Below are positions 1 to 64,000 of a DNA stretch of 64,000 bases, piece by piece. Where the stretch lies: the NCBI RefSeq assembly GCF_007567505.1, contig NZ_CP041783.1, positions 2,294,001 to 2,358,000 on the forward strand, written 5' to 3'. The DNA comes from Shewanella donghaensis (lineage in GTDB: Bacteria > Pseudomonadota > Gammaproteobacteria > Enterobacterales > Shewanellaceae). Below the pieces are notes generated by a model, which saw nothing but the letters and a program-made list of their open reading frames with translations, was not told where the DNA came from and did no database searches. The stretch's first letter is position 1. The number at the start of each line of letters is the position of its first letter. The translations under genes and the position numbers were made by a program.

Positions 1-380
1 TTAGGGTTAAATATGCCAAACCACAGTTCAGCTAAATCGCCTTTACGGTAAATAGCCATGCCAGAGCCCGCTTTACCAGGATTTGGCTCACAGCCACCAT
101 CAGTAAATATCATCACCTCGTGACTGGATAAATCAATAGCTGCTTTTGACGCCGACTTAGTTTTAGACTTAACACCTGAACCAGATTTAACATTACTGCT
201 TGAAGCTGTCCCGATGCTTTTGGCAGGTGATGCACCAAAGGCCGCTTTAGCTTCCGCTTCCGTTGGGAAAGATTTGTATTTCGCCTGCGGAAATTTATCC
301 ACTTGCTTCTTGGTATAATCCCAACTGGTAAAAATACCCGTCTCACGTCCTGACCAAACTACATAAAACTTCTTTGCCAT
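1..380 (-). CDS. RNase HI-like protein with N-terminal viroplasmin domain (3' end cut by window)
   Basis: The reading frame begins at the ATG complementary to 378-380 and runs off the left edge, so about 126 N-terminal residues are visible. Residues 1-50 (starting MAKKFYVVWSGRETGIF) match the viroplasmin/RNase H N-terminal domain that binds RNA:DNA hybrids in eukaryotic-type RNase H1. A Ser/Lys/Ala-rich linker follows, then the start of an RNase H fold with IFTDGGCEPNPG, whose Asp is the first catalytic carboxylate. The protein would cleave the RNA strand of RNA:DNA hybrids. The remaining catalytic residues lie outside the window, so activity cannot be judged. Confidence 0.85.
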   Translation of the reverse strand, partial: MAKKFYVVWSGRETGIFTSWDYTKKQVDKFPQAKYKSFPTEAEAKAAFGASPAKSIGTASSSNVKSGSGVKSKTKSASKAAIDLSSHEVMIFTDGGCEPNPGKAGSGMAIYRKGDLAELWFGIFNP

Positions 381-481
381 GATGACTCTCTATAAAATAG
401 CGTAAGATACTTATGCGCATCAGTTTAGCTTATGGCGTATAGAAATCACCAACAGTTCAGTAAAATTCGGATACTTAGTTT

Positions 482-1039
482 ATGTCTCAAGCAGAATTAA
501 CCATTATTGTCGGCTCCAACAACCCAGTAAAAATCAACGCTGCAAAAGTGGCGATTGGGCAATACTTCCCTGAGCACAGCATCATATGCACTGGGATGCA
601 TGCGCCTTCATTAGTGGCAGATCAACCTATGACAGATGAAGAAACCAAATTAGGGGCGATTAATCGCGCTGAGTTCTGTCAGTCTCAATATATTCAACAT
701 AATCAAACCGCAGACTTTTTTATCGCAATGGAAGGCGGTGTCGATAATTTTGAACATGGCCCTGCCACATTTGCTTATATGGCCATCATTCATAACCAAC
801 AACTATCAGTTGGCCGCAGCGCCCTGCTACCTTTACCCGCAAAAGTATATCAAGCATTAGAACAGGGCGAAGAACTCGGACACGTGATGGATAGATTATT
901 TAAGACCCACAACATCAAACAAAAAGGCGGCGCTATTGGATTACTCACTCACGGTTTAGCAACCCGTGAAAGCATTTATACCCAAGCCATCATTCTGGCG
1001 ATGGCGCCCTTTATGAATGCTGAAATATTCAACAATTAG
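482..1039 (+). CDS. yjjX: Inosine/xanthosine triphosphatase (YjjX, DUF84/NTPase family)
   Basis: This 185-residue cytosolic protein matches YjjX, which hydrolyses the damaged purine nucleotides ITP and XTP and keeps them out of RNA and DNA. The family's N-terminal phosphate-binding signature GSNNPVK is at residues 12-18, and the acidic MEGGVD segment near residue 85 and the KGGAIGLLT segment near residue 145 are also as expected. Length is close to the E. coli protein (about 170). The gene stands alone, followed after about 80 bp by tas on the same strand. The ATG start has only a weak upstream ribosome-binding sequence. Confidence 0.88.
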   Translation: MSQAELTIIVGSNNPVKINAAKVAIGQYFPEHSIICTGMHAPSLVADQPMTDEETKLGAINRAEFCQSQYIQHNQTADFFIAMEGGVDNFEHGPATFAYMAIIHNQQLSVGRSALLPLPAKVYQALEQGEELGHVMDRLFKTHNIKQKGGAIGLLTHGLATRESIYTQAIILAMAPFMNAEIFNN

Positions 1040-1120
1040 TTTGAACATGGGAATAAGTTACTTTGTTTTATGGATAAAGATTGTTAACTTCAAAGTAACT
1101 GCATTCCATAGGAGAATTAA

Positions 1121-2161
1121 ATGGAATATCAACGAATAGCGCACTCTAGCCTTGATGTTAGCAAGATTTGTCTTGGTAGCATGACATGGGGCGAACAAAA
1201 CACCCAAGCCCAAGCCTTCGAACAAATGGATTATGCCATTGGCCGCGGTGTTAACTTTATTGATACAGCCGAAATGTATCCTGTTCCTCCTAACGCTGAA
1301 ACCCAGGGAGAAACAGAGAGAATTATCGGAAATTACCTTAAACAAAGAGGTAATCGCGATAGTTTAGTCATAGCATCAAAAGTATCAGCCGCTGGCCCTA
1401 AAAGTGACTTTGTCAGACCCAATATGGCATTAGACTGGGTCAACATTCATCAAGCAGTTGATGCATCTTTAGAGCGACTGCAAGTTGATACCATTGATTT
1501 ATATCAGCTGCATTGGCCTGATAGAAATTGTAATTACTTTGGTGAGCTACTTTACGATCAGCTTGATGATGAACATCAAACCCCTATTTTAGAAACTTTA
1601 GAAGCATTAGTTGAAGTCATCCGCCAAGGTAAGGTTCGTTACATCGGAGTATCGAATGAGACACCATGGGGTTTAATGCAGTACCTACGATTAGCAGAAA
1701 AACACGGCTTACCCCGAATCGTCAGTGTACAAAATCCATACAGCTTACTGAATCGCAGCTTTGAAGTGGGTATGTCTGAAATCAGCCACCGTGAAGAACT
1801 GCCTTTACTGGCTTATTCGCCATTAGCTTTTGGCGCGTTAACAGGTAAATATGAAAATAATCAGTGGCCTGAAAAAGCGCGATTAACCTTATTTAAGCGC
1901 TTTGCCCGTTATAACAGTACACCAATGGCAATTGAAGCAACGCAAGCTTATGTGGATTTAGCCCGTGAATTTGGTTTATCGCCAGCTCAAATGGCGTTAG
2001 CTTTTGTGAATTCGAGACGTTTTGTGGCGTCCAATATTATTGGCGCGACTAACCTTGAACAGCTAAAGGAAAATATCGACAGTATTGATGTCAGCCTATC
2101 TGCAGACTTGATTGGCCGTATTAATGAACTCTCTAACCTGTATCGCTTACCTTGCCCATAG
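1121..2161 (+). CDS. tas: Aldo/keto reductase Tas
   Basis: A 346-residue NAD(P)H-dependent aldo/keto reductase, the same length as E. coli Tas. The catalytic tetrad of the superfamily is visible: Asp48 and Tyr53 in FIDTAEMY, Lys87 in IASKV, and His131 in YQLHWP. The late segment NIIGATNLEQLKENI is the usual cofactor-binding region. The physiological substrate of Tas is not settled. A strong AGGAG-like site lies just before the ATG. The stop codon lies inside a 19-bp sequence that is tandemly duplicated immediately downstream. Confidence 0.9.
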   Translation: MEYQRIAHSSLDVSKICLGSMTWGEQNTQAQAFEQMDYAIGRGVNFIDTAEMYPVPPNAETQGETERIIGNYLKQRGNRDSLVIASKVSAAGPKSDFVRPNMALDWVNIHQAVDASLERLQVDTIDLYQLHWPDRNCNYFGELLYDQLDDEHQTPILETLEALVEVIRQGKVRYIGVSNETPWGLMQYLRLAEKHGLPRIVSVQNPYSLLNRSFEVGMSEISHREELPLLAYSPLAFGALTGKYENNQWPEKARLTLFKRFARYNSTPMAIEATQAYVDLAREFGLSPAQMALAFVNSRRFVASNIIGATNLEQLKENIDSIDVSLSADLIGRINELSNLYRLPCP

Positions 2162-2189
2162 CGACTAACATTGCCCATAGCGACTAACA
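2152..2189 (+). repeat. 19-bp tandem duplication across the tas stop codon
   Basis: The unit ttgcccatagcgactaaca occurs twice head to tail, at 2152-2170 and 2171-2189, followed by a third ttg. The first copy contains the last codons and TAG stop of tas, so the duplication falls in the 3' untranslated region and leaves the protein intact. It looks like a replication-slippage product. Confidence 0.85.
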
Positions 2190-2288
2190 TTGGTAAGCGT
2201 CATGAGTAAGAACCATGGGTAAGCATCATGATTAACATCAAACGTCGTTAATGACATTTACTTACAGCGGTATATTGATACTTGCAAT

Positions 2289-2324
2289 AAGCGCTATGAT
2301 CTATGAAGATCATAGCGCTTTTCT
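2289..2324 (+). terminator. Rho-independent terminator between tas and csdA
   Basis: A perfect 13-bp stem (2289-2301 with 2308-2320) closes a 6-nt loop and is followed by a short T-rich run. It would end tas transcription before the csd genes. Confidence 0.8.
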
Positions 2325-2384
2325 TATTCTGTAATGACTTACCCCAATAACTAATCAATCTGTTTTGTAACTAAAGAGCTCTCA

Positions 2385-3635
2385 ATGACTGTGCCTGTGG
2401 ATACTGTGTTAAATAATGATGCCTTTGATCATCAAGCGATTCGATCTCAGTTTCCGATACTGGATCAAAAGTTTGATGATAATCCACTGTGTTATTTAGA
2501 TACTGCAGCCACTAGCCAAAAACCGACTCGCGTTATCAATGCGATGATGGAATATTACCAGCAAGATAATGCCAATGTGCATCGCGCTGCCCATCAGCTA
2601 TCGGCAAGAGCGACTATCAATTATGAGCATGTGCGCAGCCAGGTTCAGCAATTTATTAATGCAGCTCAAACTGAAGAAGTCATCTTTACTCACGGCACCA
2701 CAGAGTCCATTAATATGGTCGCGGCAGGTTTAACCGAGCAGTTAAAACCTGAGGATATTATTCTGGTTGATAGCGCCGCACATCACGCTAACTTGGTTCC
2801 GTGGCAGCAATTAGCGAAAAAGACGGGCGCCATTGTTAAAGCTATTCCACTGAACCAACAGTTATCTATCGATATAACAGCTTATGATGCACTGTTAGCG
2901 CTTAAACCTAAGCTGGTGGCAATTAGCCATGTGACAAATGCTGTAGGTTCAGTAAATGACGTCTGTCAATTAGTTGAAATGGCCAATAAATCAGGCGCCC
3001 TAACCTTAGTGGATGGCGCACAAGCTGTTGCCCATATTGAGGTTGATGTACAACAAATAAACTGTGACTTTTATGTGTTTTCAGCCCATAAAATGTATGG
3101 CCCCACTGGCGTTGGGATCTTATATGGTCGTTATGTTGAATTAGATAAGCTTGAACCACTACTCACCGGTGGTGAAATGATTAAGTCCGTAAGCTTTGAA
3201 GCCACCACGTTTGGCTCATTACCCAATAAATTAGAAGCTGGTACTCCTGCTATATCGGCAGTCATCGGCTTAGGGGCGGCAATTAACTTTATCAATGAAT
3301 TGCCAAAAACAGCATTAATAGCTTATGAGCAAAACTTATTGGTTTACCTACAGAAGGAATTACAAAATTTAGGTGATATTGAGCTTATTGGCGCATCTAA
3401 GCATAATATCGGTGTGGTTGCGTTTAACCTTGCACAAGAGCATCATCAAGATGTAGGTATATTGCTAGATCAACAAGGTATCGCAGTTCGCTGCGGACAT
3501 CACTGCGCAATGCCATTAATGCAAATATTAAACATTAAAGGCTGCTGTCGAGCATCATTAGGGGTTTATACTAATAAACAAGACATTGACCTATTTATCA
3601 AAGCACTTCGTAGTGTAAAAGAACTGCTGCTCTAG
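2385..3635 (+). CDS. csdA: Cysteine desulfurase, CsdA/SufS (group II) type
   Basis: This 416-residue PLP enzyme removes sulfur from L-cysteine as an enzyme-bound persulfide for Fe-S cluster or other sulfur biosynthesis. The PLP-binding Lys236 sits in SAHKMYGPTG, and the persulfide-carrying Cys374 sits in the RCGHHCAMP loop, the short active-site loop of group II desulfurases. The gene is followed 79 bp later by a SufE/CsdE homologue, and no sufBCD genes are nearby, which favours the CsdA-CsdE pair over the SUF operon. The ATG at 2385 gives a conventional family N-terminus. Confidence 0.9.
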   Translation: MTVPVDTVLNNDAFDHQAIRSQFPILDQKFDDNPLCYLDTAATSQKPTRVINAMMEYYQQDNANVHRAAHQLSARATINYEHVRSQVQQFINAAQTEEVIFTHGTTESINMVAAGLTEQLKPEDIILVDSAAHHANLVPWQQLAKKTGAIVKAIPLNQQLSIDITAYDALLALKPKLVAISHVTNAVGSVNDVCQLVEMANKSGALTLVDGAQAVAHIEVDVQQINCDFYVFSAHKMYGPTGVGILYGRYVELDKLEPLLTGGEMIKSVSFEATTFGSLPNKLEAGTPAISAVIGLGAAINFINELPKTALIAYEQNLLVYLQKELQNLGDIELIGASKHNIGVVAFNLAQEHHQDVGILLDQQGIAVRCGHHCAMPLMQILNIKGCCRASLGVYTNKQDIDLFIKALRSVKELLL

Positions 3636-3714
3636 TTTCAGGCTCAGAGCTAGTTCTAGATTCAGAAAACGCCCCAAATTTCCACATCGACATAATAATA
3701 GTAAAGATAACGAC

Positions 3715-4185
3715 ATGAATAGCCCATTAATACCACTAGCTGCACAAGTAGAATCACAGCCAGAAGCACAATGCTTTAGCCCATTAGATAGCAAAGTGGC
3801 TCAAGCTGTCGATGCAATACAAACTGCCAAAAACTGGCAAGATAAGTACCGTCAGATTATGCTGGTGGGCAAGGCGTTACCAAAGCTTTATGATGTGTTT
3901 AAACAGGAACATGCCCAAGTTAAAGGCTGTGAAAGCCAAGCTTGGCTGTATCATAAAGTCATTGATGGACAACATTATTTTTGTGCTGACAGTGATTCAC
4001 GTATAGTTAAGGGTCTTATTGCTATACTGCTACATGCCACACATTCTAAAACGACAGCTGAAATCAAATCATTTGATTTAAATATGTTCTTTGAACAACT
4101 CGGGCTCAGCGGCCAGTTAAGCCCGTCACGTACCAATGGGTTAACCGCATTAGCTAATGCAATTAAGCAATTCGCCGCAAACTAA
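3715..4185 (+). CDS. csdE: SufE/CsdE-family sulfur acceptor
   Basis: A 156-residue SufE-fold protein that accepts persulfide sulfur from a partner desulfurase. The acceptor Cys72 is in the conserved VKGCESQ motif, and the later LGLSGQLSPSR segment is typical of the family. The N-terminus is about 20 residues longer than the conserved core. Its position directly downstream of csdA makes the partnership likely. The next gene starts 34 bp after its stop codon, so the three genes may be co-transcribed. Confidence 0.9.
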   Translation: MNSPLIPLAAQVESQPEAQCFSPLDSKVAQAVDAIQTAKNWQDKYRQIMLVGKALPKLYDVFKQEHAQVKGCESQAWLYHKVIDGQHYFCADSDSRIVKGLIAILLHATHSKTTAEIKSFDLNMFFEQLGLSGQLSPSRTNGLTALANAIKQFAAN

Positions 4186-4219
4186 TCAAATTGGATTACT
4201 AGCGTCAAAAGGAAAATAT

Positions 4220-5401
4220 ATGACTGAAAGCGCTTGTAATCAAAGCAGAAGAACATTACTTAAAGGTATTGCTGCAACGACATTGCTTTGCCCTCTTTAT
4301 AGCTCTTCTGTTTTCGCCAATCCTAAAAAGCGCCTTTATATTGATGGATTATCATTTCTTCCCGAAAACCTTGCCGATGTAGCAGCATCAAAACTCGATG
4401 CTTATGTTTGTGATATTTCAGCAATAGAACCCATTAAACAAGCTGACGGTACGACCAATTACAAGCGCACCTACAAAGCCTGTATTGAAAGCATCAAAAA
4501 AGCCGAAAAAATTGTCGCTGAGAATCCAAAAATTTTATTGCAGGGATTAACAGGTAGCGACATATCAAAAGCACAAAACGAACAACGCACTGCGGTGTAT
4601 TTTCAGATCCAAGGTGCTGATTGTGTTGATGCCGATGCAGACAAAGGAAGCAGTGAAGATAATCATTGGCCTCAATTAACTGAACTCCATCAGCATGGAC
4701 TGCGGGTATTACAACTAACTCATCATTATGGCAACCGCTTTGCTGGCGGCGCACTGGACAATGACGGCTTCCAAGGCTTGGATAAACCCTTAACCGAAGA
4801 TGGAAAAATGCTCATTGCGGAGTTAAACAAACGAAATATTTTGATTGATGTCAGCCACTCAAGTCCTCAAACAGCACTCGATACCGCTAAGATAACCAAT
4901 AAGCCTATTGTACAAAGCCATGGCGCAGTTCGTTCAATCGTGAATAATGCCCGTTGTTCGCCAGATGAAGTTATTCGCGCGATTGCAGATACAGGCGGCG
5001 TTTTTGGTATTTTCATGATGAGTTTTTGGTTGACCAACGATCCCGTTCCCACAATTGATGATTATATTCGTCAGCTCGATAGAGTGGCCAGAATTGGTGG
5101 TATGAACGCAGTAGCCATTGCAAACGATTACCCGCTAAGAGGCCAAGAAAACTTATTAGCGTTAGATAATGATAATGCCGAAGGCGTAAAACAATACCTT
5201 GGTTGGTGGCAAAGCCTAGCAGATAAGAATGTATTGGGATTTGACCACACACCAGAGCATGTCGTTATCCCTGAGTTAAACCATATCGATAGAATGAGCC
5301 GCATTGACGATGCACTGGCCAAAGCACGTTACAAGTCGAGTGACAGAGATCGTTTCCTCGGTGGCAACTGGCAAAGAGTGTTAAATCAAGTTTTAGTGTA
5401 A
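4220..5401 (+). CDS. Tat-exported membrane dipeptidase homologue (peptidase family M19), divergent metal site
   Basis: The ATG at 4220 follows a good AAAAGGA site and is preferred over an in-frame codon at 4157 that lies inside csdE. The N-terminus carries a twin-arginine signal (SRRTLLKG, residues 9-16) and a hydrophobic stretch ending SSVFAN. The body resembles M19 dipeptidases: VSHSSPQTA and PIVQSHGAVR supply the two conserved histidines. However, the H-x-D pair normally following the first strand is replaced by IDGLSF, and the bridging glutamate position reads QIQGAD. A subgroup with a different metal site or no peptidase activity is possible. The protein should be periplasmic. Confidence 0.78.
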   Translation: MTESACNQSRRTLLKGIAATTLLCPLYSSSVFANPKKRLYIDGLSFLPENLADVAASKLDAYVCDISAIEPIKQADGTTNYKRTYKACIESIKKAEKIVAENPKILLQGLTGSDISKAQNEQRTAVYFQIQGADCVDADADKGSSEDNHWPQLTELHQHGLRVLQLTHHYGNRFAGGALDNDGFQGLDKPLTEDGKMLIAELNKRNILIDVSHSSPQTALDTAKITNKPIVQSHGAVRSIVNNARCSPDEVIRAIADTGGVFGIFMMSFWLTNDPVPTIDDYIRQLDRVARIGGMNAVAIANDYPLRGQENLLALDNDNAEGVKQYLGWWQSLADKNVLGFDHTPEHVVIPELNHIDRMSRIDDALAKARYKSSDRDRFLGGNWQRVLNQVLV

Positions 5402-5889
5402 ATTTACATACCTTTAATTACTTTTACTAAAGACCCTATTTTTGTCACCATTTTATATATTTATACGCTATAAAATGGTGAATCGATGCATTTAACATCA
5501 ATAAATTACTGTAAATTCTATATTTTAAAAAATTGAATTCTAAAATATAGAATTTTCAAATGTTCAATGTAAATTTCACCAAAATGATACTTTCAATTTT
5601 TGTCATATCAAATTTAAAAGCTGAATCACAAAAAAAAATTATTAATGACGATTTTATATATCAATATACCCCTCTAATTTTTAATAAAACATATAAATAA
5701 TAAGTTTTCCTAATACATTCATTAACACTAAATAATCATTGCCCAAATAAGATCTTCTTCACAAAACCTTTGCCAATAATGACATCTCCCTCAGTTTAAA
5801 TAGAATTTAATACTATTTTATATTTCTAAATTTACATAAAAATGGCTCAAGGATAATCTTAAATAATACAACATTAAGATTATTTAATA
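5402..5889. promoter_or_regulatory. A+T-rich intergenic region with two perfect inverted repeats
   Basis: This 488-bp gap holds no credible gene. It has two perfect palindromes. The first has 13-bp arms at 5445-5457 and 5469-5481 around 11 nt, and may act as a weak terminator for the dipeptidase gene. The second has 15-bp arms at 5513-5527 and 5541-5555 around 13 nt. The rest is very A+T rich and must contain the promoter of apbE. No clear FNR or CRP site was found by eye. Confidence 0.7.
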
Positions 5890-6906
5890 ATGAGAAGAAC
5901 ACTTTTAAATATTATTACGATGCTAATTTTTTGTAGCATTTACACCCCTTATTCTCTAGCACAAGACATTAGAAGCTTGTACGGGGAGACTATGGGGAAT
6001 AACTATAAAGTGACATGGACAGAGTCGAAAATAACTGCAGAAAGAATGGCAGCGATCCGAGATGAATTAAATCAACGTTTAGAAGATGTAAATAATTCAA
6101 TGTCTAACTGGCGTGATGATTCCGAAATCACTGCGATCAATAATATTTCGAAAAATACTTCAGTAAAAATAAGTAGAGATTTAGAAAGAGTCATTAATGA
6201 AGCTATTTCAATTCATGAGTTAACGCGTGGCAGTCTCGATATTACCGTTGGCCCTTTAGTTGATTTATGGGGCTTTGGACCTAATGGTCTCATTGAGAGT
6301 CTTCCGAGCGATCAAGATATTGCAAATGCAAAAGCTAAAATTGGCGTTCACCATATTGTTATTAATGACCACCATATTTCTAAAAATACCGATGGACTCC
6401 AAATAGACCTATCATCCATTGCCAAAGGCTTTGGCGTTGATGTAATTGCAGAAGTACTAGAGCGTAATAATATTCATAATTTCTTAGTTGATATTGGTGG
6501 TGAATTAAGAATCAAAGGAGTCAATGCCAATAAAGAGTTATGGAAAGTGGGTATTGATAAACCGTTTGCATATTCATCTGGTCAAATAGAAATCATTACA
6601 CCAGGTGACTCAGCTGTTGCAACATCAGGGGATTATAGAAAGTACTTTGAGAAAAATGGCCAACATTACTCACATTTAATAGACCCTCGTTCAGGTAAAC
6701 CAGTCACTCACAATATTGTCTCTGCAACCGTAATTGAAAAAACATCCATGACGGCTGACGCCTTAGCAACTGCATTTATGGTATTACCAAGAGCAGAGTC
6801 AATTGAAATAGCGAATAAGAATAATATTGCCATCATGATTATCGAAGATAACTTTGGTCGATTGAAAACATATTATTCTGACAGTTTTAAGAAGTTCATA
6901 AAATAA
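5890..6906 (+). CDS. apbE: FAD:protein FMN transferase (ApbE family)
   Basis: A 338-residue exported ApbE-family protein. Residues 1-24 form a signal peptide ending SLAQ, without a lipobox. The conserved blocks are present in order: LDITVGPLVDLWGFG, IDLSSIAKGFGVD, VDIGGELRIKG, SHLIDPRSGKPV, and the metal-binding MTADALATAFMVLP. Characterised ApbE enzymes use FAD to attach FMN to a Thr or Ser in D-x-x-[S/T]-G-A-[S/T] motifs of exported domains. Possible targets here are NqrB and NqrC, and the lipoprotein encoded 32 bp downstream, which carries such a motif. Pairing on one transcript suggests the lipoprotein is the dedicated substrate (inference). Confidence 0.9.
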   Translation: MRRTLLNIITMLIFCSIYTPYSLAQDIRSLYGETMGNNYKVTWTESKITAERMAAIRDELNQRLEDVNNSMSNWRDDSEITAINNISKNTSVKISRDLERVINEAISIHELTRGSLDITVGPLVDLWGFGPNGLIESLPSDQDIANAKAKIGVHHIVINDHHISKNTDGLQIDLSSIAKGFGVDVIAEVLERNNIHNFLVDIGGELRIKGVNANKELWKVGIDKPFAYSSGQIEIITPGDSAVATSGDYRKYFEKNGQHYSHLIDPRSGKPVTHNIVSATVIEKTSMTADALATAFMVLPRAESIEIANKNNIAIMIIEDNFGRLKTYYSDSFKKFIK

Positions 6907-6938
6907 TAGTTAATAAAAACTATATCAAAGGGGTAACA

Positions 6939-8129
6939 ATGAAAAATAAATTTAAACTTAGCGTACTTTGTATTGCTGTATTAGGCCTAACAGCCTGTAG
7001 TGATGATGACACTGATACATCAGGTCTTGAAACACAAATCAAGCAACTTGAAGAGCAAAATGCTGAGTTAAATACCACAAACGAGACTCTTTCATCGACT
7101 AATGAATCATTAGTTGCTGATAACGCCAGCTTGGTCACTCAAACAGATAAACTTCAAGAGAAAGCGGTTAGTTACATCTCTACTTTTAGCGCTCAGTGTG
7201 CTGAAGAAGGTGCCATTTTTGATTATATCGATCCCAATGCACCAGCAGAAGAAACGCCACAAGTTGCGACATTCGCTTCAGCTATGGCCTCTGAAGACTG
7301 TATGAGCTGTCATAACTACGAAGGTAGTGATCCAGCAAACGTTCCTCATGGTGACTATGGCGTATGTAGTAACTGTCACGAAAGCCCGCACGATGAAACT
7401 CCACCAGTTGATCCAGGTAATCCACAAGAGCCAACATTCCCACAACCTGAGGGTGATGACTCTAAAGTTGATGGCAAGACAGGTGCTTCTGGTGCTTTCT
7501 ATTACAACGCAGGCTCTTTCTTAAATGCTGACTACTTAGCTCAGCGTTTGAATGGCAGCATCTACAATTATGAGTGGAAAGAAGTTTCTGACGGTAGCGG
7601 TGCTAAAACACTAAAAACAGCATGTGGTCTTCAAAATCGTGAATACATGGCGGATATGTTCCCAGCTGATGGCAAAGAGTACCAACTCAGCGCAATTTCA
7701 AACCAAATGGGCGCTAAACTTGTTTCTACGGTAAATAAGTTTACTGATGATGAAACAGCTGAAGAAGTAGAAACTCCGAATATTGCCATCTTTGGTTACG
7801 GCATGAAACTTGAAGATGACGGTAATTACTATGTTTCTATGAGCATTGGTAAAAACAACACTTGCTACAATGTCATTAATGATGGCGAAGCACGTTTATC
7901 TTACTATGAATACTCTCCAATGCTTTCAGCTAAGTTTGAACGTAACATGGGTGCACGTATTTTAGGTACTGTTGACTTCACTCGTACGGCATTGAAAAAA
8001 TCAGATTGGGTTACTGAAGTTCCTGGTCTGGGTGCAGGGGAAACTTTCACTCCTTCAGATGTTGATTGGACAGCCGTTGGAGCTTGTTCATTAGTGATTA
8101 AAGTTGATGGCATTATCCCATTAGGATAA
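6939..8129 (+). CDS. Dihaem c-type cytochrome lipoprotein, candidate flavocytochrome
   Basis: A 396-residue lipoprotein: signal peptide with lipobox LTAC (Cys20), then an Asp-rich tether and a coiled-coil-like segment at residues 29-76. Two c-type haem sites follow, CMSCH (121-125) and CSNCH (143-147), and then a Pro-rich linker. At 178-184 the sequence DGKTGAS fits the ApbE flavinylation pattern, predicting FMN on Thr181. The C-terminal half (about 200-396), with PNIAIFGYGMKL and MGARILGTVDF, weakly resembles FMN-binding split-barrel (pyridoxamine oxidase-like) proteins by eye. The gene follows apbE by 32 bp with an AAAGGGG ribosome site. Haem and lipid sites are seen; the flavin is inferred. 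Confidence 0.75.
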   Translation: MKNKFKLSVLCIAVLGLTACSDDDTDTSGLETQIKQLEEQNAELNTTNETLSSTNESLVADNASLVTQTDKLQEKAVSYISTFSAQCAEEGAIFDYIDPNAPAEETPQVATFASAMASEDCMSCHNYEGSDPANVPHGDYGVCSNCHESPHDETPPVDPGNPQEPTFPQPEGDDSKVDGKTGASGAFYYNAGSFLNADYLAQRLNGSIYNYEWKEVSDGSGAKTLKTACGLQNREYMADMFPADGKEYQLSAISNQMGAKLVSTVNKFTDDETAEEVETPNIAIFGYGMKLEDDGNYYVSMSIGKNNTCYNVINDGEARLSYYEYSPMLSAKFERNMGARILGTVDFTRTALKKSDWVTEVPGLGAGETFTPSDVDWTAVGACSLVIKVDGIIPLG

Positions 8130-8171
8130 TCAATTAACTCGTACAGGTAACCTATAGAGTTACCTGAATTG

Positions 8172-8211
8172 AAAAAGGCTTATGTTGTCATGACATAAGC
8201 CTTTTTATTAG
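8172..8211 (+). terminator. Rho-independent terminator of the apbE-cytochrome unit
   Basis: A 14-bp perfect stem (8172-8185 with 8193-8206) has A-runs on one side and T-runs on the other, so it could work in both directions. A smaller hairpin (gtaacctatagagttac core) precedes it at about 8144-8166. Confidence 0.85.
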
Positions 8212-8481
8212 CTGAAATTTAACAGCTATGAGCGGCGTGATAAATGGTGAGGACAAGACATACCAGTAGTGCCTAGAGAAGCTTATATTGCAGCTGAAAG
8301 AGCCTTAGCCCCAAAGTTAGCCATTACACTTAGTCCTTTTTCTCAGTGCTTTAAACAACGCCTTTAACCAACTCCTTTAACCACCCTTATACCGACTGTT
8401 GAAACTTAACCTGCGCCATTAACACTTATCGCTTATCTTAAGTCACTTTCTCCATGAAAATCTGCTGTTTTGATTAATTTT

Positions 8482-8517
8482 AAGCAAAAAAAAGCTGAAA
8501 CCATCGTTTCAGCTTTT
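8482..8517 (-). terminator. Rho-independent terminator of the nqr operon
   Basis: An 11-bp stem (8490-8500 with 8507-8517) closes a 6-nt loop. Read on the minus strand it is followed by a run of T residues, about 70 nt after the nqrF stop codon. Confidence 0.85.
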
Positions 8518-8589
8518 CATCATTAATCACTCAACTACTATCAAAATCAATATCGATTCAGTTAGATACTAGGAGCTAGGTGTTAAGTG

Positions 8590-9807
8590 CTAGTCACCAA
8601 AGTCATCTAACAGGATGTTCTCTTCTTCAACGCCTAAGCTTTCTAGCATGTTGATTACCGAAGAGTTCATGATTGGAGGGCCACACATGTAGAACTCACA
8701 ATCTTCCGGAGCTTTATGATCTTTAAGGTAGTTTTCTAATAATACCGTGTGGATAAAGCCAGTATAACCTGTCCAATTATCTTCAGGTAATGGATCAGAT
8801 AAGGCCACATGCCAAACAAAATTCTCATTTTCGGCAGCTAACATATCAAAATCTTCTTTATAAAAGATCTCTCTTGCTGAACGAGCGCCATACCAAAATG
8901 ACATCTTGCGGCTAGTGCGCTTACTTTTAAGTTGATCAAAAATATGCGAACGCATCGGCGCCATACCAGCACCACCACCCACGAAAACCATTTCCGCATC
9001 AGTTTCTTTGACAAAAAACTCACCAAATGGGCCCGAAATAGTTACCTTGTCACCAGCTTTTAAGTTGAAGATATACGATGACATTTGCCCTGGCGGTAAA
9101 TCATTCTTTGGCGGCGTAGCAATACGCACGTTCAACATGATTGTACCTTTTTCATCAGGGTAATTTGCCATTGAATAAGCACGTAATACATCTTCATCAA
9201 CAGTTGATACTAAACTGAATAAATCATATTTATCCCAGTCGTCACGGTATTGAGTCGGAATATCAAAATCAGCATACTTAACCACATGGGCAGGGGCTTC
9301 AATTTGAATATAACCACCGGCTTTGAAATGAACTTCTTCACCTTCAGGTACTTTAAGTAGCAACTCTTTAATAAACGTTGCTTGGTTATTATTAGAAATA
9401 ACCTCACACTGCCACTTCTTTACCCCGAAGATTTCTTCATCAACTTCTAATTCCATGTCAGTTCGCACAGCAACCTGACAGGCTAATCGACAACCTTCTT
9501 TCGCTTCTTTCTTAGTGATGTGATCAAGTTCTGTTGCCAAAATATCGCCGCCACCGGATTTCACGGTAACGCGGCATTGGCCACAGGTTCCACCACCACC
9601 ACATGCTGAAGGAATAAAAATGCTATTCCCAGCAAGCGCACCTAATAGCTTATCACCAGCAGGTGTGCGTACGTTCTTCTCAGCGTCACCATTGATACCA
9701 ATAGTCACATCACCGGTATTCACCAATTTACTTTTGGCGAATAAAATTACCAATACCAGCAAACTTACCACTATGGTAAACATGCCTATGCCAATTGCCA
9801 TTTCCAT
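8590..9807 (-). CDS. nqrF: Na+-translocating NADH:quinone reductase subunit F
   Basis: NqrF is the NADH-oxidising entry subunit of the sodium pump. Residues 1-25 form one membrane helix. A plant-type 2Fe-2S ferredoxin domain follows, with [11 protein letters not shown] and a last ligand in CRLACQ, then a ferredoxin-reductase module with FAD motif RAYSMANYP and NADH motif [12 protein letters not shown] place the start at the ATG complementary to 9805-9807 because AGAAGG precedes it by 8 nt and the product (405 aa) matches the usual length; an upstream in-frame TTG adds 11 unconserved residues. It is the last gene of the operon, 125 bp after nqrE. Confidence 0.95.
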
Positions 9808-9932
9808 TAAATGCACCTTCTCAACAGTTGCTGATGACAAACAGTGTCATGACTCACTATTGCTAGAATCTGTGTTTCAAACATAAGCGAGCCATCTATA
9901 AGCGAGTTCAAATTAGTTAGCATTTTCACCCC

Positions 9933-10541
9933 TTACAAACTAATGCCAGCAAATGACATAAAACCTAACGCCATTAAACCAGTGGTAATAAAGGTAATGC
10001 CAATGCCTTGTAACCCTTGTGGGATGGCATGGAATTTCATTCGTTCACGAAGCCCGGCTAATAGCACAATCGCCATTGCCCAACCTACGGCGCTGCCTGC
10101 AGCAAACACCACTGACTCGCCAAGATTGTAATCGCGGTTAGCCATAAAGATAACCCCTGCAAAAATGGCGCAGTTAACGGTTAGCAGTGGTAAGAAAATA
10201 CCCAACGATTGGTACAAGGTTGGAATATATCTTTCTAAAAACATTTCCAGAATTTGCACTAAAGCGGCAATCACACCAATAAAGGTAATGAGCTGTAAGT
10301 AACTTAAGTTGAGTTCAGGTAAACCCGCCCATGCAAGTGCACCAGGAGCCAGTACATTGACATAAATAAGCTGATTTAAGGGCACCGCTAAAACCATTAC
10401 CACAATCACGGCAATACCGAGACCAAATGATGTTGATACCTTTTTAGATACAGCTAAAAACGTACACATGCCGAGGAAAAATGACAGCGCCATATTGTCG
10501 ATGAAAGCTGCTTGAATAAATAAATTTATATAATGTTCCAT
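9933..10541 (-). CDS. nqrE: Na+-translocating NADH:quinone reductase subunit E
   Basis: A polytopic membrane subunit of about 202 residues with six predicted helices. It has the near-invariant stretches [19 protein letters not shown] and [12 protein letters not shown], where a cysteine is a ligand of the membrane-embedded iron site shared with NqrD. The second ATG (complement of 10539-10541) is chosen because homologues begin MEHY and AGAGAGGA lies at good spacing; a first ATG two codons earlier overlaps the end of nqrD. It is translationally close-coupled to nqrD. Confidence 0.93.
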
Positions 10542-10546
10542 CGCCA

Positions 10547-11167
10547 TTATCCTCTCTTACGCTGCACAACATTGATCGCCCAAATCATCACACCGATCAA
10601 GAAGAATGCGCTGGGTGGCAAGGTGAACATTTCATTAGCCAAGTACCAACCGCCATTCTCGATGGTAGTGAAGATTTCTTGACCAAACAAGGTTCCGCGT
10701 CCTAACAGCTCACGCACAAATGCCACACCTAATAAGATGACGCCATAACCCATGGCATTACCTAACGCATCAACCAAGGCTAGATGCGGTGGGTGTTTCA
10801 TAGCAAATGCTTCCGCTCGACCCATGATGATACAGTTGGTGATAATCAAGCTCACAAATACAGACAGCTGCTTTGATAATTCATAAGCGACATCCTGCAG
10901 CACCATATCAACGATGATGACCAAAGAAGCAATCACGGTCATTTGCGCAATAATTCGTACACTATTTGGAATAAAGCTACGAATACTGGAAATGATGACG
11001 TTAGAACACACTAATACAAACGTCACCGCCAGTGTCATAACCAATGCGGTTTGCATTGAGTTACTAACGGCCAACGCTGAACACACACCTAAAACTTGCA
11101 TGGCAACAGGGTTGTTGGCAAAAATAGGTGAGGTCAGAATTTGCTTTGTAGAGATTGTACTACTCAT
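10547..11167 (-). CDS. nqrD: Na+-translocating NADH:quinone reductase subunit D
   Basis: A 206-residue integral membrane subunit homologous to NqrE and RnfE. The conserved segments [17 protein letters not shown] and [12 protein letters not shown] are present; the cysteine in the first is an iron ligand at the NqrD/E interface. Its start codon shares a base with the nqrC stop region, showing tight coupling within the operon. Confidence 0.94.
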
Positions 11168-11937
11168 TATTTAGCCTCCGCAGCAGAAAAGCTGTTAAGG
11201 AAATTTTGATAACCTTCAACACCAAACCAAAACTCAACAGCGCGCTGAATACCTACACCGGTTCGGGTTGCACCACTGACGCCATCAACACCATGAACAT
11301 CACCTTCTTTAGCGCCGCCTTTGATAACCTTAATAGAGATTTTGCCATTTTCATCAAATAGCTGTTTCCCTTTCCATAAGTTAGTCCACTCGGAATCAGT
11401 CACAAAATCGGCAATACCTGGCGTTTCACCATGTTCATAGAAAATAATGTTCTCGATGGTATTCATGTCAGGCTTAACGGCTAAATAACCGTAAATCATC
11501 GACCATAGTCCTTTACCATAAATAGGCATAACCAGACTCGATAACTGACCATCAGCATTACGTACTTCAAACACGCGAATATTATCAGCACGGCTTCTGA
11601 TTTTGGCAGTATCTTTCTTAGGTTTAGATGAGGTATCAGGATTAATGGCAGCCATACGTTCATCAAAATCGAGCAAGTTGTCTTGTTCAACAAATTCACC
11701 TGAATCAAGATTTACCAATTTAGGCGTCACTCTTTGCTCAAATAACTCTCTGAAATCACCACCACTAATATCAACGTTGGCAGCACGTAAAACAAACTGC
11801 TGCACTTCATCACGCTTTTTAACCAGCTTACGTTCTTTAAGAATTTCAGCGGTACCGGTGATCATAAATGAACAGACTAAACTCAGGCTGATGATAAATA
11901 TCATCGTGCCTGCAACGGTATCTTTTTTAAAGGCCAT
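11167..11937 (-). CDS. nqrC: Na+-translocating NADH:quinone reductase subunit C, FMN-carrying
   Basis: A 256-residue subunit with one N-terminal membrane helix (about residues 9-30) and a periplasmic FMN-binding domain. The flavinylation motif DGVSGATRT places the covalent FMN on Thr224, the modification made by ApbE. The gene overlaps the end of nqrB by 11 bases. Confidence 0.95.
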
Positions 11938-13144
11938 GACGTTTTAGTCTCCGTTTTATGTTGGCTTGAGCCACCAAATAATCGAATAATGGCGCCCATA
12001 AATTAGCGAATAAAATCGCCAACATGATCCCTTCAGGCAACTTCACATTCAACACTCGAATGAGTATGGTCATAAAGCCAATTAATGCACCGTAGGCATA
12101 CTTAGCGTTACGGGTGTATGAAGCGGTCACAGGATCGGTTGCCATAAACATCATACCCAGAGCAAAACCACCGGTGACTAAATGCCATGTCCACGGCATA
12201 GAGGCCATAGAGCTTTTTTCCGGGCCAACCAGATTAAACAAGATAGCGGTAGCCACCATACCAAGCATGACACCAGCAACCACTCGCCAATCAGCCACTC
12301 TGGTTAGCAACATTACGCCACCACCAATCAAGATAGCGACTGTGCTAGTTTCACCAATTGAACCTGGAGTGAAGCCCAAAAAGGCGTTCATCCATGCAGG
12401 ATCTGATAACGCGCTAATCCAGCTCACATCAGCAAACATATTCGCTCGACTTGCAGCAGCTTGCGTCAATGTCGTTGCACCAGAGAAGCCATCCGCAGCA
12501 ACAAACTGACTTAATGCGGCAACTTCTGTTGGATAAGCAAAGTAGATAAAGGCATAACCCGCTAACGCTGGATTTAAGAAGTTATATCCCATGCCACCAA
12601 ACATCTCTTTGGCAACAATGACGCCAAAACTCACCCCTACAGCGATAATCCATAACGGCGTAGAAACAGGCACGATAATAGAGAACAGTAATGCGGTGAT
12701 AAAGAAACCTTCGTGTAATTCTTGCTTGCGAACTTTGGCAAATACCACTTCCCACAGCAGACACACAAACAAAGTAGCAAGATATATAGGCACGTAATAG
12801 CTGGCGCCATAAGCAAATAAGCTGAAAAAGCCTGACTGCTCAGTTAGCTGACCAAATAAAACCGAAAACATCCCAGCTTGCCAAGTATCTGGTTGTGTAG
12901 CACCAGCAATGATGGCTATTTGAGCTTGTAAACCTAGGTTATACATACCAAAAAATATCGCAGGTAGCAGACACATACCGACAATATGCATAGTACGCTT
13001 AACATCAATTGCATCACGAACATGCACTTTACCTTTGGTACTTCGACCACGGGCGATCCATAACGATCGCAAGTAGCTTTTCATCGAGTGACCATGAGCG
13101 TAATAACGCTCTTGCTTACTCGGTTTTTTCTGTTCCTGGCTCAT
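11927..13144 (-). CDS. nqrB: Na+-translocating NADH:quinone reductase subunit B, FMN-carrying
   Basis: A 405-residue polytopic subunit of the NqrB/RnfD family that forms the sodium-translocating core and binds riboflavin, covalent FMN and quinone. The motif DGFSGATTLT predicts FMN on Thr224. The N-terminal cytoplasmic segment before the first helix (about 50 residues) is typical. The ATG overlaps the TAA stop of nqrA by one base. Confidence 0.95.
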   Translation of the reverse strand: MSQEQKKPSKQERYYAHGHSMKSYLRSLWIARGRSTKGKVHVRDAIDVKRTMHIVGMCLLPAIFFGMYNLGLQAQIAIIAGATQPDTWQAGMFSVLFGQLTEQSGFFSLFAYGASYYVPIYLATLFVCLLWEVVFAKVRKQELHEGFFITALLFSIIVPVSTPLWIIAVGVSFGVIVAKEMFGGMGYNFLNPALAGYAFIYFAYPTEVAALSQFVAADGFSGATTLTQAAASRANMFADVSWISALSDPAWMNAFLGFTPGSIGETSTVAILIGGGVMLLTRVADWRVVAGVMLGMVATAILFNLVGPEKSSMASMPWTWHLVTGGFALGMMFMATDPVTASYTRNAKYAYGALIGFMTILIRVLNVKLPEGIMLAILFANLWAPLFDYLVAQANIKRRLKRHGL

Positions 13145-14505
13145 TAACCTTCCCTCTCAATGATATCTAGGCAAGCACGTAACTCTTTACCAAAGTCATA
13201 CTTACCAGGACAAACAAAGGTACAAAGTGCTAAATCTTCTTCATCTAACTCTAAAGCGCCAAGTAGTTGGGCTTCATCAGTGTCTCTGACGACTAAATCT
13301 CTCACCAATAATGTCGGTAAAATATCTAATGGCATCACACGCGCTAGCTGACCAAAAGCCATCATTGCGCGAGGAGAACCTCCCGCATGAGTGGTAAAAT
13401 CAAACAGTTTTTTAGTGCGGCTAAAGCCTGACATCATAATGCCAGTCAGTGAGAATCTATCTTTATTACGACGCACCCAAGGCAACAATTCATGGCGAGC
13501 ATTTTCAGTTAACACACTCACTTGTGAATGATAACGGCCTAAATAGTTATAAACACCAATGGCGGTGTGACCGGATAAAATTGAACCGGACACCACTCGC
13601 GAGTGAATATCTTTAATTTCATTATCAACCAGTTCGCCTAAGTCTGCGCCAAGTTGAGTACGCAGCAACCTTGGTTTAATCACGTTCGGGCCAGCAAGTG
13701 ACACAACCCGTTCATTAAACAATTCTCCAGTCTCAAACAGCTTGCCAAAAGCAATGACATCTTGATAACCGATATGCCAAACGACGCGTTCAATACTGAC
13801 AGGATGAAGCAAATGAATATGCGTACCCACTAATCCTGCAGGGTGAACACCGCCAAACTGATGAGAATCAACTTGTTCAATATCATGTCCTGGTAACGCT
13901 TCACCTTCGTCATGACACAACATCACCTTGCCATCAGTAAGACGAGTTAATACTTGTAAACCAGTAGCGAAAGCTTGCTGATGTTCAGCAATAATAACTC
14001 TTGGTTCTGCTGCAAGTGGATTACTATCCATTGCCGTCACAAATATTGCAGAAGGAGTAGATTCTATTGCAGGAATTCTTGAAAAAGGACGAGTGCGTAA
14101 AGCAGTCCACAAACCACTATCAATCAAATTCTTTTTGACTGTTTCGCGAGCCACAGACATTACATTCTCAGAAGTGTCGAAACGTACCGCTTCGTCTCCC
14201 TCACAACGAATGACTACAGACAATAGCAAACGCTTTTCACCACGATTAATCGCGATAACTTCGCCGCTTGCTGGAGCAGTAAAAAATACGCCCGGTGTTT
14301 TCTTATCTTGAAAAAGCGCTTGGCCTTTTTTGACGAAATCACCCTCTTCAACCAGCATAGTGGGTTTTAAACCAACATATTCTTCACCAAGTACGGCGAC
14401 TCTGGTTGGTTTAGTAGCAGATTCGATGACTTGTTGGGGTTCTCCCACGATAGGCACATCAAGGCCTCTCTTAATTGTTATAACCTGATTTGAGGATCCA
14501 GCCAT
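13144..14505 (-). CDS. nqrA: Na+-translocating NADH:quinone reductase subunit A
   Basis: The first gene of the operon encodes a 453-residue cytoplasmic-side subunit without membrane helices, implicated in quinone binding. It has the family N-terminus [13 protein letters not shown] and the segments [16 protein letters not shown] and [12 protein letters not shown]. About seven extra residues precede the usual start, but no better start codon is visible, and AAAGG stands 9 nt upstream. Confidence 0.95.
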
Positions 14506-15035
14506 TACTTGTAACCTTTAAAATTCAGATACCACATAATAAATAGATTTGTGAGCCAAATCCGCTATTGAAGTCACACCTTTAAAAAATATTGTGAAAT
14601 AAATGTACAGATAAACCATTGCATTACTGAAAAACTTGAACTAAGTCCGGCATTAAATTTCAATAATGAAAGTTAAAAACGAACAAAAAACACATTAACG
14701 ACAAAAAATACATCACACCTAGCATATTAACCTTAAACCAACATAGACACTGTTCACAAAAAACTCAACCAAACAATGAATAGCAATGACATGAATTAAA
14801 AAAGAAGATGTTAATGGCAGAGTGTAGCAAATTGATGAATGTTAATATTTAGCAGGAGATATAAAAAATAATAAAAATGGCCGGAATTGTTATTCCAGCC
14901 ATGTAATAAAATCAATACAATTTAACGTGAGTAGTTATACCTAAAGATTTGATGAAATGCTTATGCCTATGAGAATCAAATAAAGATTTTTACCATAGCT
15001 CTTCAAATTGTTAGCTGAAGCCAAGGTTTGATAAA
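14506..15035. promoter_or_regulatory. nqr promoter region and cobA 3' region
   Basis: This 530-bp A+T-rich gap has no credible gene on either strand. The nqrA-proximal part must hold the operon promoter, and the cobA terminator lies at its far end. No operator could be named with confidence. Confidence 0.55.
14866..14902 (-). terminator. Probable terminator of cobA
   Basis: An 11-bp stem with one mismatch (14877-14887 with 14892-14902) around tgtt is followed, on the minus strand, by an A/T run rich in T. It lies about 130 nt after the cobA stop codon. Confidence 0.6.
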
Positions 15036-15869
15036 CTAAAGGCTAGATCCAGTAGTTTGGGAGTATGTGTAAACGTTCTTATCTGCTTCAGGCATTTCAA
15101 CTGGATTAAACCAGTTCAACGAATCAGCTAGGGTTACCACCTCACCAATAATCATCAATGCAGGCATTTGCAAAGCAGGATCTGCTGCAAGTTGGGATAA
15201 TTCACTTAACTTACCAATAAATCGTTGTTGTGATGAAGTCGTCGCCTTGGAAACAATAGCAACAGGCGTATCACCGTGGCGGCCATTACTCATTAATCCA
15301 TCACGAATAATCTCAGCATTCAAAATGCCCATATAAACCACTAAGGTGTTATTAGGATTAGCATAACCTTGCCAGTCCATCGGGCGACTTTGTAATTGGC
15401 AATGGCCAGTAATAAACGTCACCCCTTGGGCAAAGTCTCGATGTGTTAGTGGGATACCAGCATAAGCTGCGGTGCCGCTTGCAGCGGTGATGCCAGGGAC
15501 AACTTCGAAAGCAACACCTGTTTCAGCCAGAGTTTGCAGTTCTTCACCGCCACGGCCAAAAATAAATGGGTCACCACCTTTAAGGCGTACCACGTTTTTG
15601 CGAGTGTAAGCTTTAGTCACCAGTAACTGATTAATTTCATCTTGTGCAGCGCTATGCTTACCAGCGCGCTTACCTACGGCAATTTTCTCGGCGCTTTGTG
15701 GGATTAAATCTAATATGTCTTGGCTAACAAGGGCATCATAAAGTACAGCATCAGCTTGTTTAAGCACGCGATAAGCTTTGAGGGTGAGAAGTTCTACATC
15801 CCCAGGCCCCGCACCAACAATCCATACTTTACCTTTGGCCTCTTGACCCGGTATTGAAACCAATTCCAT
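15036..15869 (-). CDS. cobA: Uroporphyrinogen-III C-methyltransferase
   Basis: SUMT methylates uroporphyrinogen III twice to give precorrin-2, on the route to sirohaem and cobalamin. The signatures WIVGAGPGDVELLTLKA (N-terminal SAM site), RLKGGDPFIFGRGGEE and PGITAASGTAAYAGIPLTHR are all present. This is the stand-alone form, without the CysG dehydrogenase/chelatase domain. The ATG complementary to 15867-15869 (277 aa) is preferred; a GTG five codons upstream is possible. The sirohaem enzyme CysI is encoded about 5 kb away. Confidence 0.92.
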   Translation of the reverse strand: MELVSIPGQEAKGKVWIVGAGPGDVELLTLKAYRVLKQADAVLYDALVSQDILDLIPQSAEKIAVGKRAGKHSAAQDEINQLLVTKAYTRKNVVRLKGGDPFIFGRGGEELQTLAETGVAFEVVPGITAASGTAAYAGIPLTHRDFAQGVTFITGHCQLQSRPMDWQGYANPNNTLVVYMGILNAEIIRDGLMSNGRHGDTPVAIVSKATTSSQQRFIGKLSELSQLAADPALQMPALMIIGEVVTLADSLNWFNPVEMPEADKNVYTYSQTTGSSL

Positions 15870-16109
15870 TACCCAAAACCCCACTTTATTTGATTAGCAT
15901 CAAATATAGCGGTTTATATATTCCATATATAATAGATATTACTTAGCTTTTATTCTATTTAGTTATATAGATTTAGTTTGAAGCGATTTTTATTAACCCT
16001 GTTTAGCTCAAAAATAGCTAAATGTAGACAAGATAAAGCTAAGTTATTAAATTCATTCCCCATCTGTAACCAGGGTGTTAATCTACACAAAAATATACGG
16101 GAAGAGATA

Positions 16110-17009
16110 ATGATGAAACAGTGGCTTCAAATATTCTTAACAGCAGGATTGTTCATAGGGGTAAATCAACACGTTTTAGCTGAAGACTCACTAGTAGATC
16201 AGCGTGTTGAAGATGAACTTAAAACTGCTGACCAACGTTTTGTGATTACCCCGCATAAAGTCAATTATATATTGCCATACACTTATAACGACAGCCCAAA
16301 TGTTGATCCTTATATAACGCTTTCTAAAGATGAAAATGCTGAAGAAGTCATCGATAACGCTGAAGCAAAATTTCAAATAAGCTTTAAATTTCCACTTTGG
16401 TATAACGTTTTTGGCGATAATGGCCACCTCTACTTTGCCTATACCAACCAGTCTTACTGGCAAGTCTACAACAAAGAAATTTCCTCACCATTTAGAGAAA
16501 CTAATCATGAACCAGAAATGTTCATGTTGTTTAACAATGATTGGGAAGTGGCAGGTTTAAGAAATTCATTTTGGGGTGTAGGTGCAGTTCATCAATCTAA
16601 CGGCAAGTCAGGTTCACTTTCACGCAGTTGGAATAGACTTTACGGCACGATGGTTTTTGATAGAGGTCCTTTCGCATTAGGCCTTAAAGCGTGGTGGAGA
16701 ATACCAGAAGATGAGAAAGAAACACCTGACTCACCTGAGGGAGATGACAATCCCGATATTGAAGATTATATGGGTAACTTTGAAGTGACTGCGGCTTATG
16801 GGCTTGATGAGCACATGTTTACCCTAATGGCCCGTAATAATTTACAAAATCCCAATAAAGGCTCCATTGAGTTTACTTGGAGTTACCCGATATTAGGCAA
16901 TTTACGTTTATATACGCAATACTTTAATGGTTATGGCGAAAGCATGATTGATTATAATCATCATAATCAGCGCATTGGTATCGGTGTTTCTATCGGCGAT
17001 ATTCTGTAA
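16110..17009 (+). CDS. pldA: Outer membrane phospholipase A (OMPLA)
   Basis: A 299-residue outer-membrane beta-barrel that hydrolyses phospholipids which reach the outer leaflet. The signal peptide ends at HVLAE. The catalytic core is readable in GAVHQSNGKSGSLSRSWNR, with the His-x-Ser pair and the downstream Asn of the Ser-His-Asn triad. The ATG at 16110 follows GGAAGAG and gives a clean signal peptide; an in-frame TTG at 15978 would add 44 residues ahead of it and is rejected. The Ca2+-dependent dimer is known for the family. Confidence 0.92.
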   Translation: MMKQWLQIFLTAGLFIGVNQHVLAEDSLVDQRVEDELKTADQRFVITPHKVNYILPYTYNDSPNVDPYITLSKDENAEEVIDNAEAKFQISFKFPLWYNVFGDNGHLYFAYTNQSYWQVYNKEISSPFRETNHEPEMFMLFNNDWEVAGLRNSFWGVGAVHQSNGKSGSLSRSWNRLYGTMVFDRGPFALGLKAWWRIPEDEKETPDSPEGDDNPDIEDYMGNFEVTAAYGLDEHMFTLMARNNLQNPNKGSIEFTWSYPILGNLRLYTQYFNGYGESMIDYNHHNQRIGIGVSIGDIL

Positions 17010-17028
17010 ATTAATTTAAACGAATAAT

Positions 17029-17061
17029 AAAAAGGTGAGCCAATTGGCTCACCTTTTTTAT
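17029..17061 (+). terminator. Rho-independent terminator of pldA
   Basis: A strong hairpin with aaaaaggtgagcc paired to ggctcaccttttt around a short central palindrome, followed by T residues, ends about 20 nt after the pldA stop codon. Its symmetry would also stop minus-strand transcription. Confidence 0.88.
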
Positions 17062-17116
17062 CACTTAAACTATTCTATCCGTGCAAAACGAAAACAAAAC
17101 TAAAATAAGCCTAGGC

Positions 17117-18838
17117 CTATTTCGCTTTTGAATGACCGCGGGTAGAAATTGAAATACCTTTGTCAGTAATATCGAAGTTAAGCTGCATACGCATATCATA
17201 ATCTTTCAACATTTCTAGCTCTTCTGGTACTTCCTCACCACTGTCTTCTATCAATTTGAATACTGGCGTCAGTACTTTTTGATAGTCGATAGACATGCTC
17301 GTTAATCCATTCGCAACCAGTGGCTCTTTAGCCAGCTCATTAGCTAAATCTTCACCTTTATCGCCGCTATAGATAACAATGTGATGATCTTTGATTGCCA
17401 TTTTTGCAGAAATCCCCATAGAAGGAGGTAGCATCAATAATGGAGACACATCAATAGGGTCACCATTCTTCTCAAGTTGAACTTGTGCTAACTGAGGCAC
17501 AAATGGTTTCACCATATTCAATAGCATTTCAGGGTTTTCAGCAGATAAACTAATGAGTGCATCTAAATGCTTAAACCCTGGCTCACCATTCTCATCTGTG
17601 AGTGAGAAATCGATAATCGTTGCACTCATGCCTTTAACGCCATTAGCCATTCCCGTCATCATCCCTAGCATTGCCGGGTTTTGACCGCTAATTTCATATT
17701 GCATTTGCGCTAATGCTTCACACTGATAACTCGGTGTTTGCAGATCCTGCCACACTTCAGTTAATGCTGGCGCAAGTTGCGCGACATCAATGCCAAAAGC
17801 TAAAGACATCGCATTGTCAGTTAGACCATTGCTGAAACTAGGGATAAAGCCGCGCATCTTATTAAATGCACCTAGTATCACTTGGTTTTTAGACTCAATC
17901 ACGACTTCAGCGTCAAATTTTGCTTCTTGGCGCGTCACATCGAATGATTTTAAGCCCATCACTGTGCGAGGCCAATTTGATGCAATAGAACTGAGTTCAC
18001 TTTGGCATTCTGCTGTTTTAAATTCAGCAAAAGGATCGCTACCAGAGCCATCTAATTCGCCTAACTTAGCTAATTGTTTAGCCAGCATATTGCCATCAGA
18101 TGACGTTAAACCTTTAACCAGTTCCACATGATTGATAAAACTCACACTGTCACTTAAGAACCCGTGAGAAGTGGTAATATCAGCAATAATACCGCTATCA
18201 CTAATCGGGTTATCGACTTTGGTTAGCCCTAATGCTGTTTCTAATAATTCTGGCTTATTGAATGAAGTATTTAAGGTTACTGTTAACCAGCCATTTTTCT
18301 GAGCAACCACTAAATCAATTGATTCATCGTCCTCAATCAATGAGTAAGCGCGATATTCTAATCCTTTAATGGTTTCACTCTTGTAAGATAAGCCACTTTC
18401 TTCAGTCGCTTTATCCAGAACATTCCAAATAGCTTGTTCATCGGCTACTTGTACTTTAAATACCGGTAGCGCCCCTAAGGTGTAGGTATAAGACTGAATA
18501 TTGGCATCTAGGCCAAAGGTTTTCAAAAAAACATCTGGATTTTCAAAGCTGACTAAATAACTTTTATAGAGACTAACAAAAAAACGTTCTTGTTCACTGT
18601 CATATGAACCCGCTTGCTCAAGCTGCTCAAGTTGAGCGGCTGTATTTTGCCCCATTGGCATTGAGTACAAATAATCCTCTAAAGGAAATGGTTCAAACTG
18701 CCCTGAAAAAAGTAAGGTGTCAGCGGGGATATACGCTAGCATTTCGTTGTCAGCAATGTCTGCATCATCATTACTCGATAGCATATATGCGCCTGCACCA
18801 GCTGCGACGATTGCCACTGCTATAGCCAGTTTTTTCAT
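17117..18838 (-). CDS. Exported protein of unknown function, 573 residues
   Basis: I do not recognise a specific function. The start at the ATG complementary to 18836-18838 follows GGAG at good spacing and gives an N-terminal hydrophobic segment (MKKLAIAVAIVAAGAGAYML) that is a signal peptide or membrane anchor. An in-frame codon 14 residues earlier is less likely. The body is acidic, with AYIPADTLLFSGQFEPFPLEDYL near the N-terminus, and seems to be two alpha/beta repeats of the kind seen in large periplasmic proteins of marine Gammaproteobacteria. It stands as a single-gene unit between pldA and the cys genes. Function cannot be assigned. Confidence 0.75.
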   Translation of the reverse strand: MKKLAIAVAIVAAGAGAYMLSSNDDADIADNEMLAYIPADTLLFSGQFEPFPLEDYLYSMPMGQNTAAQLEQLEQAGSYDSEQERFFVSLYKSYLVSFENPDVFLKTFGLDANIQSYTYTLGALPVFKVQVADEQAIWNVLDKATEESGLSYKSETIKGLEYRAYSLIEDDESIDLVVAQKNGWLTVTLNTSFNKPELLETALGLTKVDNPISDSGIIADITTSHGFLSDSVSFINHVELVKGLTSSDGNMLAKQLAKLGELDGSGSDPFAEFKTAECQSELSSIASNWPRTVMGLKSFDVTRQEAKFDAEVVIESKNQVILGAFNKMRGFIPSFSNGLTDNAMSLAFGIDVAQLAPALTEVWQDLQTPSYQCEALAQMQYEISGQNPAMLGMMTGMANGVKGMSATIIDFSLTDENGEPGFKHLDALISLSAENPEMLLNMVKPFVPQLAQVQLEKNGDPIDVSPLLMLPPSMGISAKMAIKDHHIVIYSGDKGEDLANELAKEPLVANGLTSMSIDYQKVLTPVFKLIEDSGEEVPEELEMLKDYDMRMQLNFDITDKGISISTRGHSKAK

Positions 18839-19560
18839 TATTCGTGCTCCATAATTCACATGTAAGTTATAACAAGTCACTCTTCCTTGAGAGTAAATGG
18901 TTAGTTGAATGCTTATAACAAACCCATAGCCTCTAACTAGCTATGAGCTGATAGATTTTAATATTGGGTAAGCATCGCAATAATTTAGCATACTTTTCAT
19001 CGACAAATAATATCCATCAATGACAAACCACTGGAATTAAACAAATATTAACAACGAGGAAGCGAAGTATTAACGCGTTTTTTAGAGTACTTGAAAAGAG
19101 GACGATTGCAGAAAGCGACTACAGGGGAAGGTTTCTCGATTGGCCACATTTAAGGCCAACCGAGATAACCAAAGATTATGCTTACGCTAGCAAGCCAATC
19201 ACTAACACTCGTATATACGAGCGAGGCTTTGGAGGTACGTGGCGTGCAAAAACATGCCTAAAGTGTCAACAAAACCATCTACGGGAACTTCTTAATCTAG
19301 ACTATAAAATTAATTATTGCCTAAGTTTTTAGTCGATTTTAGTGAAAAAATACAACATCTATCAATATCAGTCATTGGACTTAATACTTTGGTCGAATGA
19401 ATATTCACAGCCCAATAATAAGCGTTCAAATTATCAACAATTTAGAATAACGATGAGTCACAAGGTTACGTTTTTCTCAATGCTGAGCCTTTCGTTAAGC
19501 AAAAAATATCAGCCTCATTGGACTGATATGTTTATAACCAAATGACTAACCTGCAATTAG
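18839..19560. other. 722-bp gap with short palindromes, no supported gene
   Basis: An open frame at 19342-19545 (GTG start, 67 residues) has no ribosome site and no recognisable family, and is not accepted. The segment 19081-19290 is richer in G+C than its flanks. It contains a near-perfect inverted repeat at 19135-19144/19155-19164 and a perfect 14-bp palindrome ctcgtatatacgag at 19208-19221. It may be a small repeated or decayed element. The cysH end lies at the right border. Confidence 0.45.
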
Positions 19561-20301
19561 CTAAATTTCGTAATGTAATCCACATTCACGCTTCAAACCA
19601 TTGAATCGGGTTTCTTCTTCGCTCATCCCCAATTCAAGCGGCTTACTTGAATGAGTGTCACCAACTGAAACATATCCCTTTTCCCACAGTGGGTGGTAAG
19701 GGAGTTCATGTTCAGTTAAATACTCATGCACATCTTTGTTACTCCATTCAATAATGGGCAGCAACTTATATTTATCACCATGGATTGCAAGAATTGGCAG
19801 TGCTTCACGGGTACTGGCTTGTGATCGACGCAGCCCCGCAAACCAAGTCCCTACATTCAACTCAGCCAAAGCACGTTGCATAGGTTCCACTTTATTGATG
19901 CGATTATACTTTTCTAACCCTTCAAGATCTTGTTCCCAAAGCTTACCGTAACGCGCTTCTTGCCACGCAGAAGATTGCTGTGCGCGAAACACTTGCAGGT
20001 TTAAACCCAGTCTTTGGGTTAACTCATCAATAAATTGATAGGTTTCAGCAAACAAGTATCCGGTATCAGTTAAAATAACTGGTATATCTGTTTGCGCTTG
20101 GCTTACCATATGCAGCATAACGGCAGCTTGAATACCAAAACTGGACGATAAAGCATGTTCACCAGGTAAATGAGCAAGTCCCCAAGTTACACGATCCTGA
20201 GGAGATAACTCCATTAAGAAAGTATTCACTTTTTTTAAAACAATGTCTTGCTCAGATTTGGGCGCTGATAATAACGCGCGCAACTCATTCTGATTAATCA
20301 T
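19561..20301 (-). CDS. cysH: Phosphoadenosine phosphosulfate reductase
   Basis: CysH reduces PAPS to sulfite using thioredoxin. The 246-residue product has the pyrophosphatase-fold motif [29 protein letters not shown] and the C-terminal catalytic motif ECGLH (Cys240). The additional paired cysteines of APS reductases with an Fe-S cluster are absent, so PAPS is the expected substrate. The ATG complementary to 20299-20301 has AGAGG 8 nt upstream; an earlier ATG at 20334 overlaps the end of cysI and is less likely. It is the third gene of cysJIH. Confidence 0.93.
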
Positions 20302-20326
20302 TGTGTTAACCTCTGTCGCTAACGCA

Positions 20327-22018
20327 TTAGCCATGAAAATCTACAGCTGCATCATTCACAGCTTTAACAATGCCATGACGAACAGTAAAGTTGCCGAACG
20401 TTTCACCAGCATCACGTTCTAGCACGTACAATCCGAATATTCTGTCTAACTCAGCTAAAATTTCAGCTTCTTGAATATTCTCTTTGTACATCTTATTAAG
20501 TCTTGTGCCTTCAAAGCTTGCACCTAAATACAAGTTATAACGTCCCGGCGCTTTACCCACTAAACCAATTTCTGCTGCGAACGGTCTCGCACATCCATTT
20601 GGACAACCTGTCATTCTTACCACTATCGCTTGATCGCTAATACCGTGCTTAGCTTGAAGCGCATCAATATGATCTATGAACTCAGGGAAATATCTTTCTG
20701 CTTCCGCCATCGCTAATGGACAAGTAGGCAGTGACACGCAGGCAATTGAATGGCCGCGAGTTTGACTAATTACTTTGCCAAAAAATCCATGTTTACGGGC
20801 TAAATCTTCAATCGCAGCTTTATCTTGCTCGGCAACACCAGCAATAATCATGTTCTGGTTAGAGGTCATTCTAAAATCGCCTTTATGGATTTTAGCGATT
20901 TCTCTTAAACCTGTTTGCAGCATTTGACCAGGCTCATCTTTAATACGACCACTTTCAATGAATAAAGTTAAATGCCAGTTGTTATCTAAGCCTTTAACCC
21001 AACCATATCGGTCTCCGCGATCACCAATTACAGCATCACGTCTAGGTTCAAAATTCACCCCGGTACGTTTTTCAACTTCCGCTTTAAATTCTGCAACACC
21101 ATGATCAACAATGGTGTACTTTAAGCGTGAACGCTTACGGTTTACGCGATTACCCCAGTCACGTTGAACAGTCATTACCGCTTCAGCAAATTTAATAACA
21201 TCTTCAGTTTTAATGAAACCAAAATCATCTGCTAAACGCGGGAAGGTTTCAACTTCACCATGGGTTGAACCCATACCACCACCAGCGACTAGGTTAAAAC
21301 CAACTAATTCACCCGCTTCAGCGATGGCAACAAAACCAAGATCATTGGTATACACATCAACATCATTGTCAGGTGGAACCGCAACTGCCATTTTAAACTT
21401 ACGTGGCAAGTAGGTTTTACCGTACACAGGTTCGTGAGTTTCGGTATCAAGCAGCTTTTCTTTATCTAACCAAATTTCAGCATAAGCATGAGTATGAGGT
21501 AGTAAATGATCAGACAACTCTTTGGCGACTGCATAAGCCTGTTGATGTAACTTAGACTCAATTGGGTTTGGGTTGCACATTACGTTACGGTTAACGTCAC
21601 CACATGCCGCAATTGAATCCAAGGCTGCTCTATCAAGGCCTTGGATCAGCGTTTTTAAATTACGCTTTGGAATACCGTGATATTGAAACGTTTGGCGGGT
21701 GGTTAAACGAATACTGTTTGATGTGGTTAGTGTTGATGAGATCTTATCGACATCTAACCATTGCTCAGGGCTACAGATCCCACCAGGTACACGGGCACGC
21801 AACATGAAACTATATAAAGGCTCAAGTTTTTGTTCCTTACGTTCATTACGCAAATCACGATCGTCTTGCTGATAAAATCCGTGGAATTTGATCAACTGCT
21901 GATCGCCATCGCTAAATGAACCTGTTACTTGGGTATCTAACCCTTCTTTGATCGTACCGCGCAAGTAATCACTGTCGGTTTTTAAATATTCATTTACTGC
22001 TAACTTTTGCTCACTCAT
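20327..22018 (-). CDS. cysI: Sulfite reductase haemoprotein (beta) subunit
   Basis: CysI carries sirohaem and a 4Fe-4S cluster and reduces sulfite to sulfide with six electrons from CysJ. The 563-residue protein has the four cluster-cysteine motifs CVSLPTC and CPNGC near residues 430-480, and arginine-rich sirohaem-binding segments such as [12 protein letters not shown]. It lies between cysJ and cysH on one strand with short gaps, so the three are almost certainly one transcript. Confidence 0.95.
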
Positions 22019-22108
22019 CGTGTGGCCTCTATCAATGCTTTTATTACGCCAGTCACTTCATCTCACCAGCGTGTTTATTCTGTTCTGTATGCTTAATTCA
22101 GTCTTAAC

Positions 22109-23893
22109 TTAGTAAACGTCTTTTTGATAACGCTTAGCACTGCGAAGTTCTTCAAGATAGTTTTCTGCACCTTGTGCATCTAAACCACCAAACTTAACCG
22201 CGACATCTAACAATGCTTGATGGACATCTTTCGCCATGCGATCTGCATCGCCACAGATATAGAAATGTGCACCACTTTGTAACCATGCCCAAATCGCTTC
22301 GCCTTGTTCAGCAATACGATGTTGCACATAAATTTTATGTTCTTGGTCACGAGAAAAAGCCACATCAAGACGAGATAGATCGCCCGACTTTAAATACTGT
22401 TGCCACTCAACTTGATAAAGGAAGTCTTGCTCGAAATGTGGGTTACCAAAGAATAACCAGCTATCACTATTCACACCATCTGCTGCACGCTGCTGCATGA
22501 AGGCTCTAAATGGCGCTACACCCGTTCCCGGACCAACCATGATCACTGGGATGTCGCTATTGTCTGGTAAACGGAAATGCTTATTCGGTTCAACGTATAC
22601 CTTAACTTGCTGACCTTCTTCTGCTGAAGCTAAGAAGTGCGAAGCGCCGCCAAAGCGAGCTTGACCTTCACGTTCATCTTCAACCAGTGCGACAGTTAAA
22701 TGCACTTCGTTTTCAACTTCAGCTTGGCTAGAAGCAATTGAATACAAACGCGGTGTTAATGGGCGTAATAAACTCACTAAGGTTGCAGCATCGATTTTTA
22801 CTGGATACAAACTGATTAAATCAGCTAATTGATGACCTAATACAAACTGGCGAGTTTGCTCTTTATCTGCAGCAATCGCGCTAAGGTCTGCATTCCCCGC
22901 AAGCTCTGCCCATGCCGTCACAAGACCAGGGTAAAGTTGAGTTAGCTCTTTTTTATCTGTTAATGCCTGTTGTAGTGATAACGTATTTTTACTCACAACA
23001 ACTTCAGCTGCGCCGTCTAATGCTAGACCGCTTATCACTTCAGTGACTAACGAGTCATTATTAGTAAACCAAATACCTAAGGCATCGCCCACTTGATAAT
23101 TAATACCTGATTCGCCTAAATCGATTTCAACATGGCGAACATCACGATCAGAATCACGACCGGTGAGCTTTTGACTTAATAACACTTCTGCTTCATAAGG
23201 ATTTTGCTTAGTGAATTCACTTTCACCAACAGACTTGGCTGTATCAATCGATACAACACTGGCACTGCTGGTTTCAACCAATGGCTCAACAACCGTTAAT
23301 ACAGATTCAAGCCATTGCTCTGAAGCTTCTTCGTAATCAACATCACACTCAACAAGAGGCAATAATTCTTTTGCACCTAAAGCAGATAAGCGTTCACTAA
23401 AGTCTTTGCCAGTTTGGCAATAAAACTCATAACTTGAATCACCCAGTGCCAAAATTGAAAAATTAAGTTGATCTAACTTAGGCGCTCGTTTTGAAGCAAG
23501 AAACTTATGTAATTCGATGGCATCATCTGGCGCTTCACCCTCACCATGGGTACTCACGACCGCAATCAAAATGGTTTCTTGTTTTAACTGACGTACATTG
23601 TAATCAGCCATTGAGGTTAAATTAACCGAAAAACCTTTAGCGGATGCTTGCGCAGCCAAATCTTTAGCAATGCCTTGACCATTACCCGTTTGGCTACCAA
23701 ATAAAATAGTCACTGTTTGTGCTGCACTTGCCTCTGGCGCTGCAGTTGTTAGCCCTTGGTTTGAAGATGCTGCCAAATAGCCACTAACCCAAGCTAATTG
23801 CACTGCAGATAATTCAGAAGTGAGCTGTTTTAGCTTATCGACTTGTCCTTGTGACAATGGCGATGCGAATGAAGAAAGTTCTTTTAACAACAT
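22109..23893 (-). CDS. cysJ: Sulfite reductase flavoprotein (alpha) subunit
   Basis: CysJ passes electrons from NADPH through FAD and FMN to CysI. The 594-residue protein has a flavodoxin domain starting ILFGSQTGNGQGIAKDL (about residue 64), an FAD domain with RLYSIASSQ, an NADPH domain with GPGTGVAPFRAF, and the C-terminal YLEELRSAKRYQKDVY of diflavin reductases. It is the first gene of cysJIH; CysB control is expected for the pathway but no site was identified. Confidence 0.95.
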   Translation of the reverse strand: MLLKELSSFASPLSQGQVDKLKQLTSELSAVQLAWVSGYLAASSNQGLTTAAPEASAAQTVTILFGSQTGNGQGIAKDLAAQASAKGFSVNLTSMADYNVRQLKQETILIAVVSTHGEGEAPDDAIELHKFLASKRAPKLDQLNFSILALGDSSYEFYCQTGKDFSERLSALGAKELLPLVECDVDYEEASEQWLESVLTVVEPLVETSSASVVSIDTAKSVGESEFTKQNPYEAEVLLSQKLTGRDSDRDVRHVEIDLGESGINYQVGDALGIWFTNNDSLVTEVISGLALDGAAEVVVSKNTLSLQQALTDKKELTQLYPGLVTAWAELAGNADLSAIAADKEQTRQFVLGHQLADLISLYPVKIDAATLVSLLRPLTPRLYSIASSQAEVENEVHLTVALVEDEREGQARFGGASHFLASAEEGQQVKVYVEPNKHFRLPDNSDIPVIMVGPGTGVAPFRAFMQQRAADGVNSDSWLFFGNPHFEQDFLYQVEWQQYLKSGDLSRLDVAFSRDQEHKIYVQHRIAEQGEAIWAWLQSGAHFYICGDADRMAKDVHQALLDVAVKFGGLDAQGAENYLEELRSAKRYQKDVY

Positions 23894-24209
23894 TAGAGAG
23901 CCCTATAACAATTTAATGTCATAAGATTACTCTGGTTCCTTAAAACCAAAAAAGAATAAAAGTTGATTCTTTATTCCATTAAGGAATATGCAAAGCGTGA
24001 TTTTTAAGCTACAAAAGTGTGGTGTAGTGCAAACTTTTAGGTCAGACCTCTGTAAAAATGCGATTTAGCGCATTCTTTACTTGTATCAAACTTAAGAATT
24101 GCCAGAATGATGCACTTTAAAAAAAATATGGTACTTAAATCATCTAGTATGTATTAGGTGCTTAAACGACCCGACCCTTCCCTATCAAAATAACTAAGAG
24201 GTTGTCCTT
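23894..24209. promoter_or_regulatory. Divergent promoter region of cysJ and pntAA
   Basis: About 316 bp between divergent genes with no open reading frame of interest. It must contain both promoters. An A-rich tract at about 24119-24128 and AAGAGG ahead of pntAA are the only features I can point to. Confidence 0.5.
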
Positions 24210-25403
24210 TTGAAATTAGGTCTACCGAAAGAGAGTCACCCAGGTGAGCTACGCGTTGCGTTAATCCCTGCTAATGTGACCGTATTATTGAAAAAACAGC
24301 TACAAGTGATCGTAGAATCAGGCGCTGGATTAAACGCAGGCTTTACCGACGACGATTATGTCAAGGTTGGAGCCACTATTGCTTCTTCAAGAGAAGCATT
24401 ACTAGCAGATGCCGATATCCTTACAGTGGTTAACTGTAAGGGCGATCAATTTGATGAAATTAAAGCTGTAATCAAGCCTCATCAATTGGTTATTGGAATG
24501 ATGGATCCTCTGATTAATCCTCAGAATGCACAAGCTATTGCAGACACGGGTGGCAGCGCGATTGCCTTAGAATTGATTCCGCGTATTACTCGCGCTCAAA
24601 GCATGGATATCTTGTCATCAATGGCAACGATTTCAGGTTATAAAGCCGTATTGCTAGCGGCTCATAAAGCGCCGCGCTTATTCCCAATGATGATGACTGC
24701 AGCAGGGACATTAAAACCCACTCGCGCCTTTATTATGGGTGTGGGTGTAGCAGGCCTTCAGGCCTGTGCAACCGCTAAACGTCTCGGTGCAGTTGTCGAA
24801 GCCTATGATATTCGCCCAGCGGCGCGCGAACAGATTATTTCTGTTGGTGCAAAACCTGTTGAGCTCGATATCGAAGCTGAAAACACCGAAACTAAAGGTG
24901 GCTATGCTACCGAGCAAAGTGATGACTTTTTAAAGCGTCAACAACAAGCTATGGCTAATGTGTTAGCGCAACAAGACATTGTGATTACCACAGCAGCAAT
25001 TCCAGGTCGCAAAGCCCCTGTTCTGATTACTAAAGAAATGGTTGATGGCATGAAAAATGGCACCATCATCGTTGATTTAGCGGCTGAATCAGGTGGTAAC
25101 TGTGAATTGACCCGTGTTGATGAAGTTGTTATGCATAACGGCGTCATGATCTTGGGCCCTTCTAACGTGCCTAGCACTGCCGCTAATCATGCCAGCCAAA
25201 TGTATGGTAAAAATGTCGAAAATTTACTGAACTTAATCATCAGTAAAGAAGGTGAACTGGTTCTTGATTTTGAAGACGAAATTGTAAGAGATACTGTCGT
25301 TGCCCATGGCAAAGAAGTGACCAGTGCTCGCCTGAGAGATTTATTAGGTCTAGCGCCTTTAGCAACGCCTGAAGCTGACACGACTGTAGAGGAAAAAGCA
25401 TAA
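24210..25403 (+). CDS. pntAA: NAD(P) transhydrogenase alpha subunit, part 1 (NAD-binding)
   Basis: The soluble NAD(H)-binding domain (dI) of the proton-translocating transhydrogenase. The product has 397 residues, with the alanine-dehydrogenase-like N-terminus KLGLPKESHPGELRVALIP and the dinucleotide-binding GVGVAGLQACATAKRLGA. The start is TTG at 24210, supported by AAGAGG 8 nt upstream and by the conserved N-terminus. Unlike the fused PntA of E. coli (about 510 aa), the membrane part is a separate gene whose ATG overlaps this stop codon (TAATG). Confidence 0.93.
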   Translation: MKLGLPKESHPGELRVALIPANVTVLLKKQLQVIVESGAGLNAGFTDDDYVKVGATIASSREALLADADILTVVNCKGDQFDEIKAVIKPHQLVIGMMDPLINPQNAQAIADTGGSAIALELIPRITRAQSMDILSSMATISGYKAVLLAAHKAPRLFPMMMTAAGTLKPTRAFIMGVGVAGLQACATAKRLGAVVEAYDIRPAAREQIISVGAKPVELDIEAENTETKGGYATEQSDDFLKRQQQAMANVLAQQDIVITTAAIPGRKAPVLITKEMVDGMKNGTIIVDLAAESGGNCELTRVDEVVMHNGVMILGPSNVPSTAANHASQMYGKNVENLLNLIISKEGELVLDFEDEIVRDTVVAHGKEVTSARLRDLLGLAPLATPEADTTVEEKA

Positions 25404-25684
25404 TGGATATGACCTTGTTATTATTGCTGACGCTTTTTGTCGTCGCGGTATTTTTAGGTGTTGAACTTATTACTAAAGTTCCACCCACTCTTCACACGCC
25501 ATTAATGTCTGGTTCGAATGCTATTTCAGGTATTTCACTGGTTGGCGCCCTACTGTCAGCAGGTTCTGGCGGTGGCATCATGGTTAACGTACTTGGTTTT
25601 ATCGCCGTAGTACTGGCTACCATTAATGTGGTTGGTGGTTACATGGTAACCAACCGCATGCTAGCTATGTTCAAGAGGAAATAG
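25403..25684 (+). CDS. pntAB: NAD(P) transhydrogenase alpha subunit, part 2 (membrane)
   Basis: A 93-residue membrane protein with three hydrophobic helices, corresponding to the C-terminal part of fused PntA. It contains PPTLHTPLMSGSNAISGI, the highly conserved loop of the transhydrogenase membrane domain. It overlaps pntAA by one base and is followed by pntB after 5 bp, so all three subunits are co-translated. Confidence 0.93.
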   Translation: MDMTLLLLLTLFVVAVFLGVELITKVPPTLHTPLMSGSNAISGISLVGALLSAGSGGGIMVNVLGFIAVVLATINVVGGYMVTNRMLAMFKRK

Positions 25685-25689
25685 ACTCA

Positions 25690-27069
25690 ATGACAACATT
25701 TATTTATTTGGCTTACCTTGTTGCCGCAGTCCTTTTTATTCTTGGTATTAAAGGGCTGACAAAACCTAAAACAGCGGTTCGTGGCAACCAATTATCTGCA
25801 ATGGGTATGTTCATTGCCGTGGTGGTAACGCTATTTGACCAGAGTATTCTTAGCTATGAATGGATCATTGCCGGCGTACTATTAGGTGGCACCATTGGTG
25901 CGGTTATGGCGACTAAAATTAAAGTCACCGACATGCCTCAAATGGTTGCACTACTGAATGGTTTTGGTGGTGGTGCTTCACTCGCTATTGCAGCAGCAAG
26001 CTTCCTTGATCCAACCGCTGCGACCAGTGTTGTTGCACTAATCTCTATTGGTGCGACGATAATTATTGGTTCAGTGACGTTATCTGGTTCATTTGTCGCG
26101 TTTGCCAAGCTCCAAGAGCTAATTTCTGGTAATCCAATCAAAGTCCCTGGCAATAAAATACTTAACGCATTATTGCTTATCACTGCCGTTGGTTTAGCCA
26201 TAGCACTAGTGATTGACCCTTCTAACCCTGCGTTAATGTATGCCTTAGTTGCAGTTGCTGTGGTTTTAGGTGTGTTATTAGTAGTGCCAATTGGCGGCGC
26301 TGATATGCCGGTTGTGATTGCACTACTGAACTCATATTCAGGTATCGCAGCTGCAACAACGGGTTTCATTACTGGTAATACCGTCCTGGTAGTTTCAGGC
26401 TCACTGGTAGGCGCGTCAGGTATCATCCTCACGCAAATCATGTGTAAAGCGATGAACCGTTCACTGTTCAATGTACTGTTCGGTGTTATGGCTGAAGGCG
26501 GCGAGAAAATTGATGCTGATGAAGTTTACGCAGGTAAAGTGAAATCAACCTCTCCAGATGAAATTGCAATGATGCTAGAAACAGCTGAACGTGTGGTTAT
26601 TGTTCCTGGTTACGGTTTAGCGATGGCACAAGCACAGCATGCAGTTCGTGAGCTAGCTAACGTCTTACAAGAGCGCGGTGTTGATGTTAAGTATGCGATT
26701 CACCCTGTTGCTGGTCGGATGCCTGGTCACATGAATGTATTACTTGCAGAAGCTGAAGTGCCTTATGAGCAGTTAATTGAAATGGATGAGATTAATCCAC
26801 AATTTGCTCAAACGGATATGGCGATTGTTATTGGTGCAAATGATGTTACCAACCCAATGGCTCGTGAAGATAAAGGCAGCCCAATCTACGGAATGCCTAT
26901 TCTGAATGTCGATAAAGCCCGCACTGTTGTGGTGGTTAAGCGTTCATTAAGCCCTGGATTTGCCGGTTTACCTAATCCATTATTTGCCATGGATAACACC
27001 CTAATGTTGTTTGGTGATGGTAAAAAAGGCATCGTTGAGCTCACTCAGAGCTTAAAAGAAGCTGATTAA
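25690..27069 (+). CDS. pntB: NAD(P) transhydrogenase beta subunit
   Basis: A 459-residue subunit with eight or nine membrane helices in the first 260 residues (proton channel) and a C-terminal NADP(H)-binding domain dIII with VPGYGLAMAQAQHAVRELA, HPVAGRMPGHMNVLLAEA and GANDVTNPMA. The complex makes NADPH from NADH at the expense of proton-motive force. Length matches the family. Confidence 0.95.
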   Translation: MTTFIYLAYLVAAVLFILGIKGLTKPKTAVRGNQLSAMGMFIAVVVTLFDQSILSYEWIIAGVLLGGTIGAVMATKIKVTDMPQMVALLNGFGGGASLAIAAASFLDPTAATSVVALISIGATIIIGSVTLSGSFVAFAKLQELISGNPIKVPGNKILNALLLITAVGLAIALVIDPSNPALMYALVAVAVVLGVLLVVPIGGADMPVVIALLNSYSGIAAATTGFITGNTVLVVSGSLVGASGIILTQIMCKAMNRSLFNVLFGVMAEGGEKIDADEVYAGKVKSTSPDEIAMMLETAERVVIVPGYGLAMAQAQHAVRELANVLQERGVDVKYAIHPVAGRMPGHMNVLLAEAEVPYEQLIEMDEINPQFAQTDMAIVIGANDVTNPMAREDKGSPIYGMPILNVDKARTVVVVKRSLSPGFAGLPNPLFAMDNTLMLFGDGKKGIVELTQSLKEAD

Positions 27070-27102
27070 TTTTCAACATGTTGAAAGTTTAACCAACAAA
27101 AT

Positions 27103-27124
27103 GGCCGCTTAGCGGCCTTTTTTA
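27103..27124 (+). terminator. Rho-independent terminator of pntAA-AB-B
   Basis: A 7-bp G+C-rich stem (ggccgct/agcggcc) with a minimal loop is followed by six T residues, 34 nt after the pntB stop. Confidence 0.88.
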
Positions 27125-27243
27125 TTGGTAAAAAAAGCAAAAGTGATATTCTAGTCATGGATATTAAGCGAACATTGACTATTTCGCTTATTAAAAGTAC
27201 AAATAATAATCAATACTTTTACGAAAAAGGAAGATTTTCGCTA

Positions 27244-28281
27244 ATGGATCCCCGAGCTTCACAAGTTCAACTGCTGAATGCTAAGTTAGAACAACTAACT
27301 AAAGAGAACCAATCGCTAAAAAAGCAGCTAAAGCTATGTGAAGAAAAACTATCAGCAACCTTAGATGGCACAGGGTTATGCCTTTGGGAGCAACATATTC
27401 CAACGGGCGACTTAACCATATTTAATCAAGATTGGGGCGCATTGCTGGGCTACACGCTTGAAGAACGGGCTGCAAACGTTTCTAGCTGGAAAGGTCATTT
27501 ACATCCTGAAGATAAAGATTGGGTCATTGCCGCCTTTGAAGATCACCTCGTAGGCAAAGAAGAAGTGTACCAAGCGGTCCACCGAATGATCCATAAAAAT
27601 GGTACCACTAGTTGGGTTTCAGACAGGGGGCGTATTGTTGAGTATACCCAAGATGGACAACCCCTTAGGATAATGGGCACCCATATCGATATCACTCAAG
27701 AAAAACGCTATGAACTCGATTTAGCCAGACTTGCCCACCAAGACCCTCTCACCGATTTATTAAATCGAACCGCAGCAGAAAAAGCTTACCAACAAATACA
27801 GCAAGATAAACATTTCAGTTCAGGAACCCTGCTTTTTATTGATGTCGATAACTTTAAAAAAGTTAACGACAAATACGGTCATCATTTCGGCGATCTCGTA
27901 TTAGTGGAAATTAGCCAGATTCTCAAGCATTATTGCGACACCTTGCTACCCAATCATGATGCAAAAATAGCACGGTTGGGTGGTGACGAGTTTGTAGTCA
28001 TTAGCTCTATTTCAGAATATGAGACCATCAGTGTGCTTGCGAGGGCATTGATATCCCACTTTAAGCATTTACAAGAAATTGATAATAAAACTCTTTCATT
28101 AGGTCTGAGTATCGGCATAAGTTGTTTTAATCATCTAGACAAATTCATTCGAGTCTGTGAGCAGGCCGATAACGCCATGTATGGGATCAAACAAGCTGGG
28201 AAACATAATTTTTCATTCTGGCAAAAAGATCAAAATGTCAGTCCTTTAAGGACTAATTTAAAACATTGCGACAACCAGTAA
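27244..28281 (+). CDS. PAS-GGDEF diguanylate cyclase
   Basis: A cytoplasmic 345-residue signalling protein. A short coiled coil (about residues 8-38, rich in Leu/Lys/Gln) leads into a PAS domain of the PAS_3 type with LCLWEQHIPTGDL and a PAC motif, then a GGDEF domain with intact RLGGDEF. It should make cyclic di-GMP. No canonical RxxD inhibitory site lies five residues before GGDEF. The ATG at 27244 follows AAGGAAG; an in-frame ATG at 27157 would add 29 unconserved residues. No membrane segment is seen, so the signal is likely intracellular. Confidence 0.88.
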   Translation: MDPRASQVQLLNAKLEQLTKENQSLKKQLKLCEEKLSATLDGTGLCLWEQHIPTGDLTIFNQDWGALLGYTLEERAANVSSWKGHLHPEDKDWVIAAFEDHLVGKEEVYQAVHRMIHKNGTTSWVSDRGRIVEYTQDGQPLRIMGTHIDITQEKRYELDLARLAHQDPLTDLLNRTAAEKAYQQIQQDKHFSSGTLLFIDVDNFKKVNDKYGHHFGDLVLVEISQILKHYCDTLLPNHDAKIARLGGDEFVVISSISEYETISVLARALISHFKHLQEIDNKTLSLGLSIGISCFNHLDKFIRVCEQADNAMYGIKQAGKHNFSFWQKDQNVSPLRTNLKHCDNQ

Positions 28282-28448
28282 AATTTAAAAGATAAACTCA
28301 TTGCAGTGCTGTTACAGCAAAAGCTAAAATCAGCATGCTATAATATTGAAAAACCAAACGAAAATTAGCGCCAACTTAGTTTTGAAAATCATGATTTCAG
28401 CTAGGTAAAGGTTAGTCATTAGCATTAAAGATTACTGGTAAAACGTTT

Positions 28449-29813
28449 ATGTCAACAACACCTCACTTATTTACAGCCCTTATTTGTGTCAGCGCATGCG
28501 CTTTTCCTGTCATGGCAGCGCCAAAAAATGAAACGCTTAAAACGACCAAGTCAGAAACAAACATTGAACAGGAAAATGGTAGTGAGGTTGAGTATTTCCC
28601 AACAACTTGGGGGGTAGGAATTGGTTTACGCAGAGCCGGTATTCCCTACGCAACCGAAGATGATAACGTTTCAGATGTCATGCCACTCCTCGAGTTTAAA
28701 AATGACTATTTTTACTTAGATGGTTTAGAAGGCGGGGTGCATTTATGGAAAAATGATGAACACCAAATCAATGTCTACAGCCGTTTTCGCTTTGTCGATA
28801 TACCGCAAGAATATCAAAACGAAACGCAATCAGACGCCTTTGATGTGGGCTTTCAATATCGTTTTCAAAAAGACAGTCTAGAAGCCGATGTAGCAATAAT
28901 GAGTGACGGTAACAAACGCACCTATGGTTATACCCGCACACAATATCACTGGCAAGGCGGTGACTGGCAGCTTAATCCTTATGCTGAGCTACAGTGGAAA
29001 AGCAGTGATTTTAATGAACATTATTATGGATTAGAGTTAGCAGACCCAGGGGCTGGTTTATCATTTTCAGCCGGTGTAAATGCCCGTTATCACCTCGCCA
29101 GTAATTTGTATTTACTCGGTAACTTTGGCGTGACTCGTCTTGAGGATGATATCTATGATTTACCCACTATTGAAAATCAATATCAATTTGAAACCTTCTT
29201 AGGCTTTGGCTTCTTCCCTGACAACAAAAGACCAAACACTAATCCAGTTCCTAAAGAAAGTGGGGAATTTTTAAGGGTTGCGCATGGTTGGGCAACACCT
29301 TCAAACTTAAATGCGATATTAACCGGTAAAGCTAAAGGTGACCGTTATAATAATCAGCTCACATCCCTTTTTTACGGTATTCCGCTTAGTGATAGCTTAT
29401 TCACTTTACCCATCGATCTATATCTAACGACGGGTGCCGTCTGGCATCACGATTCAGAAGTCCAAGATAACTTAGCTGAAGGCGTTATTGCTGTGAAAGC
29501 ATTTTACACCGTAGATTTAGGTTGGCGTTTTCGTATCGGTGTAGCTGAAGGTTTATCTTATGTCTCTGATGTGACCTATATCGAAGGTAGTGAATTAGCA
29601 GAAAAAGATTACCGACCTTCTAAATTGTTAAACTACTTAGATTTTTCGTTTGATGTCAATTTAGGGGATGTTTTCAATTATGCGCCAATGCAAAATGCCT
29701 GGTTAGGTTACAGCATTCACCATAGATCGGGCATATTTGAAACCAGTTCAGCCTTTGGCCGAATTAAAGGTGGTAGTAACTACAATTCGGTTTATGTCCA
29801 ATGGCACTTTTAA
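28449..29813 (+). CDS. Outer membrane protein: MipA/OmpV-like domain plus second barrel-like domain
   Basis: A 454-residue exported protein with signal peptide ending VMAAP. Residues 45-260 resemble MipA/OmpV barrels (WGVGIGLRRAGIPY, DVMPLLEFKNDYFYLDG, FLGFGFF). From about residue 275 a second domain continues (FLRVAHGWATPSNLNAIL) and ends with SIHHRSGIFETSS and a final aromatic YVQWHF. The H-x-S motif and G-rich end recall lipid A deacylase PagL-like barrels, which use a His-Ser pair. The domain assignment of the C-terminal half is inference by eye. Confidence 0.7.
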   Translation: MSTTPHLFTALICVSACAFPVMAAPKNETLKTTKSETNIEQENGSEVEYFPTTWGVGIGLRRAGIPYATEDDNVSDVMPLLEFKNDYFYLDGLEGGVHLWKNDEHQINVYSRFRFVDIPQEYQNETQSDAFDVGFQYRFQKDSLEADVAIMSDGNKRTYGYTRTQYHWQGGDWQLNPYAELQWKSSDFNEHYYGLELADPGAGLSFSAGVNARYHLASNLYLLGNFGVTRLEDDIYDLPTIENQYQFETFLGFGFFPDNKRPNTNPVPKESGEFLRVAHGWATPSNLNAILTGKAKGDRYNNQLTSLFYGIPLSDSLFTLPIDLYLTTGAVWHHDSEVQDNLAEGVIAVKAFYTVDLGWRFRIGVAEGLSYVSDVTYIEGSELAEKDYRPSKLLNYLDFSFDVNLGDVFNYAPMQNAWLGYSIHHRSGIFETSSAFGRIKGGSNYNSVYVQWHF

Positions 29814-29857
29814 CCCGGTGAAATAAACACTCACAACAATGATAATACCAACAGCAT

Positions 29858-29884
29858 AAAGGCGACCTTAAAGGTCGCCTTTTG
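29858..29884 (+). terminator. Rho-independent terminator
   Basis: A 12-bp stem aaaggcgacctt/aaggtcgccttt with a 1-2 nt loop, followed by T residues, lies 45 nt after the stop of the outer membrane protein gene. Confidence 0.85.
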
Positions 29885-30042
29885 ATTAATTGACACCTAC
29901 CGCAGTAATATAAAAATACCCTTGGATTGATTACAAGAGTTCTGATCTCATTTCAACTATCACAGCTTAATTATCGAAAAACCATAATTTTAGCTTTGTG
30001 CTTTCAATCCGAATTTCTGCCATTTATAAAACACGCTACATT

Positions 30043-31071
30043 CTATTCAGCGTGTGCTACTTTCAGCATTTTTTCAGCTTCTGGAAATTGTTCAATTAGC
30101 CATTGCTGGGCCTTGTTCTCACCCATTAGCATGGATAAGGTTGGGTAAATGACATCGATAAGTTGCTGTTGCCGCCAAAGCATATATTTAGGTAAGGTAA
30201 GCGTACTGTGACTAAAAGTACGCTGTACTAGGCTGGAAATTTCAGACCGTTCAGTTTTATCAGGAACAGTTAATATAGGCATAATGGCGGTAACAAATTC
30301 ACTGTAGAGCTCAAAATCGAGAATGTCATTTAGCTGATATTGGCTCAGTATCCATTGCAATTGGGGAGCGCTCCAATGGGTCATATTATTTCGATCGCTG
30401 ATAAGATCCATATTTCGTCGATGAAACTGCTGCCAGGCTAAGTCCAAATCCTTATGCTCTTGGGCTATTCGCCACACTAAGTAAATATCAGCTAACCATT
30501 CATGTTCATATGCAGATAGGGAAGCAGGAAGCGTTTCACCTAACAAGGCAATATTCTCCAAATGACCCATTTCATGCCATAACGTCAGCTTAAATTGCTC
30601 CTCCAGGTCTAGTTGATATGTCACACCATTTATAGAAGATATCGTTTCAGGAATAGAAGACTTAGCACTAACGATAATAAGACCGGCGATATTTTGATGT
30701 TCAACAGCTAATACCATCGCAGTTCTTTGACCTAAAAAGGTTGTGATCTTATTTGGCTTGGGTAATTGAATGGCTAATGCTACAGGAAGCTTATTTAAAC
30801 AATTAAGATAGAAAGCGATATCACAGACCAGAGCTTGCTTAGATGCGATAGGAATCCAATGTAAAAGCTTTGTAGAATTTTGAGTAATGGGAAATTGGGG
30901 TGATGAAAGGTTATTGGTCTGGTTTTGATTATGAGTATGGTTATGAGTGTCAGATTGAATTTGAGTTTGAGTGTTAAAAGGTAATGTAACATCAGCCAGC
31001 AATGGCTGACTGATGACAATAGCACTAAATAAAATGGCACTGATTAAAATAAGCAGTGCCCGAATACTCAC
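30043..31071 (-). CDS. Exported HExxH metallopeptidase-like protein, unknown function
   Basis: A 342-residue protein with a signal peptide (residues 1-26, ending PLLAD). A His/Asn/Thr/Gln-rich stretch lies at about 34-54. The zinc motif HEMGH is at 166-170, followed by EWLAD at 191-195; a glutamate about 20 residues after HExxH is the pattern of gluzincin peptidases. No named family was recognised. The GTG start overlaps the TAG stop of hldE (TAGTG), which indicates translational coupling with heptose biosynthesis, although a functional link is only inferred. Confidence 0.7.
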   Translation of the reverse strand: MSIRALLILISAILFSAIVISQPLLADVTLPFNTQTQIQSDTHNHTHNQNQTNNLSSPQFPITQNSTKLLHWIPIASKQALVCDIAFYLNCLNKLPVALAIQLPKPNKITTFLGQRTAMVLAVEHQNIAGLIIVSAKSSIPETISSINGVTYQLDLEEQFKLTLWHEMGHLENIALLGETLPASLSAYEHEWLADIYLVWRIAQEHKDLDLAWQQFHRRNMDLISDRNNMTHWSAPQLQWILSQYQLNDILDFELYSEFVTAIMPILTVPDKTERSEISSLVQRTFSHSTLTLPKYMLWRQQQLIDVIYPTLSMLMGENKAQQWLIEQFPEAEKMLKVAHAE

Positions 31072-32501
31072 TACTTATTAGCCATGATATTTTCAATAAT
31101 CGCGGTTGTAGAGACGCCGTCTTCAAATCCAAGGATTTCGACACTGCCACCAGCAGCGATAACTTCTTCGCCACCAGCGACTTCTTCAACTTTATAATCT
31201 CCACCTTTTACCAATGAATCAGGTAATAAGCGGCTGATCACACGTTGCGGTGTATCTTCACTAAATGGGATAACCCAATCAACAGAAGCAAGTCCGGCCA
31301 GCACAGCCATGCGGCGATCAACCTGATTTACAGGACGGCCTTCGCCTTTTAAGCGCTTCACTGAAGCATCATCATTAACCGCAACGATTAAACGATGACC
31401 TAATTCTTTGGCTTGCTGAAGGTAACTAACATGCCCAGCATGTAAAATATCAAAACAACCATTAGTCATTACCACTTTTTCACCGCGAAGACGGGCTTGC
31501 TCAATGGCATAAGCTAATTGATCTTCTGTAACGACACCAAAACCTGATTCACCTTGATTTAACGCTAATGCTTCAATCAATTCGATACGGCTAACTGTTG
31601 CGGTACCGAGTTTAGCCACCACGACACCCGCAGCGATGTTGGCAATTGAACAGGCTTGTGCAAGTGAGCTACCAGCGGCAAGTGAACTTGCCAATGCCGA
31701 AATAACCGTATCTCCCGCACCAGTAACGTCATAAACTTCACGAGCAACTGTTGGAATGTGTAATTCAGCTTCATCTTGGCTAATCAAGGTCATACCCTTT
31801 TCAGAGCGAGTCACCAAAATTGCATCTAAATCATTTTCTTTAATGACTTTTTTCGCTTTTTCAATTAAGTCAGCTTCACTTGTCACAGTACCAACAACGG
31901 CTTCAAATTCACTCATGTTTGGTGTTAATAATGAAGCGCCACGATAGCGTGAAAAGTCACTGCCTTTGGGATCAACAAGTACTGTTACGCCTTTAGCACG
32001 AGCTTTGGCAATAAAGTCGATTGGAGAATCAATTGCGCCTTTAGCGTAGTCTGATAGCACCAAAACATCGACATTATCTAAAATGGCTTCACTGCTATTA
32101 AACAAGTTTTCACTATCAGCTTTCTGATATTTTTCTTCAAAATCTAAACGGATAAGCTGTTGATTACGTGAAAAAACTCTTAATTTGGTGATAGTTGGCT
32201 TATTAGGAACCGTTAACCATCGAGGTTCTACACCTTGAGTTTGCACACCAACAGTTAGGGCTTTAGCAGCCTCGTCATTACCGACAATACCCGCAAGCTG
32301 AACCTGGCCGCCCAATGCTGCAATGTTTAATGCGACGTTAGCAGCGCCACCGGGACGATCTTCAATTTGATTAATGTTAACTACAGGTACTGGTGCTTCA
32401 GGTGAAATTCGACCTGTCGGGCCAACCCAATAACGGTCAAGCATGACATCGCCGACAACTAAAACACGTGCTTTTTCGAATGCAGGAAGAGATACCTTCA
32501 T
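31071..32501 (-). CDS. hldE: Bifunctional heptose-7-phosphate kinase / heptose-1-phosphate adenylyltransferase
   Basis: HldE makes ADP-heptose for the lipopolysaccharide inner core. The N-terminal ribokinase-type domain (about 1-318) shows [19 protein letters not shown] and the catalytic DVTGAGDTV. The C-terminal nucleotidyltransferase domain (about 343-476) has [15 protein letters not shown] with the HxGH motif. The length of 476 is normal. It is divergent from the lipid A acyltransferase gene upstream, so both envelope genes share a promoter region of about 90 bp. Confidence 0.96.
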
Positions 32502-32604
32502 AGTAAACTTATTCTTTTGCTGATATTTAACAGTGATTGTACCTAATTTTGCTCTAAAATTAAGTTAGAATAGAAACTAATTTTGATTTTTGAATGAGTT
32601 CGTC

Positions 32605-33531
32605 GTGATAGATAAAGCACAATTCTCCTCACATTTATTACATCCCAAGCATTGGCCCTTATGGTTAGGTGTTGGCCTAATGAAGCTAACACAACTATTA
32701 CCTCTTAGCTGGCAAATGACTTTAGGCAAAGCTTTAGGACGTTTGGTGCTGAAAGTAGCTGCCAGTCGCAAGCATACTGCTGAGCGTAATTTACAGCTTT
32801 GCTTCCCTGACATGCCTATTGAAGAACGTGAAACTCTCCTTAAACAAAACTTTGAAGAAACGGGCAAAGCACTATTCGATACTATCAACGCTTGGTGGTG
32901 GTCAGATGAAAAAGTCAGAAAACACATGACCATTAAAGGCGACGAACATGTGCGTAATACCCTTGATAGTGGTCAAGGAGTGATTTTATTCGCAGTACAT
33001 TGTTTACCTTTAGAAATGGGCGCAAGAATGTTCGGTCAATTTCAACCCGGTATCGGCGTTTATAGACCTCATGATAATCCCGTTATGGAATATTTGCAGG
33101 TGAACGGTCGCCTGCGATCAAATAAAGGTTTAGTACCTAAACGCGATCTACGTAAAATGGTAAAAAGTCTTCGTAACCCTGATGTTATTTGGTATACCGC
33201 CGATCAAGATTTCGGTCGTTCAAGTGCGGTGTTCATCCCTTTATACGAAGTGCCAGATGCGGCAACCATCACTGGGGCGACGACATTAGCAAAGTTAGGT
33301 AGAGCCAAAGTATTACCCTTTTTTGTTGAACGTAATGATAGTGACACTGGTTATAATATGGAAATATTAGCCCCACTTGGCCACTTCCCTGGCGAAGATG
33401 AGCTGACTGATGCCATACGCGGTAATAAAATTGTCGAACAGTTAATCGATCGCAACAGAAAGCAATATATGTGGCTGCATCGCCGCTTTAAAACTCGACC
33501 GACAAAAGACACACCTTCGCTATATAAATAA
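32605..33531 (+). CDS. Lipid A biosynthesis acyltransferase (LpxL/LpxM family)
   Basis: An inner-membrane acyltransferase of about 308 residues that adds a secondary acyl chain to Kdo-lipid A. An N-terminal hydrophobic segment is followed by the H-x4-[D/E] catalytic motif in VHCLPLEMGARM and conserved YRPHDNP, WYTADQDFG and WLHRRFKTRP. Neither LpxL nor LpxM can be chosen from sequence alone. The start is uncertain: GTG at 32605 fits the family N-terminus, while TTG at 32590 is also open. A five-codon frame ATG-AGT-TCG-TCG-TGA at 32594 overlaps this GTG. Confidence 0.9.
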   Translation: MIDKAQFSSHLLHPKHWPLWLGVGLMKLTQLLPLSWQMTLGKALGRLVLKVAASRKHTAERNLQLCFPDMPIEERETLLKQNFEETGKALFDTINAWWWSDEKVRKHMTIKGDEHVRNTLDSGQGVILFAVHCLPLEMGARMFGQFQPGIGVYRPHDNPVMEYLQVNGRLRSNKGLVPKRDLRKMVKSLRNPDVIWYTADQDFGRSSAVFIPLYEVPDAATITGATTLAKLGRAKVLPFFVERNDSDTGYNMEILAPLGHFPGEDELTDAIRGNKIVEQLIDRNRKQYMWLHRRFKTRPTKDTPSLYK

Positions 33532-33737
33532 CAGCATGTGTTAATATTAGGGAAATAAGCCTTTAGAAACTTACATTAGTTGAAATCGGCGTTAAAATGA
33601 TCAAGTATTCTTTGATATAAAAAGCAAAACTTTAGTTTGAGTTTTCACCAGATATTGAGATTTATCCTGCAGGAGCACTTTTATAATTCTCAAGTAAACC
33701 ATTGTGAGCACAGCTCTCATAGGAATGAATCCAGCAT

Positions 33738-34706
33738 ATGATGAAGTCTTTTTGTGCCAGTTTAATTATTGTCTCTACTGTAATTTTTAGCGTTAAAGCC
33801 ACCGCTGTTGAATATGCTATGCCAGCTAAAGATAGTCGTTTAATTGGTGAGAACCAATACTATGTAGTCCCTGAAGGTAAGCTGACTTTAGAGGCTATCG
33901 CGGCCCAATTCCAACTGGGTTTAAGCAACATGCTAGAAGCCAATCCTGGTGTTGATCCTTATCTACCAAAACCTGGCAGCACTCTAGTTATTCCGCATCA
34001 GCTTATTTTACCTGACGCCCCCCGCAAAGGCATTGTGATCAATAGCGCTGAAATGCGTTTATACCATTATAAAAAAGGCACTAACATCGTTGAGGTTTTG
34101 CCTATTGGTATTGGCCAAGTCGGTCGTGACACACCTGAGAATTGGGTAACCCAAGTTTACCGAAAACGTGCCAATCCGACTTGGACACCCACCAAACGTA
34201 CCCGTGAGATTTATGCCGAAAAAGGTGTAGAACTTCCTGATGTTTGGCCAGCGGGCCCTGATAACCCAATGGGTTTATTTGCTTTATACGTGGGTAATTT
34301 ATTCGCAGTACATGGTACCAACGCTTCTTTTGGCATTGGACTCAGAGTCAGCCAAGGCTGTGTAAGATTACGTGAAGATGATATTGAACATCTATTCAAT
34401 ACTGTACCGGTTGGTACTCGTGTTGAATTTGTTAATCAACCGATTAAAGCCACCATTGAGCCAGACGGTAATCGCTATTTAGAAGTACACCAGCCTTTAT
34501 CTGAGACCCAAGAGCAATTTGACTCATCAGAGCCCCTGCCTTTAACGCTGGATAAAAAAATCACGGCTATTGTCGCCAACGCTGATACTGATTCATTTGT
34601 GCTAAAACGCTTATTAGAGCAACGTACAGGTCTGCCAACACGGATCAATAGCATGCAACAACAAGCTCAAATTGAAGAAATGGTTCAACCTTTTGATTCT
34701 GAGTAA
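33738..34706 (+). CDS. L,D-transpeptidase with LysM-like domain (ErfK/YbiS family)
   Basis: A periplasmic enzyme of 322 residues. A signal peptide (ending KATA) is followed by a LysM-like segment (about 40-88, [18 protein letters not shown] to LVIP) for peptidoglycan binding and the YkuD domain (about 97-235). The catalytic motif HGTN...SQGCVRL gives His192 and Cys208. Such enzymes form 3-3 cross-links in peptidoglycan or attach lipoproteins to it. A C-terminal extension of about 80 residues follows the catalytic domain, as in YbiS-like proteins. Confidence 0.92.
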
Positions 34707-34944
34707 GGTCTTCTCACTTAACTCAAAATCAATTTAGAAACAGCATGCACAAGCACATAGGTATAATACCGCCTATTGTGCTTGTGTTAATAACTCCTAT
34801 CTCTATAAACGCCCATCCCTAAAACTCGCTACCACCTCAGAATAAACAACATCAAGTGAGTCGCTGCTAACAATAACTCTTGAGCTCTTTATCTATACTC
34901 AGTAACCTAAATGAACGGTTAAAATTCATCGACTGGGTAGCAGC

Positions 34945-36414
34945 TTGAAATCTATTTATTCATCTTCATTGTGCGTTTTTGTCAGCTTACCTATCTTGTT
35001 AATGTCCGCTATTACACAAGCATCGACAGCAAGCGAACCAAAGGCATCAAGCCAATGTGATCTTTCACAACCGCTCGCGAAACTTCATTCCATAGAACGA
35101 CAAGTTACACTCACTGAACTTGAGAACGGTCTTATTATTAGACAAGTCCATCAACCTAGCCTGAATACTGTTTCAATCGCATCGCAATTTAATGTCGGCT
35201 CCAGAAATGAGAAAGCAGGCCAAACTGGCTATGCCCATCTATTTGAGCATTTACTGTTTAAAGGCAGTGAAAATGCCCCTAATGATAGCTATCCACAACA
35301 AATGAGCGCGCTTGGTGCGAGATTCAACGCAAGTACCCACTTCGACTACACCAATTACTATTTAACCATTCCAGCACAAGCATTAGAGCTAAGCCTATTT
35401 TTAGAGTCAGATAGATTTATCAAGCCAGTTCTTTCTGCCACTACAGTACAAAACCAACAAGGTGCGGTATTAGAGGAAATGGCGACGACCATTGATAACC
35501 AGCCTTACATACGTGAAGCGATGGAGTTTCTGTTATCTCAAGTCGCAGGGAGTCAGTACGGGCATGCCATCATTGGCAGCATCGAAGATGTTAAAAGTGC
35601 CACAGCACAAGAGCTAGTGGAATTCCATCAACGCTATTACCGCCCTGATGCCATGCAAATGTCATTGGTGGGTCAACTCAACGATAAAACCAGCGATTGG
35701 CTTGAAGACTATTTAGGACAGTGGCAGAACCCTGATATTCCAAAACAAAAATTTACTAAAATCAACATAGAATCTAGCCAATTAACAGCCACCCATGCGG
35801 AAATTATTGATGGGCGAGGACCTTGGCCAGCATTATTACTTGCTTGGCATACCGTAGGCGAGCAAGATGCAGATTTTGAAGCGGTATCATTACTGCAAAG
35901 TTACTTATTTCAAAATATTGCTAATGCCTTAACGAAAGCCACTCTCGAAAACCCGCCCCATATGTTGAGCTATTCAGTACCCTTAACGATGCAAAACCAT
36001 GGTGTCACCAATCTTGTTTTAGTACCAAGAGCTAACACGTCTTTAGATAAGCTCAACGAAATGGTGAGTACACTATTAGAAAAAGTGGCTAGTCAGGGTC
36101 TTGAACCACGATCCCTATGCCAACTAAAAAGTGTTTCCCTTAATGATTCTCTTATCAGCTTTACTGATAGTCAGCAGTTGGCAGTGTATTTATCAAAAAC
36201 ATCCACTCGAGATAAATACTTTCCATTAACTCAGCCTTGGCAAAGAACAGCAAAGGTCACTAGCGATGATCTTAAAAGGGTCGCTAACCAATACTTTATC
36301 AATAAAGAAGTTCGCCTTGATTTACTGCCATCGTGGTATATCCGATGGGGTAAGACCCTGCTTGAATGGTTACCTGAAGGTTTTACTGAATCAATCGAAA
36401 AGTGGGCATTATGA
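34945..36414 (+). CDS. M16 zinc peptidase, active subunit
   Basis: A 489-residue exported insulinase-type peptidase. The start is TTG at 34945; no ATG sits before the signal peptide (residues 1-27). The inverted zinc motif HLFEH (His98, Glu101, His102) and the distal ligand in AVLEEMA (Glu178) are intact. The next gene overlaps by four bases (ATGA) and encodes a partner without this motif. Such pairs form heterodimers in characterised bacterial M16 peptidases. Substrates are unknown. Confidence 0.88.
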   Translation: MKSIYSSSLCVFVSLPILLMSAITQASTASEPKASSQCDLSQPLAKLHSIERQVTLTELENGLIIRQVHQPSLNTVSIASQFNVGSRNEKAGQTGYAHLFEHLLFKGSENAPNDSYPQQMSALGARFNASTHFDYTNYYLTIPAQALELSLFLESDRFIKPVLSATTVQNQQGAVLEEMATTIDNQPYIREAMEFLLSQVAGSQYGHAIIGSIEDVKSATAQELVEFHQRYYRPDAMQMSLVGQLNDKTSDWLEDYLGQWQNPDIPKQKFTKINIESSQLTATHAEIIDGRGPWPALLLAWHTVGEQDADFEAVSLLQSYLFQNIANALTKATLENPPHMLSYSVPLTMQNHGVTNLVLVPRANTSLDKLNEMVSTLLEKVASQGLEPRSLCQLKSVSLNDSLISFTDSQQLAVYLSKTSTRDKYFPLTQPWQRTAKVTSDDLKRVANQYFINKEVRLDLLPSWYIRWGKTLLEWLPEGFTESIEKWAL

Positions 36415-38078
36415 AACTAATAGACTCAATAGTAATCACAAGGTTTCCCTTAAGACTAGCCAGCATATTTATGCTCATATGGGCTCAACTCGGTTGCCAA
36501 CATGCACCGATCAAATTTACTCCATCTGCGCCGCCAAACTTACCCAGCTTTACTGCATTGCCATTAGCCCCTAAGGTTGCTCCATTAAAAGCCAATGCGA
36601 TGCAAGCACCACAAACTACCCAACTGACAGAAAATAGTTTCCTGCACCAATGGCCGTTGAATGAAAATAATCACAATCAGCAGCCAGATCAGCAGGCCAA
36701 TTCGCTTTACTTCATCGGTATTTCAAAGAGTACCCCAATAGCAAACCCTGACATTTTAGTTGCCGCATTTAAGCAACATAGAAAAGCCATTACCAATAAT
36801 GAAGACTTAACCAACTTAGAAGCTAGCTGTTATGACAGTATGCGCTTTAGAGCCAGCTTACATAGCATTGGCATCACCATCAGTTGTTTTGCACCAACAG
36901 CAGTTAAGAGCAACCTGCTGTGGCAGTTTTGGGATAAAGGTGTGCTTGATGAGGTCAATATTGACAGTATTCAACGCAGTCTTAAGCTCAATAAGCATAT
37001 TGGCGCTTTCACTGGTGCTGAAATTGATACCGTATTTAGAAAAAAGCTCCTTGGTGAGCAGCATCCTTATAATCAAAATATCGATAACAACGCCATAATT
37101 AATGAGTTAAATAAAGCCAAGCTTTCAACACTACACCTTCAAATCAGAAGCCAGATGCAATGGCACCTATTTACCCCTCAGCAGGCATCATTAGCAGCTC
37201 ATGCAGATGTCGAAAAGGCACAGCCAGCGAATTTTTTCCCTAGCTGGCTTACCGAATATAGCCCTAACAGCAGTTTATCCACAGAAAAGCGCTTTAATAA
37301 CCAACAATCTAACGCTGAAGAAGCTAATGCTGAAGAATTTGGCTCATACGAAGCAAATTCATATAAAGCTAGCTCAGAGAAAGCAAAAACTGAGAAAACC
37401 CTCTATTTAATCGATGCACCTAACACGGTACAAACCCAAGTGAGAGTTGGTGTGTTAACTGAATCCTCAGGTTATCAAAGTCAAAATGCTAATAGTTGTA
37501 AAATAATCGCGGCATTGCTCGGTCGAGGATATTCTGGAAGATTGTTTTATGACTTACGTGAAACACGCGGATTAACCTATGGCGTTTATGGCGGCTGCGT
37601 TGATGCGCCATTGAGCCAATATATGTATTTTTATGGTAGCACCGCTTTAGCGAACTCTGGTGCATTTTTAAAAGGCATGACAGATCATTTAGCGCTTATC
37701 AGTGAGCAACTCACGCCACAACAAGAAATCAATTCAGCAGCCACCTACCTCATTGGTAAGCAACAACTCACTATCGATAGACCCTTTGGCAAAGAAAGCC
37801 TCTATATAAATCAGATATTGAGAAACAAAGCATTAAAAAACAAACAACCACTCGCCCAACAGCTGAAGAACCAAGCTCTAGAAAACCAAGCCTCAGCAGA
37901 ATTTGATCAAGGGTTAATGCAGTTAAGCAAACTTACACCCCAAGAATTATTGGTCATGACACAAACAGCCACTTTAAATGACCCTGTTATTGTCTTACGG
38001 GGCGATGCAGATAAAATCACTATCGATCTGCAGCAAAAATTCCCCACATGGCAGATTAAACTTGTCGAGGTGAACTAA
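36411..38078 (+). CDS. M16 peptidase-like lipoprotein, non-catalytic subunit
   Basis: A 555-residue protein with a hydrophobic N-terminus ending in a lipobox-like QLGC. It has no HxxEH motif. The C-terminal part keeps the M16 substrate-binding signature GRGYSGRLFYDLRETRGLTYGVYGG (only part quoted is needed: Arg-Glu-Thr-Arg and Tyr). A low-complexity stretch rich in Ala, Glu, Asn and Ser interrupts residues of about 295-330. The ATG at 36411 overlaps the stop of the catalytic subunit. It probably acts as the partner that completes the substrate chamber (inference from family pairs). Confidence 0.83.
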   Translation: MKLIDSIVITRFPLRLASIFMLIWAQLGCQHAPIKFTPSAPPNLPSFTALPLAPKVAPLKANAMQAPQTTQLTENSFLHQWPLNENNHNQQPDQQANSLYFIGISKSTPIANPDILVAAFKQHRKAITNNEDLTNLEASCYDSMRFRASLHSIGITISCFAPTAVKSNLLWQFWDKGVLDEVNIDSIQRSLKLNKHIGAFTGAEIDTVFRKKLLGEQHPYNQNIDNNAIINELNKAKLSTLHLQIRSQMQWHLFTPQQASLAAHADVEKAQPANFFPSWLTEYSPNSSLSTEKRFNNQQSNAEEANAEEFGSYEANSYKASSEKAKTEKTLYLIDAPNTVQTQVRVGVLTESSGYQSQNANSCKIIAALLGRGYSGRLFYDLRETRGLTYGVYGGCVDAPLSQYMYFYGSTALANSGAFLKGMTDHLALISEQLTPQQEINSAATYLIGKQQLTIDRPFGKESLYINQILRNKALKNKQPLAQQLKNQALENQASAEFDQGLMQLSKLTPQELLVMTQTATLNDPVIVLRGDADKITIDLQQKFPTWQIKLVEVN

Positions 38079-38133
38079 TATTGCTTGCAGCTCAAGTTAA
38101 GAAGAGCTAACGTTTATTGGTGCATTTAAGAGC

Positions 38134-38559
38134 TCACTTCACTCGTTCATTTTCATAGCGGCTACAATCATCAGTAATATTAAGCCAGCTTACTTGGTTC
38201 TTGGTATGAATATGATAAGTCGGTTTAACCAGCCTAGGGTTATCTAGTGAAGCAATCGTTAAGGTAAAATAATCTGGATATCGGTCATCTCGATAACTTA
38301 TTGAACAACCACATTGAACGCAAAAACCTCTTGAGACATGTTCAGAAGACTGATACTCAGTAACAACGCCAGTAAGCCAGGTTATTTGATCTAATTTAAA
38401 ATCCATCCAAGCTTGAAACACCGCACCTGATGACTTTTGACATTGAATACAATGACAATAATCAGCATCAAATGGCGCAGTATTCACTTGATAACGAATC
38501 CCGCCACACAAGCAACCGCCTGCTATTACCGTCAATTTATCTTCCGTGTTTTCCATCAT
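38134..38559 (-). CDS. GFA-family zinc-binding protein
   Basis: A small cytoplasmic protein with the GFA (glutathione-dependent formaldehyde-activating enzyme-like) fold. The zinc cysteines are visible in GGCLCGG, CHCIQCQKSSG and FCVQCGC. Most members are of unknown function and the name does not imply formaldehyde activity. GGAGG lies 6 nt before the ATG at 38559, which decides that start over the ATG two codons earlier. Confidence 0.88.
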   Translation of the reverse strand: MMENTEDKLTVIAGGCLCGGIRYQVNTAPFDADYCHCIQCQKSSGAVFQAWMDFKLDQITWLTGVVTEYQSSEHVSRGFCVQCGCSISYRDDRYPDYFTLTIASLDNPRLVKPTYHIHTKNQVSWLNITDDCSRYENERVK

Positions 38560-38612
38560 ATTCATCCTCCAACCATAGAATATTGAAACACTATTTAAGC
38601 ATAAATTAAACG

Positions 38613-38642
38613 CAAAAAAAAAGCCCTCATCAGAGGGCTTTT
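38613..38642 (-). terminator. Rho-independent terminator of nrfA
   Basis: A 10-bp stem (38619-38628 with 38633-38642) with loop atca is followed on the minus strand by a run of T. It lies 33 nt after the nrfA stop codon. Confidence 0.9.
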
Positions 38643-38674
38643 AGGAGACATAATTACCTAAGTAATAGTGCTAA

Positions 38675-40075
38675 TTAGTAAGTCGCTTCACGCTTTTCAG
38701 CTTCAGCATCCCACTTTGGCGCAAGTTCTTTTAAGAATCTTTGCTTATCAGCATTCATTTTGTCCATATCCATGCCTAGTGCTTCCTGTGCTTTCTCTTT
38801 AGTAGAGATATCAGGGATAGCGATTGGCATTTTCACGCCTTTAGCAGCAAGAAGTTGAGCAAGTTTGATACGTGCATCAGCGGCTTTATCAACAGCGCCA
38901 CCTAAAATACGTAATGCTTCAGCTGGAGCATGTGCAGCAACACCGTGAGATGCAGTTGCAAAATCCCAACGCCACTGGCTGTGACGGATATCCATTAGGA
39001 TAGGTTCCATTTCAGCTTCAGTTGCACCCGCATCCCAAGCTGCGCCAGCTTCGAAATGAGCGTGTACAAGTTGAGTCTCAGCTCTTAGCTTGATTTCTGT
39101 AACACTTTTTTGATTCGCATGTGTTACTTCCATCATGAACTCTTTAGTCTTGCCTTCGTGACAAGTTGCACATGTTTCTTCGAAACGATCAAATGGGTTA
39201 CCCACTTTATGATCGGTGAACTTACCTTTACCATTTGCTTTAGCAACGCGTGGCATGTGACAGTCAGTACAACTTACGTTGTTCTTACCGTGCATACCTT
39301 GCATCCAAGTTTCATAACCAGGATGTTGAGCTTTTAGCATAGGTGTTTTAGAAATAGCGTGAGTCCAATCGGCAAATTTAATTGCATCGTAGTAAACTTC
39401 CATATCTTCAACAGTAGTACCGTTGTCCCATGGGAATTTCACATAACCTTTACGATCAGCAGTTTTCTCGAAGTAGTACTCAACGTGACATTGACCACAA
39501 ACCATAGATTGCTTGTCTTTACGAGAAGCTTTATCAAATGGCTTATCAATTGCTTCTAGAGCGCGATCAACATATGGACGAGAAATACGTAGTTTTGGTG
39601 AACCTTTTTCATGACAATCGCCACAGCCAAGACTGTTTACGATTTCAGGACCGCCTTTAGACCATTTACCTTTGAAGTAACCGTCTTCGCCTTGCTCTTC
39701 AATCATACGAGGTACATCAGGGCTTTTACAGCTCCAACATGCCATAGGCATTGGGCCGTCATCAGGGCCTGTTGGTGCACCAGTACGTAATGTATTACGT
39801 AAGTCAGTCACTGTATAATGATGACCACGTGCTTTATTGTAATCTTTAGCAAAGCCGTAACCTGCCCATAACACAACAAGGTTTGGATCTTGAGCTAACA
39901 CATCAACAATTTCATCACTTTCAGAGGTTGCGTGCCAAGTTTCATATTGAAGCTTGTACTTATCTTTATATACTTCATTACGAGGCTCTGTTTTATCACT
40001 AGCCATTGCGCTAGTCATAGCAAAACTCGTTGCTAATAATGCACTTAGTGCAACAATCTTTCCATTCATCTTCAT
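38675..40075 (-). CDS. nrfA: Ammonia-forming cytochrome c nitrite reductase (pentahaem)
   Basis: NrfA reduces nitrite to ammonium with six electrons in the periplasm. The 466-residue protein has a signal peptide ending SAMAS. The catalytic haem is held by CWSCK (113-117), the lysine-ligated site diagnostic of NrfA. Four CxxCH sites follow: CGDCH (151), CGQCH (193), CTDCH (269) and CATCH (302). The ATG complementary to 40073-40075 is chosen; a GTG one codon earlier is equally placed relative to GGAG. It is divergent from narQ-narP, and no nrfBCD genes follow, as in Shewanella where quinol electrons arrive through another cytochrome. Confidence 0.96.
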
Positions 40076-40161
40076 CACCGTTCATCTCCGTGTTACATTT
40101 TTATCTAAATAATCACGATATCTCCATGAACAAACTTATCCATTTAAGGTTCAATTAAGAA

Positions 40162-40177
40162 TACCCCTTTATGGGTA
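40162..40177. promoter_or_regulatory. NarP/NarL 7-2-7 binding site
   Basis: TACCCCT-TT-ATGGGTA matches the inverted heptamer consensus TACYYMT-N2-AKRRGTA at every position. It lies about 87 bp ahead of the nrfA start codon, in the region shared with narQ. NarP encoded just beyond is the obvious binder. Confidence 0.8.
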
Positions 40178-40190
40178 TTAGGTAATAAGC

Positions 40191-40204
40191 TTGCGCTAGA
40201 TCAA
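40191..40204. promoter_or_regulatory. Possible FNR/CRP-family site
   Basis: TTGCG-CTAG-ATCAA matches the FNR consensus TTGAT-N4-ATCAA at 8 of 10 defined positions. It lies 14 bp upstream (nrfA sense) of the NarP site. Binding by EtrA/FNR or CRP is inference. Confidence 0.45.
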
Positions 40205-40316
40205 TATGTTAATATGTTGTATGTCACATATTTGATATTTTTTAACATAGTACAGTAATCACTAATGTAAAATAGTGCTTACTTTGAAACAAAACACTAC
40301 TCAAGTTGGATAATAA

Positions 40317-42053
40317 ATGGTTAAAAGAGGCAGCCTCACATCTACAATCCTTAGACTAATGTTAGTCTTAATTTTTATTTCTTCCAGCCTCGCAGTCTAC
40401 TCGATAATAAATCTCTCATTTAGTATTGGGGATGCCCGTGCTATTAATGCTTCAGGCTCACTGCGAATGCAAAGCTATCGACTAAAGTTGACTTTGGATA
40501 GTGAAAAACATGTAGTAGACGAAAGAATCAAACAATTTGAACAAACCTTACATTCAGAAGCCTTAGAACGCTCAACGGCGTGGTACAGCCCCAAAGAACT
40601 TTCAGATCAATATTTATTAGTCATTGATAAGTGGCAACACATGCGGGCATTTATTGATAACGAGCAAAATCAACTTTACTCTGCAGCACTAAAAGACTTT
40701 GTCGATACGATTGATTTGCTAGTGCTAGAAATGGAGCGCTTTGCGGCATTGAAGTTACGTATCTTAGTCATAGGACAAATCATTGGCTTGTTTTTAATGA
40801 TAGTCGTTGCCAGTGTAGCAACTCGGTATACCCGTAAAAAAATGGTACTCCCTATTCTACGATTGATGGACGTGGCTAATTCTATTTCCAAAGGAAAGTT
40901 TAAAGTTGAGGTCCCTCCATCTGAATATATGGAACTTTATGCATTAGGCGAGGCATTTAAAAAGACCGCCTCAGAGCTTGATAGGCTTTATCAAGATTTG
41001 GAAGGTCAAGTAAATGAAAAAACTACTGCACTCACACGTGCCAACAATGAGCTGAGTTTTTTATACGACAACTTAATCACCCTTCATGCTGATCGACTTG
41101 ATTACAAAGCTCTAGGCTCCGCACTTAATCAATTACAAAGATTTGAAGCATTAGATTATTTAAGACTGGTTGTACAACACGCTGATGATTCCATTGATTC
41201 AATAGAAGCGGAAACAGGCTGGCCTGACTCTTTAAATATCTATCAAGATGGCTCAAACCATAAACCAGTAAAATATAACCTTCAGCTTGAAGATAAAAAT
41301 TTGGGTTATCTGGAAGTTATTTCACTTAAACCTCTTAATAATGTTTTGTTTGTCAATTTTGCCATGATGCTCACCCGCTCTATCGTGATACACAATGCTA
41401 CTGAAGAACGTCAGCAATTGGCATTAATGGAAGAAAGAGCGGTTATTGCCCGGGAACTACACGATTCATTAGGGCAACTATTATCCTACTTAAAAATTCA
41501 GGTGAGTTTACTAAGAAAGCAAATTACTCCCGAACAAAGAACTGAAAAAATAGAGTCTCAATTAAACGATATAAATGAAGGTGTTAGTACTGCATATGTG
41601 CAGTTACGTGAACTACTATCAACCTTCAGGTTAGTCATTAAAGATCCTAACCTCGGCCAAGCTATTGAGGTTATGCTGAGTGATCTACGCAAGCAATCCG
41701 GTATCAATATCAAGTTAAATTATCAGTTACCACAGCACTTACTTGCCTCGAACCAGCATATTCATATACTGCATTTAACCCGAGAAGCCACTATTAATTC
41801 TATTAAGCATGCGCAGCCATCTGAAATAGAAATTGATTGTTTTTTAGCAGACTCTGGTATGATACACATCAATATTAAAGATGATGGTATTGGCGTATCC
41901 CATTTAAAAGAACGCGATCAGCATTTTGGTATTGGAATAATGCATGAACGTGCAACAAAATTGCACGGCACGGTAAAGTTTGAAAATAATCCGCAGGGCG
42001 GCACAACTGTTTCCCTCGTATTTCCACCCCAGCAGGAGCCTCTAAATGGGTAA
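40317..42053 (+). CDS. narQ: Nitrate/nitrite sensor histidine kinase NarQ
   Basis: A 578-residue membrane sensor. Two membrane helices (about 12-34 and 140-165) flank a periplasmic domain carrying the P-box DARAINASGSLRMQSYR, which binds nitrate. A HAMP segment, a GAF-like signalling region and a HisKA_3 kinase follow, with phosphoacceptor His in ARELHDSLGQLLS and the ATP-binding GIGIMHERA. It overlaps narP by 8 bases. Confidence 0.94.
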   Translation: MVKRGSLTSTILRLMLVLIFISSSLAVYSIINLSFSIGDARAINASGSLRMQSYRLKLTLDSEKHVVDERIKQFEQTLHSEALERSTAWYSPKELSDQYLLVIDKWQHMRAFIDNEQNQLYSAALKDFVDTIDLLVLEMERFAALKLRILVIGQIIGLFLMIVVASVATRYTRKKMVLPILRLMDVANSISKGKFKVEVPPSEYMELYALGEAFKKTASELDRLYQDLEGQVNEKTTALTRANNELSFLYDNLITLHADRLDYKALGSALNQLQRFEALDYLRLVVQHADDSIDSIEAETGWPDSLNIYQDGSNHKPVKYNLQLEDKNLGYLEVISLKPLNNVLFVNFAMMLTRSIVIHNATEERQQLALMEERAVIARELHDSLGQLLSYLKIQVSLLRKQITPEQRTEKIESQLNDINEGVSTAYVQLRELLSTFRLVIKDPNLGQAIEVMLSDLRKQSGINIKLNYQLPQHLLASNQHIHILHLTREATINSIKHAQPSEIEIDCFLADSGMIHINIKDDGIGVSHLKERDQHFGIGIMHERATKLHGTVKFENNPQGGTTVSLVFPPQQEPLNG

Positions 42054-42675
42054 ACCTTATTCAGTACTTGTAGTCGATGACCATCCTCTTCTTCGTCGTG
42101 GTATTTGTCAGCTGATCACCTCTGATAGTGATTTCAAATTATTTGGTGAAGCTGGAACAGGGTTAGATGCGTTAACAGCAATCGGTGAAGATGAGCCAGA
42201 TATTATTTTGCTCGATCTTAATATGAAAGGCATGACAGGTTTAGATACGTTAAATGCAATGCGTCAAGAAGGCGTAACTGCACGTATCGTTATTTTAACG
42301 GTATCAGATGCTAAACAAGACGTTGTAAGACTGCTGCGTGCTGGCGCTGATGGCTACCTACTAAAAGATACTGAGCCTGATTTATTATTAGAACAGCTTA
42401 AAAAGGCCATGCTTGGACATCGCGTTATTAGCACTGAAGTTGAAGATTATATTTATGAACTGAAAAATGCTGATAATGATGAGACTTGGATTGCCTCTTT
42501 AACGCCGAGAGAGTTACAGATCCTGAAAGAACTTGCCGAAGGTAAAAGTAATCGTGTTGTCGCTGAAGACTTGCACATCAGTGAGGGAACGGTGAAAGTT
42601 CACGTTAAAAACTTACTACGTAAGGCAAACGCGAAATCAAGAACTGAAATGGCCGTAAGGTACTTAAATCACTAA
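42046..42675 (+). CDS. narP: Nitrate/nitrite response regulator NarP
   Basis: A 209-residue NarL-family regulator. The receiver domain has the acidic pair at 11-12 and phosphoacceptor Asp57 in ILLDLNMKG; the C-terminal LuxR-type helix-turn-helix begins LTPRELQILKELAEGKSNRVVA. It is coupled to narQ by an 8-base overlap. The perfect 7-2-7 site upstream of nrfA is its probable target. Confidence 0.94.
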   Translation: MGKPYSVLVVDDHPLLRRGICQLITSDSDFKLFGEAGTGLDALTAIGEDEPDIILLDLNMKGMTGLDTLNAMRQEGVTARIVILTVSDAKQDVVRLLRAGADGYLLKDTEPDLLLEQLKKAMLGHRVISTEVEDYIYELKNADNDETWIASLTPRELQILKELAEGKSNRVVAEDLHISEGTVKVHVKNLLRKANAKSRTEMAVRYLNH

Positions 42676-42738
42676 GTATGAGCTAATAATCACTTTTGGC
42701 TAGTCACTCAATCTTATTACAGATTTTCGGTGAATAAT

Positions 42739-42773
42739 AAATGGATGACGGTTAACACCCTCATCCATTTTTT
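42739..42773 (+). terminator. Rho-independent terminator of narQ-narP
   Basis: A 10-bp stem aaatggatga/tcatccattt is followed by six T residues, about 65 nt after the narP stop. Confidence 0.8.
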
Positions 42774-42803
42774 GTGCCTGTAAAATATGATTAATCACTC
42801 ATA

Positions 42804-43175
42804 TTAGGCTCTTGAGATAAACTCAATCCAGCTTTTTAATGCACTTTCAAAATCTTCTAAACCACAAAAGGCTTCAGATTCAGCATCATACATATTCATT
42901 GAGTCTTCAAGTTCAAACTCTTCATCAAAATCAATCGCATTGGTATAAACGCGTACTTGTTCATTATCGATAGCAATAGAAAGGTCGTTACTTTGCCAAG
43001 ACCAATCCACTTTTTTGCTGGCTCTAATTTGCTCAATTTTAAGCAGTATATTAAGACATTGCTCTTTATTAGTGCCAAGTTGCTCAGCAAAAAAACGCCC
43101 TAAGATTACGTGCTCCATACTGAACTCAGCAAACACGGTGCCGTCTAGACTATTACGGCGAAATTCATATTCCAT
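42804..43175 (-). CDS. yacL: YacL family protein (UPF0231)
   Basis: A 123-residue acidic protein matching E. coli YacL: it starts MEYEFRRN and ends with the conserved block MNMYDAESEAFCGLEDFESAL. Its function is unknown. The ATG complementary to 43173-43175 fits the family; an in-frame TTG four codons earlier is rejected. Confidence 0.85.
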   Translation of the reverse strand: MEYEFRRNSLDGTVFAEFSMEHVILGRFFAEQLGTNKEQCLNILLKIEQIRASKKVDWSWQSNDLSIAIDNEQVRVYTNAIDFDEEFELEDSMNMYDAESEAFCGLEDFESALKSWIEFISRA

Positions 43176-43429
43176 GGTACAACTCAACTAAATGGCTTTA
43201 GGTCATTTTAACTTATGTAGGCGCAAACTGCTTAGTTACTGTGAGTAAATCAACAAAATTATCTATATCTGCACTTGATCAATACCGATGCTATACCCAA
43301 CAAAAAACGAATTAATAGCTAACCAAAAATATAGTGAGTTTTTATGACTCAATGATACGATGACTTACATAGGTATTATCAATCAGCGCAACACCAAAGG
43401 ACAGATACCATCTTGGTATAAGGAATAGC

Positions 43430-44398
43430 ATGGAAACAGGTTTTATATATTGCTTATTGCTATCAGGGCCAAATGCAGGACAAAGCCTCACCCCTGAACA
43501 AGTTAATCACTGGCAGCCAGAAGATGGCCTATTGTGGGTTCATTTACGATATAGCGCTGATGATGCAATAAAGTGGGTTAATGACGCACAATTACCGCCA
43601 ACCGAAACAGATACCCTGCTGGCTGAGCACACCAGGCCAAGAACCGTAAGTTCTCACGATGGCATTTTAATGGCATTGCGCGGGGTTAATCTCAACCCCA
43701 ATTCTGCGCCTGAAGATATGGTATCAATGCGGATCTTTGCGCAACAACATCGCATTATTTCAACTTGTGAGCGCCAATTACAATCAGTAAAAGACATTGC
43801 TGAGCAAATTATCTCAACCCCTGGGGTCATTGATTCGAGTGCTGATTTCCTCATCTCGTTATGTGAACGATTAACTCATCGCAAAGTTGAGCTCATTCAT
43901 AATCTTGAAGATGAACTGGATAATCTCGATGAACAGGTTACCGAACAACTAAGCCATACATTGCGCTCGGACATCGCTGAACTTCGCAAGCAAACGGTCA
44001 TCTTACGACGCTACTTTTCTCCCCAAAGAGATGCTTTTTCACGCTTATTAAATGATAGCCACATGCTGTTCAGTTCAGAACACAAACTAAGAGTACGAGA
44101 AATAAATGAAGTGCTCATTCGCGTTATTGAAGATTTGGATGCGATTCGTGATAGAGCCAGTGTGACTCAAGAGCAGTTGCAATCGGTGCAATCGGAACAA
44201 TTGAATAAAAGGCTTTATTTTCTGTCACTGATCTCAGCAATATTTTTGCCATTGGGGTTTTTAACCGGTTTGCTTGGGGTTAACATCGGTGGAATACCGG
44301 GTACTGATAATAGCCTGGCTTTTAGCCTGTTTTGCGCGGGTCTATTTGTAATAATAGCGCTACAGATGTGGTTGTTTTATCGTTTTAAATGGCTGTAA
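43430..44398 (+). CDS. zntB: Zinc transporter ZntB (CorA family)
   Basis: A 322-residue member of the CorA metal-ion transporter superfamily. A large cytoplasmic N-terminal domain with long helices precedes two C-terminal membrane helices. The loop motif GVN (in LLGVNIGGIPG) replaces CorA's GMN, as in ZntB, a Zn2+ transporter. The ATG follows an AAGGAAT site. Confidence 0.88.
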   Translation: METGFIYCLLLSGPNAGQSLTPEQVNHWQPEDGLLWVHLRYSADDAIKWVNDAQLPPTETDTLLAEHTRPRTVSSHDGILMALRGVNLNPNSAPEDMVSMRIFAQQHRIISTCERQLQSVKDIAEQIISTPGVIDSSADFLISLCERLTHRKVELIHNLEDELDNLDEQVTEQLSHTLRSDIAELRKQTVILRRYFSPQRDAFSRLLNDSHMLFSSEHKLRVREINEVLIRVIEDLDAIRDRASVTQEQLQSVQSEQLNKRLYFLSLISAIFLPLGFLTGLLGVNIGGIPGTDNSLAFSLFCAGLFVIIALQMWLFYRFKWL

Positions 44399-44437
44399 TT
44401 ACATATCATAACGAACATATTTTGATTTTAAAGCAAT

Positions 44438-44467
44438 AAAAAAGGACGCATTAAGCGTCCTTTTTTA
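44438..44467. terminator. Bidirectional rho-independent terminator (zntB / fkpA-like)
   Basis: A 12-bp stem with A-run on the left and T-run on the right (44438-44449 with 44455-44466) lies between two convergent genes and can serve both. Confidence 0.9.
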
Positions 44468-44479
44468 TTGGTCGAAAAA

Positions 44480-45232
44480 TTACTGTGCAGTAGGTGCTAC
44501 AGCGGCTTTTTCGATAGATAATAATTCAACTTCAAATACTAAAGTTGAATTAGCTGGAATAGTACCAGTGTCTTGCTCGCCGTATGCTAATTCAGACGGG
44601 ATAACAAACTTGTACTTAGCACCGATAGGCATTAATTGAACACCCTCAGTCCAACCAGGAATAACGCGGTTTAGTGGGAACTTAGCTGGTTCGCCACGGC
44701 TGTAAGAGCTATCAAATTCAGTACCGTCAATTAAAGTACCTTTGTAATGTACTTCAACAGTATCAGCAGCAACAGGCATTTCACCAGTACCCGCTTCTAG
44801 TACTTCGTACTGTAAGCCTGATTCAGTTGTTACAACACCTTCTTTCGCTTTATTGGTTTCAAGGAATTTCTTCCCTTCTTCAACTGCTGCGCTTGCTAAT
44901 AATGCCGCTTGCTCAGTACGTTTTTCGCTTAACTTAGTATCTAAACCTTGAAGAACAACTTGCATTTCTTCTTCAGTCAGCTCTAATGTATCTGCTAGAC
45001 CATCGCTGAAACCTTGGATAACTAACGTTCTATCAACTGGAAAACCTAAATCTTCTTGTTCAGTGATATGGCCAGCCATATAACGGCCAATTGAACCACC
45101 TACACTGTAAGATTCTTTTTGCGCGTCAGTTGTTAATTCAACTTTCTTAGCAACAACTTCTTGCTCTTCATTACAAGCTGTTAGACCAACAACGGCCAAT
45201 GCAACTAACGATAATTTGTAAATAGATTTCAT
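44480..45232 (-). CDS. FKBP-type peptidyl-prolyl isomerase, FkpA-like lipoprotein
   Basis: A 250-residue protein with a lipobox LTAC (Cys20). The N-terminal helical dimerisation region (about 30-130) and the FKBP domain (about 140-240; VEVHYKGTLIDGTEFDSSYSRG, GWTEGVQLM, PANSTLVFEVELLS) match FkpA. It assists folding in the periplasm. E. coli FkpA is soluble, whereas this one looks lipid-anchored. slyX, the E. coli neighbour of fkpA, is encoded about 1.1 kb away. Confidence 0.9.
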   Translation of the reverse strand: MKSIYKLSLVALAVVGLTACNEEQEVVAKKVELTTDAQKESYSVGGSIGRYMAGHITEQEDLGFPVDRTLVIQGFSDGLADTLELTEEEMQVVLQGLDTKLSEKRTEQAALLASAAVEEGKKFLETNKAKEGVVTTESGLQYEVLEAGTGEMPVAADTVEVHYKGTLIDGTEFDSSYSRGEPAKFPLNRVIPGWTEGVQLMPIGAKYKFVIPSELAYGEQDTGTIPANSTLVFEVELLSIEKAAVAPTAQ

Positions 45233-45381
45233 TAAAGCTTCCTCAGCACCCTTTAGCGGTTACAATAACCTTTGGATATAAAATTCGTATATATTTGGCC
45301 ACTTTATACTAATTAAAGTGTTTTTAGCAATGGCCAGCAAGATATGGCAGCCATTAAGACAACATTTAAAGGAGTAAGTTC

Positions 45382-46347
45382 ATGTTTCGGATAATTATGC
45401 TGATAATTTGCATTTGCTCACTCGTTGGCTGCAGTCCTGCCGCTGAAAACGTTTTTAGTGTGACTAATGATTCAAGTTACAGCGCCAGCCTATCTGAAAA
45501 TGCCCAATATGCCCTTGTTAGTACTTCAAGTAATGGGGTCCAATTTTGGGATCTCAAGGCCAAAAGTTTAAAATATCGCTGGCAGCATGGTTCAAATGAC
45601 AATATTAGCGATAACAATGTATTTGATACGGCTATTTCTGCCAACGCTCAATATGCTGCAACGCTAAGTAGTGACTCATTAGCCATTTGGAATATTGAAA
45701 CCGGGGAATCGATTGGTTGGTGGTCATTACCCGTTTCGGCTCAGTCTGTTGCCATTGCCAATAATGCCCAAACACTAGTGGGACTTATCGATGGCTCTGT
45801 CATGTCATTAGCTCCAGAGAAAAGCCTAATCAAGTTTCTTGGCCATCAAGAACGTGTATCCAGTGTATCGATTTCAGCCAATGGCCAAACTGCATTAACA
45901 GGTTCAAACGATGGTTCGGTTATTTTGTGGCAAGCGCAAACTGGGCAACCCATACAACAATGGCAGCTTGAATCTCGCATGAGTAAAGTTCAACTTAATA
46001 AAAGTGGCAGTTTGAGTTTTGCCAGTGATATAAAAGGGCATGGTTATATTTACTCTAATGATACTGGCGAAATAAAATCCCAATTAGCGATAAATCGTCG
46101 CCAAATGACGTTTAGTAGCGCTCGTTTCATAAACCAAGATGAGCAACTTATTACCGGTTCACCCTCTAAAGAAATCATCTTATGGCAGACCCAAACAGGT
46201 AAAAAACAAGCAACAAGACAAATTCAGCTCACTAAAAACAGTCAAAATAGAGGCGCCGTTGTATACTCTATTGCAAGTGATGACAATCAGAACGTCATCA
46301 GTATCAGTAATCAAGGTTTAGTAGAAACATGGGGCATATTAAAATAG
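45382..46347 (+). CDS. WD40-repeat lipoprotein
   Basis: A 321-residue exported protein with lipobox LVGC (Cys16). It contains five or six WD40-like repeats, the clearest being GHQERVSSVSISANGQTALTGS and the following SVILWQAQTGQP. A beta-propeller binding protein anchored in the envelope is expected; no enzymatic motif is seen. It is followed 21 bp later by slyX. Strong AAAGGAG ribosome site. Confidence 0.83.
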   Translation: MFRIIMLIICICSLVGCSPAAENVFSVTNDSSYSASLSENAQYALVSTSSNGVQFWDLKAKSLKYRWQHGSNDNISDNNVFDTAISANAQYAATLSSDSLAIWNIETGESIGWWSLPVSAQSVAIANNAQTLVGLIDGSVMSLAPEKSLIKFLGHQERVSSVSISANGQTALTGSNDGSVILWQAQTGQPIQQWQLESRMSKVQLNKSGSLSFASDIKGHGYIYSNDTGEIKSQLAINRRQMTFSSARFINQDEQLITGSPSKEIILWQTQTGKKQATRQIQLTKNSQNRGAVVYSIASDDNQNVISISNQGLVETWGILK

Positions 46348-46368
46348 CGCCATGCTTTGGAGAAGTGA

Positions 46369-46581
46369 ATGCAAGATGTACAACAAAAGTTTGATGATTT
46401 AGAAACTAAGGTCGCTTTTCAAGAAGTGACCATTGAAGAGCTAAACCAAGAAGTAATTAAACTGAATGACCTTGTTGCCTTTCAGCAGCACCAGTTGTCA
46501 TTCATCCTCAATAAACTGCAGGCTATTGAGCCGAGCAATATGGCATCTCAAGCAGATGAAGCACCACCGCCGCATTATTAA
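46369..46581 (+). CDS. slyX: SlyX family protein
   Basis: A 70-residue, strongly coiled-coil protein (heptads from [18 protein letters not shown]) ending in the conserved PPPHY. SlyX function is unknown. Its nearness to an fkpA-like gene matches the enterobacterial arrangement. Confidence 0.9.
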
Positions 46582-46671
46582 TTTTTGTTTAGAAATTACT
46601 TCTCATTAATTATTCACATAAAATTAGGCTAGCTTATGGATGACTAACCTAGATTTTCAGTAAGGGATTTT

Positions 46672-47208
46672 ATGCCAGACAGTAACATCATGACGATAGC
46701 TCAAACAGGCGAGGCTATTTTAGCTTGCCAAGCAAAGCCCGTGGTTACGTTTGATCAAGCTCTGGTTAAGCTTACTGAAGATATGATGGCAACGATGTTT
46801 GCGGCAAATGGTGTAGGTTTAGCTGCCACTCAAGTATTTAGTGATAAAGCAGTATTTATCATGTACTCGAGGCCTAATGAACGTTACCCGTCCGCACCAA
46901 ACACAGTTCCAACCATTGTGATTAATCCAAAAATAACTGCTCGTTCATTAGCTATGGAGTCTTCGATTGAAGGCTGTTTATCTATCGAAAACGAGCGAGT
47001 TGCAGTTTTTCGACATCAACACATCAAAGTGATGTACCAAACATTAGCTGGCGATGTGGTCGAACAGCAATTAAGTGGCTTTATTGCTCGCATATTCCAA
47101 CACGAATTTGATCATTTACAAGGTATCACTTTGCTTGAAAGAATGAACATGCCAGATCAAGTCTCCGCATTAGAGCAACACAACTCAGGGTTACAAGACG
47201 TATGTTAA
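46672..47208 (+). CDS. def: Peptide deformylase
   Basis: A 178-residue metalloenzyme that removes the formyl group from nascent N-terminal methionine. All three motifs are intact: GVGLAATQ (47-54), EGCLS with metal ligand Cys102, and QHEFDH with His144, Glu145 and His148. It is not beside fmt, so it may be an additional deformylase; the divergent N-terminus supports that. Its stop overlaps the next gene's start (TAATG). Confidence 0.92.
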   Translation: MPDSNIMTIAQTGEAILACQAKPVVTFDQALVKLTEDMMATMFAANGVGLAATQVFSDKAVFIMYSRPNERYPSAPNTVPTIVINPKITARSLAMESSIEGCLSIENERVAVFRHQHIKVMYQTLAGDVVEQQLSGFIARIFQHEFDHLQGITLLERMNMPDQVSALEQHNSGLQDVC

Positions 47209-48575
47209 TGAAAAAACTACTCTGTATGCTGCTGTTGCCAATGTTGTTGTCTGGTTGCGCCTTTAATAGCATATTCATCAATTACCCCTCTCAAATAGCA
47301 CCCATTAAACAGCAATTAAGCAGCCCAACACCGACGAGTAAGCTTAATGAGCTAGCCAGTGAGATTGATTCTAACGACGGTTTACTTTATGCCCAAGAAG
47401 CAGGCAGAGTAGCCCAAGTTTCTGGGGATTTTGATAGCAGTAAAACCTACTATGAACAAGCAATCAAAGCCTATCAAGCCTTTGACGACAGAGCGGTGAT
47501 TAGCGCATCAGATTTAACCGCTACCGCCAGTAGCTTGGTATTAAACGATAATGCTATACCTTATCGCGGCCCAGGTTACGAACGGATCATGGTGCACCAA
47601 TACCAAGCTTTCAATTATTTATTTGCCGGCGATGCTCAAGGCGCGTTAATTGAAGTTAGGCGCAGTAATCAACTGCAAACCAGTGAACAAAACCGTTACC
47701 AAAAATCACAAAGTTCAGTGCAAGCAATGGCTAATGGCACCATTGACGCTGAAATGAATAAATTAGGTTCTGCAGCGGGTACTGTGACCAGTTCATTTTT
47801 AAATGCCTATAGTTATTACACCACCGGCTTGCTACATGAATTACTAGGTGAGCCCAACGATGCTTATATTGATTATCGAAAAGCTGCCCAAATAACGCCT
47901 AACAACAAATATTTACAACAAGATCTGGTTAGATTAGCCAAGCAACTTTCAATGCCGCAGTACGATGAGTTTAAACGTCGTTGGGGTGATGCTGTGTTGC
48001 CTAAAGAAGGCCAAGGTCAGGTCGTTATGGTAGTAGAAAGAGGGTTTGTGCCAGAAAAACAAAGTCTCACAGTGCCGTTTACTATTCATGGAAATTGGCA
48101 AACTGTGTCATTAGCCACTTACCAACCTAATAGGCAGGCAATTCAGCCTTCCATCATTCAAGGGCTCGGAACAGTATTAAAAGCGGAACCAATTGCCAAT
48201 ATTGATGCCTTAGCTATTAATGCATTGAAAGAAGATTTACCAGGCGCATTGGTTCGACAAGCTGCTCGTGTCTATACTAAATCAGAGATGGCTCGCAGCG
48301 TTGAAAGTAGCAGTAAACGCCGCAACAATGAAGCCGATGCCGCAGCGATATTAATGCAGATATTTAACGTCGTGACAGAACAAGCTGATAGACGTAGCTG
48401 GCTAACCTTGCCAAGCCAAGCACAAATTGCGCGCAAATATATTGAACCTGGCGAATATCAAGTGCGCTTAGGCAACAGCCAAGCTGCAAAAATTGATGTG
48501 AAACCTAACCGTGCAACCTTAATTTGGGTAATAGAAACTGGCAATCAAACCCGTTTTTATTCAATAATAATTTAA
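47208..48575 (+). CDS. COG3014-type lipoprotein
   Basis: A 455-residue lipoprotein (lipobox LSGC) resembling COG3014 proteins, which usually sit next to lpoB. TPR-like helices are likely in the first half (AQEAGRVAQVSGDFDSSKTYYEQAIKAY; TTGLLHELLGEPNDAYIDYRKAAQITP). The second half is predicted beta-rich. The ATG at 47208 overlaps the def stop; an in-frame ATG at 47202 is also possible. The LpoB-like gene follows 126 bp later. Confidence 0.8.
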   Translation: MKKLLCMLLLPMLLSGCAFNSIFINYPSQIAPIKQQLSSPTPTSKLNELASEIDSNDGLLYAQEAGRVAQVSGDFDSSKTYYEQAIKAYQAFDDRAVISASDLTATASSLVLNDNAIPYRGPGYERIMVHQYQAFNYLFAGDAQGALIEVRRSNQLQTSEQNRYQKSQSSVQAMANGTIDAEMNKLGSAAGTVTSSFLNAYSYYTTGLLHELLGEPNDAYIDYRKAAQITPNNKYLQQDLVRLAKQLSMPQYDEFKRRWGDAVLPKEGQGQVVMVVERGFVPEKQSLTVPFTIHGNWQTVSLATYQPNRQAIQPSIIQGLGTVLKAEPIANIDALAINALKEDLPGALVRQAARVYTKSEMARSVESSSKRRNNEADAAAILMQIFNVVTEQADRRSWLTLPSQAQIARKYIEPGEYQVRLGNSQAAKIDVKPNRATLIWVIETGNQTRFYSIII

Positions 48576-48701
48576 TTCGACAACCTATTCATTACGACAA
48601 TTTTTAACGACATTTTTTAATGACAATTTACTTAACGCGATTTTTATTCAACATTTAACTCAATTTGACTAATTTAAGTCTTATCAAACATGGAACTTAC
48701 T

Positions 48702-49295
48702 ATGAAACATTTTAAACTGATTTTTGTTTTAGCTGCTGTAATCGGGCTATCTGCGTGTCAATCAAAGGTTGAGTATGGTGATGCCACTGAAGTTGAAACC
48801 GTTAATGAAAACTTTGGTTCAACAGATCTTCAAGCCATTGCCGCTAAAATGGTTGATAGCATGCTGACATTCCCACCAGTCATTGTGATGACTCAAAACG
48901 ATCGTCCGATTATGTTCGTTGATAAAATCAAAAACAAAACCTCAGAGCACATCGATACTGAATCAGTAACAGATACCATCAGTAACAAATTGCTTCGTTC
49001 AGGTAAATTCCGCTTTATCGATATGACGAAAGTTGACTCAGTACGCAAGCAACTTGATTACCAAAACAATGCAGGTATGGTTGACCCATCAACTGCGATT
49101 AAGTTTGGTCGCCAAGTTGGTGCTCAGTACATGCTTTACGGCAACCTTTCTAGCATCGTGAAGCAAGACGGTAGCACTAAAGATGTTTACTACAAAATGA
49201 CCATGCGTCTTATGGATCTTGAAACAGGCTTAATCGAATGGTCTGACGAAAAAGAAATCCGTAAAGTTAAATCGAAATCTTTCTTAGGCTTGTAA
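48702..49295 (+). CDS. lpoB: LpoB-like penicillin-binding protein activator lipoprotein
   Basis: A 197-residue outer-membrane lipoprotein (lipobox LSAC) with the LpoB fold: DLQAIAAKMVDSML near the N-terminus, RPIMFVDKIKNKTSEHIDT, and QVGAQYMLYGNLSSI. LpoB reaches through the periplasm to stimulate PBP1b in E. coli. The second ATG (48702) is chosen because it gives a clean signal and has GGA at good spacing. Confidence 0.85.
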   Translation: MKHFKLIFVLAAVIGLSACQSKVEYGDATEVETVNENFGSTDLQAIAAKMVDSMLTFPPVIVMTQNDRPIMFVDKIKNKTSEHIDTESVTDTISNKLLRSGKFRFIDMTKVDSVRKQLDYQNNAGMVDPSTAIKFGRQVGAQYMLYGNLSSIVKQDGSTKDVYYKMTMRLMDLETGLIEWSDEKEIRKVKSKSFLGL

Positions 49296-49316
49296 GCCTA
49301 TTCGTTTTACAATTAT

Positions 49317-49343
49317 AAGCCGACGTTAAGTCGGCTTTTTTAT
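49317..49343 (+). terminator. Rho-independent terminator of lpoB
   Basis: An 8-bp stem aagccgac/gtcggctt with a 5-nt loop followed by T residues, 22 nt after the lpoB stop. Confidence 0.85.
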
Positions 49344-49399
49344 AGCCAAAAATTTAATGAATAATAAAAATAATATCTCATCATTTTAGGGAAGAATTT

Positions 49400-52033
49400 G
49401 TGAACTTGTTTAAGTCAGCTTTGGTAGTCATTGTTTGCGGTAGCTTATTTTCCTGTACTGCCACAGCCCCCAATATAAAAGAGCGAGATGGCAGCGCTAA
49501 TATCACTCAGGCACAAGCCCAGTCTCGTTCAAATTTAGTCTCCGAAGTGAGTTATCAATTGAGCTTTACCTTAACTGGAGAAACTCAGTTTAGTGGCGTA
49601 ACCAAGATGAATTTCGCCCTTTCAAGCATTGAATCAGCGTTAACTATCGACTTAAACAAAGCCAATATAAATAAATTACTGATTAACGGTCAAAATATTT
49701 ATCCCAATTACAACGGCGCATATTTAACAATTAACCCTAGATTATTATCTGTTGGTCAAAACAGTATCGAAATAGGCTACAGCCGCGAGCACAGCACCAA
49801 TGGTGAAGGCTTACATCGCTTTAAAGATCCTGTTGATGGCAATGTTTACCTATATTCGCACTTTGAACCTGCTGCGGCTCAACAGATGTTTGCCGTATTT
49901 GACCAACCAGATTTAAAAGCAACCTACCAAATTACCGTTGAAGCACCATTGAGCTGGCATGTCATCAGTACTATGCGTGAAACTCATGTTGAAGATATCG
50001 GTAATAGCCAGATTTGGACTTTCCCTACTACGCCTAAACTCAGCCCTTATAATTTTTCAATGCATGCCGGTCCTTACCATGTTTGGGAAGACAGCTCAGG
50101 CAAATATCCAATGCGATTATTTGCCCGTCAATCCGTTGCTGAGCAAGTCAGTCCTGAAGACTGGTTTACCTACACGAAACAAGGCTTAACCTTCTTTGAT
50201 GACTATTTTGATATTGACTACCCTTTTAAAAAATATGACCAACTACTAGTACCTGATTTCCTCTATGGCGCTATGGAAAACGCTGGCGCGATTACCTTTG
50301 CAGAAAGCCGCTTCATGTATAAAGACACTATGACAGCGGCGCAAAGACAGCGTTTAGCGGGGGTGATAATGCATGAGATGGCGCACCAATGGTTTGGCGA
50401 TCTCGTGACGATGAAATGGTGGAATGGCTTATGGCTAAATGAAAGTTTTGCGTCGTTCATGGGGACTTTAGCCACAAGCGAAGCGACCGAGTTTGACCAT
50501 GCTTGGCGTACTTTTTACGCCACAGGCAAGCAAAGTGCCTATGAGCAAGATAGCCTAGTGACCACTCACCCCATTGAAGTGCCTGTAGCCAGTAGCAGTA
50601 ATGCTTTTGATAATATTGATGCTATCACTTACTCAAAAGGCGCATCGGCTTTAAAACAACTAAGACACTTGCTAGGAGAAGAGACTTTCCAAAAAGGCGT
50701 CCAGCAGTATCTCAAACAATATAGTTATCAAAATGCCGAGTTAGATGACTTTATCAATAGCCTTGCTACAGCAAGTAACCGCGATTTAACTCAGTGGACT
50801 CAGGATTGGTTATATCAAGCGGGTGTAAACACCTTAAAAGCGCAATACCAATGTGAAAACTATCGCATCAGCCAGTTTTCACTTATACAAACAGCACCAA
50901 GTAAGGACTTACCAACCTTAAGGGAGCAACGTGTTCAAGTCGCCCTATTTAGAGCCAGTCGCCACTTGGTACACCAAGGGAAAACCGTTGCCGTAACTTA
51001 TAAAGGCGCTGTAACTGAAGTGCCAGAGCTGATTGGCGAATATTGCCCTGATTTGGTTTACCCCAACTTTGATGATTGGGGCTTTGTCAAAGTCGAGCTC
51101 GATGAGCGCTCTTTTGAAACAGCTAAGGCACAACTGAATAAGATAAGTGATCCCTTACTTCGTTCAATGTTGTGGCAAAGCATGTGGGACAGTGTCAGCG
51201 ATGGTCATTCATCAATCGAGCAATTTATTAATGTCGCACTGGTCAATGCGCCCAAAGAAAAAGACTACACCATTTTAGGCCAAGTGATTGACTACTTAAA
51301 ACAAGCCCAAAACACCTTAAATAGCATGGCACCAAACCATCAAGCTTATGCAAAAAAAGTCAGCAAAGCACTGACTCAAATGAGTTTACGCATGACCATG
51401 GAACATCAAAAGGATGCCGACTTTCAGCGTCGTTGGTTTGATGCTTATATAACACTAGCCAGCGACAATGCAGCACTTGGTCACTTAGCAGATATCTTGG
51501 CAGGTAACGCTCCTATTCAAGGTTTAAATATCAGCCAGGATTTACGTTGGAAAATCATCATCCAATTAAATCGACATGACTACCCAAGAAGAGCTGCACT
51601 GCTCGAGAATGAAAGCAAGCTAGATAGAAGCGATAGCGGCCAAAAGTCTGCCATTGCAGCAGAGGCTAGCCGCCCACAAGCGGATCTGAAACGTGAGTGG
51701 TTACATAGAATAGAGCATGACACCCAACTGCCTTTTTCAAAAAAGCGTGTCGCGATGAATTATCTTTATCCAAGTGAGCAAAAGCTATTGAGTGCCGCAA
51801 CCGCAGAGCAGCGATTAGCTAACCTTGTTGAATTAGACAATAAAGGTCCGGTGTTTATGCGAGCCTACAATCGAGCATTGATACCTACGGCATGCACCAA
51901 TGCGAATATCGACGCTTTGAATCAGGTTTTAAATACACAAACTGACTTATCAAAAATGACCCGGCGCGCCTTATTAGAGACCCGCCAAAAAGAACAGCGT
52001 TGCGTGACCATGAGTGAAGTATTAGCCAAATAG
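49400..52033 (+). CDS. M1-family aminopeptidase lipoprotein (PepN-like)
   Basis: An 877-residue zinc aminopeptidase with GTG start and AGGGAAG site. The signal peptide ends in FSC, a lipobox, so it is probably envelope-anchored, unlike cytosolic PepN. The exopeptidase motif GAMEN is followed by zinc motif HEMAH (His325, Glu326, His329) with the distal Glu348 in NESF. The C-terminal third is helical. It would release N-terminal amino acids from peptides entering the periplasm. Confidence 0.92.
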   Translation: MNLFKSALVVIVCGSLFSCTATAPNIKERDGSANITQAQAQSRSNLVSEVSYQLSFTLTGETQFSGVTKMNFALSSIESALTIDLNKANINKLLINGQNIYPNYNGAYLTINPRLLSVGQNSIEIGYSREHSTNGEGLHRFKDPVDGNVYLYSHFEPAAAQQMFAVFDQPDLKATYQITVEAPLSWHVISTMRETHVEDIGNSQIWTFPTTPKLSPYNFSMHAGPYHVWEDSSGKYPMRLFARQSVAEQVSPEDWFTYTKQGLTFFDDYFDIDYPFKKYDQLLVPDFLYGAMENAGAITFAESRFMYKDTMTAAQRQRLAGVIMHEMAHQWFGDLVTMKWWNGLWLNESFASFMGTLATSEATEFDHAWRTFYATGKQSAYEQDSLVTTHPIEVPVASSSNAFDNIDAITYSKGASALKQLRHLLGEETFQKGVQQYLKQYSYQNAELDDFINSLATASNRDLTQWTQDWLYQAGVNTLKAQYQCENYRISQFSLIQTAPSKDLPTLREQRVQVALFRASRHLVHQGKTVAVTYKGAVTEVPELIGEYCPDLVYPNFDDWGFVKVELDERSFETAKAQLNKISDPLLRSMLWQSMWDSVSDGHSSIEQFINVALVNAPKEKDYTILGQVIDYLKQAQNTLNSMAPNHQAYAKKVSKALTQMSLRMTMEHQKDADFQRRWFDAYITLASDNAALGHLADILAGNAPIQGLNISQDLRWKIIIQLNRHDYPRRAALLENESKLDRSDSGQKSAIAAEASRPQADLKREWLHRIEHDTQLPFSKKRVAMNYLYPSEQKLLSAATAEQRLANLVELDNKGPVFMRAYNRALIPTACTNANIDALNQVLNTQTDLSKMTRRALLETRQKEQRCVTMSEVLAK

Positions 52034-52107
52034 TGAGTAATATACGGTGAAAAAATTAAACACTTACCTAATACCAAGGTGAAACTATTAACCTGAAATA
52101 AGTGAAT

Positions 52108-52145
52108 AAAAAATGCCGCGCCTTTTAAGGGCGCGGCATTTTTAT
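52108..52145 (+). terminator. Bidirectional rho-independent terminator
   Basis: A very G+C-rich stem (atgccgcgcc/ggcgcggcat) flanked by A and T runs lies between the convergent M1 aminopeptidase and EEP-family genes. Confidence 0.9.
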
Positions 52146-52167
52146 TGAGCCAAAATTGAAAAACTAT

Positions 52168-53364
52168 TTAACTGCGCAAAGTAAATGTCATCATAATGGG
52201 CGCATGATCAGTACTATCGCTGTCACGTTCATATTCCGGTCGCACGAGATGCCTATCATAGGTTTGATAGCCACTAACTTCGGCTAAGTTTCGCGGGTGG
52301 GCTGCATCAAACTCGCAAGAAGCCAAAATATAATCTAATACCGAGCCCGTATTACCAAAGTAATGAGTCGCTGCCCTATCGTGCTTATGTAAATTAGGTG
52401 CTGGCGCATCATCAGTATCATTGGCCGACTCATCTTCATTAACACTGGATTCATATTCATCTTGGGCTAATGTGGCGTTTGATTTTTGGCCAGCTTGGAA
52501 CAATTCATAACTATCAAATAAACTAAAACGTTCAAATTCAGCTTTAAGATTAACGTCATTCAAGACTTTAAGCGTGGGATCGATAATGTCACTTCTAAAG
52601 ACTCTTTTACTGTTGGCTCGAAAAGCCTCAAGCGCGGTGCTTTGGATTGAATCATTAAAGTCACCCATCAATAACACCGGTAAATGATTCGCTTGGCGGT
52701 GCTTTGCGATCTCATAAAAAAGTAATGCAGCTTCACTGCCACGTTGCATATTCGATGCCCACGTGCCCAGCGCTTGCCTTGCCATAATATCTGCGCCGCC
52801 AGTCATGCCAGTATCAGTTAATGTGTCAACGCCCATGCCGCTGCGTTTGGACTTTAAATGCACCACATAGCACTCACACTCGCCAAAGTTAGGGATGTTC
52901 ACTCGGGCGCGCAGCGGATGACGGCTAAAGTCAAAATCACTGGCAATGCCCATCAGAGGCAGCAAAGATTGATCAACGTTAACCAAAGCGGTTTCAGTAA
53001 TAGGAAATTTCGAGGCTAAAGCCACTACAGGGTTTTTATAGACATAATCGCTGATCAAATTAGGCTCATCTAGCACTGCAAAATAACGGTAACCCAAAGG
53101 TTGCAGTAACGCTTTTAACGCATCAGGGCTAAAGACCTCTTGAAAACCGATAATATCGGGCTGTTGCTCAGTCAAATAATCGCTGAGCCAACGACACTTT
53201 TTCTGCCATTGTTGGTGAGAATAAATATTCTCAAAATCATAATATGCAGCAGGAGGCTCGATAAAATTAAATAAATTAAACGAGGCAACGGTAAACTCTT
53301 GATGCTTTTGTTGATCTTTATTCTGATCTTTTTCAAGCTCATTCTGACTACTTATTGAACTCAC
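52168..53364 (-). CDS. Endonuclease/exonuclease/phosphatase (EEP) family protein
   Basis: A metal-dependent phosphoesterase of the exonuclease III/DNase I fold. Conserved elements: ASFNLFNF, DIIGFQEV (metal Glu), LLMGDFNDS (Asp, Asn) and DSTDHAPIMM (Asp-His). An acidic, Asn/Glu-rich insertion of about 45 residues lies before the last third. No signal peptide is evident, so it may be cytoplasmic. The substrate is unknown. The start is uncertain: GTG complementary to 53362-53364, with AAGG 8 nt upstream, is chosen over the longer frame to 53451. Confidence 0.8.
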   Translation of the reverse strand: MSSISSQNELEKDQNKDQQKHQEFTVASFNLFNFIEPPAAYYDFENIYSHQQWQKKCRWLSDYLTEQQPDIIGFQEVFSPDALKALLQPLGYRYFAVLDEPNLISDYVYKNPVVALASKFPITETALVNVDQSLLPLMGIASDFDFSRHPLRARVNIPNFGECECYVVHLKSKRSGMGVDTLTDTGMTGGADIMARQALGTWASNMQRGSEAALLFYEIAKHRQANHLPVLLMGDFNDSIQSTALEAFRANSKRVFRSDIIDPTLKVLNDVNLKAEFERFSLFDSYELFQAGQKSNATLAQDEYESSVNEDESANDTDDAPAPNLHKHDRAATHYFGNTGSVLDYILASCEFDAAHPRNLAEVSGYQTYDRHLVRPEYERDSDSTDHAPIMMTFTLRS

Positions 53365-53568
53365 TTCATGCACCTTACAAAGCCTATTAAGACTACAGGT
53401 TAGCCCCTTAATCTGAAGAAGTCGATGCTTGTTCAACAAACAAAACCACAATCGATAATAAAGCTCTCATCATGCAAATTTGCCCAAAGTTTAAACAAAA
53501 AAATGATCCTAAATTAGCAACTGCCGTATTACCACCCGAAACATTAATTTGAATTCGAGGAATTAAAG

Positions 53569-54954
53569 ATGAAACGGAAATACTCACTTGCCCTTTGCTT
53601 TTCACTTGTTGCACTAACAGCTTGCTCTGATGACGACGATAAAATTGTTATCGAAGAAACTCCCAACATTGAATATGCCCAAGTACGAGTTATTCACGCA
53701 TCCAGCGATGCTCCAATGGTTAATGTAACCGCTAATGGCGCTGCCTTACTTCAAGATGTAGATTACGCCGTATCCAGTGGATTAATAGAAGTTGAAGCAG
53801 CAACCTACGCGGTCACTGTCGATGCAAAATTAGCCGATGGCACAACCCTGACAGTGTTAGAGGCTGACCTGCCTGCTGGTGCAGACATGGAATACACCGC
53901 CGTTGCACTGGGTAATGTTTCCGACGAAAACTTGATGCTGAAAGTCGTTGCCAACGAAAAAGCAGACATCACTTCAGGCAATGCCAGAGTACAAGTCTTG
54001 CATGCCGCGCCAGATGTTGGCCTAGTCGATGTGTATGTAACAGCGCCAATGGCAGATATCTCAGTAATGGAACCGACATTATCAGCCAATTACATGGATA
54101 ACAGCGGCCAGTTAGAAGTACCAACGGATGATTACCAAATTCGTATCACCCCTAACGGTGACAAAACAGTGGTATTTGATTCAGGTACAGTCAATCTAGC
54201 CACTGGGACTGATTACTTCATCTCTGCGATTCCAAACGAATGGTCAGGCGATTCACCAGTTGCATTACTTGTCGCTTTACCAGATGCACAAGTGCTATTA
54301 AATGATGTCAGTAGCGGTAGCGATATTCGAGTAGTACATGCTGTTGCAGATGCCCCTGCAGTAGATGTGTTTTTAGATGGCAGCATGACAGCAGCCATTG
54401 AAATGTTGTCATTTGGTGAACTAGCAGGTTACCTCAATATCACAGAAGGTATGCACACCGTCACCGTTGCGGCTAACGCCGATAACTCAGTTGAAGTCAT
54501 TAGCGATGCAGAAGTTGATTTAATGCTTGGCAGCAGTTACTCAGTGCTGGCGGTAGGTTCTCTTGCCGGAACTGATTCAGGTATGGATATTTCACCTTGG
54601 GCATATGCAGAACACACACGTCGCATTGCAACTGAAGCAAGACTCAACGTGATTCATGCTTCTTACTCAGCAGGAAATGTGGATGTTTACTTAACCCCAA
54701 CAGCTGACATCAGCGCTTCAGACCCTGCTCTGACTGATGTGCCGTTCAAAGCAGCATCTGGCAGTTTAAGTGTTACGCCAGGCGATTACACTGTAAGCGT
54801 AACTGTAACAGGTACAAAAACTGTCGCTATTGGTCCACTTCCAGTCACACTAGCAGCCAACGGCTTGTACAGTGTTGCAGCGGTTGATGCTAAAGATGAC
54901 AACTCAATGTTCACCGTTATATTAATGGATGACTTTGTGGCAGAGGAAGAATAG
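53569..54954 (+). CDS. DUF4397-repeat lipoprotein
   Basis: A 461-residue exported lipoprotein (lipobox LTAC followed by SDDDD). It contains four DUF4397 repeats, recognised by VRVIHASSDAP, VQVLHAAPDVG, IRVVHAVADAP and LNVIHASYSAG, each followed by VDVY/VDVF strands. The family is beta-rich, widespread in marine bacteria, and of unknown function. A binding or adhesion role at the surface is only a guess. Confidence 0.87.
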   Translation: MKRKYSLALCFSLVALTACSDDDDKIVIEETPNIEYAQVRVIHASSDAPMVNVTANGAALLQDVDYAVSSGLIEVEAATYAVTVDAKLADGTTLTVLEADLPAGADMEYTAVALGNVSDENLMLKVVANEKADITSGNARVQVLHAAPDVGLVDVYVTAPMADISVMEPTLSANYMDNSGQLEVPTDDYQIRITPNGDKTVVFDSGTVNLATGTDYFISAIPNEWSGDSPVALLVALPDAQVLLNDVSSGSDIRVVHAVADAPAVDVFLDGSMTAAIEMLSFGELAGYLNITEGMHTVTVAANADNSVEVISDAEVDLMLGSSYSVLAVGSLAGTDSGMDISPWAYAEHTRRIATEARLNVIHASYSAGNVDVYLTPTADISASDPALTDVPFKAASGSLSVTPGDYTVSVTVTGTKTVAIGPLPVTLAANGLYSVAAVDAKDDNSMFTVILMDDFVAEEE

Positions 54955-55035
54955 CTCAGACGCTAGCCTGCTCATTAACCCTAACGTGTTAATTAAACGC
55001 TAGCAGTTAAATTTTTATCTCCGTCCACCCTTTTG

Positions 55036-55070
55036 CGGCTTATCCCTAACCCTGGTAAGCCGTTTTTTTA
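55036..55070 (+). terminator. Rho-independent terminator of the DUF4397 gene
   Basis: A stem cggctta(t)cc/ggtaagccg with one bulged base is followed by seven T residues, about 80 nt after the stop codon. Confidence 0.8.
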
Positions 55071-55117
55071 TTTATATAACGATAATAATTGTTCATACAA
55101 CTTTGAGGTTAATCATT

Positions 55118-55672
55118 ATGATAAAGTTACTCACCCTATTATTTGTCACCTTGGTGTTGTTTCAATTACTGAGTCCAAAGGTAAGCGCAATGGAAATTCG
55201 TTTTGATACCCCTGCACATGTCACTAAAGCAACGATTAGCAATGACACCGTTATGGGTGGACTTTCTGCAAGTGAAATACAAAGCCAACAAGGTATCAAC
55301 CCTGTATTCAGCGGCAATGTGTCCCTAGAGAATAATGGTGGATTTGCTTCAATTGAATATCAACTTCAGCAGCAAATACCCAGCAGCAAAATTATTAAAC
55401 TGAAAGTGTTAGGCGATGGAAAGCGCTACCAACTAAGACTTAAAACATCCAAACTCAGTTATGGTGAAGCCTATGCTGTTGACTTTGACACTCAAGTGGA
55501 TCAATGGACAGAACATGAGTTTGCGACCACAGATTTTACAGCACGCTTTCGTGGTAGAAGTATTAACGCTCCCACGTTAGAATTTGCAGACGTTAATCGT
55601 ATTGGCTTTTTGATTGCAGATAAACAACAAGGCCGTTTTACTATTACCCTTGAGTCAGTAAATTTTGACTAA
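55118..55672 (+). CDS. CIA30-family protein
   Basis: A 184-residue exported protein (signal ending VSAM) with the CIA30/galactose-binding-like signature SNDTVMGGLSASE and VSLENNGGFASIEY. The name comes from mitochondrial complex I assembly factor CIA30; bacterial roles are not established. The ATG at 55118 is preferred over an upstream in-frame TTG. Confidence 0.85.
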   Translation: MIKLLTLLFVTLVLFQLLSPKVSAMEIRFDTPAHVTKATISNDTVMGGLSASEIQSQQGINPVFSGNVSLENNGGFASIEYQLQQQIPSSKIIKLKVLGDGKRYQLRLKTSKLSYGEAYAVDFDTQVDQWTEHEFATTDFTARFRGRSINAPTLEFADVNRIGFLIADKQQGRFTITLESVNFD

Positions 55673-55680
55673 ATGACTGT

Positions 55681-55730
55681 TGACTACAATCGACTGCAAT
55701 CGACTGCCCCTGTGGACTGTCGACTACAAT
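55681..55730 (+). repeat. Degenerate 10-bp repeats
   Basis: Decamers tgactacaat, cgactgcaat and cgactgcccc run head to tail at 55681-55710, and cgactacaat recurs in the same phase at 55721-55730. They lie between the CIA30 and HAD genes. Confidence 0.7.
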
Positions 55731-55790
55731 CAAACTCCATAATCAGAGTTCACAGTCTGAATAACACTAAATAAACCCAAAGGATTGGCA

Positions 55791-56390
55791 ATGAATAGTT
55801 TGGTCGGCATTAAAGGCGTCATATTTGATTTGGACGGCACTCTAGTTGAATCAGCATTAGATTTTAGCCAAATTAAGCATCAGCTAGGTTGCCCAGCAGA
55901 AGTCGATTTACTTGATTTCATTGCTGATATGCCCACTGAAGAACAACAAGCACAGGCAAATGACATCATTTTAGAGCATGAAACTCAAGATGCGATCAAT
56001 GCGAAAGCACTCCCTAATATGCACCCTTTGCTTAAAACCATTGCGCAATTACAACTTCCCACGGCCATTGTCACACGTAATAGTAAAGTCGCTACCGCAA
56101 CCAAGCTTAGGCAAAATGATATAGAGTTAGACCTTGTGTTAACACGCGAATGTTACCCAGCAAAACCGGCACCAGATGCGTTGCTGGCCATTGCCACAAT
56201 GTGGGATATTGACCCCGCTTCTCTTATCTATGTAGGTGATTACTTATACGATATTCAGGCCGCAAATAATGCAGGCATGATTTCAGTGTTTATTAACCAC
56301 AATAAGCAACCCGAATATCAATCTCAGGCTGACGTTATTGTTAATGATTTACATCAATTACAACAGATCATTGAAGACGATAATGGATAG
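55791..56390 (+). CDS. HAD-superfamily hydrolase
   Basis: A 199-residue phosphatase-type HAD protein. Motif I is FDLDGTL (nucleophile Asp and acid-base Asp), motif II TRNS, motif III Lys in YPAKPAP, and motif IV GDYLYD. A small helical cap lies between motifs I and II, as in phosphoglycolate phosphatase-like enzymes. The substrate is not predictable. AAAGGA lies 8 nt before the ATG at 55791. Confidence 0.87.
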   Translation: MNSLVGIKGVIFDLDGTLVESALDFSQIKHQLGCPAEVDLLDFIADMPTEEQQAQANDIILEHETQDAINAKALPNMHPLLKTIAQLQLPTAIVTRNSKVATATKLRQNDIELDLVLTRECYPAKPAPDALLAIATMWDIDPASLIYVGDYLYDIQAANNAGMISVFINHNKQPEYQSQADVIVNDLHQLQQIIEDDNG

Positions 56391-56680
56391 TGAAAACTCA
56401 AAACTGACGACATTTATTCTGATTCGGTTGTAACACGTTTTTGGACAAAAGCTTCTTAGAGTTAATGTTAAAAACGCTCTAGCTCACATCTCGATAAGTA
56501 TGGCTAAAATTGGAAAGGCTCAAATTTTAACTAAGCCACTACAATAAGACCTCAGGTCGAACGGACTGAAACAAGTTAGATTAAAAGTCCAACTCGTTTT
56601 CAAATAATGAGAAGATACGACTATGTTCAAAATGCGTCCATAGATAAACACAGCCTATAATAAACAACGAGAAATATAAC

Positions 56681-57511
56681 TTAATACCTAAGGACTTCCA
56701 GCCAATCAATGGTGGCTAGGTAATCTAAAGCGTCCTTGTTAAGGGGGTTATTTTCAATATTAACACTTCTAAGCTTAGGGTTATTATCAAACCTGATATA
56801 CTCAATATTATTCCCCATAGCAACAAGTATCTCAATCTCTAAGTTATACGAAACATCCACAGAATTAATCCCAGTGTCATTAATAAATAACGTCTTTAAA
56901 TCATGCAATTGAGAAACATCAATGCCATTAAGGGGGTTATTGTTTAGCGTTATATCACGAATACTACGTGAGTTGGTGAGATTAATATGTTCAATTAAAT
57001 TATCTGAAACATTCAAGTAACTAACATCAGTGCCCTCTAAGTTGATATTGCTAATTAAATTGCTTGTTAAAAACACAATATTAAGTTTCGGTAAGTGGGA
57101 AAGGTTTACTTCCTCTAATGCTGTATTGTAATTAATATATACTGTGTTTAATTCTAAATTTTGAGATATATCTACTGATTTAAGATAAGGGTTGTTAGCT
57201 ATATCTATATACTCCAAACTGGGGTTACCGCTGAGGTCCAACTCAGTGAGTGCGGTGTAAAGCAGATATAGCGTCTTTAGGTTTTCAAGCTGCTCAATAC
57301 CTGCAATAGAGTCTATACCGTTACGACTACAACTAAGCTCGGTGACCTCTTCAACGCTTGACCAACCATACTCCTCCACCCAACCGATGAAGCATTTTTT
57401 CATAGCTGGATGCTCAAAGTGCACATCGTCATACCATTCTTTTACTGTGTTATCAGAAGAGTTACAACCCATCAATACTACAGCGATAAATATAAGGTAA
57501 ATTTTTTTCAT
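56681..57511 (-). CDS. Leucine-rich-repeat lipoprotein
   Basis: A 276-residue protein with a lipobox LMGC (about residue 16). From about residue 75 it has roughly nine repeats of 20-21 residues of the form L..L.I..N.L...D.S, including SVDISQNLELNTVYIN and GIDVSQLHDLKTLFIN. These resemble the LRR type of surface proteins that bind other proteins. The DNA is more A+T rich than the neighbours, and the region carries other accessory features. The ATG at 57511 follows AGGA. Confidence 0.82.
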   Translation of the reverse strand: MKKIYLIFIAVVLMGCNSSDNTVKEWYDDVHFEHPAMKKCFIGWVEEYGWSSVEEVTELSCSRNGIDSIAGIEQLENLKTLYLLYTALTELDLSGNPSLEYIDIANNPYLKSVDISQNLELNTVYINYNTALEEVNLSHLPKLNIVFLTSNLISNINLEGTDVSYLNVSDNLIEHINLTNSRSIRDITLNNNPLNGIDVSQLHDLKTLFINDTGINSVDVSYNLEIEILVAMGNNIEYIRFDNNPKLRSVNIENNPLNKDALDYLATIDWLEVLRY

Positions 57512-57577
57512 GTATTCCAATCCTATTGGAGCGCTAACAATGTAGCGCTCAACATAGTTATAAAATGTATCGTTAGG

Positions 57578-58063
57578 TTAGTTATACGTTTGCTTCAAAT
57601 CATCTATCACACTTTGATAATCTTCACCTTTGATGGTATTAAGGTAATTAGCATTTAAACTACTGAGTTTATTTCTTGCCATGCTGCTGTTGATACCACC
57701 ATGGTCTTGGAATCTATACCGATAAGACGACCCATCAAAGTTATCTGTCACATAGTAGTCATAACAAACGGAAGGGGTGTTATAAACCTGATAGGCATCT
57801 TCTGTATCAGTCATCTCTGCGCGATTAAGTTTACATTGCGTCGTTCTAAATGAGGTTAAATAGACATTGTCTGCAATTTTTTTATCACTTGCCGCCCCCA
57901 TAGCTTTAACTGAAGTAGCCATCTGTGCACCTTGGGTTTCTATAAATATTAATTTGTTTTCTCCGAAGTGAACTCTGTCAGCCAAAATAGCATAGCGAAA
58001 TGCAGCTGCAGCGGAGTAATGTACGGCTATGTCACTATAATATGGCTTTGTACTCTTAATCAA
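57578..58063 (-). pseudogene. Hypothetical ORF, probably truncated at its 5' end
   Basis: The open frame (161 residues) encodes a plausible polypeptide (MIKSTKPYYSDIAVHYSAAAAF...), with ENKLIFIETQGAQMATSVKAMG and a Cys/Tyr-rich middle. It has no ATG; the only start is a TTG without a ribosome site. The frame is open only a few codons further upstream before a stop. This suggests a gene fragment that lost its beginning. It matches no family I recognise. It may be co-transcribed with the LRR lipoprotein, 66 bp downstream. Confidence 0.45.
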
Positions 58064-59712
58064 AGTCCATTCTGTTCAAAGAACAAACAAAGTAGGCTTT
58101 TTTTTTCGCCAAGTAAATACGAGTAACAACAAAAATACAAACTGTTACAGCGGGTTACGAAGTTGTGAGTCCCGTTAAGTTTGGAGAGGTATGGTGTTTA
58201 CGAAGGAACATGCTAATCAAGGTTAGAATTAACCACTATAACCAGGGTAAAACAGAGCCAAGGAGAAGATAACTCTGTTTTATTTTTAGGCTAGTTATAG
58301 TGTTTAATTTTAATTAAAATCTGTATCAGTTTGTATTCCCCCATTTTGAGAGATATATTCAAAACTAGAGTAAAGTAGTTTAATGATATATTAGCTCTGT
58401 TTATTCTGTTGAATAGTGATTTAGATGTTTGAATACAAATTCCCCCCCCCTCAATTCAAGGTATTCGCTGAAACTCGTTTTGGAGCGTGCGACGTGAAGT
58501 CGTATAAAAGACGGGACAGGTATTCTAGATTGTGCAAAAACCTTTCAGATTAGCTTTTCTATAGCCAAAACTTTACTAGCCTTACTTGCCTTTTGAGCTG
58601 CGAAACTCACTTTGGGGCATAAATGCGTTACAGCCACCAACGGTATACTTCTTTTGTATTGGGGCGTTTACGGTAATACATCACTTCAGTTTAACCAATT
58701 GCCTGCCGCAAGTGCTGTATAGGATATACGAATGTCGCGATCACATGGTCAATGATGTTCCCGACATCATAATGACATTTCCCATATCCCTATGGGTCAT
58801 ATATGAAAGAGCGACCTTTTATGCAGATACAACTGCGAGACGCCGCATTCTTTATATAAATCAAAAGGTCCATGTAGGCTCTGCCAAAACATATAACATC
58901 CATGTTAAACGGCCAGTTCGGCATCCATGCCTCTCGCTCAGAGCGTTTCACACGGTGAAACTTCGCCTTGTCATGGACGGTCAAAGCCGCGCTTACACCG
59001 GGATTATTATCTCTTCGATTTGACTCTATTTGTGGCAATTTAAAAAAGCTAAAAAGATCAAAAATCTAACCAGCTAAAAGGCTCAATTTGAATTGAGGGC
59101 ATCGAGAAAAGGCCGTGAGCTTGGCATGGATGCCAGGCTAGCTTTCGTTAGGCCACGGATGGCCTGTTGGAAGCGTTAGGGCTTTTCGACAATGACCGTA
59201 GACGGATACAAACGAAGTTAAAAGCTGGATAAATCCCCATCGAAAATCATTCGCTTTTTAGCATTTTTCGTTAGGGGCTGCTGGGTGATCCAAGAGGGTA
59301 TTGCAGTTTTTCCCTTGACTCTGGTGTGGGCGAAGCGCCACGACTTTGATTCAAACGGCGTTTGGAAATAAAGGATGGAAACCTACGGTCTAAATCTGCT
59401 GTGAACTAAGTACCTCGACGTTGATTTATTTAAAATGGCAAACCAGATTTGGGGCTGAAATGATTTATCCCCCTGATATGATTCTGAACTTAAATGTGTT
59501 CGATGCTCTAGAAATCTTGATTATAAATAGTAAAACTAGTTGATCTTAATTATATTTTTCTGCGTATTATACGTAGTCAAAAAATGTAAATTAAATATAG
59601 TAAGCATCTAAAAATACCAATGGAATAATGATAATTTAGCACTGCAAATATTAACTTCAACTACAAGCAGGCTGTATTAATAAAAATTTAAAATACCTTA
59701 AGGAACAACAAT
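58064..59712. other. 1.6-kb gene-poor, stem-loop-rich region
   Basis: No convincing gene is visible. Two overlapping opposite-strand frames (58586-59023 plus, 58790-59038 minus) lack ribosome sites and recognisable families, and the first runs through hairpin-forming DNA. The region contains a nested inverted repeat at 58227-58309, a run of nine C at 58442-58450, a run of T at 58098-58106, and many short perfect hairpins: 58752-58770, 58935-58945, 58946-58960, 59122-59135 and 59150-59165. ggcatccatgcc (about 58920) and its complement ggcatggatgcc (59124) recur. It may be a repeated element, a decayed mobile element or a structured RNA. Confidence 0.5.
58227..58309. repeat. 83-nt nested inverted repeat
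   Basis: The outer arms 58227-58242 and 58294-58309 pair at 15 of 16 positions. A second perfect 10-bp stem lies inside (58248-58257 with 58273-58282), with a 15-nt loop. The inner stem is followed by a T-rich run, so part may act as a terminator, but the outer arms are not explained by that. Confidence 0.75.
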
Positions 59713-60153
59713 ATGTACATGATGGTTAAGCACATCCACCTGACAATAATTGCGCTTACGTTTATATTTTTTATCATTAATTTTGTGTTAACGATTAAAG
59801 GGTCTGACAAGGTCAATAATAAACTGCTTAAGATAGGACCACACATTTTATATACCCTATTTATCTGTACTTTCATTTACCTAGTTCTAGTAAATCCACT
59901 TAATTTATATCCCTTCGTAAATGGTTGGGCATCTTCTAAATTAGCTGGTTTCGCTCTCTATGTACTCTCTATTACTTTTGCGCTTAAGTGGGCCAAGTCA
60001 ATGCTATGGCGTATTGCAGGATTTATTAGTGCAACGTTTTGGTTAGTTATGAGTGCCAGACTTGGTTTTGCTCATCACCTAAAATCAAAAGGTTTTGAGG
60101 ATACTAATGCTTATTTTGAAGTGGGATACTCTATGTTAACAGCAACTTGCTAG
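59713..60153 (+). CDS. SirB2-like membrane protein
   Basis: A 146-residue integral membrane protein with four hydrophobic helices. It resembles the SirB2 family: VKHIHLTIIALTFIFF at the N-terminus, IGPHILYTLFI, and KLAGFALYVLSITFALKWA. The biochemical role of SirB2 is unknown. AAGGAACAA precedes the ATG. It stands alone in a region of unusual composition. A second ATG two codons later is also possible. Confidence 0.72.
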   Translation: MYMMVKHIHLTIIALTFIFFIINFVLTIKGSDKVNNKLLKIGPHILYTLFICTFIYLVLVNPLNLYPFVNGWASSKLAGFALYVLSITFALKWAKSMLWRIAGFISATFWLVMSARLGFAHHLKSKGFEDTNAYFEVGYSMLTATC

Positions 60154-60517
60154 CCTGTTACCATTTCAATGGTTAATGTATTTTAGACCTGTATTACCCA
60201 ATAAAAACTGACTCTTACATTAGAGTCTTAAAGCCTTTCTAAATTATCTCTTGAATTAATCGATTGAGTAATGCTCTATCTATTTGCCATTACCAAATTT
60301 GTTAAAGAATTAAGCTAAGCAGCCTCAGCACATAGAAGGTTGCTTAGCTGTATTTCTCTTCGTTTTTATCCAATACTTCATAACGCCCAATCAATAACAA
60401 AAAATTATTATTATTATAAATTATCATAATTTTATTATATTAAAGCTTCATCATATAATTCTCCCATCAAAACGAACAAGCAGCAGCTTAGAAATTAACG
60501 TATAGGGCGAGATTATT
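60154..60517. other. A+T-rich gap with one possible terminator
   Basis: No gene is seen in these 364 bp. A hairpin with 11 of 12 pairs (60312-60323 with 60338-60349), followed by a short T-rich stretch, could terminate the upstream transcript. The remainder, very A+T rich at 60400-60480, should contain the promoter of the VOC gene. Confidence 0.5.
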
Positions 60518-61003
60518 ATGAAAATGAGTCATGTAGGTATTATGGTTGGCGACATGGATAAAGCTGTCGAGTTTTATACCCAAGCATTAGGTCTTGAAAC
60601 TGTCATGGGCAAGTCTGAAGTCATCGAAGAAAAACAAACTGCCATTGGTAGAATGTGTATTGCGGTATTTGGTGATGGCTTTAAAGGTTTTAACATTGCA
60701 CACCTAGTCACTTCAGATGGAATAGGCTTCGAATTATTTGAAATGAAAGACCGCGAAGAAAGACATAATGTCGACTTCACTAAAATCGGTATTTTCCATT
60801 ACTCTTTAGAAACAGATGATTTTGAAGGCGTTATAGAGCGAGTGAAAAAATTTGGCGGTAAAGTCAGAATGGACATTATGCGCTATCATCCAGAAGATGA
60901 TAATAAGCCGTATAAAATGGTGTATTTAGAAGACCCATTTGGAAATCTATTTGAACTGTATTCACATTCTTATTCAGAAACTTATTCTTCTGAATACACA
61001 TAA
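60518..61003 (+). CDS. VOC (glyoxalase/bleomycin resistance/dioxygenase) family protein
   Basis: A 161-residue cytoplasmic protein with two beta-alpha-beta-beta-beta modules. It starts KMSHVGIMVGDMDKAVEFYTQALGL, with the first metal-ligand-type His5, and ends YLEDPFGNLFELYSHS, with the conserved Glu. The fold supports glyoxalases, fosfomycin resistance proteins and extradiol dioxygenases, so the reaction cannot be named. Confidence 0.85.
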   Translation: MKMSHVGIMVGDMDKAVEFYTQALGLETVMGKSEVIEEKQTAIGRMCIAVFGDGFKGFNIAHLVTSDGIGFELFEMKDREERHNVDFTKIGIFHYSLETDDFEGVIERVKKFGGKVRMDIMRYHPEDDNKPYKMVYLEDPFGNLFELYSHSYSETYSSEYT

Positions 61004-61380
61004 CAATTATAGCTTTAAAAAAATCAGCAGCTAACCTAGGTTAGTTGCTGATTTTTTTGTAATGAATATGCTTTTTTGTGGTCATAAATCATTTGAGACA
61101 TACACCTGTTAGTACAAACTCTGATAATGAATATTGAGGAAAATCGAATAGACCTGTTAAGTTGCTGGCCAACAAAAACCTGCAACTACAATTACCCTTA
61201 GTGCTACCCTCAAGCGCTGTTTGTAAATTCCGATCAAACTTAGTACCTGCTTCCTGATCCCCGTTTTACGCTTTGATTTATATCGATTCGATTATGGAAG
61301 TAACTGAACCTTTTAACTCACTTCAACGTAATAAAGTAAGTGAATAATCGAAATTAAGATAATCCAAGAAGGAGGAGTTA
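61004..61380. other. Intergenic region with terminator, otherwise empty
   Basis: Apart from the VOC-gene terminator and the strong ribosome site AAGGAGGAG before the next gene, this 377-bp stretch shows nothing recognisable. Confidence 0.5.
61018..61058 (+). terminator. Rho-independent terminator of the VOC gene
   Basis: A 15-bp stem with one G-U pair (aatcagcagctaacc with ggttagttgctgatt) is followed by seven T residues. Confidence 0.9.
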
Positions 61381-61596
61381 ATGAACCCACTGCACCCTAA
61401 AAAACTACTCAATAGCAAATGGACAAAAGTTAACGTGACCAATAAATTGAAGCATTTTTCAATCACCAAAGTAAGCTTTGATGAAGACCAAAATGTCATA
61501 GAATGTTTAATTCGAGCAGAACTTAACGGACAGGAGATTGATATAAATTGGCGGGAGTTAAAAAATACCAGCCTCTGGTTACAAGGCTGGAAATAA
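61381..61596 (+). CDS. TIGR02450-family small conserved protein
   Basis: A 71-residue protein of the family typified by NPLHPKKLLNSKWT at the start and SLWLQGWK at the end. It is Trp-rich and its function is unknown. A near-perfect Shine-Dalgarno (AAGGAGGAG) precedes the ATG. Confidence 0.88.
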   Translation: MNPLHPKKLLNSKWTKVNVTNKLKHFSITKVSFDEDQNVIECLIRAELNGQEIDINWRELKNTSLWLQGWK

Positions 61597-61627
61597 TAAG
61601 GTTACCAATAACGATTTAAGTGAATAA

Positions 61628-62299
61628 TTAAATAAAGTCACATATTTCATTTAAGGATTTTTTTTGTAGTGCATGTTCAGGCACTGTGGCGCCCTCTCCC
61701 GGATAGCCAGCAATAATAAGCATGTAAGGTCGCTCATTGTCATTGTCTCTGCCACAAACCTTACTTAAAAAGGACATAGGTTTTGGAGTATGGGTTAATG
61801 TGCCGAGTCCGGCGCTGTGTAATGCTTGGATTAAGAAGCCTGTGGCGATACCGACAGATTCATGAACATAATAATTTTGTTTTTGCTCACCATTATCTTC
61901 GCTGCGTTTTTTAGAAAACACCGCAATTAACCATGGGGCCGTTTCAAGATAAGGTTTGCTGGCATTAGTCCCTAATGGCTTTAAATTATCTAACCATTCT
62001 TCACCGCCGCGACCTGCATAAAACGCTTGCTCAATAGCTTCAGCTTGCTGGCGTATTTGCGCTTTAATTTCAGGATTACTAATGGCAACAAAATGCCACG
62101 GCTGATGATTAGCGCCATTGGGCGCGGTACCTGCGGCTAAAATACATTGTTCAATAATTTCCTGTGGAACAGCTCTATCTGAGAACTTACGTATAGAATG
62201 GCGACGCTGCACATTTTGGTAGTTTTGCTTTGCCCGTTCGATCATTTCTGATGGTGAGTATTCAATGAAATCAGTAAGTGGTAAGTGAGCTTCGGACAT
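61628..62299 (-). CDS. Nitroreductase-family flavoprotein
   Basis: A 223-residue FMN-dependent oxidoreductase. RRHSIRKFSDRAVP binds the FMN phosphate; AAGTAPNGANHQPWHFVAI and the C-terminal GYPGEGA are conserved. The pattern is closest to the iodotyrosine-deiodinase-like branch of the family, which can reductively dehalogenate, but substrate assignment is inference. Confidence 0.87.
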   Translation of the reverse strand: MSEAHLPLTDFIEYSPSEMIERAKQNYQNVQRRHSIRKFSDRAVPQEIIEQCILAAGTAPNGANHQPWHFVAISNPEIKAQIRQQAEAIEQAFYAGRGGEEWLDNLKPLGTNASKPYLETAPWLIAVFSKKRSEDNGEQKQNYYVHESVGIATGFLIQALHSAGLGTLTHTPKPMSFLSKVCGRDNDNERPYMLIIAGYPGEGATVPEHALQKKSLNEICDFI

Positions 62300-62420
62300 A
62301 ACTGTTCCTTATTATTCTAGTCTATTATTCTAGTTCGATTTTTTTTTGAGTCATATTTTATACATTGATTCAGCATTCATGGACCATCAATGGTTTATGC
62401 TGAATTTGTTCAAAAAGTCG

Positions 62421-62609
62421 TTAAACAGCGGTATTGTCTCGCTCTGTTGCGGCTTTTCTTTTGAAATCATTTAAAGTGATTTGTAATGCTTCTATGGCCG
62501 TCGCGGTATCTATTTTATTTTCTTCCAGTAACTGAATTAAATCGACCGCAAGTTGAATGGATTTAGATGCATCATTCAATTGTGCTGGTTGCGGGCTTTC
62601 TGTCGTCAT
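62421..62609 (-). CDS. YbaM-like protein (DUF2496)
   Basis: A 62-residue protein whose core SIQLAVDLIQLLEENKIDTATAIEALQITLNDF matches the YbaM/DUF2496 family, of unknown function. The ATG complementary to 62607-62609 is chosen; an in-frame TTG five codons earlier lies in the first copy of a tandem repeat. Confidence 0.75.
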   Translation of the reverse strand: MTTESPQPAQLNDASKSIQLAVDLIQLLEENKIDTATAIEALQITLNDFKRKAATERDNTAV

Positions 62610-62621
62610 CTGCGATGTGTC

Positions 62622-62685
62622 CAATATTTAAAGTTATCAATATCTAAAGTTATCAATATCTAGAGTTATCAATATCTAAAGTATG
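62622..62685. repeat. Four tandem copies of a 16-bp unit
   Basis: The unit caatatctaaagttat occurs four times at 62622-62637, 62638-62653, 62654-62669 and 62670-62685, with one or two base changes and a slightly altered last copy. It begins 12 bp upstream of the YbaM-like start codon, so changes in copy number could alter its promoter or leader. Confidence 0.92.
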
Positions 62686-62775
62686 CAATTTTTACGTATC
62701 TGATAATATTTTCATGCTAAGCAATGAATCTCATTGCCTAGGCATACTCGCGCAATATTACTCATTAATTTGATA

Positions 62776-63150
62776 TTAAAGTGAAAAGTTAGCAATGGCT
62801 TTTTGAATACCAATAACATCAGTGCCTTTTTTGAGTTCTTTCACTATGGGTTGTTCAGTGCCTGAGATATAAATTTTAAGTTCTGCATCCATATCAAAGG
62901 TGCCTGCAGTCTCGACGATAAAGTGGGTCATCGATTTATAAGCAATAGAGTGATAACTGACTTTTTTACCGGTCATACCTTGTTTATCAATCAATATTAG
63001 GCGCTTATCGGTAAACACAAACATATCTCTAATCAACTTATAGCCCATATGCACAGACTCATTATCAGCAAGAATTGGCCCTAACTCTTGTTGTAATTCC
63101 GATAAATCGACCTCTGACGAGTTCCCTAAAATAGCATCGAATAATCCCAT
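62776..63150 (-). CDS. Bacterial PH-domain protein
   Basis: A 124-residue cytoplasmic protein starting MGLFDAILGNSSEVD and continuing with the bPH signature ESVHMGYKLIRDMFVFTDKRLILIDKQG and SYHSIAYKSMTHF. This domain is widespread and of unknown function in bacteria. GGGAGAAAG stands before the ATG. Confidence 0.85.
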   Translation of the reverse strand: MGLFDAILGNSSEVDLSELQQELGPILADNESVHMGYKLIRDMFVFTDKRLILIDKQGMTGKKVSYHSIAYKSMTHFIVETAGTFDMDAELKIYISGTEQPIVKELKKGTDVIGIQKAIANFSL

Positions 63151-63318
63151 AACTTTCTCCCTGTTATCTAACGTTTAAAACTGAATAGTCAGCATATTAA
63201 TTTTATTTATATCACAAAATACTGCGCTATCTAGGTCAGTTTAACAAGCTTATTTCATGCTAACATCTACGCTTATAAAAATGAGTCACCAAGCAAGCTT
63301 GGTGATCTAGGAGAACAT

Positions 63319-64000
63319 ATGAATGCTGTAATAATTGGTGCTACTGGGCTTATTGGTGCAAATGTCTTAGCAGGGTTACTTGCTGATGACCGCTACAACA
63401 AGGTGCTGGTTTTAGGCCGCCGCATTCCAACACTTCCGTCAGAGACTCATGGTATCGACAAACTCAGCTTTATAAATTGTCAGCTGGAAGATATCCCAAG
63501 TTTATCGATACCGATCGACATCGATCATGCATTCTGCTGTTTAGGCACCACCATTAAACAGGCCGGTAGCCAAGAGAATTTTACCAAAGTAGATGTGACT
63601 GCGGTGATTGATTTTGCGAAGTTAATTCAACAGCATCAAGCTAAGGTGAATAGTAATAGTTCAAAAAAATGGTCTTTTTCAGTGGTAACTGCATTAGACG
63701 CCAATGCCGATTCAAGCATTTTTTATAATCGTGCTAAAGGCCAGGTTCAACAAGCCTTAATCGCACTTAACTTGCCTAGATTAGTGATATTTCAGCCGAG
63801 TTTATTGCTAGGTCAACGCCAAAGTCAGCGAGCACTTGAAGATATAGGCCAATCATTATTCAAGCTGTGCTCAGGCCTATTTGTCGGACCACTTTTGAAA
63901 TATAAACCCATCACTGGTGAACACGTTGCGAAAGTGATGTTGCAAACAGCTGAGCCAATTGATAAAAATTACGACATGCCGTCAATGCAAATTATAGATA
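63319..64000 (+). CDS. NAD(P)-binding oxidoreductase, atypical SDR (3' end cut by window)
   Basis: About 227 residues are visible. The Rossmann motif GATGLIGANV is at residues 7-16, and FCCLGTTIKQAGSQENF and YNRAKGQVQQAL (Tyr-x3-Lys-like) follow. The pattern resembles the HTATIP2/YtfG-like atypical short-chain dehydrogenases. The catalytic role is unknown. TAGGAGA precedes the ATG; the stop codon lies beyond the right edge. Confidence 0.85.
   Translation, partial: MNAVIIGATGLIGANVLAGLLADDRYNKVLVLGRRIPTLPSETHGIDKLSFINCQLEDIPSLSIPIDIDHAFCCLGTTIKQAGSQENFTKVDVTAVIDFAKLIQQHQAKVNSNSSKKWSFSVVTALDANADSSIFYNRAKGQVQQALIALNLPRLVIFQPSLLLGQRQSQRALEDIGQSLFKLCSGLFVGPLLKYKPITGEHVAKVMLQTAEPIDKNYDMPSMQIID

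Follow-up and report, generated by a model that had tools for sequence, protein, structure and literature searches.

An apbE gene and a dihaem lipoprotein gene form a two-gene unit in Shewanella donghaensis: evidence for a probable new family of ApbE substrates

In the chromosome of Shewanella donghaensis, a gene for an exported ApbE is followed closely by a gene for a lipoprotein with two haem c sites and a short flavinylation motif. The locus raises the question of whether this lipoprotein is the substrate of the neighbouring ApbE and, if so, which kind of flavoprotein the two genes would produce. The window analysed here is a stretch of 64,000 nucleotides (chromosome positions 2294001-2358000), and the features of the two genes are given in window coordinates, all on the + strand. 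The apbE gene (5890..6906) encodes an FAD:protein FMN transferase of 338 residues, as indicated by a strong match to the Pfam family PF02424 (E=3.7e-85), by its nearest solved structures, which are FAD:protein FMN transferases (E=6e-82), and by the retention of His262 within YSHLIDP and of the motifs TSGDY and TADALAT. Its N-terminus reads as a predicted signal peptide (residues 1-24, 5890..5961) with cleavage near SLA/QD, and a lipobox scan of this N-terminus found none. The gene for the lipoprotein (6939..8129), an open reading frame of 396 residues with 24 homologues and the candidate substrate of this ApbE, starts after a gap of 32 nt on the same strand. The arrangement is the one given in a preliminary description of this DNA, namely a signal-peptide ApbE gene with a dihaem lipoprotein gene 32 bp further on. 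Scans for promoters and terminators gave scores not above those of shuffled sequences.

The motif DGKTGAS occupies residues 178-184 of the lipoprotein (7470..7490), as previously described, and the form D-x-x-[T/S]-G-A-S is present in 23/24 homologues. Among the open reading frames of the window of at least 90 residues, it is found in three only, the lipoprotein, NqrB and NqrC, and the scan thereby also supports the earlier statement regarding the two NQR subunits. The preliminary description had cautioned that so short a motif can occur by chance. This explanation is rejected on the basis of conservation and of shuffled sequences: only 1,098 of 200,000 shuffles of the lipoprotein contained the motif (0.55%), and the mean column entropy is 0.56 bits for the seven motif columns vs 1.79 for the preceding linker. 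In the 23 homologues, whose identity ranges from 85% down to about 37%, the motif is an invariant stretch that follows a linker of variable sequence; its two variable positions are occupied by GK, GF, GL, SY, AY, AI or AE, and the recognition positions are constant. The motif DAISGAS in one genome (G140) has a T-to-S exchange at the first [S/T] position, which the motif permits. As regards the acceptor, FMN is reported to be transferred to the C-terminal Ser/Thr of the ApbE motif (PMC12052999), and because of this published rule Ser184 (7488..7490), the last Ser/Thr of the motif and invariant in 24/24 homologues, is the predicted FMN acceptor, rather than Thr181, to which the preliminary description had assigned the flavin.

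The remainder of the N-terminal half consists of a membrane anchor, a stalk, and a haem region. The lipobox LTAC (6987..6998) contains the lipidated Cys20, which is invariant in 24/24 homologues, and export, a property of ApbE substrates, is indicated by the signal peptide, this invariant cysteine, and the c-type haem sites. Residues 28-78 (7020..7172) are predicted to form a coiled-coil stalk, based on coiled-coil profile matches and on a single long helix in a full-length AF2 model from 14 sequences, a model otherwise too poor for use (pLDDT 59). The c-type cytochrome character is indicated by two CxxCH sites kept in 24/24 homologues, CMSCH at residues 121-125 (7299..7313; Cys121, Cys124, and His125) and CSNCH at residues 143-147 (7365..7379; Cys143, Cys146, and His147), and the candidate distal axial ligands are His137 (in 20/24 homologues) and His151 (in 17/24), with variable spacing. 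Besides the haem and lipid cysteines, Cys87, Cys229, Cys309, and Cys383 are invariant in 24/24 homologues, and this invariance suggests that the lipoprotein may contain two disulphides. Weak protein matches to residues 5-95 (L017-L019, L021, and L022) are considered unrelated. Those that are intact resemble DUF4397 lipoproteins, as checked against Pfam for L019, and have only a signal sequence and a low-complexity start in common with the lipoprotein, whereas L017 has stop codons within the matched stretch. A lipoprotein resembling the DUF4397 proteins of related genomes is also encoded in the window at 53569-54954, with a similar lipoprotein start (MKRKYSLALCFSLVALTACSDDDD) and no haem sites.

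Homologues of the lipoprotein were collected by profile search, which yielded 24 sequences in 22 of 152 Shewanellaceae genomes from three genera, and sampling of the class, the order, and the phylum found no family member outside Shewanellaceae. The preliminary description had asked whether homologues retain the apbE neighbour and the motif jointly. An intact apbE immediately precedes 21/24 homologues on the same strand, at a gap of -59 to 110 nt, and the motif is kept in 23/24. Homologues that adjoin apbE and lack the motif, which had been named as evidence against the proposal, are represented by one sequence only. This most divergent homologue (G120) keeps apbE and both haem sites and has GDITFAS at the place of the motif, in which Ala and Ser are retained, Asp is missing from its place, and Phe replaces Gly. 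Published substitutions in such motifs suggest a mild effect on flavinylation for Asp-to-Ala and a halving of it for Gly-to-Ala (PMC12052999). In three further homologues (G079, G028, and G691), a single group that shares one site, apbE is not adjacent, but DSYTGAS is kept and other apbE genes are present in these genomes. At loci of this type, about 1.1-1.4 kb without an evident gene precede the lipoprotein (L034:11307-12702, L035:7883-8997, and L070:3248-4360); these gene-poor stretches may be the trace of a lost apbE, and no apbE remnant was detected in them.

The pair occupies several genomic sites. It adjoins nqrF in S. donghaensis (G000) and in G105; in five genomes (G054, G087, G072, G053, and G081), it has an lgt-like gene on one side and argF/hemL-like genes on the other; it lies beside a LysR-type regulator in six (G084, G017, G134, G136, G121, and G690); and further sites are used in other genomes. 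In the six genomes with a LysR-type regulator, the regulator is found 3′ of the pair on the same strand (L031, L032, L048, L049, L050, and L069), which suggests that expression of the pair is regulated by some inducer.

The C-terminal domain (residues 205-396, 7551..8126) has no assigned family and is predicted to adopt an FMN-binding split-barrel-like fold. Searches of Pfam, NCBIfam, PDB sequences, and plasmids gave no convincing match; the FMN_bind profile (PF04205) matched none of the 24 homologues at E up to 10, and DUF2271, DUF3570, NqrB/RnfD, Flavodoxin_4, and FMN_red are absent from the Pfam matches of the homologues. The earlier observation that this half does not look like FMN_bind therefore stands. 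An AF2 model of the domain from 24 sequences reached a pLDDT of 88.5 and a pTM of 0.78, and its best Foldseek matches in the PDB are mostly FMN-binding split barrels or their haem- and F420-binding relatives, including PaiB, Desulfovibrio vulgaris FMN-bp, Pden_1323, MSMEG_6526, MSMEG_6519, NohD, and SMOB, with a probability near 1.0 for many. These matches overlap the model only moderately: E is about 1e-3, TM is 0.2-0.35 by query and does not exceed about 0.5 by target, and the rmsd is about 6.5-11 A for most split-barrel matches. The order of elements, i.e., a strand, a helix starting at NNTCYN, two strands, and a last strand ending in IIPLG, agrees with a split barrel. By contrast, hhalign against PNPOx profiles showed no homology (probability below 1%), and nothing significant was matched in a library of viral structures. 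Thus, of the earlier impression that the domain recalls FMN split barrels, and of the profile and structure searches proposed to pursue it, the structural part holds at moderate overlap, whereas the profile search assigns no family and no sequence homology. On the predicted model, a split-barrel fold is likely but not certain.

Considering these features together, we regard it as reasonably likely that the pair is a flavin-maturation module, whose product would be a dihaem lipoprotein with FMN on Ser184 and a split-barrel-like domain that would pass electrons between periplasmic cytochromes and an acceptor. In this mechanism, ApbE and the lipoprotein would both be exported, and ApbE would use FAD to form a phosphoester bond between FMN and Ser184. 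The lipoprotein would be held by Cys20, with the coiled coil as a spacer off the membrane, followed by the two c-type haems and the C-terminal split-barrel-like domain. The tethered FMN would most likely dock in or beside the barrel, electrons would pass between the two haems and the pool of periplasmic cytochromes, and FMN would be the site of one- to two-electron exchange towards an acceptor or substrate. Covalent FMN on the lipoprotein, docking of this FMN in the barrel, and the direction of electron flow are what we infer. The mechanism has precedent because Flavodoxin_4 and FMN_red, folds for noncovalent FMN that have gained ApbE motifs near their flavin sites, are proven to be flavinylated by ApbE (PMC11334425). 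The more specific proposal of a new flavocytochrome class, i.e., a lipid-anchored dihaem protein with a serine-linked, ApbE-installed FMN sitting in a split barrel, is given an even chance.

A narrower reading, which overlaps with the main one and has somewhat less than an even chance of being correct, is that the lipoprotein is a substrate-specific periplasmic reductase in the manner of FccA, built on a split barrel and with haems feeding a catalytic FMN. The many invariant polar or charged residues of the C-terminal domain (K305, N307, T308, E324, R335, R340, and D346 are invariant in a 14-sequence alignment) are consistent with such an enzyme, as is the LysR-type regulator after the pair in six genomes, which is common for inducible enzymes; however, no conserved substrate-linked neighbour genes were found and no catalytic site was identified in the lipoprotein. 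It is less probable, and on balance unlikely, that Ser184 is flavinylated and its FMN stays on the flexible linker, where it would shuttle electrons between the haems and partner proteins while tethered, and that the C-terminal domain has another ligand (for example, a second flavin, a haem, or a partner). The motif lies in a segment of low confidence before the C-terminal domain in the AF2 model (pLDDT 55-62), haem-binding split barrels (PaiB and HugZ-like) are among the best Foldseek matches, and short exposed tags are good ApbE targets (PMC12052999). However, the C-terminal domain is co-conserved with the motif and with the segment YY...SYLNADYL that comes after it, and the tethers of Flavodoxin_4 and FMN_red bring FMN to the site that the flavin natively occupies (PMC11334425).

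The other apbE genes of the genome provide an internal control for the assignment of the pair. Three apbE genes are present. One is located at a second nqr locus (L002, C1:2017377-2021213), where nqrF has as neighbours an apbE gene that encodes a lipoprotein and a small gene for an NqrM-like, cysteine-rich product; neither of these directly follows nqrF in the window nqr operon, the nqr copy for which the NqrB and NqrC sequences were read. Another (L004:35-1330, C1 near 268000) follows a DUF3570 gene (E=2e-174) bearing DSLTGAS, and DUF3570 is a proven ApbE-substrate family (PMC8238504). Accordingly, the neighbour of each apbE is either a motif-bearing substrate, known or candidate (two genes), or an NQR complex with known substrates (the NQR-type gene). 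Co-inheritance was assessed by comparison of distances. The lipoprotein and the ApbE of the pair correlate with r=0.75, a value reached by 0/5000 permutations, vs 0.38 for the lipoprotein and NQR-type ApbE, and the partial correlation given NQR-type ApbE is 0.70. In an ApbE tree, the ApbEs of the pair cluster (3 label changes vs 18.6 when shuffled), with no single strict clade. The whole pair is present as a tandem duplicate in one genome (G023, L033:5923-11158), and G140 has two separate pairs at two sites, each with its own apbE. To judge from these sequences, the two genes are duplicated together and inherited together. Furthermore, horizontal transfer of the pair is suggested in G690, G084, and G017, because there the lipoprotein is nearest to homologues of another genus, whereas the NQR ApbE is of the Shewanella type. 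That apbE belongs to the adjoining NQR, serving NqrB and NqrC, and that the lipoprotein bears the motif by coincidence and is a cytochrome without modification, is therefore rejected on gene context and co-inheritance as very improbable, since, although the pair adjoins nqrF in two genomes and both window subunits bear the motif, it lies away from nqr in the other genomes, S. donghaensis has a separate NQR-type apbE beside its second nqrF, the motif persists across divergent homologues, and the lipoprotein coevolves more strongly with the ApbE of the pair.

The flavin-maturation module may be compared with known ApbE substrates and flavocytochromes. Split barrels (D. vulgaris FMN-bp, PaiB, and the HugZ type) have the best Foldseek likeness to the C-terminal model and no profile similarity. 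The known proteins named here bind FMN, F420, or haem noncovalently and are not known to have lipoprotein, haem c, or ApbE-motif parts. FccA, the flavocytochrome c fumarate reductase of Shewanella, resembles the lipoprotein in being periplasmic and in having a haem domain N-terminal to a flavin domain. It contains noncovalent FAD in a fumarate-reductase fold, and no FAD domain of this type was matched by Pfam in the lipoprotein. FMN_bind proteins (NqrC, RnfG, and UrdA) have exported covalent FMN, as proposed for the lipoprotein (PMC8238504), in which, by contrast, FMN_bind is undetected and the motif precedes the domain instead of ending it. Haem and ApbE-installed FMN within one chain are known for some RnfG proteins, those of Christensenellales with a multi-haem domain being the precedent (PMC8238504). 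Similar to the lipoprotein, the DUF3570 and DUF2271 substrates are neighbours of orphan apbE genes and have a conserved [S/T]GA[S/T], although they share no Pfam similarity with it and c-type haem is not described for them (PMC8238504). The Flavodoxin_4 (PF12682) and FMN_red (PF03358) proteins likewise combine a domain of the noncovalent-flavin type with a D-x-x-[S/T]-G-A-[S/T] segment beside apbE; however, they are experimentally flavinylated, belong to another fold and family, occur mostly in Firmicutes, and have no haems, and no coiled-coil lipoprotein stalk as in the present protein is reported for them (PMC11334425). In the literature searched, which comprised papers accessible without subscription, neither a split-barrel ApbE substrate nor such a dihaem lipoprotein is described. 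The lipoprotein probably represents a new family of ApbE substrates that combines domains in a new way and has been found, to date, only in Shewanellaceae.

The catalogue of ApbE flavinylation is described as incomplete, and genomes with apbE and no known substrate have been noted (PMC8238504); the present pair would probably extend it by a new family of substrates and a new fold. As proposed, a single small protein anchored by lipid would hold both of the main extracytosolic electron carriers, covalent FMN and c-type haem, and it would do so in bacteria that are studied for extracellular respiration. The pair also bears on the idea that covalent flavoproteins arise from noncovalent folds via a short tag. 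If the proposal is true, Flavodoxin_4 and FMN_red would be joined by another independent example of a fold for noncovalent flavin that gained an ApbE tether; in this example, the tether, the haems, and a dedicated ApbE would move together as a unit of two genes.
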